Assembly (NCBI GenBank): GCA_948466735.1
Contig: CAOKBR010000009.1
Span: 1 to 33,189 of the forward strand
Length of the DNA stretch: 33,189 nucleotides
Direction of reading: 5' to 3'
Origin: an uncultured Mycoplasmatota bacterium
GTDB taxonomy: Bacteria > Bacillota_I > Bacilli_A > RF39 > UBA660
The notes beneath the pieces are model-generated. The model saw only the letters and a list, made by a program, of their open reading frames with translations. It ran no database searches and had not been told where the DNA came from. This document shows positions 1 to 33,189 of this stretch, piece after piece; positions within the stretch are counted from its first letter, which is position 1; each line of letters opens with the position of its first letter. The position numbers and the translations under genes were made by a program.

Positions 1-213
1 TCCAAAAGTAAAGTCCCATCAAGAAAAAAACGGGAAGTTAAATAAATAATTTACACATCCTCTACTTTTCTTGTTAACTATATATTAACTAGGGGAGGGG
101 GAGCTTTTAAAGTAAACCCTATATCCGATAAGGACAAGAAGAATAAATCTTGTTCTTTTTGTTGTTTAAGTGAACTGAAAAATAAGAAAGGTACCATTAT
201 AATTGTAAGTGTT

Positions 214-2664
214 ATGCTTTTCTTAACGGGAATTATTTTGCTATATACATCACACGCTTTATTTACTGTACCTACAGTAGAAAAATCTGCGATTACCATC
301 AAAGCAGGAACCATGGATCCAACGATAAAAGTAGATGACGTTGTTACCAATAAATTAACAGTACCTGCGAAAGGAGAAAAAGTGTTTACTGTAACTTTTG
401 AAAATTTGAATCCTGTTACAGGAGAATTTCTATTTTATTATATAGAAAGTATTCCTAATGATGTATATATGGGATATCTAGAAAATGAAGGATTTGATGT
501 GCCAGCTTCTACCAATATTAAATTATCTCAAAGTGCTAAACAGACATATTCCATAAAAGTTAAGAATGATACTACTAAAAGTCAAACAATTACCTTAGGT
601 TCCTTAGGAGGATTAGAATTTACTACTTTGGAACTTCCTTCAAATACAAGGTTTATTTCACCGTATTGTTTTTCGTTTGATTATTCAACAGGAACAATTG
701 AGGATTATGCAAAAGATGAAATTTGTCCAAAGAATGTAATTATACCTGATAATATCAATAATGTAAATGTTGTTTCCATTGGAGAATATGCATTTCGTTC
801 TAATCAATTAACAAGCGTAACAATTCCAAATAGCGTAACTAATATTGAAAAAAGAGCATTTTTAAATAATCAATTAACCAGTGTAGAAATACCAAATAAT
901 GTAACAATGATTGGAGAATATGCATTTGGTAACAATAAATTAACAAGTGTAAAAATAGGAGATAGTGTAACGAGTATTGGAGATTATGCATTTACTAATA
1001 ATCAATTAACGAGTGTGGAAATACCAAATAGTGTAAAATACCTTAGTGGATTTGCTTCTAATCAATTAACCAATGTAGTGATACCAAATAATGTAATATC
1101 TATTGGATATAGTGCATTTTCTTATAATCAATTAACAAGTGTAACAATTCCTGATAGTGTAACAACAATTGGAGATTATGCATTTACTAATAATCAATTA
1201 ACGAGTGTGGAAATACCTAATAGTGTAATAAGTATTGAAAGAGGATCATTTACTAATAATCAATTAACAAGTATAGAAATACCTGATAGTGTTACTAGTA
1301 TTGGACAAAGTGCTTTTGAAAGTAATCAATTAGCAAGTGTAACAATACCAAATAAAATAACAACCATTAAAAATTCTGTATTTAAAAATAATCAATTAAC
1401 GAGTGTAGAAATACCAAATGGTGTAACAAGTATTGAAGGTTCTGCCTTTTTAAATAACAAATTGACAAATGTAATAATTCCAAATGGTGTAACAAGAATT
1501 GGCGATAAGGCTTTTAAGACAAATCAATTAGCAAGTGTAACAATACCAAATAGTGTGACAAATATTGAATATTCTGCTTTTGAAAGTAATCAACTAACTA
1601 GTATAAAAATACCAGATGGTGTGACATATATTGCAAGTTCTGTATTTCGCGATAATAATTTAACAAATGTAGCAATTCCAGATGGTGTGACAACAATTGG
1701 AGATAATGCATTTTCTTCTAATCAATTAACAGGTTTAATTATTCCAAATAACGTTACAAGTATTGGAGATTATGCATTTTATAGTAACAAATTAACAAAT
1801 GTAACTATTCCGAATAAGGTAACATCAATTGGAGAATACGCACTTTCTTTTAATCAATTAACGAGTGTGACAATTCCAAACACTATCAAAACAATTGAAA
1901 GGGGAACATTTTCTAATAATCAATTAGCAAGTGTAACAATACCAAATAGTGTAACAACGATTGAATCTTCTGCATTTGACTATAATAGATTAACGAGTGT
2001 AGAAATACCAAATAGTGTGACAACAATTGGATCTTCTGCATTTAGATTCAATCGATTAGAACAGGTAATAATTCCAAATAGTGTAACATCTATTGATTAT
2101 TCTACATTTGAATATAATGAATTAATAAGTGTGACAATTCCATATAGCGTAACATCGATTGGATCTTCTGCATTTCGTTCCAATAAGCTTACAAATATAA
2201 TAATACCAAATACTGTAAAAAGCATAGGAAAAAACGCATTTGAGAGAAATGAATTAACTAATGTAACAATTCCAAATAGCATAACTTATATAAATGAGTA
2301 TGCATTTGCAAAAAATAAATTAACAAAAGTAAATATTCCAAATAGTGTAACAATTATTGGAAAAGAAGCATTTTTTGATAATCAATTAACAAGTGTAGAA
2401 ATACCAGATAGTGTAACAAGTATTGGATTGTCCGCATTTGAAAACAATAAAATAACAAGTATAACGATAGGAAGGGGGGTAACAACAATAGAGAATTATG
2501 CATTATATAAGCACTCTTCTTCAAATTCAACTTTAGAAAAGATTATTAATAAAACAGGTCGAGAATTTGATTGGCAAGCGATTACTAGAGGTAGTAGTGC
2601 AGCAACTTTTGTAACAGGAGTTATTCCTCATGCTAATGGAGATATCACGGTTACTAGTGAATAG
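214..2664 (+). CDS. BspA-type leucine-rich-repeat surface protein, membrane-anchored at the N-terminus
   Basis: Large extracellular protein built mainly of LRR_5 (BspA-type) repeats, a family linked to adhesion and surface interactions. In order: an N-terminal hydrophobic segment, a beta-rich domain (about residues 25-145), roughly 27 repeats of 22 residues with the pattern IPxSVTxIGxxAFxxNQLTS, and a short non-repeat tail containing FVTGVIP. No LPXTG-type sorting signal is seen, so anchoring is probably by the N-terminal segment. The start is uncertain: ATG 214 falls inside the hydrophobic segment, while the frame stays open upstream to 46 and encodes a Lys- and Cys-rich stretch that looks like a cytoplasmic tail (NPISDKDKKNKSCSF, about 115-159). 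No ATG, GTG or TTG lies in that extension, although a purine run AGGGGAGGGGG sits at 91-101. The true start may be a rare codon, or the 5' end may carry a small indel. Confidence 0.85.
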   Translation: MLFLTGIILLYTSHALFTVPTVEKSAITIKAGTMDPTIKVDDVVTNKLTVPAKGEKVFTVTFENLNPVTGEFLFYYIESIPNDVYMGYLENEGFDVPASTNIKLSQSAKQTYSIKVKNDTTKSQTITLGSLGGLEFTTLELPSNTRFISPYCFSFDYSTGTIEDYAKDEICPKNVIIPDNINNVNVVSIGEYAFRSNQLTSVTIPNSVTNIEKRAFLNNQLTSVEIPNNVTMIGEYAFGNNKLTSVKIGDSVTSIGDYAFTNNQLTSVEIPNSVKYLSGFASNQLTNVVIPNNVISIGYSAFSYNQLTSVTIPDSVTTIGDYAFTNNQLTSVEIPNSVISIERGSFTNNQLTSIEIPDSVTSIGQSAFESNQLASVTIPNKITTIKNSVFKNNQLTSVEIPNGVTSIEGSAFLNNKLTNVIIPNGVTRIGDKAFKTNQLASVTIPNSVTNIEYSAFESNQLTSIKIPDGVTYIASSVFRDNNLTNVAIPDGVTTIGDNAFSSNQLTGLIIPNNVTSIGDYAFYSNKLTNVTIPNKVTSIGEYALSFNQLTSVTIPNTIKTIERGTFSNNQLASVTIPNSVTTIESSAFDYNRLTSVEIPNSVTTIGSSAFRFNRLEQVIIPNSVTSIDYSTFEYNELISVTIPYSVTSIGSSAFRSNKLTNIIIPNTVKSIGKNAFERNELTNVTIPNSITYINEYAFAKNKLTKVNIPNSVTIIGKEAFFDNQLTSVEIPDSVTSIGLSAFENNKITSITIGRGVTTIENYALYKHSSSNSTLEKIINKTGREFDWQAITRGSSAATFVTGVIPHANGDITVTSE
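736..2511 (+). repeat. About 27 tandem 66-bp leucine-rich repeats
   Basis: The coding sequence repeats every 66 bp (22 residues), with the motif AATCAATTAAC-AGTGT recurring near each unit boundary. Units are diverged at the nucleotide level but strict in length. One unit near 1018-1077 is two residues shorter (VEIPNSVKYLSGFASNQLTN) and lacks the GxxAF signature. Such arrays can gain or lose units by recombination. Confidence 0.85.
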
Positions 2665-2791
2665 ACTTACTTTCATAGATCCTTTTCAATTATTTTATCA
2701 TTTCTTCATAATTTATTGTCATTTTGACACCATTCGACAAGAAGTACCATCGATTTCTTCTATAATGAAAATAGAAAAAAGGAGAAAAAGG

Positions 2792-3661
2792 ATGGAAAAA
2801 AGAATAAATCAAATATTAGAAAATCATAAAGTTTTAACATTATATTCACACGATAGTCGAGCTTTCGATTGCTTTCATCATGGTAATGTTTTATTGGAAG
2901 GAGACATCTTATTTTCTAAATATAATCCAAAAGAGTTGAAAAATTTTATTATCAGTAGTAGAGAATTCATGATAGACTTAGGAATCGTTTTACATATCCC
3001 TAATGGAATACGATTAAAGTTTTATCCTAGAAATTATGAGAAAATCACTGAAATTTATGACTTATTTCGCCGCTTTATTGCAAGATATCAAGATGTTTTA
3101 GATTTTACTGCGGTAGTTAATTTAGGCTTTTTTACTAAAGAAATCACAAATTATAATAAAATTCATCAACGCTTAATGGCAACTTATATTAAAGAATCCC
3201 ATTTATTTAATGAGGATATGTTTTCTAAGTTTTATTTTGATTGGGAGTATCTTACTTATTTAAAACACCAAATGACTTTTTGTAGTGATGCCTTTGTTTT
3301 TAATTATTTAAAGGAAGACTATCTTTATATTAAACACATTAAACCAAACTTAAATCTAGTAGAATTTGATGTCCTATTAAAGGAGTGTTTTCAAAGTATT
3401 TTTTATGAGAAGTTTACGATTAAAGAACAACTTTCCTTTAAACATAGCGAGTTAAAAGAGGTTTTGTTGCTTAAGAGTTTTTTGGAACAATTCTTTGTGA
3501 TGGGGATTTCTAATAGAGAGTCTAAAATTATGAAAGAAGCAATGATAGAGCAGGGAAAAGTTTTACTAGATTTTCATAAAGGAAGGATTTCTGTTACGAA
3601 AATTAATGATCAAGCATTACCAAGAGTAGAGGAAGGACAATTTTTATTTTCAATTCAGTAG
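2792..3661 (+). CDS. Hypothetical protein of 289 aa upstream of dnaB
   Basis: I do not recognise this family. The chosen start is ATG 2792, which has GGAG at 2781-2784 eight bases upstream. The frame is open further upstream to 2630, but that would overlap the LRR gene and lacks a ribosome binding site. The protein begins MEKRINQILENHK, has no signal peptide or membrane segment, and is rich in aromatic and basic residues. The N-terminal third (HHGNVLLEGDILFSKYN, then GIRLKFYPRNYEKI) looks like a mixed beta/alpha domain and the rest appears helical. It lies 54 bp before dnaB in the same direction, so co-transcription and a link to replication are possible but unproven. Confidence 0.7.
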   Translation: MEKRINQILENHKVLTLYSHDSRAFDCFHHGNVLLEGDILFSKYNPKELKNFIISSREFMIDLGIVLHIPNGIRLKFYPRNYEKITEIYDLFRRFIARYQDVLDFTAVVNLGFFTKEITNYNKIHQRLMATYIKESHLFNEDMFSKFYFDWEYLTYLKHQMTFCSDAFVFNYLKEDYLYIKHIKPNLNLVEFDVLLKECFQSIFYEKFTIKEQLSFKHSELKEVLLLKSFLEQFFVMGISNRESKIMKEAMIEQGKVLLDFHKGRISVTKINDQALPRVEEGQFLFSIQ

Positions 3662-3715
3662 AAAATTCTAGTAAAAGATTTATTTTCGTTTTATAATGAT
3701 TATGGGTGAAGAAGT

Positions 3716-5017
3716 ATGATGATAGTATTGCCAGCAGATATTTATGTTGTTATCAATAAAAATATGATTGATGACTCGATGAAACAATTAATTAGTATTT
3801 TGTATCAACCGATTATTGGACATACTGCTGTTAGTCTATATTATACTTTATTAGATGATTTGGATAAAACCAAAAGTATGAGTGAGGATTTAACCCATCA
3901 TCATTTAATGGCTACGATGCAACTAGATTTAGATGAGATAGTAAGTGCTAGACGTAAACTAGAAGCTACAGGTTTAATGAAAACTTTTTATAAAAAAGAT
4001 CATGTCAATTATTATGTTTATCAATTATATGCCCCCATTAGCGCAGCAGAATTTTTAAATCATCCTATTTTAAATATTGTCTTATATAATAATCTTGGAA
4101 AAAAAGAATACGATAAAATTGTTGGCTTTTATAAACTTCCACGGGTAAATTTAAAGGAATTTAGTGATGTTACTGCCTATTTTGATGAAGTATTTACTTC
4201 TGTTCCTAAAGGATTAACGATAGAAAATGAAGATATTAAAAATAATCAAAGTACGAAATTGCTATTAAAAAAAGGAATAGATATTTCCTTACTCATTAGT
4301 GCGATTCCTAAAAATATGGTCAACGATAAGTGTTTTAGTGATGATGCAGTGAATTTAATTAATTCGCTATGTTTCACTTATAATATTGATGAATTATCTA
4401 TGCAAGGGTTAGTTCGTGATAGCTTAAATGAAAAAGGAATGATTGATGCTAAAGTATTGAGAAAAAGTTGTCGTGATTTTTATCAGTTTGAAAATAATGG
4501 AAAACTTCCTACTTTAGTTTATGCCACTCAACCAGAGTATTTAAAATCTCCTCATGGGGATCAATCGAAATGGGCAAAAATGGTAGAAACGTTTGAGTCT
4601 TTAACGCCATATGATTATTTAAAAAGTAAATATAAAGGAGGTAATCCTACAGCAAGAGATTTGAAATTAGTGGAAAGTCTTCTAGCGGATTTAAAGTTAC
4701 CTGCTGGGGTGGTTAATGTTTTAATTGCGTATGTGTTAAAGATTAATAATCAAAATTTAAGTCGAAGTTATGTTGAGGCTATTGCTGGGCAGTGGAAAAG
4801 GCTAAATATTGAAACTGTGGAAGATGCGATGCGAATTAGTGAAAAAGAACATAAGAAGATGAAAAAGCTAATTGAGAAGAAAACTACTTCAACAAAAGTT
4901 GTTAAAAAGGAAAAGGAAATTCTTCCTGATTGGTTTGATCAGCCAGTAGAGAAAGTAGCATCCACTAAGGAAGAAGAACAAGAGTTAACGGATTTGTTAA
5001 AAGAATTGACAAATTAA
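3716..5017 (+). CDS. dnaB: Replication initiation and membrane attachment protein DnaB (Bacilli type)
   Basis: This is the Bacillus-type DnaB, a helicase-loading co-factor acting with DnaD and DnaI at oriC and at restart sites; it is not the replicative helicase of E. coli. The 433-aa length is close to the family norm. The N-terminal winged-helix-like region (ISILYQPIIGHTAVSLYYTLL, described here only by its first residues and position 26-46) is characteristic. The C-terminal DnaB_2/DnaD-like domain (about residues 290-370) holds the DNA-binding YxxxIxxxW motif as YVEAIAGQW. A charged Lys/Glu tail follows. Two ATGs lie in tandem at 3716 and 3719, and either may be used. A TATAAT at 3692-3697 is a possible -10 with a weak -35. 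The usual partner dnaI does not follow. Confidence 0.88.
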   Translation: MMIVLPADIYVVINKNMIDDSMKQLISILYQPIIGHTAVSLYYTLLDDLDKTKSMSEDLTHHHLMATMQLDLDEIVSARRKLEATGLMKTFYKKDHVNYYVYQLYAPISAAEFLNHPILNIVLYNNLGKKEYDKIVGFYKLPRVNLKEFSDVTAYFDEVFTSVPKGLTIENEDIKNNQSTKLLLKKGIDISLLISAIPKNMVNDKCFSDDAVNLINSLCFTYNIDELSMQGLVRDSLNEKGMIDAKVLRKSCRDFYQFENNGKLPTLVYATQPEYLKSPHGDQSKWAKMVETFESLTPYDYLKSKYKGGNPTARDLKLVESLLADLKLPAGVVNVLIAYVLKINNQNLSRSYVEAIAGQWKRLNIETVEDAMRISEKEHKKMKKLIEKKTTSTKVVKKEKEILPDWFDQPVEKVASTKEEEQELTDLLKELTN

Positions 5018-5034
5018 TACTTATGTGATATAAT
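5006..5034 (+). promoter_or_regulatory. Consensus sigma-A promoter inside the dnaB 3' end
   Basis: TTGACA at 5006-5011 and TATAAT at 5029-5034 are separated by exactly 17 bp, with TG in the extended -10 position. The -35 lies within the last codons of dnaB. It should drive the 180-aa membrane protein at 5062 independently of dnaB. Confidence 0.85.
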
Positions 5035-5061
5035 AGGAGCCAATTACGGGGGTAATGGTGA

Positions 5062-5604
5062 ATGGAAGATAGCGTGAAAAAGGAAATTACAAGATTAAGT
5101 TGTTCCATTATTTTTACATTGATGTTTTTAGTTTTTTCAACGATAATTTGGTATGAAAGATGTCATATGGAAGGGTTAAAAAATTTAATCATTAAAGGTA
5201 GTGAACCAGTGATGATGGAATTATTAGATCAAGATATTTCGCAGATTAACGGGGAATATAAGGAAAAGTTAGTATTAAAAATTACGAATCCCAACTCCCA
5301 TAGTCAGGGGTATCAATTAAATTTTAAAAAGGAAGAAGAGCAAGGTGAAATTGCCTTATTGGCAAATGAGAAAAATCATATGTATCCAATTTACTATCGT
5401 GTCTTTACTAATGACAATGAAAATAAGGAGTACTTAAGTTTGCTAGAAGATGGAATGTTATTAATTCAAAAGTTAGATGGATATGAAACGATAGAACTTA
5501 CTGTTGAGATTAAAGTGGAAGATTATGTGAATGTAGTTAAAGACCATCAGCCATTAAAAGGAACGATTTCCTTATTGGCATGGGATAATGTACAACCTGT
5601 GTAA
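5062..5604 (+). CDS. Membrane-anchored extracytoplasmic protein, function unknown
   Basis: A 180-aa protein with a short cytoplasmic N-terminus (MEDSVKKEITRLSC), one membrane helix at about residues 15-33 and an external domain with alternating beta-like segments (EYKEKLVLKITNP, YETIELTVEIKVEDY). I do not recognise the family. The architecture resembles the N-terminal part of the LRR protein at the start of the window (anchor followed by a beta sandwich), but I see no clear sequence identity. ATG 5062 has GGGGG at 5048-5052 as a likely ribosome binding site. A consensus promoter immediately upstream suggests substantial expression. Confidence 0.75.
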   Translation: MEDSVKKEITRLSCSIIFTLMFLVFSTIIWYERCHMEGLKNLIIKGSEPVMMELLDQDISQINGEYKEKLVLKITNPNSHSQGYQLNFKKEEEQGEIALLANEKNHMYPIYYRVFTNDNENKEYLSLLEDGMLLIQKLDGYETIELTVEIKVEDYVNVVKDHQPLKGTISLLAWDNVQPV

Positions 5605-5618
5605 TTAGAAAAAAATAA

Positions 5619-5647
5619 TTGAAAGTTCTTTATAGGTGTGATAAAAT
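5619..5647 (+). promoter_or_regulatory. Sigma-A promoter for the HD-domain gene
   Basis: TTGAAA at 5619-5624 and TAAAAT at 5642-5647 with a 17-bp spacer and TG just before the -10. It lies 37 bp upstream of the preferred start of the HD gene and probably also supplies readthrough into tRNA-Arg. Confidence 0.7.
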
Positions 5648-5683
5648 AATTATTAGCGTATAAATAGTACTGAGGTGAAATTT

Positions 5684-6178
5684 ATGCAAATTGATATTAC
5701 ATCCAATAAGGAATTTTATCTTCTTGTGGAATCTATTATCAAAAATGAGCAATTTAATCAATTAAAAAAAGTTACCCATCATGGACTGAATCGTTATGAT
5801 CACTCGATAAGAGTAGCGTATTATTCATATTTATTAACAAAATTTTTTCATCTAAATTATGAGTCGGTGGCGAAAGCTGGACTACTTCACGATTTCTTTT
5901 TAGATGATTTTGATAATAAATATTTAAGTTTAGTGAAACATCCTTTATTAGCGGTAGAAAACGCTAAGAAGAATTTTTCTCTTACTAAGATGGAAGAAGA
6001 TATTATTATATCACACATGTTTCCAATAGCACCAATGGTTCCCAAGTATGCAGAAAGTTGGATTGTTGATATTGTAGATGATATAGTAAGCATTTTTGAA
6101 AAAGCTTATGCTGTACGTCATCAATTAAGTGCTGCTTGTAATTTTCTTCTTTTGATTATTTTAAACAGCATCAAATAG
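5684..6178 (+). CDS. HD-domain phosphohydrolase family protein
   Basis: A 164-aa protein with the metal-binding HD signature: His40 in NRYDHSIRVAYYSYL, His69-Asp70 in AGLLHDFF, the family HP motif in VKHPLLAVENAKK, and a C-terminal Asp in WIVDIVDDIVS. Members of this superfamily hydrolyse phosphomonoesters, phosphodiesters or nucleotides; the substrate cannot be deduced here. ATG 5684 is preferred because GAGGTGA (5672-5678) is spaced correctly for it; a GTG at 5675 lies inside that ribosome binding site. The gene ends 8 bp before tRNA-Arg. Confidence 0.82.
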   Translation: MQIDITSNKEFYLLVESIIKNEQFNQLKKVTHHGLNRYDHSIRVAYYSYLLTKFFHLNYESVAKAGLLHDFFLDDFDNKYLSLVKHPLLAVENAKKNFSLTKMEEDIIISHMFPIAPMVPKYAESWIVDIVDDIVSIFEKAYAVRHQLSAACNFLLLIILNSIK

Positions 6179-6186
6179 TAGTACTT

Positions 6187-6263
<77 letters not shown>

Positions 6264-6274
6264 GAAGAACATTT

Positions 6275-6318
6275 ATGTCTTGAAATTACAAGGGTTTCAA
6301 GGCATTTTTAATTTTTTA
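6275..6318 (+). terminator. Rho-independent terminator after tRNA-Arg
   Basis: An 11-bp stem with one G-T pair, ATGTCTTGAAA (6275-6285) against TTTCAAGGCAT (6295-6305), with a 9-nt loop, followed by TTTTTAATTTTTT. Confidence 0.85.
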
Positions 6319-6465
6319 TAAAGTGATACAACTTAACATTGACTAATATTTGTTACGGCATTTTTTATGGCACCTACTAAAGATAACTTAACCATCGGTA
6401 AAATAAGGGATAAAAAACTATCTTTAAAGTAGCTCCACTTTAAAAAAGTGCGAGAAAGGAAGAAA

Positions 6466-6752
6466 ATGAAAGAAGATTTAAAAGAATTGGAAGATTTGAG
6501 ATTCGTTTTTACCGATGAAATGAAAGAAACTTTATTCGATATGATGACTATTCAGAAGATGTTAGAGGCAGAAGAATTAGACAAAAAACAAAGAAAAGTT
6601 TAGAAAATGAAAAGCAAAGACTTTTAGAACATTTTAGAAAAGAACTTCAAGAAAAATCTAGTAGAAGTTTCAATGGTAAGAGCATTCCTAAACATGAAAA
6701 AAGAAGAAAGGAAATAAAAATTATATTTAGAATCTATTATTCTAAATTATAA
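6466..6752 (+). pseudogene. Small charged protein gene interrupted by a frameshift
   Basis: ATG 6466 has AAAGGAAG upstream and encodes 45 residues (MKEDLKELEDLRFVFTDEM...) before TAG 6601. A -1 shift near the A-rich run at 6583-6600 enters a frame open to 6752 with the same composition (LENEKQRLLEHFRKELQEKS...KRRKEIK). Together they would give a roughly 95-aa helical, highly charged protein. I do not recognise it. Simple mutation is the default explanation; slippage on the A run is possible. A hairpin TTTAAAGT (6423-6430)/ACTTTAAA (6437-6444) lies just upstream. 6753-6924 is AT-rich with no gene that I can see. Confidence 0.45.
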
Positions 6753-6924
6753 TTAGTCCTACCTTACAATTTTTATTACTCTATCATAAAATAAAATTAC
6801 TAATAATTTATCTTAGAGTAAATATCTAATTATAGTTATTTTAATATTTATACTTTTAATAATATTTCTTATAAATTTATTAAATAGTATATAAGTAATA
6901 GAGAAAATTAAGAAAGGATTCTCA

Positions 6925-7167
6925 ATGACACTAAAAGAATTTATGAAAAGAAGTGATGAGGCTAGAATGAAACATGATATTCTACTTCTAGCAGACCTTA
7001 TACAATTATATGAAGAAAAATATAAGAATAAAAAGGAAAAAGTGTCAATAGAATATATATTTAATGAACTTCATAATGATTTAATTTATACAGAGCAAGA
7101 AAAAGAGTTTATTATTTCAGAGGCACTCAAGCATAATAAAAGAAGTATTAGAGGTATTGCAAAATAA
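6925..7167 (+). CDS. Hypothetical 80-aa protein upstream of the restriction-modification operon
   Basis: A small, charged, probably all-helical protein (MTLKEFMKRSDEARMKHD...). ATG 6925 has AGAAAGGA nine bases upstream. It has no membrane segment and no recognisable helix-turn-helix of the XRE type, so I do not call it a restriction-modification controller (C) protein. The gene ends in its own strong terminator before the methyltransferase promoter, so it is a separate transcription unit. It could be cargo of the same island. Confidence 0.6.
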   Translation: MTLKEFMKRSDEARMKHDILLLADLIQLYEEKYKNKKEKVSIEYIFNELHNDLIYTEQEKEFIISEALKHNKRSIRGIAK

Positions 7168-7180
7168 TACTTCTTTTTTA
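7138..7180 (+). terminator. Terminator overlapping the 3' end of the 80-aa gene
   Basis: AAAAGAAGTATT (stem from about 7138 to 7149) pairs with AATACTTCTTTT (7166-7177) around a 16-nt loop that includes the last codons, and the T run continues to 7179. It isolates the downstream operon. Confidence 0.8.
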
Positions 7181-7210
7181 TATAAATCCATAGGGAAATC
7201 AAGAAAAATA

Positions 7211-7219
7211 TGTTATAAT
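7211..7219 (+). promoter_or_regulatory. Extended -10 promoter of the methyltransferase operon
   Basis: TGTTATAAT at 7211-7219 is a perfect TGnTATAAT extended -10. No good -35 is visible at the expected spacing. The leader is about 30 nt and carries AAGGAGG at 7242-7248, correctly spaced for ATG 7257. Confidence 0.7.
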
Positions 7220-7256
7220 ATCTTATATGATTAAACTATTCAAGGAGGTATACATC

Positions 7257-8276
7257 ATGAAGAAAAAAAGAACTTGTATTGAATTGTTTGCAGGTGCTGG
7301 TGGACTTGCATTAGGATTGGAAAAAGCAGGTTTTGAAGAAGTTGGATTAGTTGAATTTGATAAAACGGCATGTGAAACATTAAGAATAAATAGACCAAGG
7401 TGGAATGTAATAGAAGAAGATATTGTAGAAGTATCTAAAAGAGATTTGTTAAAAGAATTCAAGTTAAAGTCTAGAGAATTAGATTTATTATCCGGTGGTT
7501 ACCCATGTCAATCTTTTAGTTATGCTGGAAAAAAATTAGGACTTGAGGATGTAAGAGGAACAATGTTTTATTATTATGCAGAGTTTATTAAACAACTACA
7601 ACCAAAAATGTTTTTAGCAGAAAATGTTAAGGGGTTAACTACACATGATGGAGGAAAAACTATTCAAACAATGATTGATGTATTTGAAGAATTAGGATAT
7701 AAAGTTGAATGGAAAGTGTTAAATGCATGGGATTATGGTGTGGCAGAAAAAAGACAACGAGTCGTAATAATTGGAATTAGAAATGATTTAATAGATAAAG
7801 TTAAATTTGAATATCCACTTCCACATGAATATAAACCAGTTCTGAGAGATGTTCTTCAAAATGTTCCAGATTCTGTTGGAGCAAAATATCCAGAAAATAA
7901 AAGAAAAGTATTTGATTTAGTTCCACCTGGAGGATATTGGAGAGATTTACCAGATGATGTCGCCCGTGAGTATATGAAGTCATGCTATTTTATGGGTGGA
8001 GGAAGAACTGGTATTGCTAGAAGATTATCATGGGATGAACCATCATTGACTTTAACTTGTTCTCCTATGATGAAACAAACGGATAGATGTCATCCAGATG
8101 AAAGTAGACCATTTACAACAAGAGAATATGCAAGAATACAATCCTTCCCAGATGAGTGGAATTTCGCTGGTAAAATGGGAGATATTTATAAGCAAATTGG
8201 AAATGCAGTTCCAGTTAACTTAGCAAAATGTGTTGGAGAATCAATTATGAATGCATTGAATGGAGGTAATGTTTAG
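7257..8276 (+). CDS. DNA (cytosine-5) methyltransferase of a type II restriction-modification system
   Basis: Transfers a methyl group from S-adenosylmethionine to C5 of cytosine in the recognition site, protecting host DNA. The 339 aa contain the motifs in canonical order: I (ELFAGAGGLALGLEKAGF, residues 9-26), IV with catalytic Cys84 (GGYPCQSFSYAGKK), VI (ENVKG), VIII (KRQRVVIIG), the variable target-recognition region, IX (REYARIQSFPDEW) and X (YKQIGNAVPV). ATG 7257 is chosen over 7227 because AAGGAGG precedes it and the shorter product starts just before motif I. The stop TAG is immediately followed by the endonuclease ATG, so translation is probably coupled. By its partner, the target is likely GGNCC-like; that is inference. 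Confidence 0.95.
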   Translation: MKKKRTCIELFAGAGGLALGLEKAGFEEVGLVEFDKTACETLRINRPRWNVIEEDIVEVSKRDLLKEFKLKSRELDLLSGGYPCQSFSYAGKKLGLEDVRGTMFYYYAEFIKQLQPKMFLAENVKGLTTHDGGKTIQTMIDVFEELGYKVEWKVLNAWDYGVAEKRQRVVIIGIRNDLIDKVKFEYPLPHEYKPVLRDVLQNVPDSVGAKYPENKRKVFDLVPPGGYWRDLPDDVAREYMKSCYFMGGGRTGIARRLSWDEPSLTLTCSPMMKQTDRCHPDESRPFTTREYARIQSFPDEWNFAGKMGDIYKQIGNAVPVNLAKCVGESIMNALNGGNV

Positions 8277-9032
8277 ATGTTGGAATTAGATTTTATTTCA
8301 AGAGAAGATTTTAAAAATCATGTTGCTAATACAATTAAAACTTATGATAATACATTGAAAAGTATTGACCTTCAAAGTTTTAATAGTAACATAATAGACC
8401 CTATTAAATTAACTTTTGATAGCAAGGTTTATAGAAAAAGTATTGAAGAAGTAATTGAAAATGAACTTGTTAGACAAAGGGATAAAACAAATACAAATGC
8501 AATCGGTTATTTTCATCAAAATCTTTTTAAATACATTAAAAATTGTGAGGTTCCACAGGCGGGATTTGATGTTATATATACTAAACCAGATGGCAGTAAA
8601 ATTTATGTAGAGATGAAGAACAAACATAATACAATGAATTCTTCTTCATCACAAAAGACATATATGAGAATGCTTAATCAGATTTTAACAGAAGATAATT
8701 GTAATTGTTACTTGGTTGAAATAATTGCCAAAAGAAGTCAGAATATTACATGGGCAGTATCACTTGATTCGGACAGAGTATCAAACGATAGAATTAAAAG
8801 AGTATCAATAGATAAATTTTATGAAGAAGTGACTGGCAATAAAAATGCATTCTACCTTATTTGTAAAGCCTTACCAACAATAGTAGATGAAATCATCAGT
8901 GAAAATTCTGGAATGAGTGTTGAAAAAGATTCTGTTATTGAAGAGTTAAAAGAAAAAAATCCAGATGTTTTGAAATCCTTATATTTACTTGCATTTAGTA
9001 CATACGAAGGATTTAAAGAAGAATGCGAGTAA
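8277..9032 (+). CDS. Type II restriction endonuclease, Eco47II family
   Basis: Cleaves unmethylated recognition sites. The 251 aa contain the family's signature region VEMKNKHNTMNSSSSQKTYM (residues 111-130) and a PD-(D/E)XK core with Asp98 in AGFDVIYTKPDG, Glu112 and Lys114 in YVEMKNK. Known Eco47II/Sau96I-like enzymes cut GGNCC; the exact specificity here is inferred from the family only. The gene starts directly at the base after the methyltransferase stop with no spacer, a layout that delays endonuclease synthesis relative to the methyltransferase. Both catalytic proteins look intact. Confidence 0.9.
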   Translation: MLELDFISREDFKNHVANTIKTYDNTLKSIDLQSFNSNIIDPIKLTFDSKVYRKSIEEVIENELVRQRDKTNTNAIGYFHQNLFKYIKNCEVPQAGFDVIYTKPDGSKIYVEMKNKHNTMNSSSSQKTYMRMLNQILTEDNCNCYLVEIIAKRSQNITWAVSLDSDRVSNDRIKRVSIDKFYEEVTGNKNAFYLICKALPTIVDEIISENSGMSVEKDSVIEELKEKNPDVLKSLYLLAFSTYEGFKEECE

Positions 9033-9412
9033 TAACTTTAAAACAACCTTGGGCATCACTTGTTGCAAATGGATATAAGATATATGAATTTAGAAAAATG
9101 AATTATTCATACAGAGGTAAAATTTTAATTCATGCTGGTAAGGGTATTGATAAAGAGGCCATGAATAGAGTTAAAAAACTAAATTTAGAATATCCTCAAT
9201 CACAGATTGTAGCAGAAGTTGAGATTGAAGATGTGATTGAAGTAGATGAAGATTTTAATAAGTACATAAACAACTTGAACTCGATAGTGTATGGGAAAAA
9301 TAAAATTCGTGGTGGATATGCTTGGAAGTTAAAGAATATTAAAAGGATAGAATCTTCTAAAAAAATAAATGGAAAGCAAGGAATATGGTATATAGAACTA
9401 GAACAACTTTAA
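9023..9412 (+). CDS. ASCH-domain protein co-transcribed with the restriction-modification genes
   Basis: A 129-aa protein with the ASCH/PUA-like signature: LKQPWASLVANGYKIYEFRK, then YRGKILIHAGKG, ending in GIWYIELEQL. ASCH domains bind RNA or modified nucleotides, and one characterised group (YqfB) is an N4-acetylcytidine amidohydrolase. ATG 9023 overlaps the endonuclease stop by 10 bp, so it is translated from the same message. Third genes of this type beside methyltransferases may read or process modified bases, but nothing in the sequence proves that here. Confidence 0.85.
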   Translation: MRVITLKQPWASLVANGYKIYEFRKMNYSYRGKILIHAGKGIDKEAMNRVKKLNLEYPQSQIVAEVEIEDVIEVDEDFNKYINNLNSIVYGKNKIRGGYAWKLKNIKRIESSKKINGKQGIWYIELEQL

Positions 9413-9428
9413 CAGAGTTGTTTTTTCT
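9400..9428 (+). terminator. Terminator at the end of the restriction-modification operon
   Basis: AACAAC (9402-9407) pairs with GTTGTT (9417-9422) around a 9-nt loop holding the ASCH stop codon, followed by TTTTC. The stem is short, so termination may be partial. Confidence 0.5.
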
Positions 9429-9928
9429 ATGAACAAAAATTGTATTTTTGAATCTACTTATCTACTATTAAGTATATATTACAGAGGGGTATTATATATA
9501 TAATCTTAAATATAATGGAACTTAGAGTAATAAAATAATATATATCCAAGTTCTAATAATACAAGTATCACTAATAAATGGATAATTATCCTTTCATTAG
9601 ATATATTAGTTATATAATATATAGTAATAAAACTTTCTATAAAGTATTCTGTAATATAATTTTAAAGAAACAATTAAATAACCCTTTATTATTAGTTATA
9701 TTGACCTTAGTTTGTTTCTGATATGTCAAAAATGGATTTTAATTTATACTAAACCCACCCTGTATGAAACAATTTCTATTATCCTCCTGTTCGATTTATT
9801 TTAAAGTGAAGGACGGATCGAGATAATCACTAAAATTGTAAAATTTGACTCGGTCAAAATAGGTATATATACTACGATATACTTTTTTAAGTTTTTGCTT
9901 TGCTCAACTATTTAATAGGAAATAAATT
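9429..9928. other. 500-bp AT-rich non-coding stretch
   Basis: No credible gene is seen on either strand. The left 260 bp are almost pure A/T. The right part is more complex: GATCGAG (9816-9822) can pair with CTCGGTC (9849-9855), and GTATAT (9863-9868) with ATATAC (9877-9882) followed by six T, which looks like a terminator without an obvious gene in front of it. This may be the decayed edge of the accessory segment or an unrecognised RNA. Confidence 0.4.
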
Positions 9929-10045
9929 ATGAAAAATTTATCTATTTATAGAAAATCTTTAGCGATATTACTAGTTTCTACCATTACTTTATGTGGATGT
10001 AATAGTAGTAAAGATGAAAAGAAAAAGCAACAAAGCAAATCGTAA
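9929..10045 (+). CDS. Very small putative lipoprotein (38 aa)
   Basis: Starts MKNLSIYRKSLAILLVSTIT and continues with a lipobox-like LCGC, so lipidation would occur at Cys24 and leave a 15-residue charged peptide (CNSSKDEKKKQQSKS). AGGA at 9917-9920 is spaced correctly. The signal peptide is textbook: basic n-region, hydrophobic core, lipobox. The mature part is far too short for a typical lipoprotein, so this is either a genuine micro-lipoprotein or the surviving 5' end of a larger gene. Confidence 0.55.
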   Translation: MKNLSIYRKSLAILLVSTITLCGCNSSKDEKKKQQSKS

Positions 10046-10080
10046 GGTAAAAAAATAAAAAACAATAGAGCATCAAAAAC

Positions 10081-10109
10081 TTGACTTCTTTTTGAAATTT
10101 CGCTATAGT
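10081..10109 (+). promoter_or_regulatory. Promoter of the DUF362 gene
   Basis: TTGACT (10081-10086) and TATAGT (10104-10109) with a 17-bp spacer, about 45 bp before ATG 10155. Confidence 0.8.
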
Positions 10110-10154
10110 AAGGTGGTATTATCAATATGGGTGAAAAAGGAGAATGATTAAAGT

Positions 10155-11027
10155 ATGGAAAAAGCAAAAGTTTATTTTACAAGAGAAATCACACCAGAGA
10201 ATTTAGTTATGTTATATGAAAAATTAGGTCGTCCATTAACAGGAAAAGTAGCGGTTAAATTACATTCTGGTGAAGATGGTAATCAAAATTATATGAAACC
10301 TGAATTTGTAAAAGACATCATTAATCATATTAATGGAACGGTAGTAGAATGTAATACAGCCTATGAGGGAGCTAGAAATACAACAGAAAAACACATTGAG
10401 TTAATGGAAAAGCACGGTTGGAGTAAATATTTTAATGTTGATATTTTGGATTCTGATGGTGAAGAAGTATTAGAAAATCCAAATGGCGAAATGATTAAGA
10501 AAAACTATGTAGGATCTAAGATGAAAAATTATGATTCGATGTTAGTACTATCCCATTTTAAAGGTCATCCAATGGGAGGATTCGGTGGAGCTATAAAGAA
10601 TTTATCCATTGGACTAGCATCATCTCACGGAAAAAGTTATATCCATAATTCAGGTGTAGAAGATGGGGATATGTTTAAATCAGACCACGATTCTTTCTTA
10701 AAATCTATGGCGGACTCTGCTAAGACAATCACAGACTTTTATCAAGATAAAATTGTCTATATCAATGCTATGGTTAATATGTCAGTTGATTGCGATTGTT
10801 GTCGTGTGGCAAAAGATCCATGTATGAAAGATATTGGACTTTTAGCATCACTTGATCCAGTGGCACTAGATCAAGCTTGTGTGGATTTAGTCTATCAATC
10901 AAATGACCCAGGACGTGATGAATTAGTTGATAGAATCGAATCAAGAAACGGACTTCTAACCATAGAAAGTGCAGAAAAGCAGGGAATGGGAAGTAGAAGT
11001 TACGAATTAATAGAAATTGAGGAGTAA
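10155..11027 (+). CDS. DUF362 domain-containing protein
   Basis: A 290-aa member of the DUF362 family, whose biochemical role is not established. Family landmarks: GKVAVKLHSGEDGN near the N-terminus, VLSHFKGHPMGGFGGAIKN in the middle, a cysteine cluster VDCDCCRVAKDPCMKDIG, and SLDPVALDQACVDLV near the end. The cysteines suggest metal or Fe-S binding, although this member lacks the two tandem 4Fe-4S ferredoxin motifs of longer relatives. GGAG at 10139-10142 lies 12 bases before ATG 10155, slightly long; an ATG at 10144 in another frame gives only 20 codons. Monocistronic with its own promoter. Confidence 0.85.
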   Translation: MEKAKVYFTREITPENLVMLYEKLGRPLTGKVAVKLHSGEDGNQNYMKPEFVKDIINHINGTVVECNTAYEGARNTTEKHIELMEKHGWSKYFNVDILDSDGEEVLENPNGEMIKKNYVGSKMKNYDSMLVLSHFKGHPMGGFGGAIKNLSIGLASSHGKSYIHNSGVEDGDMFKSDHDSFLKSMADSAKTITDFYQDKIVYINAMVNMSVDCDCCRVAKDPCMKDIGLLASLDPVALDQACVDLVYQSNDPGRDELVDRIESRNGLLTIESAEKQGMGSRSYELIEIEE

Positions 11028-11060
11028 TCTTCTTTTTTTCTTTTCCAAATTAAATTCTTT

Positions 11061-11069
11061 TGCTATAAT
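11061..11069 (+). promoter_or_regulatory. Extended -10 promoter
   Basis: TGCTATAAT is a perfect extended -10 about 27 bp upstream of the 199-aa membrane protein. The -35 is poor. The ribosome binding site is AGAGGGAGAG near 11082-11091. Confidence 0.65.
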
Positions 11070-11095
11070 AAAAAATAGGAAAGAGGGAGAGAAAA

Positions 11096-11695
11096 ATGGA
11101 GGAAAATAAAAATAATCCTATTGAAGATCATCACTCACAACTTACATTTTGTAATGTTAAGCAAACTCGGTTAAATGAACAAGAAGAAAATACTAAAGCA
11201 CCAGTAAATCCTTTAGAAAATAATCCATTAAATATCGATTTTAACAAAATAGCAACAAACGCGAAAACAAAACTAGATACTGTTGTAAAAACAACTGACT
11301 CCACTAATCAATTTACAAAAGAGGATATTGAAGCGAATCGCATAAAAGCCCTACTTAGTTATGTGTTTGCGCCGATTCCTTATTTAGATAAGAATAGTTC
11401 ACCTTTTACTAAGTATCACGCTTGTCAAGGGATGAACCTATTTATCGTTGTCGTTGGCTACTTTTTATTAAGAATTATTTTAACCACGTTAATTAAAGAA
11501 CAACAAATCTGCGCTATTGCATCAGGAAATGAAATTTTTTGTCGTATGACACCAAGTTGGGTATTAATTCCTTTAAATATCATTGGACTACTCTTAACAG
11601 CACTTGCAGTAGTTGGTGTTTGTAACGTATTATTGGGAAAAGCTGTAGCGCTTCCTTTAGTGAGTAAATTAAACTTATTTAAAATAGAAAGCTAG
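11096..11695 (+). CDS. DUF4870/Tic20-like membrane protein with a long acidic N-terminus
   Basis: The first 85 residues are polar and probably unstructured (Asn, Glu, Lys and Thr-rich). The remainder carries the DUF4870-like signature: ALLSYVFAPIPYL, then FTKYHACQGMNLFIVVVGYF, where FxxxHAxQG is the conserved motif. Three membrane segments are apparent (about 115-135, 150-175 and a weaker region between). No function is known for this family in Firmicutes. The gene has its own extended -10 promoter and lies 62 bp before the SpoIIIAH-like gene. Confidence 0.75.
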   Translation: MEENKNNPIEDHHSQLTFCNVKQTRLNEQEENTKAPVNPLENNPLNIDFNKIATNAKTKLDTVVKTTDSTNQFTKEDIEANRIKALLSYVFAPIPYLDKNSSPFTKYHACQGMNLFIVVVGYFLLRIILTTLIKEQQICAIASGNEIFCRMTPSWVLIPLNIIGLLLTALAVVGVCNVLLGKAVALPLVSKLNLFKIES

Positions 11696-11757
11696 CATCT
11701 ACTTTTATTCATGAAGTTTTATTTTCCATCATAAAATGAAATGAAAGGAAGATATGA

Positions 11758-12294
11758 ATGATTAATAAACAAAGTTTGTGGTTTTTAACCTTATTTAGTT
11801 TGATTTTAGTACTTAGTATTTACTATATCACAATGCCAAATGAACTTCTTTTAAGTAATAATAACTCTTACGTTGATAAAGATGGAAAAAAAGATAGTGA
11901 TGAAAACAATTCCTCTAATGATGATAAAACGAAAGTGACCATTAATGAAAGTGAGTATTTAACAGCAATGCGTGTAAACTGGGAGGAAGAACGACAAGAA
12001 GCCATTAAAGAATTACAAAGTAAATTAACTAGTGCTGATGCTACGGTAGAAGAGAAAAATGAGGCGTATGAGCAAATTAAATATTTAGAGCAAATGAAAG
12101 GAACCGAAGAAAAGCTAGAAGAGAAAATTAAAAGTAAGTACAACTTAAATAGTTTTGTTAGTATTCAAGATAGTAAAATTAATGTTATCGTATCATCAAG
12201 TGAACATAATAGTGAGTTAGCCAATAACATCATGAGAACCCTTCAAGAAGAGTTTAATACCAAAGTCTATATCACGGTAAAATTTCAAGCTTAA
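11758..12294 (+). CDS. SpoIIIAH-like protein
   Basis: The 178-aa protein begins MINKQSLWFLTLFSLILVLS, matching the SpoIIIAH family in its first membrane segment followed by YYITMP. A charged linker, a coiled-coil-like helical region (about 70-125) and a C-terminal YscJ/FliF-type ring-building domain (about 125-178, ending VKFQA) follow. In endospore formers SpoIIIAH pairs with SpoIIQ to form the mother cell-forespore channel. Here none of the other spoIIIA genes is adjacent, so the role may differ. AAAGGAAG at 11744-11751 precedes ATG 11758. The stop codon directly abuts the stop of the convergent radical SAM gene. Confidence 0.85.
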   Translation: MINKQSLWFLTLFSLILVLSIYYITMPNELLLSNNNSYVDKDGKKDSDENNSSNDDKTKVTINESEYLTAMRVNWEEERQEAIKELQSKLTSADATVEEKNEAYEQIKYLEQMKGTEEKLEEKIKSKYNLNSFVSIQDSKINVIVSSSEHNSELANNIMRTLQEEFNTKVYITVKFQA

Positions 12295-13191
12295 CTAAAC
12301 ACCAGTGGTATCAAATTTAGGAATAAAGCTTTCACTTTGCGTTTTTCCTTCTTGCATATAAGCATTTTTTACCCCAAGGTCTAGAGCGTAATCAATTAAC
12401 TCGTCATAATCTTTTTGATCAACTACTTGGTTAAGAGGGGGAATATTCCTAACCTCTATTAAGGGGGTATATTGATTCATGATACTAAGATAAATATCAT
12501 CACCATATTTTTGATATAAATAGGCGATGATTTTCTTGGCATCATTTAATCGTGTAGGAAGAAGTAAATGTCTTACCATTAATCCTTTTATCATTATTCC
12601 ATCATCATTAAAAATAGGACTTCCAACTTGTTTATACATCATATCAATAGCAAGCTTAGCTTTTTCGACATAATCTCCTGCTTTAGAATATTGATAAGCT
12701 AACTCATTGGAATAATATTTAAAGTCAGGTAAGTAAATATCGATTAGTCCATCTAGTAGTTTTAATGTTTCAAGTGATTCATAGCCACTGCTATTATAGA
12801 CAATAGGTAGAGTTAATCCATTTTGTTTGGCTAATTTTAAAGCTTCAATTATCGATGGTACAAAGTGTGTTGGGGTAACTAAATTAATATTATTAGCTCC
12901 TTGTTTTTGTAAAGATAAGAAAATGTCTGCTAAGTGTTTAGTAGTAATTTCCTTGCCAAAGTTTTCTTCACTAATTTCATGGTTTTGACAGTAAATACAT
13001 TTTAGGGAACAACTAGAAAAAAATACTGCGCCACTACCGTTGGTTCCTGATAAACAAGGCTCTTCAAAAAAGTGTAGGCTTGCTCTTGCTACTTTGAGCC
13101 TACTAGAATTTTTGCAAAAGCCCAGTTGTCCTTCTAGCCGGTTTACCTTACATTCTCTAGGACACAATTTACATTCTTGATATTCTATCAT
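12295..13191 (-). CDS. Radical SAM protein, PflX/pyruvate formate-lyase-activase-like
   Basis: A 298-aa radical S-adenosylmethionine enzyme. The 4Fe-4S ligands are Cys61, Cys65 and Cys68 in FFSSCSLKCIYCQNHEIS. An additional N-terminal cysteine set (CKLCPREC, residues 7-14, and GFCKN) is typical of the PflX branch (COG1313) related to activating enzymes. GANNINLVTPTHFVPSI, YNSSGYESLE and IDIYLPDFKYY are further family landmarks. The substrate is unknown. A promoter and a GAGGTAAG ribosome binding site are visible upstream on the minus strand. Its TAG lies directly next to the TAA of the convergent gene, with no intervening base. Confidence 0.88.
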   Translation of the reverse strand: MIEYQECKLCPRECKVNRLEGQLGFCKNSSRLKVARASLHFFEEPCLSGTNGSGAVFFSSCSLKCIYCQNHEISEENFGKEITTKHLADIFLSLQKQGANNINLVTPTHFVPSIIEALKLAKQNGLTLPIVYNSSGYESLETLKLLDGLIDIYLPDFKYYSNELAYQYSKAGDYVEKAKLAIDMMYKQVGSPIFNDDGIMIKGLMVRHLLLPTRLNDAKKIIAYLYQKYGDDIYLSIMNQYTPLIEVRNIPPLNQVVDQKDYDELIDYALDLGVKNAYMQEGKTQSESFIPKFDTTGV

Positions 13192-13215
13192 GATACTTAC
13201 CTCATTTCATGATTT

Positions 13216-13244
13216 ATTCTATCACGCCTTATCATTCATTACAA
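13216..13244 (-). promoter_or_regulatory. Promoter of the PflX-like gene
   Basis: Read on the minus strand: TTGTAA (13244-13239), a 17-bp spacer and TAGAAT (13221-13216), with TG in the extended position. About 25 bp before the start codon at 13191. Confidence 0.75.
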
Positions 13245-13278
13245 CAACTAAAAAACTTATTAAGAGTCAAAAAAAGTA

Positions 13279-13307
13279 TTGAGTATTGATGATTTTGTTG
13301 TTACAAT
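13279..13307 (+). promoter_or_regulatory. Promoter with no ORF directly downstream
   Basis: TTGAGT (13279-13284), a 17-bp spacer and TACAAT (13302-13307) with an extended TGT. It is divergent from the PflX-like promoter and directs transcription into a 115-nt stretch that ends in a terminator. Confidence 0.7.
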
Positions 13308-13313
13308 GAATAT

Positions 13314-13430
13314 GTATTAGCGAACTTGCCATGAATAGTTAATACTTACAATTTAGTCGATAATTTATATTTTTAGGCAAGAAAAATAAATCTATTCGAG
13401 ATATACCTTTTTGGGGTATATCTTTTTTTG
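13314..13430 (+). ncRNA. Candidate small RNA (promoter plus terminator, no ORF)
   Basis: Between the promoter above and the terminator at 13399-13430 there is no open frame with a ribosome binding site (the two ATGs reach stops within five codons). CTTGCC (13325-13330) can pair with GGCAAG (13376-13381), closing a larger structured domain, and the 3' hairpin follows. It could also be a leader that attenuates the KilA-N gene about 95 bp downstream. I recognise no known RNA family. Confidence 0.5.
13399..13430 (+). terminator. Terminator of the candidate small RNA
   Basis: AGATATACC (13399-13407) pairs perfectly with GGTATATCT (13415-13423) around a 7-nt loop, followed by a run of T to 13429. 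Confidence 0.85.
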
Positions 13431-13525
13431 AAGGGAGGAAAGAATAAAGAATTTAGTAGAAAATAAAGGATAAAATATCTAATATTTAGAAAAATATAAT
13501 AATCAAATAGGAAAGATTGGAGTTT

Positions 13526-14391
13526 ATGAATAAAGATAAGACAAAAATAGAAATAGTAGTTAATGAATAAAAAATTAATGTGATAAGAATTGATAATATG
13601 GAATATATATCACCTACTGATTTAGCAAGATATGCTGATGAAGATGAACCAAGATACCCTATCCAAAACTGGATGCGAAATAAAGAGGTTATTTCTTATT
13701 TAGGATTATGGGAAAGTATCCATAATGAAAATTTTAAAGGGGGCGAATTCGCTATGTTTAAAAATGAAGCAGGAAGTAATAAGTTTAGAATATCACCACA
13801 AAAATGGATTAAAGAAACGAAAGCCATTGGTATGATAACTAAGGTAGGTATGACGGAGGAACGTTTGCTCACTCAGATATTGCCTTTGAGTTTGCTAGCT
13901 GGCTAAGTCTAGAATTTAAATTGTATGTGATTCAAGAATTTCAAAGACTAAAGAAAAAAGAATGTAATGAAAATAAATTAAATTGGCAGGCTAATAGAGT
14001 TTTAGCAAAAGTAAATTACATAGTACATACTGATGCAATTAAAAATTATCTTGTTCCCACACTTAACGAACAGCAAAAGCAATTTATTTATCAAGAAGAA
14101 GCTGATGTCATCAATGTTGCATTATTTGGAATGACAGCAAAGGAATGGAGCAAAAATAATCCTCATCTTGTTACTAAAGGAAATATTAGAGATTATACTG
14201 ATTTACTACATTTAGTGATATTAAATAATTTAGAAAACGTGAATACTGGATTAATAAAAATGAATTTATCGCAAAGTGAAAGGTTAGTCAAATTAAATCA
14301 TATGGCAAAAAGACAAATGGAATTGTTAAGAGGTAACAAATCACTCAATCATTTAGCTTATACGGAAAATAAAACAAACATGGAATTTTAA
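13526..14391 (+). pseudogene. KilA-N domain (phage antirepressor-like) gene with two inactivating lesions
   Basis: ATG 13526 encodes MNKDKTKIEIVVNE and then meets TAA 13568-13570 exactly where homologous starts continue with Lys. The same frame goes on KINVIRIDNMEYISPTDLARY, a clear KilA-N beginning. Near 13850 a one-base shift is needed to continue as RYDGGTFAHSDIAFEFASW and then LYVIQEFQRLKKKE to the stop at 14391. KilA-N proteins bind DNA and are abundant as phage-derived or solitary genes in low-GC Firmicutes. The C-terminal half (NYLVPTLNEQQKQFIYQEE..., ALFGMTAKEW) is intact. One nonsense codon and one frameshift indicate decay rather than a regulated frameshift. Length would be about 288 aa. 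Confidence 0.8.
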
Positions 14392-14419
14392 ACGCGTCGA
14401 ATTCGACGCGTTTAAAATT
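14384..14419. repeat. Perfect 36-bp palindrome at the end of the KilA-N pseudogene
   Basis: An 18-bp inverted repeat with no spacer, centred at 14401/14402, core CGCGTCGAATTCGACGCG flanked by A/T arms. It includes the pseudogene's stop codon. It could form a terminator hairpin on either strand, but the GC-rich core is unusual in this AT-rich region. Confidence 0.9.
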
Positions 14420-14540
14420 TATAGACACATTTACAAAAATAAGAAGGAAGGTTTTAGACATGCTTTTTAACGTATTTTTTTCTAAAATAAAATATTTTGG
14501 CTTGAATTTTAGGAAATTTAGGAAATTCTACCAAAAAAAA

Positions 14541-14569
14541 TTGCATATTTTAAGGCCGTATGCTATAAT
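14541..14569 (+). promoter_or_regulatory. Strong promoter of the zinc-ribbon gene
   Basis: TTGCAT (14541-14546), a 17-bp spacer and TATAAT (14564-14569) with extended TGC. Transcription would start near 14576, giving a leader of about 104 nt. Confidence 0.85.
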
Positions 14570-14575
14570 CTATAT

Positions 14576-14679
14576 TGTGATGTAATCACTGGAACTTATA
14601 GCATTTGCGTCCTCTTCTTAATTGGTTAGATAAAGGAACAGTTAATCCGTAAGTCCAAATTGAATTAAGGAGGGATACT
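14576..14679 (+). other. Long, possibly structured 5' leader of the zinc-ribbon gene
   Basis: GTGAT (14577-14581)/ATCAC (14585-14589) forms a hairpin at the very 5' end. Two 22-nt segments, 14591-14612 and 14635-14656, both begin GGAAC and end GTCC. AAGGAGGG precedes the start codon. The length and local symmetry suggest post-transcriptional control, but I match it to no known riboswitch. Confidence 0.35.
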
Positions 14680-14865
14680 ATGCCAGAATATCAAGACAAA
14701 ACAATCAAATGTGTAGATTGTGGAAATGAATTCCTATTTACTGCACGTGATCAAGCTTTCTACGCTGAACAAGGTTTTACAAACGAACCAAAAAGATGTA
14801 GAGAATGTCGTAATAAGAGAAAAGCTGAAAAACAAGCTAATCGCTCAGATAACCAAAGAAATTAA
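14680..14865 (+). CDS. Small zinc-ribbon protein (zf-trcl type)
   Basis: A 61-aa basic protein with two CxxC knuckles: Cys11/Cys14 (IKCVDCGNEF) and Cys40/Cys43 (PKRCRECRNKRK), separated by the family's FTARDQAFYAEQGFTNEP segment. This matches the probable zinc-ribbon family PF13451, small proteins thought to bind nucleic acid; their function is unsettled. The Lys/Arg/Asn-rich tail fits nucleic-acid binding. The start has AAGGAGGG at ideal spacing. A strong promoter and a 104-nt leader suggest high, possibly temperature- or growth-dependent, expression (inference). Confidence 0.85.
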   Translation: MPEYQDKTIKCVDCGNEFLFTARDQAFYAEQGFTNEPKRCRECRNKRKAEKQANRSDNQRN

Positions 14866-14873
14866 TAGAAATC

Positions 14874-14904
14874 AAGATGCCATTTGGTGTCTTTTTTCTT
14901 TTTA
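14874..14904 (+). terminator. Terminator between the zinc-ribbon and SplB-like genes
   Basis: AAGATGCC (14874-14881) and GGTGTCTT (14886-14893) pair with two G-T wobbles around a 4-nt loop, followed by TTTTCTTTTT. The ribosome binding site of the next gene begins immediately after, so some readthrough is likely needed for that gene. Confidence 0.7.
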
Positions 14905-14913
14905 GGAGGATTT

Positions 14914-15780
14914 ATGCACTATAAAAAAGTAAAAGGAATTTTATCTACTTCTAATGGGATGAATTTATATCGAGGATGTTCTCATGGATGTATCTATTGT
15001 GATTCTAGAAGTAAGTGTTATCATATAGAACATGATTTTTGTGATATTGAAGTAAAAGAAAATGCTATAGAATTATTAGAAGCAAAATTAATAAGTAAAA
15101 AAAATCATTGTATGATTGGAACAGGGAGTATGTGTGATCCTTATATTCCTTTAGAAAAAGAGTTAAAATATACAAGAAAAACACTAGAGTTAATTGATAA
15201 ATATCACTTTGGGGTAACAATTTTAACTAAATCGGATTTAATTTTAAGAGATTTAGACTTACTAGAGAAAATCAATCAACAAACCAAATGTGTCGTACAA
15301 ATGACGTTAACTACCTATGATGAAGAACTTTGTAAAATGATTGAACCAAATGTAGCAACAACAAAGACAAGATTTGAAGTATTAAAAGTGATGAGAGATC
15401 ATCATATTCCAACAGTAGTATGGTTATGCCCCATCTTACCATTTATTAATGATACTAAGGAAAACTTGATGGGAATATTAAATTATTGTATTGAAGCTAA
15501 GGTAAAAGGAATTATTTGTTTTGGTATTGGGTTAACTTTACGAGAGGGAAATAGAGAATACTTTTATTCTAAGTTAGATGAACATTTTCCTAAAATGAAG
15601 GAACTTTATCAAAAATATTACAAAGATGCTTATGAAGTAGCAAGTCCAAAGAATGAAGAATTAATGAATTTATTTTATGATGTTTGTAAGAAGAATAATA
15701 TTGAAACTAATATCAAGAAGATTTTTGCTTATTTACATGAGCCTCCTAAAGAAAAATTAGAGCAATTAACGTTATTTTAA
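14914..15780 (+). CDS. Radical SAM protein, SplB-like (COG1533)
   Basis: A 288-aa radical SAM protein. The iron-sulfur ligands are Cys22, Cys26 and Cys29 in NLYRGCSHGCIYCDSRSKCY. IGTGSMCDPYIPLEKEL, TILTKSDLILRDLDLL and VVWLCPILPFINDT are typical of the branch related to spore photoproduct lyase and archaeal/bacterial Rv2578c-like proteins. True SplB lesion-repair activity cannot be claimed; most members of this group are uncharacterised. ATG 14914 is chosen because AGGAGG at 14904-14909 precedes it and the frame upstream to 14884 overlaps the terminator. Confidence 0.85.
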   Translation: MHYKKVKGILSTSNGMNLYRGCSHGCIYCDSRSKCYHIEHDFCDIEVKENAIELLEAKLISKKNHCMIGTGSMCDPYIPLEKELKYTRKTLELIDKYHFGVTILTKSDLILRDLDLLEKINQQTKCVVQMTLTTYDEELCKMIEPNVATTKTRFEVLKVMRDHHIPTVVWLCPILPFINDTKENLMGILNYCIEAKVKGIICFGIGLTLREGNREYFYSKLDEHFPKMKELYQKYYKDAYEVASPKNEELMNLFYDVCKKNNIETNIKKIFAYLHEPPKEKLEQLTLF

Positions 15781-15789
15781 GGAAAAGGG

Positions 15790-15817
15790 TTGCATTTTTA
15801 TTAATTTTCTTTATAAT
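15790..15817 (+). promoter_or_regulatory. Promoter of a degenerate small gene upstream of murC
   Basis: TTGCAT (15790-15795), a 16-bp spacer and TATAAT (15812-15817), followed by AGAGGAGAG and ATG 15846. Confidence 0.65.
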
Positions 15818-15845
15818 AGAAAATTAAAAGAGGAGAGATTAAGCT

Positions 15846-15904
15846 ATGCAAAAAGAATTCAGAATGAGGATTTAATGTCTTTACCTAATTTATTTGTTTT
15901 TTAA
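15846..15904 (+). pseudogene. Tiny ORF with a probable frameshift
   Basis: ATG 15846 has a good ribosome binding site but reaches TAA after nine codons (MQKEFRMRI). Shifting frame near 15860 continues as QNEDLMSLPNLFVF to TAA 15902. It may be the relic of a short gene, or a leader peptide. I do not recognise it. Confidence 0.3.
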
Positions 15905-15950
15905 TTTTATGATAAAATTTGTGCTAGATGGTGGAATTTTTTTTAAAGTT

Positions 15951-15960
15951 TGCTTATAAT
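15951..15960 (+). promoter_or_regulatory. -10 element in front of murC
   Basis: TATAAT at 15955-15960, preceded by TGCT, only 18 bp before ATG 15979. The -35 is weak. The transcript would have a very short leader with only a modest GTGATAG ribosome binding site. Confidence 0.5.
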
Positions 15961-15978
15961 AGATATGGATGTGATAGA

Positions 15979-17280
15979 ATGAAATATTACTGTATAGGAA
16001 TTAAAGGTGCTGGGATGAGTACTTTAGCTCAAATTTTATTTGATTTAGGTCATGAAGTATCAGGATATGATGATACAATAGAATATAAATTTACTGAAGA
16101 AGGTTTGAAAAAAAGAAACATTCCTATTTATCATGATCAATCACATGAAATAGATAAAGATACGATTGTAACTTTCTCGAAAGCCTTTTCTATGGATCAT
16201 AAAGAAATCAAAAGAGTAAAAGAATTAGGGCTAACCATTGAATCATATCATGACTTATTAGGAAAATTAACCAAGGAATTTAAAACGATCGCTGTTAGTG
16301 GAACACACGGAAAAACAACGACTAGTTCTTTAATTACCCATATTTTAAAAAAGCATAAAGGAGTAAATTACTTTATTGGTGATGGCACAGGGTACGCATC
16401 ACGTGAAAATTCTTTATTTGTTATTGAATCTTGTGAATACCAAAAACACTTTTTAGCCTATTATCCTACTGTTGCTGTTATTACCAATATTGAACTAGAA
16501 CATACCGAGTGCTATGATGGAATAGAAGATATCATTCATACTTTTGAAACGTTTGCGAATAAAGCAGAATTAGTAGTAGCCTGTGGTGATGATCAAAATG
16601 TTCGCAAAATGAATATCAAAGGAAAAACCATTTACTATGGATTTCAAGAAGATAATGACCTAGTGGCAAAAAATATTTACTTTAATCAAAAGGGTAGTAG
16701 TTTCGATGTTTATTTGCATCAAAAGTTTTATGGACACTTCGATTTACCATTATATGGAGAGCATATGGTGTTAAATACTTTAGCTACTATTGCTGTATGT
16801 AATTTAGAAGAAGTTACAAAAGAAGAAATTCACGATGAATTACTAACTTTTGTCAATGCTAAACGACGTTTTAAAGAAGAAGTAGTAGGGGATAATATCA
16901 TTATTGATGATTATGCTCATCATCCAACAGAAATAGCAGTGACCATTAAAGCAGCAAGACAAAAATATCAAGATAGAGAAATTGTCGCAGTATTTAAACC
17001 TAATACTTATTCTAGAACAAAAGAAATGTATTCGTGGTTTGCTGATGTTTTAAATCTAGCCGATGTAAGTTATGTTACCCCAATTGATTGCAATCGAGAA
17101 AAAAAAGAAGATTATGATAATGTTACATCAAACTTAATTATTGATAAACTAAATAATGGCTACCTTTTAAAAGAAGAAGATGTATCTATATTAAAAAAAC
17201 ACAACCACGCAGTTATTTGTTTTATGAGTTGTGCAGATGTTAGCCATTTGATAAAAAACTATAAAAAGCTTTATGAATAG
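15979..17280 (+). CDS. murC: UDP-N-acetylmuramate--L-alanine ligase
   Basis: ATP-dependent ligase that adds L-alanine to UDP-MurNAc in cytoplasmic peptidoglycan precursor synthesis. The 433 aa include the N-terminal Rossmann motif GIKGAGMSTLAQIL (residues 6-19), the P-loop VSGTHGKTTTSSLI, the central-domain region FVIESCEYQKHFLAYYP followed by ITNIELEHTECYDG, and the C-terminal IDDYAHHPTEI. The order and length match MurC. ATG 15979 is chosen since it begins directly at the Rossmann strand (MKYYCIGIKGAG); the open frame to 15928 adds residues that overlap the promoter. Its presence shows that the organism makes a cell wall. Confidence 0.95.
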   Translation: MKYYCIGIKGAGMSTLAQILFDLGHEVSGYDDTIEYKFTEEGLKKRNIPIYHDQSHEIDKDTIVTFSKAFSMDHKEIKRVKELGLTIESYHDLLGKLTKEFKTIAVSGTHGKTTTSSLITHILKKHKGVNYFIGDGTGYASRENSLFVIESCEYQKHFLAYYPTVAVITNIELEHTECYDGIEDIIHTFETFANKAELVVACGDDQNVRKMNIKGKTIYYGFQEDNDLVAKNIYFNQKGSSFDVYLHQKFYGHFDLPLYGEHMVLNTLATIAVCNLEEVTKEEIHDELLTFVNAKRRFKEEVVGDNIIIDDYAHHPTEIAVTIKAARQKYQDREIVAVFKPNTYSRTKEMYSWFADVLNLADVSYVTPIDCNREKKEDYDNVTSNLIIDKLNNGYLLKEEDVSILKKHNHAVICFMSCADVSHLIKNYKKLYE

Positions 17281-17285
17281 AAAAA

Positions 17286-17319
17286 AATGTTAGGAAGTAT
17301 TTATTCCTAATGTTTTTGT
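17286..17319 (+). terminator. Terminator after murC
   Basis: ATGTTAGGAA (17287-17296) pairs with TTCCTAATGT (17304-17313) with wobbles in the lower stem, followed by TTTTTG. Loop of 7 nt. Confidence 0.75.
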
Positions 17320-17352
17320 TATCTTATTTAATAGTGATAGTCTATTAAATAA

Positions 17353-17583
17353 ATGAAAACATTAAAAAAAAGAAAATTGATTTTCCAGTTGTAGAATTCA
17401 AACCGTGGGAAAAACTCCTTTAGTAGAGGAAACAAAAGAAGAACTAATTTTTTTAGAATTAGCTGATGAATTATGTAAAATGTTACATGGCGATTTTTTT
17501 GTAGAGCAGTTTATATGCCTTATTATCAATATGATATAGTTACTCTCGATACTCTTTTTAATGAAACAAAAAAGATAAAATAA
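17353..17583 (+). pseudogene. Fragmented gene between murC and the CHAP protein
   Basis: Pieces in alternating frames read MKTLKK, then KIDFPVVEFKPWEKLL, then TPLVEETKEELIFLELADEL followed by CKMLHGDFF, and finally RAVYMPYYQYDIVTLDTLF to TAA 17581. At least three frameshifts are needed, one at an eight-A run near 17364-17371. The pieces are coherent in composition, which is why I treat this as one dead gene. I do not recognise the family. 17584-17690 holds nothing that I can identify. Confidence 0.5.
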
Positions 17584-17700
17584 ATTTTTATTGATAATGC
17601 GTGATATATATAATTAGTTGATTTATTTTCTTCGCATATTTTATTATTAGATAGAGATAATTTATCAAAAATAGTAAAGTAAGAAAAGAGGTGAAAAACA

Positions 17701-18345
17701 ATGAAATATATATCACCAAGTGAATTTAGCCGAATTGCAATAGAAAAAGGTGCTATGGATATTGATGGAGCATACGGATATCAATGTGTAGATTTATTTT
17801 TATATTATACCAAGTTATGTTTTGATTTCACTTGTAGAGGTAATGCTGATGATTTTTTTCTGGAAAGATACACTAATGGATTATTAAATTATTTTGATGT
17901 AGTAGAGGGAGTAATAGAAGATTACCATAAATTAGAAGATGGAGATTGGGTATGCTGGGGTAGTTGTTATCATGCACCCAATTCTCATGTTGCAATGTTT
18001 CGTCATGATGCTGGAAATAATTTTGGCATATTCCTTGGACAAAATCAAGATGGTGTAGATGCTCCCACTGAACGAAAAGTGTCTTATGATGGAATTATAG
18101 GGGCTTTTCGTAGCAAGGCTAAAAAAGAAGACGAAAAAATAAAACAGGAAATAGAAAGATTACAACAAAGAGTAAATGATTTAAAAAAAATCAAAAAAGG
18201 ATTAGAAGAAGAACTTGAAGAATCAAAAAAAGAATATGAAGCATTAAAAGAAGAACTAGCAAATATGCCCCCTTTGCCTGAGGTTCCTGAATCTGATAAG
18301 GGAAAAATCAAATTCAGGATATTTTTAAATGGCGAAGATGACTAA
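17701..18345 (+). CDS. CHAP-domain peptidase with C-terminal coiled coil (endolysin-like)
   Basis: A 214-aa protein whose first 140 residues form a CHAP-like cysteine peptidase/amidase domain: probable catalytic Cys29 in GAYGYQCVDLFLYY and His96 in HAPNSHVAMFRHD, with GDWVCWGS and GIFLGQNQDG as further conserved parts. CHAP enzymes cut peptidoglycan peptide bonds or amides. Residues 140-195 are a Lys/Glu coiled coil, then a short Pro-rich linker and KIKFRIFLNGEDD. There is no signal peptide, which fits a phage endolysin released by a holin, but no holin or other phage gene is adjacent. AAGAGGTG precedes ATG 17701. Confidence 0.8.
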   Translation: MKYISPSEFSRIAIEKGAMDIDGAYGYQCVDLFLYYTKLCFDFTCRGNADDFFLERYTNGLLNYFDVVEGVIEDYHKLEDGDWVCWGSCYHAPNSHVAMFRHDAGNNFGIFLGQNQDGVDAPTERKVSYDGIIGAFRSKAKKEDEKIKQEIERLQQRVNDLKKIKKGLEEELEESKKEYEALKEELANMPPLPEVPESDKGKIKFRIFLNGEDD

Positions 18346-18352
18346 CAATAAG

Positions 18353-18384
18353 GAGAAATTATCACAAAATGAATTTCTCTTTTA
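18353..18384 (+). terminator. Terminator after the CHAP gene
   Basis: GAGAAATT (18353-18360) pairs with AATTTCTC (18372-18379) around an 11-nt loop, followed by TTTT. Confidence 0.65.
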
Positions 18385-18396
18385 ATATGTAAATTT

Positions 18397-18420
18397 TTGA
18401 CAAATATATATCAATTTGTC
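18397..18420. promoter_or_regulatory. Inverted repeat overlapping a TTGACA element, possible operator
   Basis: GACAAAT (18399-18405) and ATTTGTC (18414-18420) form an inverted repeat with an 8-bp spacer. It includes TTGACA at 18397-18402; a second TTGACA lies at 18436-18441 and a TATAAT at 18452-18457. The -35/-10 pairings are not ideal, so the promoter of the downstream gene is unclear, but the repeat looks like a repressor site. Confidence 0.35.
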
Positions 18421-18490
18421 GTTTAATATAGAATTTTGACAGGAAATAGATTATAATTAAAATAGAGAATAGGGAAGAAGGAGAGTTTTT

Positions 18491-19210
18491 ATGGATAAAA
18501 AAAATAGAGCAATGTCTTTTTGTTGTATTGCCTTACTCATTATTATATTAGGAATGGGACTATATATGTTTTATGATAAAGTTTCATCATCTAGTCAAGA
18601 TAAAAGCACTTCATTGAAAGAATGTGACCCGTGTGTTTGTTCTAAAGAACCTGAGGAAATAAAGAAAGTAGATCCTAATCAGTGTTTAAACGCTGATGAA
18701 CATGCGAAATATAGAATTGATGAATATATTTATCATGATACAGGACTAGCAATGAAAGTTAATAGCGACTTACAAAGTGTAAGTTTAAAAATTAATTGGC
18801 ACAAATTAGGAGGATACATTTGTCCTAATTATAATGATGTTTTAGGAGGAAGAGAGTATCAAATTATAGGTTTTACTAAAAACATCAAAAAAGTTTTCTT
18901 TGGAGAAGTTGGACAATCTATACATGGTCTTGTTTTAATTTATTTAATGGAAGATGGGACAGTGGAATATAGCAATATATTTAAAGGCTATGATGAAGAT
19001 TTATCAGATTGCCCATATAGTGAAGTGATTAGTGAAAAAGATGAAGAAGGAAATATCTACTTTAAGTCCATGGGACAAATTGCTAATGTTAGTGAGGTAG
19101 TAGACATTTATAATGCGGATGTATCTTATATCACTGGAGGTGCTAGAACAGTAATTGCTACTAAAAAAGATGGAAGTTTTTATGACTTAGGAAAGATGTT
19201 AGATAAATGA
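18491..19210 (+). CDS. Membrane-anchored protein with external Cys-containing domain, unknown function
   Basis: A 239-aa protein with a single N-terminal membrane helix (about residues 8-28) and an external remainder. A short Cys-rich segment after the membrane (ECDPCVCSKEP, then QCLNADEH) could carry a disulfide. The C-terminal half contains beta-like strands and glycine turns (YQIIGFTKNIKKVFFGEVGQ, EYSNIFKGYDED, ARTVIATKKDGSFYDLG), reminiscent of a small beta barrel or propeller blades. I do not recognise the family. GAAGGAGAG precedes ATG 18491. TGA is the stop codon, consistent with the standard code. Confidence 0.7.
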   Translation: MDKKNRAMSFCCIALLIIILGMGLYMFYDKVSSSSQDKSTSLKECDPCVCSKEPEEIKKVDPNQCLNADEHAKYRIDEYIYHDTGLAMKVNSDLQSVSLKINWHKLGGYICPNYNDVLGGREYQIIGFTKNIKKVFFGEVGQSIHGLVLIYLMEDGTVEYSNIFKGYDEDLSDCPYSEVISEKDEEGNIYFKSMGQIANVSEVVDIYNADVSYITGGARTVIATKKDGSFYDLGKMLDK

Positions 19211-19230
19211 AAATAATTTAAATATTTAGT

Positions 19231-19262
19231 AGAAGGCTTTTACAATAAGTCTTTTTCTTTTA
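19231..19262 (+). terminator. Terminator after the 239-aa membrane protein
   Basis: AAGGCTT (19233-19239) pairs with AAGTCTT (19247-19253) with one G-T pair, then TTTCTTTT. The region 19263-19485 that follows holds only short frames (for example MLKKLKKYINIFPKFQFA at 19385), none convincing. Confidence 0.65.
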
Positions 19263-19499
19263 CATATTTTACCATAATTATTTGATAATTTAACGTGGTT
19301 TATTAGGTACAATGGATACATGAAAGGACGTGATAGATGAATAAAAAAGTTCTTAACAAGAAGAATAAATAAAGGATGATTGTTATGTTAAAAAAGCTCA
19401 AAAAATATATTAACATATTTCCAAAATTTCAATTTGCATAGGGTAATCCTATAAAAAGTCCATGTAATATGATACAATATTCCTAGAGGTGGTGAAATT

Positions 19500-20159
19500 A
19501 TGTATACAATTTGTTTTGTAGAAGATGAAATTAATCTTTCTAACCTCATAAAAACGTATTTAGAAAAAGCAAATTATGAAGTAGTCACTTTTACTAAAGG
19601 AATAGATGCAATCAATTACATTGGACAAAAAGTTGATTTGTGGATTTTGGACATTATGTTAGAAGATGACATTAGTGGTTATGATATTATTAAAGCCATT
19701 CGTGAAAAGTCCCAACATGTACCAGTGATATTTACCTCAGCAAGAGATCAAGACCTAGATAAAATCGTTGGTCTAGAATTAGGAAGTGATGATTATATTA
19801 CCAAACCTTATTCAAGTAAGGAACTAGTGCTTCGGGTAAACAACATCATTAAAAGGGTATATCAAGCTAATCAAAATGAAAAAATTGAATATGCTTGTTA
19901 CGTGGTGGATTTAGATAAAAGAGTGGTATCAGGTAAAAATAAAGAAATCAATTTGACAACATTAGAGTTTGACTTGTTGGTGTTATTTTTGAGAAATATT
20001 GGAAAAGGTTTTTCTCGAGATGAAATTTTATCGCAAGTTTGGGGTGATGATTATTTTGGAAGCGATCGCGCGGTAGATGATTTAGTTCGCCGTCTTCGTA
20101 AGAAATGCCCTAAGTTAAATATTAGCACAATATATGGATATGGATATCGCTTGTCATGA
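19500..20159 (+). CDS. OmpR/PhoB-family response regulator
   Basis: A 219-aa transcription factor. The receiver domain (1-118) has the acidic pocket Glu8-Asp9, phospho-acceptor Asp51 in DLWILDIMLED, Thr/Ser in VIFTSARD and Lys in DDYITKPYS. The C-terminal winged helix (about 125-219) ends with the typical VDDLVRRLRKK and YGYGYRLS. GAGGTGGTGA precedes ATG 19500 and an extended -10 TGATACAAT lies at 19470-19478. It overlaps the kinase start by 4 bp (ATGA), so the pair is translationally coupled. The regulon is not evident; neighbouring genes may or may not be targets. Confidence 0.93.
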   Translation: MYTICFVEDEINLSNLIKTYLEKANYEVVTFTKGIDAINYIGQKVDLWILDIMLEDDISGYDIIKAIREKSQHVPVIFTSARDQDLDKIVGLELGSDDYITKPYSSKELVLRVNNIIKRVYQANQNEKIEYACYVVDLDKRVVSGKNKEINLTTLEFDLLVLFLRNIGKGFSRDEILSQVWGDDYFGSDRAVDDLVRRLRKKCPKLNISTIYGYGYRLS

Positions 20160-21427
20160 AAAATGTTACAAGAAGCTTAAGTAGGCAATTACTTTCCATT
20201 ATCGTTATTATCTTTTGCTTAACTTTTATTTTCTTAGGAATCATTTTACCAAAGACGATTTTACCAGTCGCAGAGAGAAACATTTATAATTATTTAAGGG
20301 AACCTTTAGAGTTAATAGAGTCTGATATTGATCAAAATCTAGCCAAAACCGAAATTGGATATTTGTACATTTTTAATCACAGCATTTCAGTCAGTGATAA
20401 TTTGTACGATATCATTGATATTACCAACATTGATACCTTGATCAAAAAGATTAATGAGCCTTATGGCAAATTTGTATATCATAACAAAGTGTATTATTAC
20501 TATACTATTCGAAGTGATGCCATTATTAAAGTAGCCATTACGGATAGTAGTTACACAAATGAAATCAAACATGATGTGTTTATGGCAATATTTCCTATCG
20601 TTTTATTGACTTTCTTAATTATTTCCTTAACCTTAATCTTTTGGAGTAGTAATATTATTCGAAAAATAGAAAAATTAAAAGAGAAGATTGATCATATCGA
20701 CGATGATGATTACCCCCATAACGTAGATATATCAACGGATGATGAGTTAAGATCTTTAGCTTTAGCGATTGAAGATATGCGAATTTCTCTAAAAAATCAA
20801 GAAGAATATCGCAATCAAATGTATCAAAATATTTCCCATGATTTTAAAACACCTCTCACCGTAATAAAATCATATATAGAAGCAGTTCACGATGGCGTTG
20901 AAGATTCTACCTCAACTTTAGCAGTCATCGAAGAACAAACGAACAAACTTGAACAAAAAGTTCACTCCCTACTGTACCTCAATAAATTAGATTATCTCAA
21001 AGAATCGAAAAGCTTAGAGATCAATAACATTCGTGTGAATGACGTTATTGACTCATCAGTAAAAAAATTTAAGTTTCAACGTAAAGATGTTACCTTTAAA
21101 GTGAATATGGATAAAGATGTTATTTTAAAAGGAACCACTGATTTGTGGGAAACCATTATTGATAATATTTTAGGGAACTTCATGCGTTATGCAACATCAC
21201 AAATTAAAATAACGGTTAAGTCCAACAAAATGGTTTTCTATAATGATGGACCATGCATCGATAAAGATTTACTTGATGGAATATTTACCCCATTCCGCAA
21301 GGGAATCAAAGGAGAATTTGGATTGGGTTTATCTATCGTTAAGAAAACGCTTCAAATCGTTGGCTACGATATTACCATTAAAAACCAAAAGAAAGGTGTT
21401 TCATTTATTATCTATAAAGAGACTTAA
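20156..21427 (+). CDS. Sensor histidine kinase
   Basis: A 423-aa membrane kinase that phosphorylates the adjacent response regulator. TM1 is at about 11-31, an extracytoplasmic sensor domain of about 110 residues follows, and TM2 is at about 141-162. After a HAMP-like linker, the H-box has His228 in NISHDFKTPLTVIKSYIEAV. The ATPase domain has an N-box (IDNILGNFMRYA), a short G1 region (YNDGPCI) and the G2 box (GEFGLGLSIVKKTL). The ligand cannot be told from the sequence. The ATG overlaps the regulator's stop. Confidence 0.92.
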   Translation: MKNVTRSLSRQLLSIIVIIFCLTFIFLGIILPKTILPVAERNIYNYLREPLELIESDIDQNLAKTEIGYLYIFNHSISVSDNLYDIIDITNIDTLIKKINEPYGKFVYHNKVYYYYTIRSDAIIKVAITDSSYTNEIKHDVFMAIFPIVLLTFLIISLTLIFWSSNIIRKIEKLKEKIDHIDDDDYPHNVDISTDDELRSLALAIEDMRISLKNQEEYRNQMYQNISHDFKTPLTVIKSYIEAVHDGVEDSTSTLAVIEEQTNKLEQKVHSLLYLNKLDYLKESKSLEINNIRVNDVIDSSVKKFKFQRKDVTFKVNMDKDVILKGTTDLWETIIDNILGNFMRYATSQIKITVKSNKMVFYNDGPCIDKDLLDGIFTPFRKGIKGEFGLGLSIVKKTLQIVGYDITIKNQKKGVSFIIYKET

Positions 21428-21449
21428 GAGAAATCTTTGAGTCTTTTTT
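21416..21449 (+). terminator. Terminator of the two-component operon
   Basis: AAAGAGACT (21416-21424) pairs with AGTCTTTTT (21440-21448) with one G-T pair, around a 15-nt loop containing the kinase stop codon; the T run extends from the stem. Confidence 0.75.
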
Positions 21450-21484
21450 CTATTTTTTGGGTATTCTATTACTAGGTGATAAAT

Positions 21485-22270
21485 TTGAATATTCTAATAA
21501 CAGGAGCAAGAAGTGGAATTGCTAAGGAAGTAGGAACTATCCTTCTTCAAAAAGGACATACTCTATATTTAACTACGCACACTAAAAAAGAAGCAAAAAA
21601 GTTACAAGAAGAACTTGAAAGTTTTTCCAATGTTCACTGCTTCAAATTAGATGTGAATGACCTAAATGATCATGAAAAAGTAAAGGATTTATCGCTTGAT
21701 GTGTTAATAAACCACGCAGGTATTGGTATTGGAGGAAGTATTATTGATATGCCAATGGAATTAGTCGAAGAAAATTTTAAGACGAATGTATTCAATAATT
21801 TTCGTCTTATGCAATTAGTGATACAAAATATGTTAAAAGAAGGAAAAAAAGGAAAGATTTTTATTACTTCTAGCTTAGCTAGTTTGATGCCAATACCTTT
21901 TCTTGGAAGTTATTGTGCTACAAAAGCAGCGATTTCAATGTTAGCTACCACATTACAAATGGAATTATGGTATTTAAAAAGTAGTGTTTCCATCTCTTTA
22001 ATTGAACCTGGAGCCTATCATACGGGGTTTAATCAAGTGATGATTGAAAATAAAGAACTATGGATGAGGGAAGGCAATTATTTTTATCATGAACTACATC
22101 AATTAAATGCCAAAGAAAAAAAGCTTTTTTCTTTAATGGAGAAAAAAACTTTAACTTCTATTGTGAGAAAAATAGTTAAAAATGTAGAAAAGAGACATCC
22201 GAAAAGAAAAATTCGAGCACCTTTTTTTCAAGTATTAATGTTAAAGTTATATTTGTTGTTGTTTAAATAG
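21485..22270 (+). CDS. Short-chain dehydrogenase/reductase
   Basis: A classical SDR of 261 aa. The cofactor-binding motif is TGARSGIA (the final Gly of TGxxxGIG is Ala), with NHAG at about 77-80 and the catalytic set Ser129/130 in FITSSLASL, Tyr143 and Lys147 in SYCATKAAI. The C-terminal part (KRHPKRKIRAPFFQVLMLKLYLLLFK, named here by its end LYLLLFK) is basic then hydrophobic, suggesting membrane association as in some lipid-modifying SDRs. TTG 21485 is preferred as start: AGGTGAT at 21474-21480 precedes it, whereas GTG 21476 lies inside that ribosome binding site. It overlaps the convergent permease gene by 8 bp. Confidence 0.87.
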   Translation: MNILITGARSGIAKEVGTILLQKGHTLYLTTHTKKEAKKLQEELESFSNVHCFKLDVNDLNDHEKVKDLSLDVLINHAGIGIGGSIIDMPMELVEENFKTNVFNNFRLMQLVIQNMLKEGKKGKIFITSSLASLMPIPFLGSYCATKAAISMLATTLQMELWYLKSSVSISLIEPGAYHTGFNQVMIENKELWMREGNYFYHELHQLNAKEKKLFSLMEKKTLTSIVRKIVKNVEKRHPKRKIRAPFFQVLMLKLYLLLFK

Positions 22271-23411
22271 AAAATAAAACTTTTTCTGATTTATATTGCC
22301 TGATGATAACGACTAATAGTAAGGTAATAAAAATAACAGTGGATACCACCATGGCAATAATATTTAAAAGATTAACATTACCATTAGTAAGATCGGTAAA
22401 CAATAAAGAAAAGTTTAAGAAAGGTACAAGTGCTAGGAAAAAGTTCGTTTTGATATTAATCATAAAAGCAATAAATCCAGGGAAGAAAGAAATAAAAGTT
22501 AACGGGGTTAGTGCACTTTGTGCTTCTTTAAAACTTTTGGAGCGACTTGCAATAGCTATAGATAAGCCACTAATTAGAAAAGAGTAGGCAATAATGACGA
22601 TGAGTACAAATAACAAAGTGCTAAATGGTAACATCAGAGATACCCCTTCATAAATTTTAAACATTCCACTTGCTATTTGTAAAGCTCCAAGTGTTAAAAG
22701 CAGGCTAATCATCCCTGTAATCATGGAAGAAATCGCCACGCTTAAGAATTTTCCAAGGATGATATCTTTACTTTTAATAGGGAAGGTAAGTAGTGTTTCT
22801 AATGTGCCTCGTTCTTTTTCTCCAGCAGTTGTATCAGTAGCTGGGTAGGTACTAGAGATGGTAATTGCCATAATGATAAATAAAAAGGTGTAGTTAATGA
22901 TGTAATTGGCAAAAAAGTTTTCCCCTTCAATAATGTCTTTTTCAATATTTAAAATATTTAATACTTGAGTAGCTTCAACGTTTTCACTGGTTAAATACTC
23001 TTGTTGCAAATATTCTTTATAAGAAGAAAGGTAAGCATCCGCTAGAGTAGTGGCATAAGTTGTTGTATCATTATTTTCTCCGTGAATGGTATAGCTATTT
23101 TGATTTTTAGTAATATATAAGTGAATATTTCCATTTTTGTATTCTTCTTCTAACTTTTCAGTACTATCATAAGTAGGATTAATTTCTAAATCTTTAATGA
23201 TTTCTTTTTCAACATCACTTAACGGATAACTAAATCCGATTTTATTATACTTATCGACTGGTTTATTCATTTGCATTTCAAATAAAGCTGACATTCCAAC
23301 GACAAGTAGGGGAATCATTAAAGGAATCACTAACATCATGGCTAAAGACTTTTTATCGCGAAACACTTCCCGCATTTCTTTTTTTAATAATTTTTTAATG
23401 TTACTTTTCAT
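22263..23411 (-). CDS. ABC-2 type permease, NatB-like
   Basis: A 382-aa membrane component of an ABC exporter of the NatAB type. It has TM1 at about 24-47, a large external loop (about 50-170), then five or more membrane helices starting with ANYIINYTFLFIIMAITISS. The conserved ABC-2 coupling segment TAGEKERGTLETLLTFPIKS is present, as is the C-terminal FFPGFIAFM region. ATG 23411 is selected because GGAGGAGTT precedes it; a TTG at 23426 in frame lies inside that site. It overlaps the upstream ATPase reading frame by 11 bp. The protein looks intact although its ATPase is broken, so transport activity is doubtful unless another ATPase substitutes. Confidence 0.88.
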   Translation of the reverse strand: MKSNIKKLLKKEMREVFRDKKSLAMMLVIPLMIPLLVVGMSALFEMQMNKPVDKYNKIGFSYPLSDVEKEIIKDLEINPTYDSTEKLEEEYKNGNIHLYITKNQNSYTIHGENNDTTTYATTLADAYLSSYKEYLQQEYLTSENVEATQVLNILNIEKDIIEGENFFANYIINYTFLFIIMAITISSTYPATDTTAGEKERGTLETLLTFPIKSKDIILGKFLSVAISSMITGMISLLLTLGALQIASGMFKIYEGVSLMLPFSTLLFVLIVIIAYSFLISGLSIAIASRSKSFKEAQSALTPLTFISFFPGFIAFMINIKTNFFLALVPFLNFSLLFTDLTNGNVNLLNIIAMVVSTVIFITLLLVVIIRQYKSEKVLFSI

Positions 23412-24159
23412 TTTTAACTCCTCCAATCAATGCGAAAAAGGCATCTCTTAAATTATTGGTTTTCGTCATTTTTTTAATTTCCATAGGAGTACCTTCTTGA
23501 ATGATGTTTCCATGGTTCATCATAATGACTCTATCGCATATGTTTTCTGCTTCTTCCATATAGTGAGTTGAGTATAAAACTACTTTTCCTCGTTTTTTTT
23601 CTTCTTTCATAAAGTCTAAAATAATTTGACTAGAAATAATATCTAAGCCACTTGTTGCTTCATCTAAGATATAATACTTTGGATCATGAATTAAACATCT
23701 AGCAATATTTACCCTTTGAGTTTGTCCAGTGGATAAATTAGCAATTCTTTGATTTAGAAATTCTTCCATATTTAAAGTTTTGACAATCTCTTTAATTCTT
23801 TGTTCTTGGATATTATCTTCTACTTCATAAATATCGCAACACATTTTTAGTAATTCATAAGTAGATATTGTTTGATAAATCTTGGTATTTCCTGATAAGT
23901 AAGCAATACTTTTTTTAATTTCAATTTCATTTTTTTGATAATCAAACGAATCAAATAAAATACTACCCTCAGTAGGTTCAAGGATACCCCCAATGGTTCT
24001 AAGTAGAGTCGTTTTTCCAGCACCAATATGACCAAAAAAAACAAAAATTTATCACTATTTTTAATCAAAATAAATTACAAGATTTGGAAAAAACACATAC
24101 GTTTATCCATTTTGATTAAGACGAATAAATTTCTTTTTAATATTTTTAACGCATAACAT
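23401..24159 (-). pseudogene. ABC transporter ATPase, NatA-like, broken near the N-terminus
   Basis: ATG 24159 has AGGAGGAAAA upstream and encodes MLCVKNIKKKFIRLNQNG, the usual ABC ATPase start, then TAA. The next about 35 codons need shifted reading (DKRMCFFQIL, stop, FILIKNSDKFLFF). The original frame resumes at GHIGAGKTTLLRTIGGI (Walker A) and runs intact through LSTGQTQRVNIARCLIHDP (signature) and YYILDEATSGLD (Walker B) to 23401. At least two frameshifts plus stop codons interrupt the short segment between the first beta strands and Walker A. A shortened product from an internal start would lack Walker A. This would have been the partner of the permease downstream. Confidence 0.8.
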
Positions 24160-24179
24160 GTTTTTCCTCCTCTTCCTAT

Positions 24180-24207
24180 ATTATATAAGGTGTAACAAAA
24201 AATACAA
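24180..24207 (-). promoter_or_regulatory. Promoter of the natA-natB-like unit
   Basis: Minus strand: TTGTAT (24207-24202), a 16-bp spacer and TATAAT (24185-24180), about 20 bp before ATG 24159. It appears functional although the first gene is broken. Confidence 0.65.
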
Positions 24208-24227
24208 GAAAAAGTTAATCATTAATA

Positions 24228-24262
24228 AAAAATACTAAGAAATAATCATCATTAGTATTTTT
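24228..24262 (-). terminator. Terminator of the 24270-26283 operon
   Basis: AAAAATACTA (24228-24237) and TAGTATTTTT (24253-24262) form a perfect 10-bp stem. On the minus strand it lies just after the stop of the 323-aa gene and ends in a T run. Confidence 0.75.
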
Positions 24263-24269
24263 GCTCACT

Positions 24270-25241
24270 TTAAAATATATCGTCTAAAGTTGTATTTTTA
24301 CTTGCCTTTATAATTTTATTAATGTTTGTGTACACTCTTCCTTGAGGCGCTTTATTCGGATTTTTTAATGAAATTGGGTGTTTTAATTTAATGGCTTTAT
24401 TTTTAAAATAAATAATATATTTTCCTGTATCTTCATAAGGCTCTATTTTATCAATTTCGGCATAGTAAGTAATTGCTTTTATCGGATTTTTTTGGTATAC
24501 TGCGATATATTTTAAGGAATCTATTCGATTAATGCCAATACTTACAGCAAACCATCGATTATTTTCGATAAATTCTTCCTGGAAGCCATCTAAATATGCA
24601 GCAACCACGATGGTATTTAAATCGTCTAAATTATCTTTAGTATTTATTAATAAAGAGGGTTGATCACTTACTTTATCAAATAGATAAATTGCTTCATGTT
24701 TATCATTTATATATTTTTTGAATTCTAAAATTTCAATATCAAAAGCGAAACAATTTTTTAAATCTTGCAATCTATAGTCAGCATCATCAATAATAATATA
24801 GACACCTAATTTATTATTGATCATAATACTAGTAAGTAAATCATCAATATTACGAAATTTATTATTTTGACAAAATGTATCAACATCATAATGAATCATA
24901 TTTAAATATTCAATCACGGTTTCTTTAATTTTATCTAGCGAATCTTTATAATTTAAAAAGAAATTTGTTAACTGGGGAGCAATATGTTCTTTAATCCCAT
25001 GACTTCTTAATTCGTTTTCTACCAAATATAATCTTGGTTGAGATAAATCTAATAAATATCCATCAGGAATGGTGCCATCCTGTCTTTTATTGGGTTTAAG
25101 ACGTTTTTTGATATCAATATAAATCATGTTCTCCCCAAAAATTTCTCTATCATGAGCAATGACATCTTTTTCAAAGGTATTTTCATCGCCTTCATAATTA
25201 TATTCTTTATATTCTATGTGGTCTTTAATAATATACTTCAT
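24270..25241 (-). CDS. Hypothetical protein with a possible PD-(D/E)XK-type nuclease core
   Basis: A 323-aa soluble protein that I do not recognise with certainty. Residues about 50-95 (GTIPDGYLLDLSQ, PRLYLVENELRSHG, HIAPQL) resemble the nuclease pattern of Asp in a PDG turn, followed by a beta strand with a Glu-x-acid/Lys pair and a helix with Q. Here the expected ExK is ENE, so the catalytic Lys would be missing or displaced. The C-terminal third is beta-rich (YIAVYQKNPIKAITYYAEI, YIIYFKNKAIKL). GGAGGAA precedes the start. It is the last gene of the operon starting at 26283. Confidence 0.65.
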   Translation of the reverse strand: MKYIIKDHIEYKEYNYEGDENTFEKDVIAHDREIFGENMIYIDIKKRLKPNKRQDGTIPDGYLLDLSQPRLYLVENELRSHGIKEHIAPQLTNFFLNYKDSLDKIKETVIEYLNMIHYDVDTFCQNNKFRNIDDLLTSIMINNKLGVYIIIDDADYRLQDLKNCFAFDIEILEFKKYINDKHEAIYLFDKVSDQPSLLINTKDNLDDLNTIVVAAYLDGFQEEFIENNRWFAVSIGINRIDSLKYIAVYQKNPIKAITYYAEIDKIEPYEDTGKYIIYFKNKAIKLKHPISLKNPNKAPQGRVYTNINKIIKASKNTTLDDIF

Positions 25242-25258
25242 AATTCCTCCGTAAATTC

Positions 25259-25486
25259 TTATGATAGAAATAAAACATTAATAATATTTTGTAATATTGT
25301 TTTAAAAGTCTTACTTAATTGATATAGTTTAATAATACTAAAAATGATGATAAGAATGCAAGTTGTACAATGAATGAAACCTATAGTACCATTTGGCTTT
25401 TCAAAAACGAATAGTTGCAAAATCAAAATTAATATGCTCCCCATTAATAAAAGGGTAAGTATCACTTTCTTTTTTCTATCATTCAA
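25259..25486 (-). CDS. Small membrane protein with two predicted helices
   Basis: A 75-aa protein with membrane segments at about residues 8-27 and 37-55 separated by FEKPNGTIGFIHC. TTG 25486 is the only plausible start in this frame (MNDRKKKVILTLLLMG). AAAGAG, overlapping the end of the upstream gene, would be its ribosome binding site, implying translational coupling. I do not recognise the family. Confidence 0.55.
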   Translation of the reverse strand: MNDRKKKVILTLLLMGSILILILQLFVFEKPNGTIGFIHCTTCILIIIFSIIKLYQLSKTFKTILQNIINVLFLS

Positions 25487-25491
25487 ATTTT

Positions 25492-25839
25492 TTACTCTTT
25501 TGGTAAATCAATTTCACTAAAAGCCCCTAAATCATAAGTAGTATAACCTAATTTATTTAAAGAATCCCAAGCGATTTGACTCCTTCTACCACTTTGGCAA
25601 TAAACTAAAATAGTTTTATGATTATCTAAATTAATATTTTCACTAATTTCATCATAAGGAATATTAATAGCCCCCTTAATGTGAGATATTTCATATTCTT
25701 CTTTGGTGCGAACATCAATAATGACATAATTTCCTTTTTCTATAATACTTTGAACACTATTTTCCAATTTTTCATTTTCTCCATTAGCACATCCAGTTAA
25801 TAAAATACTACTAATCACTAATATTAAAATTTTCTTCAT
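25492..25839 (-). CDS. Lipoprotein with rhodanese domain
   Basis: A 115-aa secreted rhodanese. The signal peptide MKKILILVISSILLTGC gives lipidation at Cys17 (lipobox LTGC). The domain follows with VIIDVRTKEEYEISHIKGAINIP (described here by its ends, VIIDVR and HIKGAINIP) and active-site Cys81 in LVYCQSGRRSQIAWDSL. Rhodaneses transfer sulfane sulfur; an external, membrane-tethered form may act on extracytoplasmic thiols or thiosulfate. ATG 25839 is preferred because AGGAG (minus strand, 25849-25845) precedes it. The start lies inside the 3' end of the DUF3781 gene (29-bp overlap). Confidence 0.88.
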   Translation of the reverse strand: MKKILILVISSILLTGCANGENEKLENSVQSIIEKGNYVIIDVRTKEEYEISHIKGAINIPYDEISENINLDNHKTILVYCQSGRRSQIAWDSLNKLGYTTYDLGAFSEIDLPKE

Positions 25840-26092
25840 CTTTACTCCTAAACGGATGGACAGTGATAATGGTGTAACTACTAGCATTTATGGTAATCAC
25901 ATAGCCACTAGTTAAAACATAATAGTTTTTTCCTTTTCTTATCACTTGTCTATCTTTTTTTTGTAATAATTTTTTGATATATGTAACAACATCATCATTT
26001 TCTAACTTCATATTTGTTTTGATTCGCTCTATTCCCATCTTAGTAGAATGAACTTTATCAATTAAAAAATCAAACTCTTTTTCTTCTATCAT
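25811..26092 (-). CDS. DUF3781 domain-containing protein
   Basis: A 93-aa protein matching DUF3781 over its whole length: LIDKVHSTKMGIERIKTNMKL (identified by VHSTKMGIERIK), then DDVVTYIKKLL, VIRKGKNYYV and GYVITINASSYTIITVHPF. Function unknown; small, cytoplasmic. Its ATG overlaps the stop of the zinc-ribbon gene (TAATG), and its 3' end overlaps the lipoprotein start, making the three genes a tightly packed translational unit. Confidence 0.85.
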   Translation of the reverse strand: MIEEKEFDFLIDKVHSTKMGIERIKTNMKLENDDVVTYIKKLLQKKDRQVIRKGKNYYVLTSGYVITINASSYTIITVHPFRSKDEENFNISD

Positions 26093-26283
26093 TAGATAAT
26101 TAAATCCTGTGGTTTTTTAACATATGATCGAACAATAGTTCCGCATTCTAAACAAATGACAAAATATACTGCTTGACCTTTAAGGGTAAACATTTTATTA
26201 GGTCCAATGGTCGCATATCCATCTTGTCTACCTTCTACAAATTTTTCTTTCCCACAAAAGGGACATTTTAACTTTTTTTCCAT
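26092..26283 (-). CDS. Small zinc-ribbon protein
   Basis: A 63-aa protein with two CxxC knuckles, Cys7/Cys10 (LKCPFCGKEK) and Cys44/Cys47 (VICLECGTIV), separated by FVEGRQDGYATI, a spacing typical of a small structural zinc ribbon. It has no other domain. AAGGAG precedes the start, and an extended -10 lies about 25 bp upstream. First gene of the operon. Confidence 0.8.
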   Translation of the reverse strand: MEKKLKCPFCGKEKFVEGRQDGYATIGPNKMFTLKGQAVYFVICLECGTIVRSYVKKPQDLII

Positions 26284-26305
26284 ATTTTCTCCTTCTTCTT
26301 TATCG

Positions 26306-26314
26306 ATTATAACA
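26306..26314 (-). promoter_or_regulatory. Extended -10 promoter of the zinc-ribbon/DUF3781/rhodanese operon
   Basis: On the minus strand TGTTATAAT (26314-26306). The -35 is weak. It sits between the pentapeptide-repeat stop and the operon's first gene. Confidence 0.6.
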
Positions 26315-26336
26315 CTTTTTCATCTTATTGAATAGA

Positions 26337-26963
26337 CTATTCCTTAACAATAACTTCAAGCATTCCAATTAAATGAGAACATTGAAAAGAGTCGATAATA
26401 ATTCCTTTTATTGAGTAAAAATCAAAGTTAGCTCCATATATATCACAAGTAGAAAAATCAACACCTTTTAATTTGGTTTTTAAAAATTCACATCCATTTA
26501 ATTTCGTATCTAAAAATTCAATATCTTTTATTTCACTTTCTAAAAAAGTAGAATCAGTTAAGGAACTATTTTCAAATGATACTTGACTAAACTTTGTATT
26601 AGAAAAGTTATTGTACTCTATAAGACAATTTTCAAAACGTACATCTTTTAAGGATCCTTGAATAAAGGAGGTTCCCATCATTTTACAATTTTTAAATACT
26701 ACGCGACTAATTAGTTGTTCATCAAAAACTTTATTGGATAAGTCACATCCATCAAAGATAACATCTACTAAATCTACACGGGATAATTCAATTTTAGAAA
26801 AGTCAATTTTATCAAAAACGCATCCATCAAAAGTGTGGTTTTCGATTAAAATGGGCTCGTTAATATTTTCTTTAAAATGGAAATTGGCAAATTCATCTAG
26901 TTGGTAAGCCTTTAATAGGTTTTCATCTTCCAAATAATTAATTTTAGGGGGATTAATTTTCAT
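26337..26963 (-). CDS. Pentapeptide-repeat protein
   Basis: A 208-aa protein made largely of A(D/N)LxX-like pentapeptides (FDGCVFDKIDFSKIELSRVD, then VRFENCLIEYNNFSNTKF and so on from about residue 45 to 185), which fold as a right-handed quadrilateral beta helix. Qnr and McbG members of this fold mimic DNA and protect gyrase, but the fold alone does not show that role. The start overlaps the MutS-like gene's end by 11 bp, so it is co-translated with a DNA-related ATPase, which makes a DNA-mimic role worth testing. Confidence 0.85.
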   Translation of the reverse strand: MKINPPKINYLEDENLLKAYQLDEFANFHFKENINEPILIENHTFDGCVFDKIDFSKIELSRVDLVDVIFDGCDLSNKVFDEQLISRVVFKNCKMMGTSFIQGSLKDVRFENCLIEYNNFSNTKFSQVSFENSSLTDSTFLESEIKDIEFLDTKLNGCEFLKTKLKGVDFSTCDIYGANFDFYSIKGIIIDSFQCSHLIGMLEVIVKE

Positions 26964-28725
26964 TACTTTTTCCTTCCTCCTTGATAAGATTCATCATTTT
27001 CATTAAATATTTTGCATTAGTGGTTTTAGAACGTCCTTTTCTTATTTGATAATCAAAGATAATTTTATCTTTTTTGTAGGTTTCCATAAAATGATAGTTA
27101 ACAATATTGTTCATATCACAAAGTTCAAAATCATGAGTTGTTAAGAAGACAATACAATTAAGATGGGTTAATTCTTCGATAATTTTCTTAGCACCAAATA
27201 TTCTATCATTATAATTGGTTCCTTTAAAGATTTCATCGACGAACACGATAGAGGATTGATCATTATTTCTACAAAAATCAAGAACTTCTTTCATTCTTAA
27301 AAGCTCCCCGTAAAAGGTAGATATGCCATGTACTAAATCATCTTTAACATTGATGGAGGTAAATATTTGATTGACTATTGGAATATTAAACTCTTTAGCA
27401 TTTACATAACTTCCTAAATAACCTAACACTAAATTTACCCCGATCATTTTCATAAATGAAGTTTTCCCACTCATATTAGAGCCAGTGATAATATTGATTT
27501 CCTTTTTTGTAGCAAAAGAATTTGAAATACATTTTTTCTCATTTAATAAAGGATGATATCCATCTATAATAGACATTTCTAAATTGGAATTTATATTGGG
27601 AAAAGAATGCACTTCTTTTACTAAGCCAATGGTAGATAGACTAATTAACACTTCAATTTTTTCTAATGAAGTGATACTTTTTTCTAAGTTTTCTTTGTGC
27701 TCTTTTAAATGATTTCGATAGGAAAATAAAACGACAAAATTTAAGGAGAAGAAAAGGTTACCTAGTAAGTAAGATAGAAAATTTAATCGATAACTATCTA
27801 AATTTGCTAAGTGATTTAGTCTAGTTAAAACATCAATTCCGTTGTTAATATCATTTTGTAATTTTAACATCAACTTACTATTAAAGTGTTGCTTACTAAC
27901 AAATTGATAAGTAGAAGTTAACTGTTTAAAAAGGAAAGTACAATTGGTAATGGCATCGAATTCTCTTTGATAGAGATGTTGATAGAAGTATGAGGCAATA
28001 ATTTGTAAAATAGCTAATCCCATAAAAAGAGAAAGCGGAACTATTTTTAATAGACTTAAAATAAAAAGAGTAATGGTAAGTAAAGATAGAAATAAGGAAC
28101 ATAATAATTCCATTGGTTTTTTCCTATCACTTTCATCAAAAAAGTATAAATAAGAGGTAAAATCTTCTTTTTGAACATGAGAAATTCTACTTAATATTTC
28201 CTGAAATCCAAGAATAAAATCAATGTTATTCGTTAATTCTAAAATGGCTTCTTGGTTTTGATGAATTCTCTTTAAAGAGATATTTTGTAATTGAAAACTT
28301 TTAAATAGACGCTTTTTTCCTCCCAGGCTACTAGTAAAATTAAGGTAGGTAAAAAGGGAGTTCTTTCCTGTTAAATTTAATTCTTCTAGAAAATGTTTTT
28401 CATCATCCATTAAGTCATCACTTTCTAATTTCCAGTTTTCATTACATCGATTGATATAGCGATTGATAATTTCGATATACTTTTTAGCTTTATTTAATAT
28501 GAATTTGATATTTTTATGTTTAGCGACTAAAAAAAGAAAAGTAATCGCTAGAAAAAGTAAGATTCCTTTAAAGAAAACGTTAGAATATTGTATATTCATG
28601 AAAATAAGAAAAATAATTATTCCAAATAAGATTAAGCGTAGAGTCGATATTTTTTGTGCTTTTTTGGTATACGCTAAAACAATTTTTTCTTGTTCTTTTT
28701 TAATTTTTAATAGTTCTTCATTCAT
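26953..28725 (-). CDS. Membrane-anchored MutS-family ATPase
   Basis: A 590-aa protein. Walker A is GSNMSGKTSFMK (415-426), Walker B with DE at 497-498 is SIVFVDEIFKGTN, and the MutS motif ISTFYGELLRMKEVL lies between them, followed by TTHDFEL. The N-terminal half has hydrophobic segments at about 28-68, 207-250 and 318-336 that replace the mismatch-recognition and connector domains of MutS. A lever/clamp-like helical region (about 100-200 and 260-400) links them. This is the uncharacterised MutS-related group anchored to the membrane, not the canonical mismatch-repair MutS. The start has AAAGGAGA and lies 11 bp after the upstream stop. Confidence 0.9.
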   Translation of the reverse strand: MNEELLKIKKEQEKIVLAYTKKAQKISTLRLILFGIIIFLIFMNIQYSNVFFKGILLFLAITFLFLVAKHKNIKFILNKAKKYIEIINRYINRCNENWKLESDDLMDDEKHFLEELNLTGKNSLFTYLNFTSSLGGKKRLFKSFQLQNISLKRIHQNQEAILELTNNIDFILGFQEILSRISHVQKEDFTSYLYFFDESDRKKPMELLCSLFLSLLTITLFILSLLKIVPLSLFMGLAILQIIASYFYQHLYQREFDAITNCTFLFKQLTSTYQFVSKQHFNSKLMLKLQNDINNGIDVLTRLNHLANLDSYRLNFLSYLLGNLFFSLNFVVLFSYRNHLKEHKENLEKSITSLEKIEVLISLSTIGLVKEVHSFPNINSNLEMSIIDGYHPLLNEKKCISNSFATKKEINIITGSNMSGKTSFMKMIGVNLVLGYLGSYVNAKEFNIPIVNQIFTSINVKDDLVHGISTFYGELLRMKEVLDFCRNNDQSSIVFVDEIFKGTNYNDRIFGAKKIIEELTHLNCIVFLTTHDFELCDMNNIVNYHFMETYKKDKIIFDYQIRKGRSKTTNAKYLMKMMNLIKEEGKSNEN

Positions 28726-28736
28726 AAATTTCTCCT

Positions 28737-29396
28737 TTATTTATCAATACTAACCACATAGTATTTACTATTTTTTTGATTGCTTATATCCCAATTTTTC
28801 CATTTAATTTCATAAATTTTAGTTCCTAAATCAATATATTTTTTGTGTTTATCTTTTCCCGTTGGTTTATAAATTTTCCCTGTCAGTGCTTCTTTTTGAT
28901 TTGGAAAATGACGAAAATATTTAAAAATGTAGTTTTTATCCTTTCTACCATGGTGAGATCCTGTGTGATATGTTTTATCCATAGTGGCTACAACGGCATA
29001 AGTTTTTGTAAAATTGGCATCTTTTAATACTTGCATAAACTTAATATCAAGCACAAATTGATACATTTCTTCTGGTGTTTTTCCATTCATTGGAAATTTT
29101 AATTCAATAGCAAACTTTTTACTTTTATTCTTTTTATTATAAATATAAATGTCCATCTCTTTTTTTAATGATTCTTCTAATGGATTACTTTTTTGATAAG
29201 TAATTCCTAATTTTTTAATATTACGTTCAAATTCAATCTTATCATTAGGGAACTTTTTTCTTAAAAATAGTCCGAGTTCTAATTGAAAACTAATTTCATT
29301 ATATAGTTCAATTTGTTCATCTTTTAAATAATGATTTAAAAATTCCTCTAATACTAGATTAAAATCTGCATCTTCAAAATTTAATGTTTTTTCCAT
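28737..29396 (-). CDS. PD-(D/E)XK nuclease-like hypothetical protein
   Basis: A 219-aa protein with a candidate restriction-endonuclease core: Glu in NDKIEFERNIKK, Asp in KKEMDIYIYNKK, and the strand FAIELKFPMNGKTPEEMYQF giving E-x-K. A helix with Gln/Asp follows and could complete the fold. I cannot name the family. The protein has no membrane segment. It is the first gene of an operon with the MutS-like ATPase and the pentapeptide-repeat protein, and a good promoter lies upstream, suggesting a DNA-processing role (inference). Confidence 0.7.
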   Translation of the reverse strand: MEKTLNFEDADFNLVLEEFLNHYLKDEQIELYNEISFQLELGLFLRKKFPNDKIEFERNIKKLGITYQKSNPLEESLKKEMDIYIYNKKNKSKKFAIELKFPMNGKTPEEMYQFVLDIKFMQVLKDANFTKTYAVVATMDKTYHTGSHHGRKDKNYIFKYFRHFPNQKEALTGKIYKPTGKDKHKKYIDLGTKIYEIKWKNWDISNQKNSKYYVVSIDK

Positions 29397-29417
29397 ATTT
29401 TCTCTTCTTTCTTTATC

Positions 29418-29446
29418 ATTATATCGTAATTTATTCTACTTAACAA
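29418..29446 (-). promoter_or_regulatory. Promoter of the nuclease-like/MutS-like/pentapeptide operon
   Basis: Minus strand: TTGTTA (29446-29441), a 17-bp spacer and TATAAT (29423-29418), about 22 bp before ATG 29396. Confidence 0.8.
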
Positions 29447-29456
29447 CGTAAAAGGA

Positions 29457-29482
29457 AAAGAAAAAAGCAATGGAGGTTGCTT
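29457..29482 (-). terminator. Terminator after the 205-aa gene
   Basis: AAGCAA (29465-29470) and TTGCTT (29477-29482) form the stem; on the minus strand it is followed by a T run (29464-29459). The stem overlaps the stop codon of the upstream gene. Confidence 0.65.
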
Positions 29483-30098
29483 ACTTTTTAGGGTTTATTT
29501 TATAATGTAAACTTTTTTCCCTGGTACAGTTACGATCAAAGTGAGCCTTCATTTCTTCTTGTATTTTTCTTTGCTTATTTTTTGAATAGATAAAAGAAAG
29601 TCGATTTAAGATATAAGCTTCACTCATAGAAAGGTCTTGATACGCTATGATGTAGTGGGTAAGATATTCGTATAACTCTTGACTAGATAGGGTAGTTAAG
29701 AGTTTTTTTAATTTATTATTTGCTAAAGTAAGCTCTTCTTTGGTAAGTTTTTTTTGCATTAAGGTTAAAAGAGGGTGCTCTATCATATAGCTATACACAA
29801 ATAGATATTCTTTTTCACTACAAGTTTCTATGTGGTAAGCGTATTTGGTAAAAAGAAGAGCATACTCTTTTTGCTCTTGTAATTCTTCTAGTTCCTTAAC
29901 TTCTTCTCTAGATAATTGATCAGTAGGAAGAGAATTTAGATAAGAATATCTTTCTTTTTCCAATTCGCTTTCATAATTTAACCATTTTTCAAATTCAATA
30001 TCTGGAGTGATATTTGATAAAAAATTTCTTGTTAATACTTTCATTTTTTCTTTACCTTTAGAAAATTCTTTTGCTAAAGTGCCATTAATATTTATCAT
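29481..30098 (-). CDS. Hypothetical helical protein of 205 aa
   Basis: Soluble, rich in Glu, Lys, Leu and Tyr, and probably all-helical, with segments such as SREEVKELEELQEQKEYALL and LTKEELTLANNKLKKLLTTL. I see no catalytic or metal-binding motif and do not recognise the family. ATG 30098 has AGAGGTAG at good spacing on the minus strand; a Met inside (MKVLTRNF, residue 19) is an alternative start. It lies 89 bp downstream of the XRE-type regulator gene in the same direction and may belong to its transcript. Confidence 0.65.
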   Translation of the reverse strand: MININGTLAKEFSKGKEKMKVLTRNFLSNITPDIEFEKWLNYESELEKERYSYLNSLPTDQLSREEVKELEELQEQKEYALLFTKYAYHIETCSEKEYLFVYSYMIEHPLLTLMQKKLTKEELTLANNKLKKLLTTLSSQELYEYLTHYIIAYQDLSMSEAYILNRLSFIYSKNKQRKIQEEMKAHFDRNCTREKSLHYKINPKK

Positions 30099-30187
30099 AT
30101 TGTACTACCTCTTTTTTAAATTTATAATTGATGAAATGCTATTGTTTTATTTTTTATTGATATTTTTTCCTACTTCGTTCCCATCGC

Positions 30188-30982
30188 TTACCTCCTTGTT
30201 TTCAAAAGTAGATATTTTCCTTCAATAACGAAAGTGATAAATACCATGATAATTGATGTAATTATATTAGGAATATTACTTGTATCATTAGTAACATTTA
30301 ATATTTTGGAACAAAACGGATTAATGGTTATTGTACAAATTGCAAGTAATATTAAGTTAAGTGAAATTTTATGGTGGATATTTATCTTTGTTAGTGTCGA
30401 TAAAATAACACTGATCCATAAAAGTCCTAAAACAAAAGTAGCAATGATTATACTAGGTAAAAGATAGTTTTCATTTGTTACAAAATGAATAGTTACTAGT
30501 AATGAATAAATGAGTAAGGTAAATACTGTTGTAATTTTAGTGAATAAGTATTTATCTTTGGATAAATAAAAGGGAAGGGTAGTAATCGATGCTGAAATTA
30601 AGATTCCACATAATGCAATCAGTGACCATGATAGTTTATGATCAATTGCTAAATTACAAATGAAACAAGTAATGATAGCAATTAAATATCCTAAATTAAT
30701 AAAATAGAAAATTCCTTTTTTAATGGCTCGATACTTTCGTATTTCCTTTTTTTCTTTAGTTAATACTTCATCATCACACGCTGTAAAAAACTCATGTTCT
30801 GAAATATTTAACTCTTTACATAAAGAAGTAATTACACTAATATCTGGATAAGTAATACCTCGCTCCCATTTGGATATTGTCGTTGGAATAACATAAAGTC
30901 TTTGAGCTAATTCTTCCTGTGTTAAATTAGCTTCTTTTCTTTTTTCAGCGATATACTTGCCGAAACTTTTTTTATCTTGCAT
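30188..30982 (-). CDS. XRE-family helix-turn-helix regulator with a membrane domain
   Basis: A 264-aa protein starting MQDKKSFGKYIAEKRKEANL. Residues about 8-62 are a Cro/C1-type HTH (TQEELAQRLYVIPTTISKWERG, named by its ends TQEELAQRL and ISKWERG). A charged linker (EVLTKEKKEIRKYRAIKKG) leads to seven or so hydrophobic segments from residue 90 to the end. It may be a membrane-tethered repressor that senses an envelope signal. ATG 30982 is chosen over the longer frame (31081) because AAAGGAG precedes it and the HTH begins immediately after. Confidence 0.85.
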   Translation of the reverse strand: MQDKKSFGKYIAEKRKEANLTQEELAQRLYVIPTTISKWERGITYPDISVITSLCKELNISEHEFFTACDDEVLTKEKKEIRKYRAIKKGIFYFINLGYLIAIITCFICNLAIDHKLSWSLIALCGILISASITTLPFYLSKDKYLFTKITTVFTLLIYSLLVTIHFVTNENYLLPSIIIATFVLGLLWISVILSTLTKINIHHKISLNLILLAICTITINPFCSKILNVTNDTSNIPNIITSIIMVFITFVIEGKYLLLKTRR

Positions 30983-31204
30983 AAATTTTTCTCCTTTCAA
31001 GAACCATTGTATTTTCTTTTTCTTGTTTTTTAAATAGCTTGTTACGCTAGTCCTTGTTTTATAAGGAAATAATAAAATCATTTTTAAATTTTACTTACTC
31101 AATTATTTTAGCATTTTTTCTTGGGAAAAGATAGCAATTTTTTTGAAAATCGACATTTATTTTTCATAATTTTTTAATTTTAGCAAAAAATAGTAAATAA
31201 GTAG

Positions 31205-31233
31205 TTGTCAAATAAAAAAAGTTTTGCTATAAT
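31205..31233 (+). promoter_or_regulatory. Promoter of tRNA-Met
   Basis: TTGTCA (31205-31210), a 17-bp spacer and TATAAT (31228-31233) with extended TGC, about 20 bp before the tRNA. Near consensus, as expected for a stable RNA gene. The remainder of 30983-31204 shows no gene. Confidence 0.9.
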
Positions 31234-31252
31234 CAAATACGTATTAAGAAAT

Positions 31253-31329
31253 GGCGAGATAGCTCAGTTGGCTAGAGCACTGCGTTCATACCGCAGGTGT
31301 CGAGGGTTCGAATCCCCCTCTCGCTACCA
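31253..31329 (+). tRNA. tRNA-Met (anticodon CAT)
   Basis: Acceptor GGCGAGA/TCTCGCT (first pair G-T), D arm GCTC/GAGC, anticodon stem CTGCG/CGCAG around TTCATAC, T arm with loop TTCGAAT, encoded CCA at 31327-31329. It lacks the initiator features I would expect (three G-C pairs at the base of the anticodon stem), so it is elongator Met or possibly Ile2 with lysidine. The accessory region with the toxin-antitoxin locus follows. Confidence 0.93.
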
Positions 31330-31366
31330 TTGGGAAATCTGTTCGAACTTTTCGAACTTAAGATAG

Positions 31367-31390
31367 GAGACTTGCCAAAAGTCTTTTTTT
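31367..31390 (+). terminator. Terminator after tRNA-Met
   Basis: AGACTT (31368-31373) pairs with AAGTCT (31379-31384) around GCCAA, followed by TTTTTT. A second inverted repeat GTTCGAA/TTCGAAC lies just upstream at 31341-31357. Confidence 0.8.
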
Positions 31391-31417
31391 ATGATATTAT
31401 GAATATGTCAAGGAAAC

Positions 31418-31446
31418 TTGCATAAAATAAAAAAGGGAAATACATA
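31418..31446 (+). promoter_or_regulatory. Promoter of the candidate antitoxin RNA
   Basis: TTGCAT (31418-31423), a 17-bp spacer and TACATA (31441-31446). Predicted transcription start is near 31453, which puts the repeat GTTGAGTACTTACC at the extreme 5' end of the RNA. Confidence 0.6.
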
Positions 31447-31452
31447 ACTTTC

Positions 31453-31523
31453 GCGAGTTGAGTACTTACCCAAATTTAATTGTTTAAGTACTCAATCTGC
31501 AAAAAGATTAAGTACTATTTTTT
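31453..31523 (+). ncRNA. Candidate type I antitoxin RNA, convergent with the toxin gene
   Basis: About 70 nt between the promoter and a terminator. The 5' half can fold as a perfect 11-bp hairpin, TTGAGTACTTA (31458-31468) with TAAGTACTCAA (31485-31495). The same 3' strand can instead pair with 31506-31516 (AGTACT with AGTACT, plus AATC/GATT, one mismatch) to form the terminator, followed by TTTTTT at 31518-31523. The TAAGTACTCAA segment is complementary to the 5' leader of the toxin mRNA, and the 3' end overlaps the toxin coding region in antisense. This mirrors RNA II of par/Fst loci. Confidence 0.65.
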
Positions 31524-31647
31524 ATACATAGAATCAGTAAAGAGACTACTAATAAAATGATAATTAATATTAGAAATGAGATTAATAAATCTTTTTTCTT
31601 CATAAATATCAAGCCTCCTTTCAAAAGAAAGTTGGCAAGTACTCAAC
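31457..31647. repeat. AAGTACTCAA direct/inverted repeats shared by toxin and antitoxin transcripts
   Basis: On the plus strand, AAGTACTCAA occurs at 31486-31495 and at 31637-31646 (direct repeats, comparable to DRb and DRa of par loci). AAGTACT recurs at 31510-31516. The inverted copy GTTGAGTACTTACC at 31457-31470 differs by one base from the minus-strand GTTGAGTACTTGCC at 31647-31634. Confidence 0.85.
31508..31603 (-). CDS. Putative type I toxin, 31-aa hydrophobic peptide
   Basis: Reads MKKKDLLISFLILIIILL then a further hydrophobic stretch and CIKNST: a basic N-terminus, one membrane helix of about 22 residues rich in Leu and Ile, and a short basic tail. That is the form of type I toxins which insert in the membrane. 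The minus strand has a full AAAGGAGG ribosome binding site (31621-31614), 10 bases before ATG 31603. The mRNA 5' leader carries GTTGAGTACTTGCC, which can pair with the antitoxin RNA and also with the message's own 3' end. The stop lies inside the antitoxin terminator. It is not obviously homologous to Fst at residue level; the call rests on size, hydrophobicity and locus architecture. Confidence 0.7.
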   Translation of the reverse strand: MKKKDLLISFLILIIILLVVSLLILCIKNST

Positions 31648-31667
31648 AGTTAGTATTTCCTAATAAA

Positions 31668-31696
31668 ATTATATAACATTAAAATTAACTTAACAA
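31668..31696 (-). promoter_or_regulatory. Promoter of the toxin gene
   Basis: Minus strand: TTGTTA (31696-31691), a 17-bp spacer and perfect TATAAT (31673-31668). Predicted start near 31661 gives a 58-nt leader including the repeat and the ribosome binding site. Confidence 0.82.
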
Positions 31697-31854
31697 GTTA
31701 ACATGACAATATTTATAAAAATAATTTATAAATCCACCTACGTTTTGATACTTATGTCAAAACGTATAGGGGTATCTAATAAATTTATCATTTACAAAAT
31801 CAATATAATATGGTATTATGTATATAGATGGAGGGAACTCCATATAATAAAAAG

Positions 31855-31935
31855 GAACACAAGACTTATCGCAAAGTTGAGTGCTAGCCAAATTGGTTTA
31901 CACCTTAATTCACTGAATTAGGTGTTATTTTTTTA
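31855..31935 (+). ncRNA. Second, diverged antitoxin-like RNA
   Basis: TATAAT at 31843-31848 precedes AAGACTTATCGCAAAGTTGA at 31861-31880, which aligns with the start of the first RNA (TTTCGCGAGTTGAG). The following GTGCTAGCC differs from GTACTTACC. A terminator, ACACC-TAATTC (31900-31910 with one bulge) against GAATTAGGTGT (31915-31925) and then a T run, ends it near 31935. ATGGAG/CTCCAT (31828-31843) is an inverted repeat overlapping the -10. Confidence 0.45.
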
Positions 31936-31990
31936 TTTCGGCTACTAATAAAAGTAGAAGGAACAAAATGAGAATAATGTTATTTAGAAC
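31925..31990 (-). pseudogene. Hydrophobic ORF remnant opposite the second RNA
   Basis: On the minus strand a frame ending at TAA 31925 encodes LNNIILILFLLLLLVAEIKK, a membrane-like segment with a basic tail, in the same position relative to the RNA terminator as the intact toxin. No ATG, GTG or TTG start and no ribosome binding site precede it, so it looks like a dead toxin copy. Confidence 0.4.
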
Positions 31991-32159
31991 TTTTAAAATA
32001 AAAAGCAGTATACAATACTAACAAAAGACTTGTGTAAGCAAGCAAAATTAGCTAATATTGATTATAGGAGAGAAAAAAATAATGATTAGAAAAAAGAATA
32101 GATCATAACAGAAAATTCGTTTGAGAGTAATTTAAGTTAAATTTGATAGGAGTGAAAGT

Positions 32160-32516
32160 ATGGCAAGAGTATTAAAAAATAAAGAATTAGTAAACGCACG
32201 ATTAGCAACAAATTATGGTGGATGGATGTATTGCGATAAATGTAATGAAAATATTGGTTATTTATGTTATTCGACCTATGATAGACTAGAGTTAACATAT
32301 CAATGTAATTGTAAAAGTCAAGGGAAGATAGTATTAGATTTTGAAGATAGTAGTATAGGTAAACCTTGTCATGATGAGTTAATCATAATAAAAACAAGAT
32401 TTTGCTGTCCAAAAGATAAGGAACCATTAATTACTATACTAGATAAAAAAGTAGCTAGTTATGAGATGAAAATTACTTGTAAATCTTGTAATAGCATTTA
32501 TCAAAAAGAAAAATAG
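32160..32516 (+). CDS. Cys-rich hypothetical protein with zinc-ribbon-like motifs
   Basis: A 118-aa protein with cysteines arranged in pairs: Cys25/Cys28 (WMYCDKCNEN), Cys49/Cys51 (YQCNCKSQG), Cys82/Cys83 (RFCCPKDKEPL) and Cys107/Cys110 (ITCKSCNSIY), suggesting two zinc ribbons. The start MARVLKNKELVNARLATNYG is characteristic of a small conserved family of unknown role in low-GC Firmicutes, as I recall it. AGGAGTG precedes ATG 32160. It is the only intact protein gene between the toxin locus and the window end. Confidence 0.75.
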   Translation: MARVLKNKELVNARLATNYGGWMYCDKCNENIGYLCYSTYDRLELTYQCNCKSQGKIVLDFEDSSIGKPCHDELIIIKTRFCCPKDKEPLITILDKKVASYEMKITCKSCNSIYQKEK

Positions 32517-32521
32517 AAAAT

Positions 32522-32674
32522 TTTATTGATAAACAAGATTTAAGTTTTATCTGTTCTGATACTATGTTTTATAAAAAAGGAGTAACGGATACAGATTATT
32601 GTGTGTTGAAATTTACTGTTATAAGTGGTAGATATTATTGTGATTTAAAAACAGAAAATTTTGATATAGAGTAG
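32522..32674 (+). pseudogene. C-terminal gene fragment
   Basis: A frame without a good start reads FIDKQDLSFICSDTMFYKKG and continues YCVLKFTVISGRYYCDLKTENFDIE to TAG 32672. It looks like the C-terminal end of a small beta-barrel protein, possibly of the pyridoxamine-phosphate-oxidase type, but I am not sure. The N-terminal part is absent. Confidence 0.4.
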
Positions 32675-32720
32675 TTTAGTTCGTGTTATTCTTCCCAATT
32701 ATAAATCAATTAAAAGATAG

Positions 32721-32855
32721 AAAAAACAAAAATGTAAAAACTGTACTAAAGAGATGAGGAATGAAATTAAACAATTAGTAAATTTTAATCATATTGATAA
32801 TAGTATGGAAAATGTTACAAAATATTTTGAGTCTAAAAATGGAAGTTGTGAATAA
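32721..32855 (+). pseudogene. Short fragment with a CxxC motif
   Basis: The frame open from 32721 to TAA 32853 reads KCKNCTKEMRNEIKQL and on to YFESKNGSCE. There is no ribosome binding site at the internal ATG 32754. A probable fragment of a decayed gene; unrecognised. Confidence 0.3.
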
Positions 32856-32981
32856 ATTATGATTTGATAAATTGCTAGAATAGAAGTTTGTTAAAATGTT
32901 TAAATTCAATATTATATGTTACATAAATATATAAACTAATATTATGCATAAATAGTAAGCTAGGAAGGGAGCTAAAGTAAG

Positions 32982-33085
32982 ATGAATGAATATATCAATT
33001 TAACATGAGAAAATATTGATGAGGAACATATATGTTGTGCTATAGAATAGAATTATTAAAAGAACAACTAACCTTTAAACATTAA
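32982..33085 (+). pseudogene. N-terminal remnant of a YoaP-like GNAT acetyltransferase
   Basis: ATG 32982, preceded by GGAAGGGAG, reads MNEYINLT, TGA, ENIDEEHICCAIE, TAG. After a frame change it continues ELLKEQLTFKH to TAA 33083. The ENIxxEHICCAI block is typical of the N-terminus of YoaP-type acetyltransferases, and ELLKEQL fits the following KKEWLKxxL segment. Two in-frame stops, a frameshift and the missing C-terminus mark it as dead. The last 100 bases of the window hold no further gene. Confidence 0.55.
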
Positions 33086-33189
33086 AATACTAATTTACGA
33101 TAATCGTTTTTTAAGGGAAAATTTATGCTTTTTCTTTTTTTTGGAACTTTTTTTAAAAAAATATTACATTTTTGTGAGTATGTTTTTAT

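What the first reader, a model, noticed from the sequence alone, without database searches (positions are those of the whole stretch)
26337..29396. Operon of nuclease-like protein, membrane MutS-like ATPase and pentapeptide-repeat protein
Three genes under one strong promoter, the last two overlapping, combine a putative PD-(D/E)XK core, a MutS ATPase whose recognition domain is replaced by membrane helices, and a fold known for DNA mimicry. Such a set resembles a multi-gene defence or DNA-surveillance system more than ordinary repair. This is a hypothesis from domain content only.
Basis: inference. Interest (0 to 1): 0.6.

Follow-up and report, generated by a model that had tools for sequence, protein, structure and literature searches.

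The report
Local nuclease, membrane-MutS, Qnr-like gene cluster
Three neighbouring genes (a predicted DNA-cutting enzyme, a membrane-bound relative of the repair protein MutS, and a Qnr-like protein of the kind that shields DNA gyrase) really do sit in one operon-like array, but the trio is found together in only one genus; the cutting enzyme alone has relatives that keep turning up beside anti-phage defence genes.

Summary
In detail: three minus-strand genes at 29396-26337, the last two overlapping by 11 bases. (1) 28737-29396 is a PD-(D/E)XK nuclease fold (AlphaFold2 on 14 relatives: pLDDT 82.5, alpha-beta-beta-beta-alpha-beta core; E40, D82 and E98-x-K100 kept in every relative covering them), in a family absent from Pfam, NCBIfam and PADLOC. 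(2) 26953-28725 is a membrane MutS ATPase keeping only MutS core domain III and ATPase domain V; domains I, II and the DNA clamp IV are missing. Its family is widespread (Bacillota, Bacteroidota and others). (3) 26337-26963 is an EfsQnr-like pentapeptide protein, common in this bacterial family (47 of 145 genomes). Membrane-MutS neighbourhoods look like housekeeping. Nuclease relatives, in contrast, lie beside CRISPR-Cas, GmrSD-like, type I and IV restriction, ThsB, BnzB and candidate-defence genes at 9 of 13 loci. Best reading: a genus-level assembly of three independent genes, one a probable defence-associated nuclease of an undescribed family. No three-gene system is shown.

The parts
28737..29396 (-). 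Gene 1: PD-(D/E)XK nuclease-like protein, 219 aa, undescribed family
   Evidence: ORF; no Pfam/NCBIfam hit and no significant PADLOC hit (only Csm3 at E=0.57); AF2 pLDDT 82.5, pTM 0.83 with core H34-48 E52-59 E80-87 E94-100 H108-126 E131-138; 14-row family alignment
29097..29105 (-). ExK (E98-L-K100) of the predicted PD-(D/E)XK active site; partners D82 (29151-29153) and E40 (29277-29279)
   Evidence: E40, D82, E98 and K100 conserved in every family member that covers them
26953..28725 (-). Gene 2: membrane-anchored MutS-type ATPase (MutS-TM), 590 aa
   Evidence: MutS_V 1.2e-32; no MutS_I, II or IV; hhalign to MutS1 domains III and V, probability 99.9
28522..28650 (-). N-terminal pair of TM-like helices (residues 26-68)
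   Evidence: Kyte-Doolittle; similar positions in most of the family
27970..28107 (-). TM hairpin (about residues 207-252) inserted in MutS domain III
   Evidence: Kyte-Doolittle; appears as an insertion relative to MutS1 in hhalign
27019..27492 (-). MutS domain V ATPase (residues 412-569): Walker A GSNMSGKT at 27460-27483, Walker B D497-E498, STFYGEL signature, H531
   Evidence: Pfam match; motifs invariant (one S/G change in Walker A) in the alignment of 4 relatives
26337..26963 (-). Gene 3: EfsQnr-like pentapeptide-repeat protein, 208 aa, start overlaps gene 2 by 11 nt
   Evidence: Pentapeptide_4 6.8e-29; PDB best hit 2W7Z EfsQnr 1.7e-19; 29% identity over 196 aa
29418..29446 (-). Candidate sigma-70-type promoter TTGTTA-17-TATAAT upstream of gene 1
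   Evidence: Consensus match 10 of 12, not above chance density
25492..26283 (-). Possible continuation of the transcription unit: Zn-ribbon (26092-26283), DUF3781 (25811-26092), rhodanese lipoprotein (25492-25887)
   Evidence: ORFs and Pfam; conserved order in the sister genome; no minus-strand terminator-like site

Best explanation
A genus-level, probably co-transcribed assembly of three independently distributed genes, not a dedicated three-part system. Gene 1 is a PD-(D/E)XK nuclease (shown: fold model and conserved catalytic set) of an undescribed family whose other members are mostly cargo next to restriction, CRISPR and other defence genes; it most likely cuts nucleic acid of incoming elements as a defence or restriction accessory (inferred). 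Gene 2 is a membrane-anchored MutS-type ATPase that keeps only the core/lever (III) and composite ATPase (V) domains (shown by profile alignment); all DNA-contacting domains are gone, so it most likely uses ATP-driven opening and closing of a dimer at the membrane on a non-DNA partner (inferred, by analogy with other repurposed MutS ATPases). Gene 3 is an EfsQnr-like DNA-mimic that most likely protects or modulates DNA gyrase (inferred from family).
For: Trio only in G000 and G104 of one genus. Of 80 membrane-MutS loci from the genome-contig scan only the same-genus one has the nuclease and pentapeptide; none of the 14 other nuclease loci has a MutS-TM or this pentapeptide, and the pentapeptide has MutS-TM beside it only in the same two genomes among 37 loci. 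Nuclease fold; best structural matches are mostly PD-(D/E)XK nucleases. Defence neighbours of nuclease relatives: GmrSD; MTase_I, ThsB, PDC-S11, HEC-05; Cas1/Cas2/Csn2, type IV mREase, BnzB; 196 PADLOC families hit among 106 neighbours, against 30 among 111 neighbours of membrane-MutS. MutS-TM architecture. Qnr-like.
Against: The order and tight spacing are conserved between two species at 70-73% identity, so some selection for co-expression is possible. The operon genes diverge faster than the chromosomal genes further downstream (83-95% at 18.5-24 kb), which would fit an adaptive role. The defence comparison is not matched: six nuclease loci come from a viral/mobile contig collection, several share one integrase hotspot, and the windows were +/-6 against +/-3 genes. 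Functions of all three proteins are inferred.
Confidence: 0.68

Rival explanations
1. A true three-gene defence system: the nuclease is the effector, the membrane MutS-type ATPase the sensor/switch, and the pentapeptide DNA-mimic an immunity or regulatory factor.
For: Tight operon-like packing with an overlap; conserved trio in two species; nuclease family is defence-associated elsewhere.
Against: No recurrence outside one genus in any of the three single-gene surveys; MutS-TM lives in housekeeping neighbourhoods and lacks DNA-binding domains; the pentapeptide is a common Qnr-like gene.
Confidence: 0.09
2. The nuclease is an anti-phage gene that acts alone; MutS-TM and pentapeptide are only promoter-sharing passengers. 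This is a sharper version of the best explanation, not exclusive of it.
For: Nuclease relatives are single genes next to diverse defence systems (Cas locus, GmrSD, type I and IV R-M, ThsB, BnzB) with no fixed partner.
Against: Two loci pair it with a DUF4268/PDC-S11 protein (L139, L159), so it may need partners; it could also be a mobile-element maintenance or homing nuclease, since it often directly follows serine recombinases.
Confidence: 0.35
3. A DNA-topology / repair operon: MutS-like ATPase, gyrase-protecting pentapeptide and nuclease jointly process DNA damage at the membrane.
For: In 7 Anaeroplasmataceae-type loci a RecX-like gene immediately precedes MutS-TM (RecX named from sequence, not from a profile search); Qnr-type proteins act on gyrase (PMC8145042).
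Against: MutS-TM has no domain I, II or IV; the cell has its own MutS1; no recurrent link between the three.
Confidence: 0.08
4. The three ORFs are misassembled or adjacent by chance in a metagenome bin.
For: Draft assembly of 58 contigs.
Against: Same order in an independent MAG of another species, with most proteins at 61-95% identity over a block of more than 10 kb.
Confidence: 0.01

Closest known systems
PD-(D/E)XK nuclease superfamily (restriction endonucleases, RecU/Hjc, Cas4-like)
   Same: alpha-beta3-alpha-beta core, D...ExK active site plus a helix glutamate; Foldseek top matches include BstEII, Hjc, RecU-type PrfA, SwaI, EcoRV; BFVD best match is a PD-(D/E)XK nuclease at 5.8e-4
   Different: No sequence match to any Pfam, NCBIfam, PADLOC or PHROGs family for the window protein and no PDB structure below 1e-3; additional C-terminal part with short strands
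MutS1 / MutS2 ATPases
   Same: Domain V with all ATPase motifs; core domain III alignable to MutS1 (hhalign 99.9%)
   Different: Domains I, II and clamp IV absent; no Smr domain; two N-terminal TM helices and a TM hairpin inside domain III; the own genome has a separate MutS1
KamC-type MutS-related ATPase (NCBIfam NF052383)
   Same: ATPase half matches at 6.7e-32, 110.9 bits; an example of a MutS-type ATPase named for a non-DNA role
   Different: Far below the family cut-off (300 bits); no aminomutase genes seen nearby
EfsQnr (2W7Z) and Gram-positive Qnr-like pentapeptide proteins
   Same: 208 aa, continuous repeats, alignable over residues 11-205 at 29% identity; best PDB hit
   Different: Gyrase protection untested; below every NCBIfam Qnr cut-off
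Hailong (HalA pentapeptide effector)
   Same: Pentapeptide repeats (NF051894, 47.5 bits)
   Different: Cut-off is 250 bits; 208 against 338 aa; no HalB nucleotidyltransferase recognised next to it

Membership tests
PD-(D/E)XK nuclease superfamily | alpha-beta-beta-beta-alpha-beta core | tested here: met
   AF2 model of 14-row alignment, pLDDT 82.5, pTM 0.83, elements in that order
PD-(D/E)XK nuclease superfamily | Conserved acidic D, ExK and upstream helix E | tested here: met
   E40, D82, E98, K100 kept in all rows that cover them
PD-(D/E)XK nuclease superfamily | Significant structural match to a solved member | tested here: inconclusive
   PDB best E 0.013 (BstEII), none below 1e-3; BFVD best 5.8e-4, probability 1.00, a PD-(D/E)XK nuclease
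PD-(D/E)XK nuclease superfamily | Metal-dependent nuclease activity | not testable with these tools
   needs protein
MutS1 mismatch repair protein | ATPase domain V | tested here: met
   PF00488 1.2e-32
MutS1 mismatch repair protein | Mismatch-recognition domain I and connector II | tested here: not met
   No PF01624/PF05188 hit; residues 1-120 carry TM helices and do not align to MutS1
MutS1 mismatch repair protein | DNA clamp domain IV | tested here: not met
   No PF05190 hit in the protein; own-genome six-frame search with PF05190 rings only at MutS1 on contig C7; clamp segment falls in a gapped stretch in hhalign
MutS2 | C-terminal Smr domain | tested here: not met
   No Smr hit in Pfam scan; protein ends soon after domain V
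Qnr / EfsQnr-like pentapeptide proteins | Pentapeptide repeats over most of the length, about 200-215 aa | tested here: met
   PF13599/PF00805 hits; alignment to EfsQnr residues 11-205; no structure modelled
Qnr / EfsQnr-like pentapeptide proteins | NCBIfam Qnr cut-off score | tested here: not met
   NF033086 42.7 bits against cut-off 240
Qnr / EfsQnr-like pentapeptide proteins | Protection of gyrase from quinolones | not testable with these tools
   needs assay
Known anti-phage systems (PADLOC) | Match of the operon's proteins to defence models | tested here: not met
   Genes 1-3: no significant PADLOC hit
Multi-gene defence system | Recurrent co-occurrence of the components in unrelated genomes | tested here: not met
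   Trio only within one genus
Hailong | HalA above cut-off with adjacent HalB | tested here: not met
   47.5 bits against cut-off 250; no nucleotidyltransferase hit among neighbouring genes scanned

The most novel reading that the evidence does not exclude
The trio is a young, lineage-specific defence unit in which a membrane MutS-type ATPase stripped of DNA-binding domains gates a PD-(D/E)XK effector nuclease, with a Qnr-like DNA-mimic as the self-protection factor.
Probability: 0.08. Interest if true: 0.7.

Novelty: new member of a known kind. Interest (0 to 1): 0.36.

Why it matters
It removes a tempting three-gene defence hypothesis and leaves two testable leads: an undescribed PD-(D/E)XK family that recurs as cargo beside many different defence systems, and a widespread membrane-anchored MutS ATPase family without any DNA-binding domain whose function appears unstudied in the papers I could search.

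Tried and rejected
Profile searches of gene 1 in Pfam, NCBIfam, PADLOC and PHROGs gave no family for it. The first AF2 job with only two rows failed (pLDDT 35) and was discarded. Relatives of gene 1 in the phage and plasmid collections: none, with three different queries. First viral-contig scan with the two-row alignment found nothing; the broader alignment found six, and a third scan only the same six. Rhodanese as a partner of MutS-TM: near only 4 of 77 loci, so treated as lineage synteny. Hailong and Qnr as names for gene 3: below cut-offs. Literature searches for a membrane MutS family found nothing relevant.
Full report
OBSERVATION. The window is contig C9 of a 1.06-Mb draft genome; its relatives in named records are uncultured Bacilli MAGs. 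On the minus strand lie three ORFs, 28737-29396 (219 aa), 26953-28725 (590 aa) and 26337-26963 (208 aa), with an 11-nt gap and then an 11-nt overlap and good ribosome-binding-site-like sequences before genes 2 and 3. They are genuine genes: a second MAG of the same genus (G104, which matches named contig CASRZP010000032.1) has all three in the same order at 70, 73 and 72% identity, inside a syntenic block of more than 10 kb. A promoter-like TTGTTA-17-TATAAT sits at 29446-29418, but the region as a whole has no excess of such sites. No terminator-like site was found on the minus strand after gene 3, and a Zn-ribbon gene, a DUF3781 gene and a rhodanese lipoprotein gene follow closely, also in G104, so the transcription unit may be longer than three genes.

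GENE 1. No family in Pfam, NCBIfam or PADLOC recognises it. Relatives were collected from whole genomes and IMG/VR contigs. In the 14-row alignment E40, D82, E98 and K100 are kept in all rows that cover them. AlphaFold2 on that alignment gave pLDDT 82.5 and pTM 0.83, with helix 34-48, strands 52-59, 80-87 and 94-100, helix 108-126 and strand 131-138, the order of the PD-(D/E)XK core with D82 and ExK on the second and third strands. Foldseek against PDB has no match below 1e-3, but PD-(D/E)XK enzymes dominate the better-probability hits (BstEII, PrfA/RecU, Hjc, SwaI, EcoRV); some long, low-probability DNase I matches are also listed and I take them as spurious. Against predicted viral proteins the best match is a PD-(D/E)XK nuclease (5.8e-4, probability 1.00). 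The fold is therefore supported; activity is inferred.

CONTEXT OF GENE 1 RELATIVES. The family is rare (3 of 145 genomes in the bacterial family; 3 of 395 in the class; 3 of 299 and 3 of 391 genomes sampled around a genome labelled Lachnospiraceae, some of them fragments). Outside the genus, 13 loci with readable neighbours were examined (L126, L127, L135-L140, L153-L155, L159, L160); a further one, L012, ends at a contig end and could not be judged. Nine of the 13 have a recognised defence gene nearby: type II-A Cas1/Cas2/Csn2 (L126), GmrSD pairs (L135 by Pfam; L136 by the matching PADLOC models), PDC-S11 (L139, L159), a type I methyltransferase (L140), HEC-05 (L154), a type IV methyl-directed restriction enzyme (L155), ThsB (L159) and BnzB (L160). 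In L154, L155 and L160 the nuclease itself is a fragment. L127, L138 and L153 show none, and L137 is ambiguous (a phage-type helicase with a partial HEC-05 match). Pooled, 106 neighbours of the nuclease hit 196 PADLOC families at 1e-10, while 111 neighbours of membrane-MutS hit 30. Caveats: six loci come from a collection of viral or mobile contigs, several share one serine-recombinase hotspot, many PADLOC models are redundant, and the neighbour windows differed. Of the seven loci taken from ordinary genomes, five still have defence neighbours.

GENE 2. It matches MutS domain V (1.2e-32) with its ATPase motifs intact, and only a trace of domain III at the Pfam level. Profile-profile alignment of 75 family members with 15 MutS1 rows covers MutS-TM residues 121-583 against MutS1 domains III and V (probability 99.9, E 1.5e-36); the clamp region of MutS1 falls in a gapped stretch and the TM hairpin near residue 207 is an insertion. 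Pfam domains I, II and IV are absent, and a six-frame search of the genome with the clamp model rings only at the separate MutS1 gene. TM-like segments recur at about residues 25-70, 207-255 and often 316-334 in most members. The family reaches Erysipelotrichia-type and other Bacillota, Anaerovibrio-type Selenomonadaceae, Bacteroidota and more (80 loci), but only 4 of 145 genomes of the window's own family at E<=1e-40. Its neighbours are lineage-specific housekeeping genes, for example a secA-prfB-yitT-recX-like series, uppP/bacA, or a dicarboxylate symporter (the names secA, prfB and recX are my reading of the sequences). [quoted passage not shown]

GENE 3. The best structural relative by sequence is EfsQnr, 2W7Z (1.7e-19; 29% identity over 196 residues). 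EfsQnr is a Qnr-like protein that contributes to fluoroquinolone resistance of Enterococcus faecalis (PMC8145042). Relatives at 1e-12 occur in 47 of 145 genomes of the window's family, in varied neighbourhoods. Of 37 pentapeptide loci (some genomes counted twice, as short and long stretches) only the two of this genus carry MutS-TM next door.

CO-OCCURRENCE. In the family-level sample the nuclease and MutS-TM share two genomes, both of the one genus; MutS-TM occurs without the nuclease in G050 and G123, and the nuclease occurs without MutS-TM in G092. Among 80 MutS-TM loci the nuclease and this pentapeptide appear next to it only in the same-genus one.

EXPLANATION. The most economical account is an operon-like assembly, formed once and kept in one genus, of three genes with separate histories: a probable defence-associated nuclease of an undescribed family, a membrane MutS-type ATPase of unknown but probably non-DNA function, and a Qnr-like gyrase-interacting protein. 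Shown: gene structure, fold and catalytic residues of gene 1, architecture of gene 2, family of gene 3, lack of recurrence. Inferred: co-transcription, nuclease activity and defence role of gene 1, membrane location and non-DNA role of gene 2, gyrase action of gene 3.

NOVELTY. New members of known kinds: the nuclease family is new to the libraries searched but its fold is not; the MutS-TM family is large and was not described in the papers I could search. The trio as a system is not supported.

Noticed in passing
L135-L140, L159 (nuclease relatives): The nuclease gene repeatedly follows a set of serine recombinases, with a different defence or unknown gene directly downstream (GmrSD pair, DUF4268/PDC-S11, SIR2-like gene then HsdM): looks like a cargo slot of a mobile element that collects defence genes.
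   Followed up: partly
L139:5869-7561, L159:1749-3448: Nuclease directly followed by a DUF4268 / PDC-S11 protein in two loci: a possible two-gene unit.
   Followed up: no
L033, L035, L040, L041, L046, L057, L060: A RecX-like gene (named by eye) immediately precedes the membrane-MutS gene in one lineage.
   Followed up: no
window 7227-9412 (+): Ordinary type II restriction-modification set: C5 cytosine methylase (8e-88), Eco47II-type endonuclease (1.9e-88) and an ASCH-domain protein.
   Followed up: partly
window 24270-25241 (-): 323-aa protein without significant Pfam, NCBIfam or PADLOC match, 81% identical in the sister species; 'PDGYLLD...LYLVENEL' looks PD-(D/E)XK-like by eye.
   Followed up: no
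window 214-2664 (+): 816-aa protein of tandem leucine-rich (BspA-like) repeats of about 23 residues, by eye.
   Followed up: no
window 29481-30098 against L009:1562-2633: The genes between the HTH regulator and the operon differ between the two species of the genus: a small variable spot directly upstream of the nuclease.
   Followed up: partly

What the first reader, a model, noticed from the sequence alone, without database searches (positions are those of the whole stretch)
31418..31696. Compact type I toxin-antitoxin locus with par/Fst-like architecture, toxin sequence not recognised
Seen directly: a 31-codon hydrophobic ORF on the minus strand with a full AAAGGAGG site and a TTGTTA-17-TATAAT promoter; a convergent plus-strand unit of about 70 nt with its own promoter and a terminator that overlaps the toxin 3' end; AAGTACTCAA repeats that place complementary sequence in the toxin 5' leader and in the antitoxin RNA. 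Known: this is the layout of par (RNA I/RNA II, DRa/DRb, shared terminator) from pAD1 and chromosomal relatives. Inference: the peptide is a membrane toxin held off by the RNA. The peptide does not look like Fst itself, so it may be a new family. Too short for most gene callers.
Basis: partly seen in the sequence, partly recalled or inferred. Interest (0 to 1): 0.88.

Follow-up and report, generated by a model that had tools for sequence, protein, structure and literature searches.

The report
Likely new type I toxin-antitoxin family
A tiny gene for a membrane peptide of about 30 residues faces a small antisense RNA that can pair with its message; the pair belongs to a multi-copy family, unknown to the libraries searched, in one lineage of uncultured bacteria, and looks like a new kind of type I toxin-antitoxin system, although no toxicity has been tested.

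Summary
A 31-codon minus-strand ORF (31508-31603) with SD and promoter faces a plus-strand RNA (about 31407-31523, nearer 117 nt than 70) whose terminator overlaps the toxin 3' end. The unit recurs in the same genome, and a model of the RNA hits 213 of 288 genomes of the order, often in many copies. The peptide is under purifying selection (pN/pS 0.22).

It works like par, Hok and AapA modules but fails Fst membership (no profile match, no PxxxG, no acidic tail, nested instead of shared terminators). Pfam, NCBIfam, PHROGs and Rfam do not recognise what was scanned.

The window's own copy is atypical. One lost A changes the peptide end from IKK to IKNST. A second unit (31791-32010) keeps the antitoxin and has lost the toxin start.

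Verdict: new family (variant) of type I toxin-antitoxin, by inference.

The parts
31508..31603 (-). ORF of 31 codons, hydrophobic with lysines at both ends; predicted toxin (type A; relatives 29 aa ending IKK)
   Evidence: pN/pS 0.22 over 52 unique 29-aa ORFs, 0.77 and 2.76 in the other two frames
31614..31621 (-). Shine-Dalgarno AAAGGAGG, in a local hairpin GCC..CTTTC-TTTT-GAAAG..GGC
   Evidence: local hairpin touching the SD region in 117 of 118 copies
31668..31696 (-). Toxin promoter TTGTTA-17-TATAAT
   Evidence: best spacer 17 in 87 of 119 copies
31634..31660 (-). Toxin 5' leader element; can pair with the antitoxin arm and with the 3' terminator of its own mRNA
31407..31523 (+). Antitoxin RNA (predicted, about 117 nt)
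   Evidence: R1 hit 31406-31522, E 6.6e-15 (the window was one of the 57 sequences of R1); folds better than 200 of 200 shuffles
31372..31400 (+). Antitoxin promoter TTGCCA-17-TATTAT
   Evidence: spacer 17 in 116 of 120 copies
31409..31420 (+). 5' hairpin of antitoxin, CAAG-GAAA-CTTG
   Evidence: Covarying forms CAAG/CTTG, GAAG/CTTC, GCAGG/CCTGC
31435..31471 (.). Middle hairpin of the antitoxin; on the minus strand the toxin terminator (U-rich tract 31420-31434) and partner of the toxin leader
31487..31523 (+). Antitoxin terminator hairpin; rising arm matches the toxin leader; overlaps the toxin stop; inverted in this copy
   Evidence: e.g. C-G 29, U-A 27 at columns 104-133
31368..31390 (+). 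Terminator-like hairpin AGACTT-gccaa-AAGTCT plus T-run after tRNA-Met, overlapping the antitoxin -35 box
   Evidence: T-tailed hairpins here in 39 of 118 copies, some of them AT-only
31791..31932 (+). Second antitoxin unit: promoter 31791-31819, RNA 31826-31932
   Evidence: R1 E 1.6e-5; fold z -3.46
31925..32010 (-). Remnant of the second unit's toxin (frame ...LLFILKVLNNIILILFLLLLLVAEIKK*, no SD, no ATG/GTG/TTG start upstream of the hydrophobic part)
   Evidence: likeness to type C peptides judged by eye

Best explanation
A type I toxin-antitoxin module of a family not labelled in the libraries searched. The minus-strand mRNA (about 238 nt) encodes a single-pass membrane peptide, the presumed toxin. 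The full-length mRNA folds its 5' leader onto its 3' terminator, and a local hairpin covers the SD, so the fresh message is inert (predicted; supported by covariation). After 3' trimming the leader is freed and the message can be translated (inferred from Hok and AapA). The plus-strand RNA is complementary to about 100 nt of the toxin 3' UTR, and the rising arm of its terminator also matches the leader just upstream of the SD; it would bind both and block translation or trigger RNase III decay (sites supported by covariation, effect inferred). If the antitoxin falls, the peptide is made and harms the membrane (inferred). The window's own copy may be weakened.
For: Purifying selection: pN/pS 0.22 (52 type A ORFs), 0.29 (19 type B), against 0.77-2.76 in shifted frames. 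Leader and antitoxin-arm core identical in 105 of 121 copies (permuted mean 44.7, max 60); both change on 12 of 240 tree branches, 8 of the 12 to identical cores. Leader:arm 10 pairs 90.2% standard against 27-46% slid; leader:3' terminator 27 pairs 90.3% against 30-48% slid, 22 pairs with double changes against 9-15. Leader pairs with the 3' terminator region (>0.5) in 114 of 118 copies. Window mRNA fold z -8.86, 0 of 200 shuffles as stable. In 43 diverged copies leader:own 3' terminator -26.9 kcal/mol against -13.3 shuffled; leader:own antitoxin arm -17.3 against -13.6. Promoter score 9 or more of 12: antitoxin 114 of 120 (8 shuffled), toxin 87 of 119 (26 shuffled). Antitoxin terminator and middle hairpins each form in 115 of 118 copies. 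213 of 288 genomes of the order, up to 13 hits, the most scored.
Against: No transcript or toxicity data. Promoter matches in the window alone are at chance level. The arm lies in a near-palindromic hairpin, so leader:arm covariation could reflect pairing within the mRNA (it does in part in the window's fold). The 27 fold-back pairs were picked from folds of the same copies, which favours them over slid pairs; 7 leader:arm pairs show double changes but 5-7 do when slid (the cells differ, 90 against 8-17). Leader alone changes on 10 branches, arm alone on 4. The window is one of 2 of 118 copies whose antitoxin terminator arm is predicted to pair with the middle arm instead of forming the terminator. 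Cognate antitoxin is the best leader partner in its genome in 16 of 42 (chance 6.0). Type C selection weak (0.66, 6 ORFs).
Confidence: 0.75

Rival explanations
1. It is a diverged member of the Fst/par (RNA I/RNA II) family.
For: Convergent promoters, repeat-based complementarity between leader and antitoxin, SD hairpin, 5' end sequestered: features listed for par in PMC7472228 (passages).
Against: No Pfam Fst match among 8 peptides at E up to 10; no PF13955 hit in 21 genomes (but the control search rang in only 1 of 14 genomes and below cut-off, so the model is insensitive); no PxxxG, no acidic tail; nested terminators.
Confidence: 0.07
2. The peptide is a regulated small membrane protein with a useful role, not a toxin; the antisense RNA tunes its level.
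For: No toxicity shown; peptide conserved, family multi-copy.
Against: Predicted multi-layer shut-off; units that lost the toxin start but keep the antitoxin (window 31791-32010; several); patchy presence (75 of 288 genomes without a hit); 85-89% DNA identity in genomes whose neighbour protein is 47-58% identical.
Confidence: 0.13
3. The unit is a small mobile repeat (MITE-like, with inverted ends) and the ORF is incidental.
For: Dispersed and tandem copies, inverted repeats at the ends, 25 of 121 copies 14-51 bp after a tRNA gene.
Against: Purifying selection on the ORF, kept promoters, SD hairpin and stems. Mobility and toxin function do not exclude each other.
Confidence: 0.06

Closest known systems
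par of pAD1 (Fst, RNA I/RNA II) and chromosomal relatives
   Same: Convergent toxin mRNA and short antisense RNA, direct repeats giving complementarity near the SD, SD hairpin, 5' end sequestered (PMC7472228 passages)
   Different: No profile match, no PxxxG or acidic tail; nested separate terminators; antitoxin about 117 nt against the about 40 nt given there; leader pairs with the terminator at the 3' end
Hok/Sok and AapA/IsoA (5'-3' long-distance interaction)
   Same: Full-length mRNA predicted shut by pairing of 5' and 3' ends; several copies per chromosome (AapA; PMC6733600 passages)
   Different: In aapA3 the SD itself is held by the 3' anti-SD; here the leader upstream of the SD is paired and the SD has its own hairpin; different peptides
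TxpA/RatA and BsrG/SR4 of Bacillus subtilis
   Same: Convergent RNAs overlapping at the 3' ends by about 75 and 120 nt (PMC4147584 passages); here about 100 nt by the predicted ends
   Different: Toxin about 29 aa against 59 (TxpA); leader repeat matched to the antitoxin, while RatA has no complementarity to the translation start; no library match to these families in the peptides scanned

Membership tests
Type I toxin-antitoxin (works like) | Small hydrophobic peptide, conserved as protein | tested here: met
   (types A and B; type C weak)
Type I toxin-antitoxin (works like) | Antisense RNA complementary to the toxin mRNA | tested here: met
   Overlap by sequence; leader pairing covaries
Type I toxin-antitoxin (works like) | Peptide toxic, RNA rescues | not testable with these tools
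   Needs an expression assay
Type I toxin-antitoxin (works like) | Both RNAs transcribed | not testable with these tools
   Only promoter and terminator conservation
Fst/par | Fst profile, PxxxG motif, charged C-terminal tail | tested here: not met
   (weak control); sequences; motif and tail from PMC7472228
Fst/par | Convergent promoters | tested here: met
Fst/par | Direct repeats pairing antitoxin with toxin leader | tested here: met
   One repeat per RNA, not the pair DRa/DRb
Fst/par | Shared bidirectional terminator | tested here: not met
   Two nested terminators, by sequence and conservation
Hok/AapA-type fold-back | 5' and 3' ends of full-length mRNA pair | tested here: met
   114 of 118 copies, covariation; prediction only
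Hok/AapA-type fold-back | 3' trimming activates translation | not testable with these tools
   Needs RNA analysis
Rfam families | Match above gathering score | tested here: not met
   Only tRNA in the window and in 7 loci

The most novel reading that the evidence does not exclude
A lineage-restricted superfamily of type I modules, with several unlike toxin types and matched RNA 'codes' (leader cores such as GAGTACTT, GAGTGCTT, GAGTGTCT, GGGTGAT, AGGTGCAC, CAGATGT), has expanded to ten or more copies in genomes of about 1.2 Mb. The leader must fit two partners at once, its own 3' end and the antitoxin; codes diverge between toxin types so that types do not silence one another, while loci of one type share a code.
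Probability: 0.5. Interest if true: 0.75.

Novelty: new variant of a known kind. Interest (0 to 1): 0.64.

Why it matters
Type I modules are thought to look rare because searches start from known loci (stated in PMC12390103, passages). Here RNA covariation brings out a family that the scanned protein and RNA libraries miss, in 213 of 288 searched genomes of one order, at high copy number in very small genomes. It offers many natural variants of one RNA switch, with compensatory changes, for testing how leader, fold-back and antitoxin compete, and why reduced genomes keep so many copies.

Tried and rejected
Known families: eight peptides in Pfam and NCBIfam gave only hits below the curated cut-offs (lowest E 0.023, SecE); four of them in PHROGs, nothing better than E 1.1; one in the PDB, none. 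Fst.

Phage or plasmid carriage: window DNA gave no match in phages or plasmids, one peptide none in plasmids, two exact patterns none in viral contigs. A looser pattern gave 15 viral contigs, none with an RNA-model match, so chance.

Locus-by-locus insulation of paralogues: not supported. Cognate leader:antitoxin energy beats other toxin types (-16.7 against -12.9 kcal/mol, p 2e-7) but not loci of the same type (-15.6, p 0.18).

Antitoxin as an attenuator (middle arm against terminator arm), suggested by the inverted repeat and by the window's own fold: rejected for the family, since 115 of 118 copies are predicted to form the terminator and only 2, the window among them, the alternative. For the window copy it stays open.

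First-pass numbers replaced: the blastn tally of 286 of 386 genomes includes many weak hits near 1e-4; the first pN/pS for type A, 0.48, used ORFs out of register and was redone on 29-aa ORFs.

Full report
What is there. The window is contig C9 of a 1.06 Mb draft genome of 58 contigs. Downstream of a tRNA gene (31253-31326; Met) a plus-strand RNA unit and a minus-strand ORF face each other. The ORF (31603-31508) encodes MKKKDLLISFLILIIILLVVSLLILCIKNST behind AAAGGAGG and a TTGTTA-17-TATAAT promoter. The plus-strand promoter kept in relatives is TTGCCA-17-TATTAT (31372-31400). It predicts an RNA of about 117 nt with a 5' CAAG-GAAA-CTTG hairpin, a middle hairpin and a terminator hairpin ending near 31523. 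On the minus strand the middle hairpin is followed by a U-rich tract and serves as the toxin's terminator, so the two terminators are nested, not shared.

It is not chance. The promoter matches alone would be (6 found, 5.7 expected). But the unit recurs at 85% identity elsewhere in the genome. From related genomes 121 near full-length copies were collected, picked from the best hits and so biased towards this toxin type. By eye, similarity fades beyond the two promoters.

Spread. A covariance model of the antitoxin (57 sequences; 15 pairs) matches 213 of 288 genomes of the order at E <= 0.001, each listed hit in the window's own family, with up to 13 hits per genome, the most that was scored. 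It matches 37 of 395 genomes of the class, 36 in this family and 1 in another, and 5 of 295 of the phylum, all in this family. The own genome has 5 hits at E <= 0.001 and a sixth at 0.04. An exact pattern of the toxin start gave 78 stretches in named records, all metagenome-assembled, labelled Bacilli, Tenericutes, Erysipelotrichaceae, Mycoplasma, Bacillales, Clostridia, Firmicutes or 'bacterium'; the titles that show a host source name goat and deer gut sites and 'Lapin' (rabbit, by my reading). No lineage name is given for the window, so I name no order. No phage, plasmid or viral carriage was found.

The peptide. Most type A relatives are 29 aa, MKKKDLLISFLILIIILLIVSLMILCIKK. Other types are MSKKDFLILSLILIIFLLIALLFTFVI and MKTKTFIIKVLKLIAIILLLSTLLVLAIKK and, in paralogues, MTKREFSQFIIIILLFILVFIILFK and MRKQEKYLCTIIILLI.... 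pN/pS is 0.22 (52 unique type A ORFs), 0.29 (19 type B) and 0.66 (6 type C, weak), against 0.77-2.76 in other frames for A and B and 0.79-0.88 for C. An ORF of 22-40 aa was found in 115 of 121 copies. Of the six misses, L065 and L049 carry it but lie outside the searched offset, L091 and L074 have ORFs of 49-51 aa, L044 is frameshifted and in L099 none was found. Eight peptides met no library family above cut-off.

The RNA. The four-base core of the leader equals that of the antitoxin terminator arm in 105 of 121 copies (permuted mean 44.7, maximum 60). Alleles GTAC (54), GTGC (42), GTGT (5), GTGA (3) and GTGG (1) recur in both places. On a tree made without these columns both change on 12 of 240 branches, the leader alone on 10, the arm alone on 4; independence would give about 1.5 joint changes (22 x 16 / 240, my arithmetic). 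Eight of the 12 lead to identical cores; the other four are single tips with unlike cores. Ten leader:arm pairs are 90.2% standard against 27-46% when slid. Because the arm lies in a near-palindromic hairpin, the leader could also pair with the toxin's own copy of it, as in part it does in the window's lowest-energy fold. My data do not separate the two.

The strongest partner of the leader is the toxin's own terminator region: 27 pairs, 90.3% standard against 30-48% slid, 22 pairs with double changes against 9-15 (the pairs were chosen from folds of these copies, which favours them); pairing above 0.5 in 114 of 118 copies; and in 43 copies of seven genomes, many with very different sequences, -26.9 kcal/mol against -13.3 for shuffled leaders. 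This is a 5'-3' closing helix as described for Hok and AapA mRNAs (PMC6733600, passages). A local hairpin covers the SD region in 117 of 118 copies. The antitoxin's middle and terminator hairpins each form in 115 of 118 copies.

The window's own copy is unusual. It has one A fewer than relatives at the end of the ORF, and it alone of 121 has the terminator hairpin in the opposite orientation, as if the stretch between the AGTACT arms had been flipped (inference). The copy may be impaired.

Reading. The evidence fits a type I module: message closed by fold-back and an SD hairpin, antitoxin covering the 3' UTR and matching the leader. Supported by data: anatomy, conservation, coevolution. Inferred: transcription, 3' trimming, block of translation, membrane damage. 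Horizontal spread is likely: loci 85-89% identical in DNA sit in five genomes whose protein matching window 15973-17277 (Mur-ligase-like by recall) is 47-58% identical. Of the ten genomes asked, two more gave long matches at 35-36%, one only partial matches at 22-33%, and two none.

Comparison. Against par/Fst (PMC7472228, passages) the layout agrees, but profile, PxxxG motif, acidic tail and shared terminator do not. Against TxpA/RatA and BsrG/SR4 (PMC4147584, passages) the 3' overlap agrees. I saw no paper on such a family in the listings for type I toxin-antitoxin with RF39 (none), with Tenericutes (2), in uncultured gut bacteria (6), on novel hydrophobic families (12 of 30 shown) and on T1TAdb (10 of 14 shown). 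Only open-licence papers are held, and T1TAdb itself was not consulted.

Codes. In genomes with many copies, cognate leader:antitoxin pairing beats pairing with other toxin types (-16.7 against -12.9 kcal/mol) but not with loci of the same type (-15.6); the cognate is best in 16 of 42 (chance 6.0). So any code is one of toxin types, not of single loci.

Noticed in passing
window 31791-32010: A second, diverged unit: antitoxin promoter, 5' hairpin ATGGAG-GGAA-CTCCAT and terminator kept, toxin start and SD lost; an orphan antitoxin.
   Followed up: partly
window 31487-31517: The antitoxin-terminator hairpin is the reverse complement of that in relatives, as if flipped between its AGTACT arms.
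   Followed up: partly
window 31253-31400; 26 of 121 copies: 25 copies lie 14-51 bp after a tRNA gene (Phe, Leu, Thr, Glu, Met, Arg, Ala) with the antitoxin end next to the tRNA 3' end; one further call (L122) is at the toxin end, in the other orientation. No background control was made. A terminator-like hairpin overlaps the antitoxin -35 box in the window. Possible insertion site or coupling to tRNA transcription.
   Followed up: partly
L087 (G343), L084 (G180), L095 (G241), L292 (G297): Tandem arrays of two or three units about 320-420 bp apart, in L292 with unlike toxin types.
   Followed up: no
L249 (G628:C32:11747-11857): A complete type C unit in one genome of another family of the class: transfer or contamination.
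   Followed up: no
window 7227-9032: ORFs that look like a DNA cytosine methyltransferase and a possible restriction endonuclease (from the translation only, no search run).
   Followed up: no
window 214-2664: 816-aa ORF with many repeats of the kind LTSVTIPNSVTxIGxxAF (BspA-like by recall, not searched).
   Followed up: no
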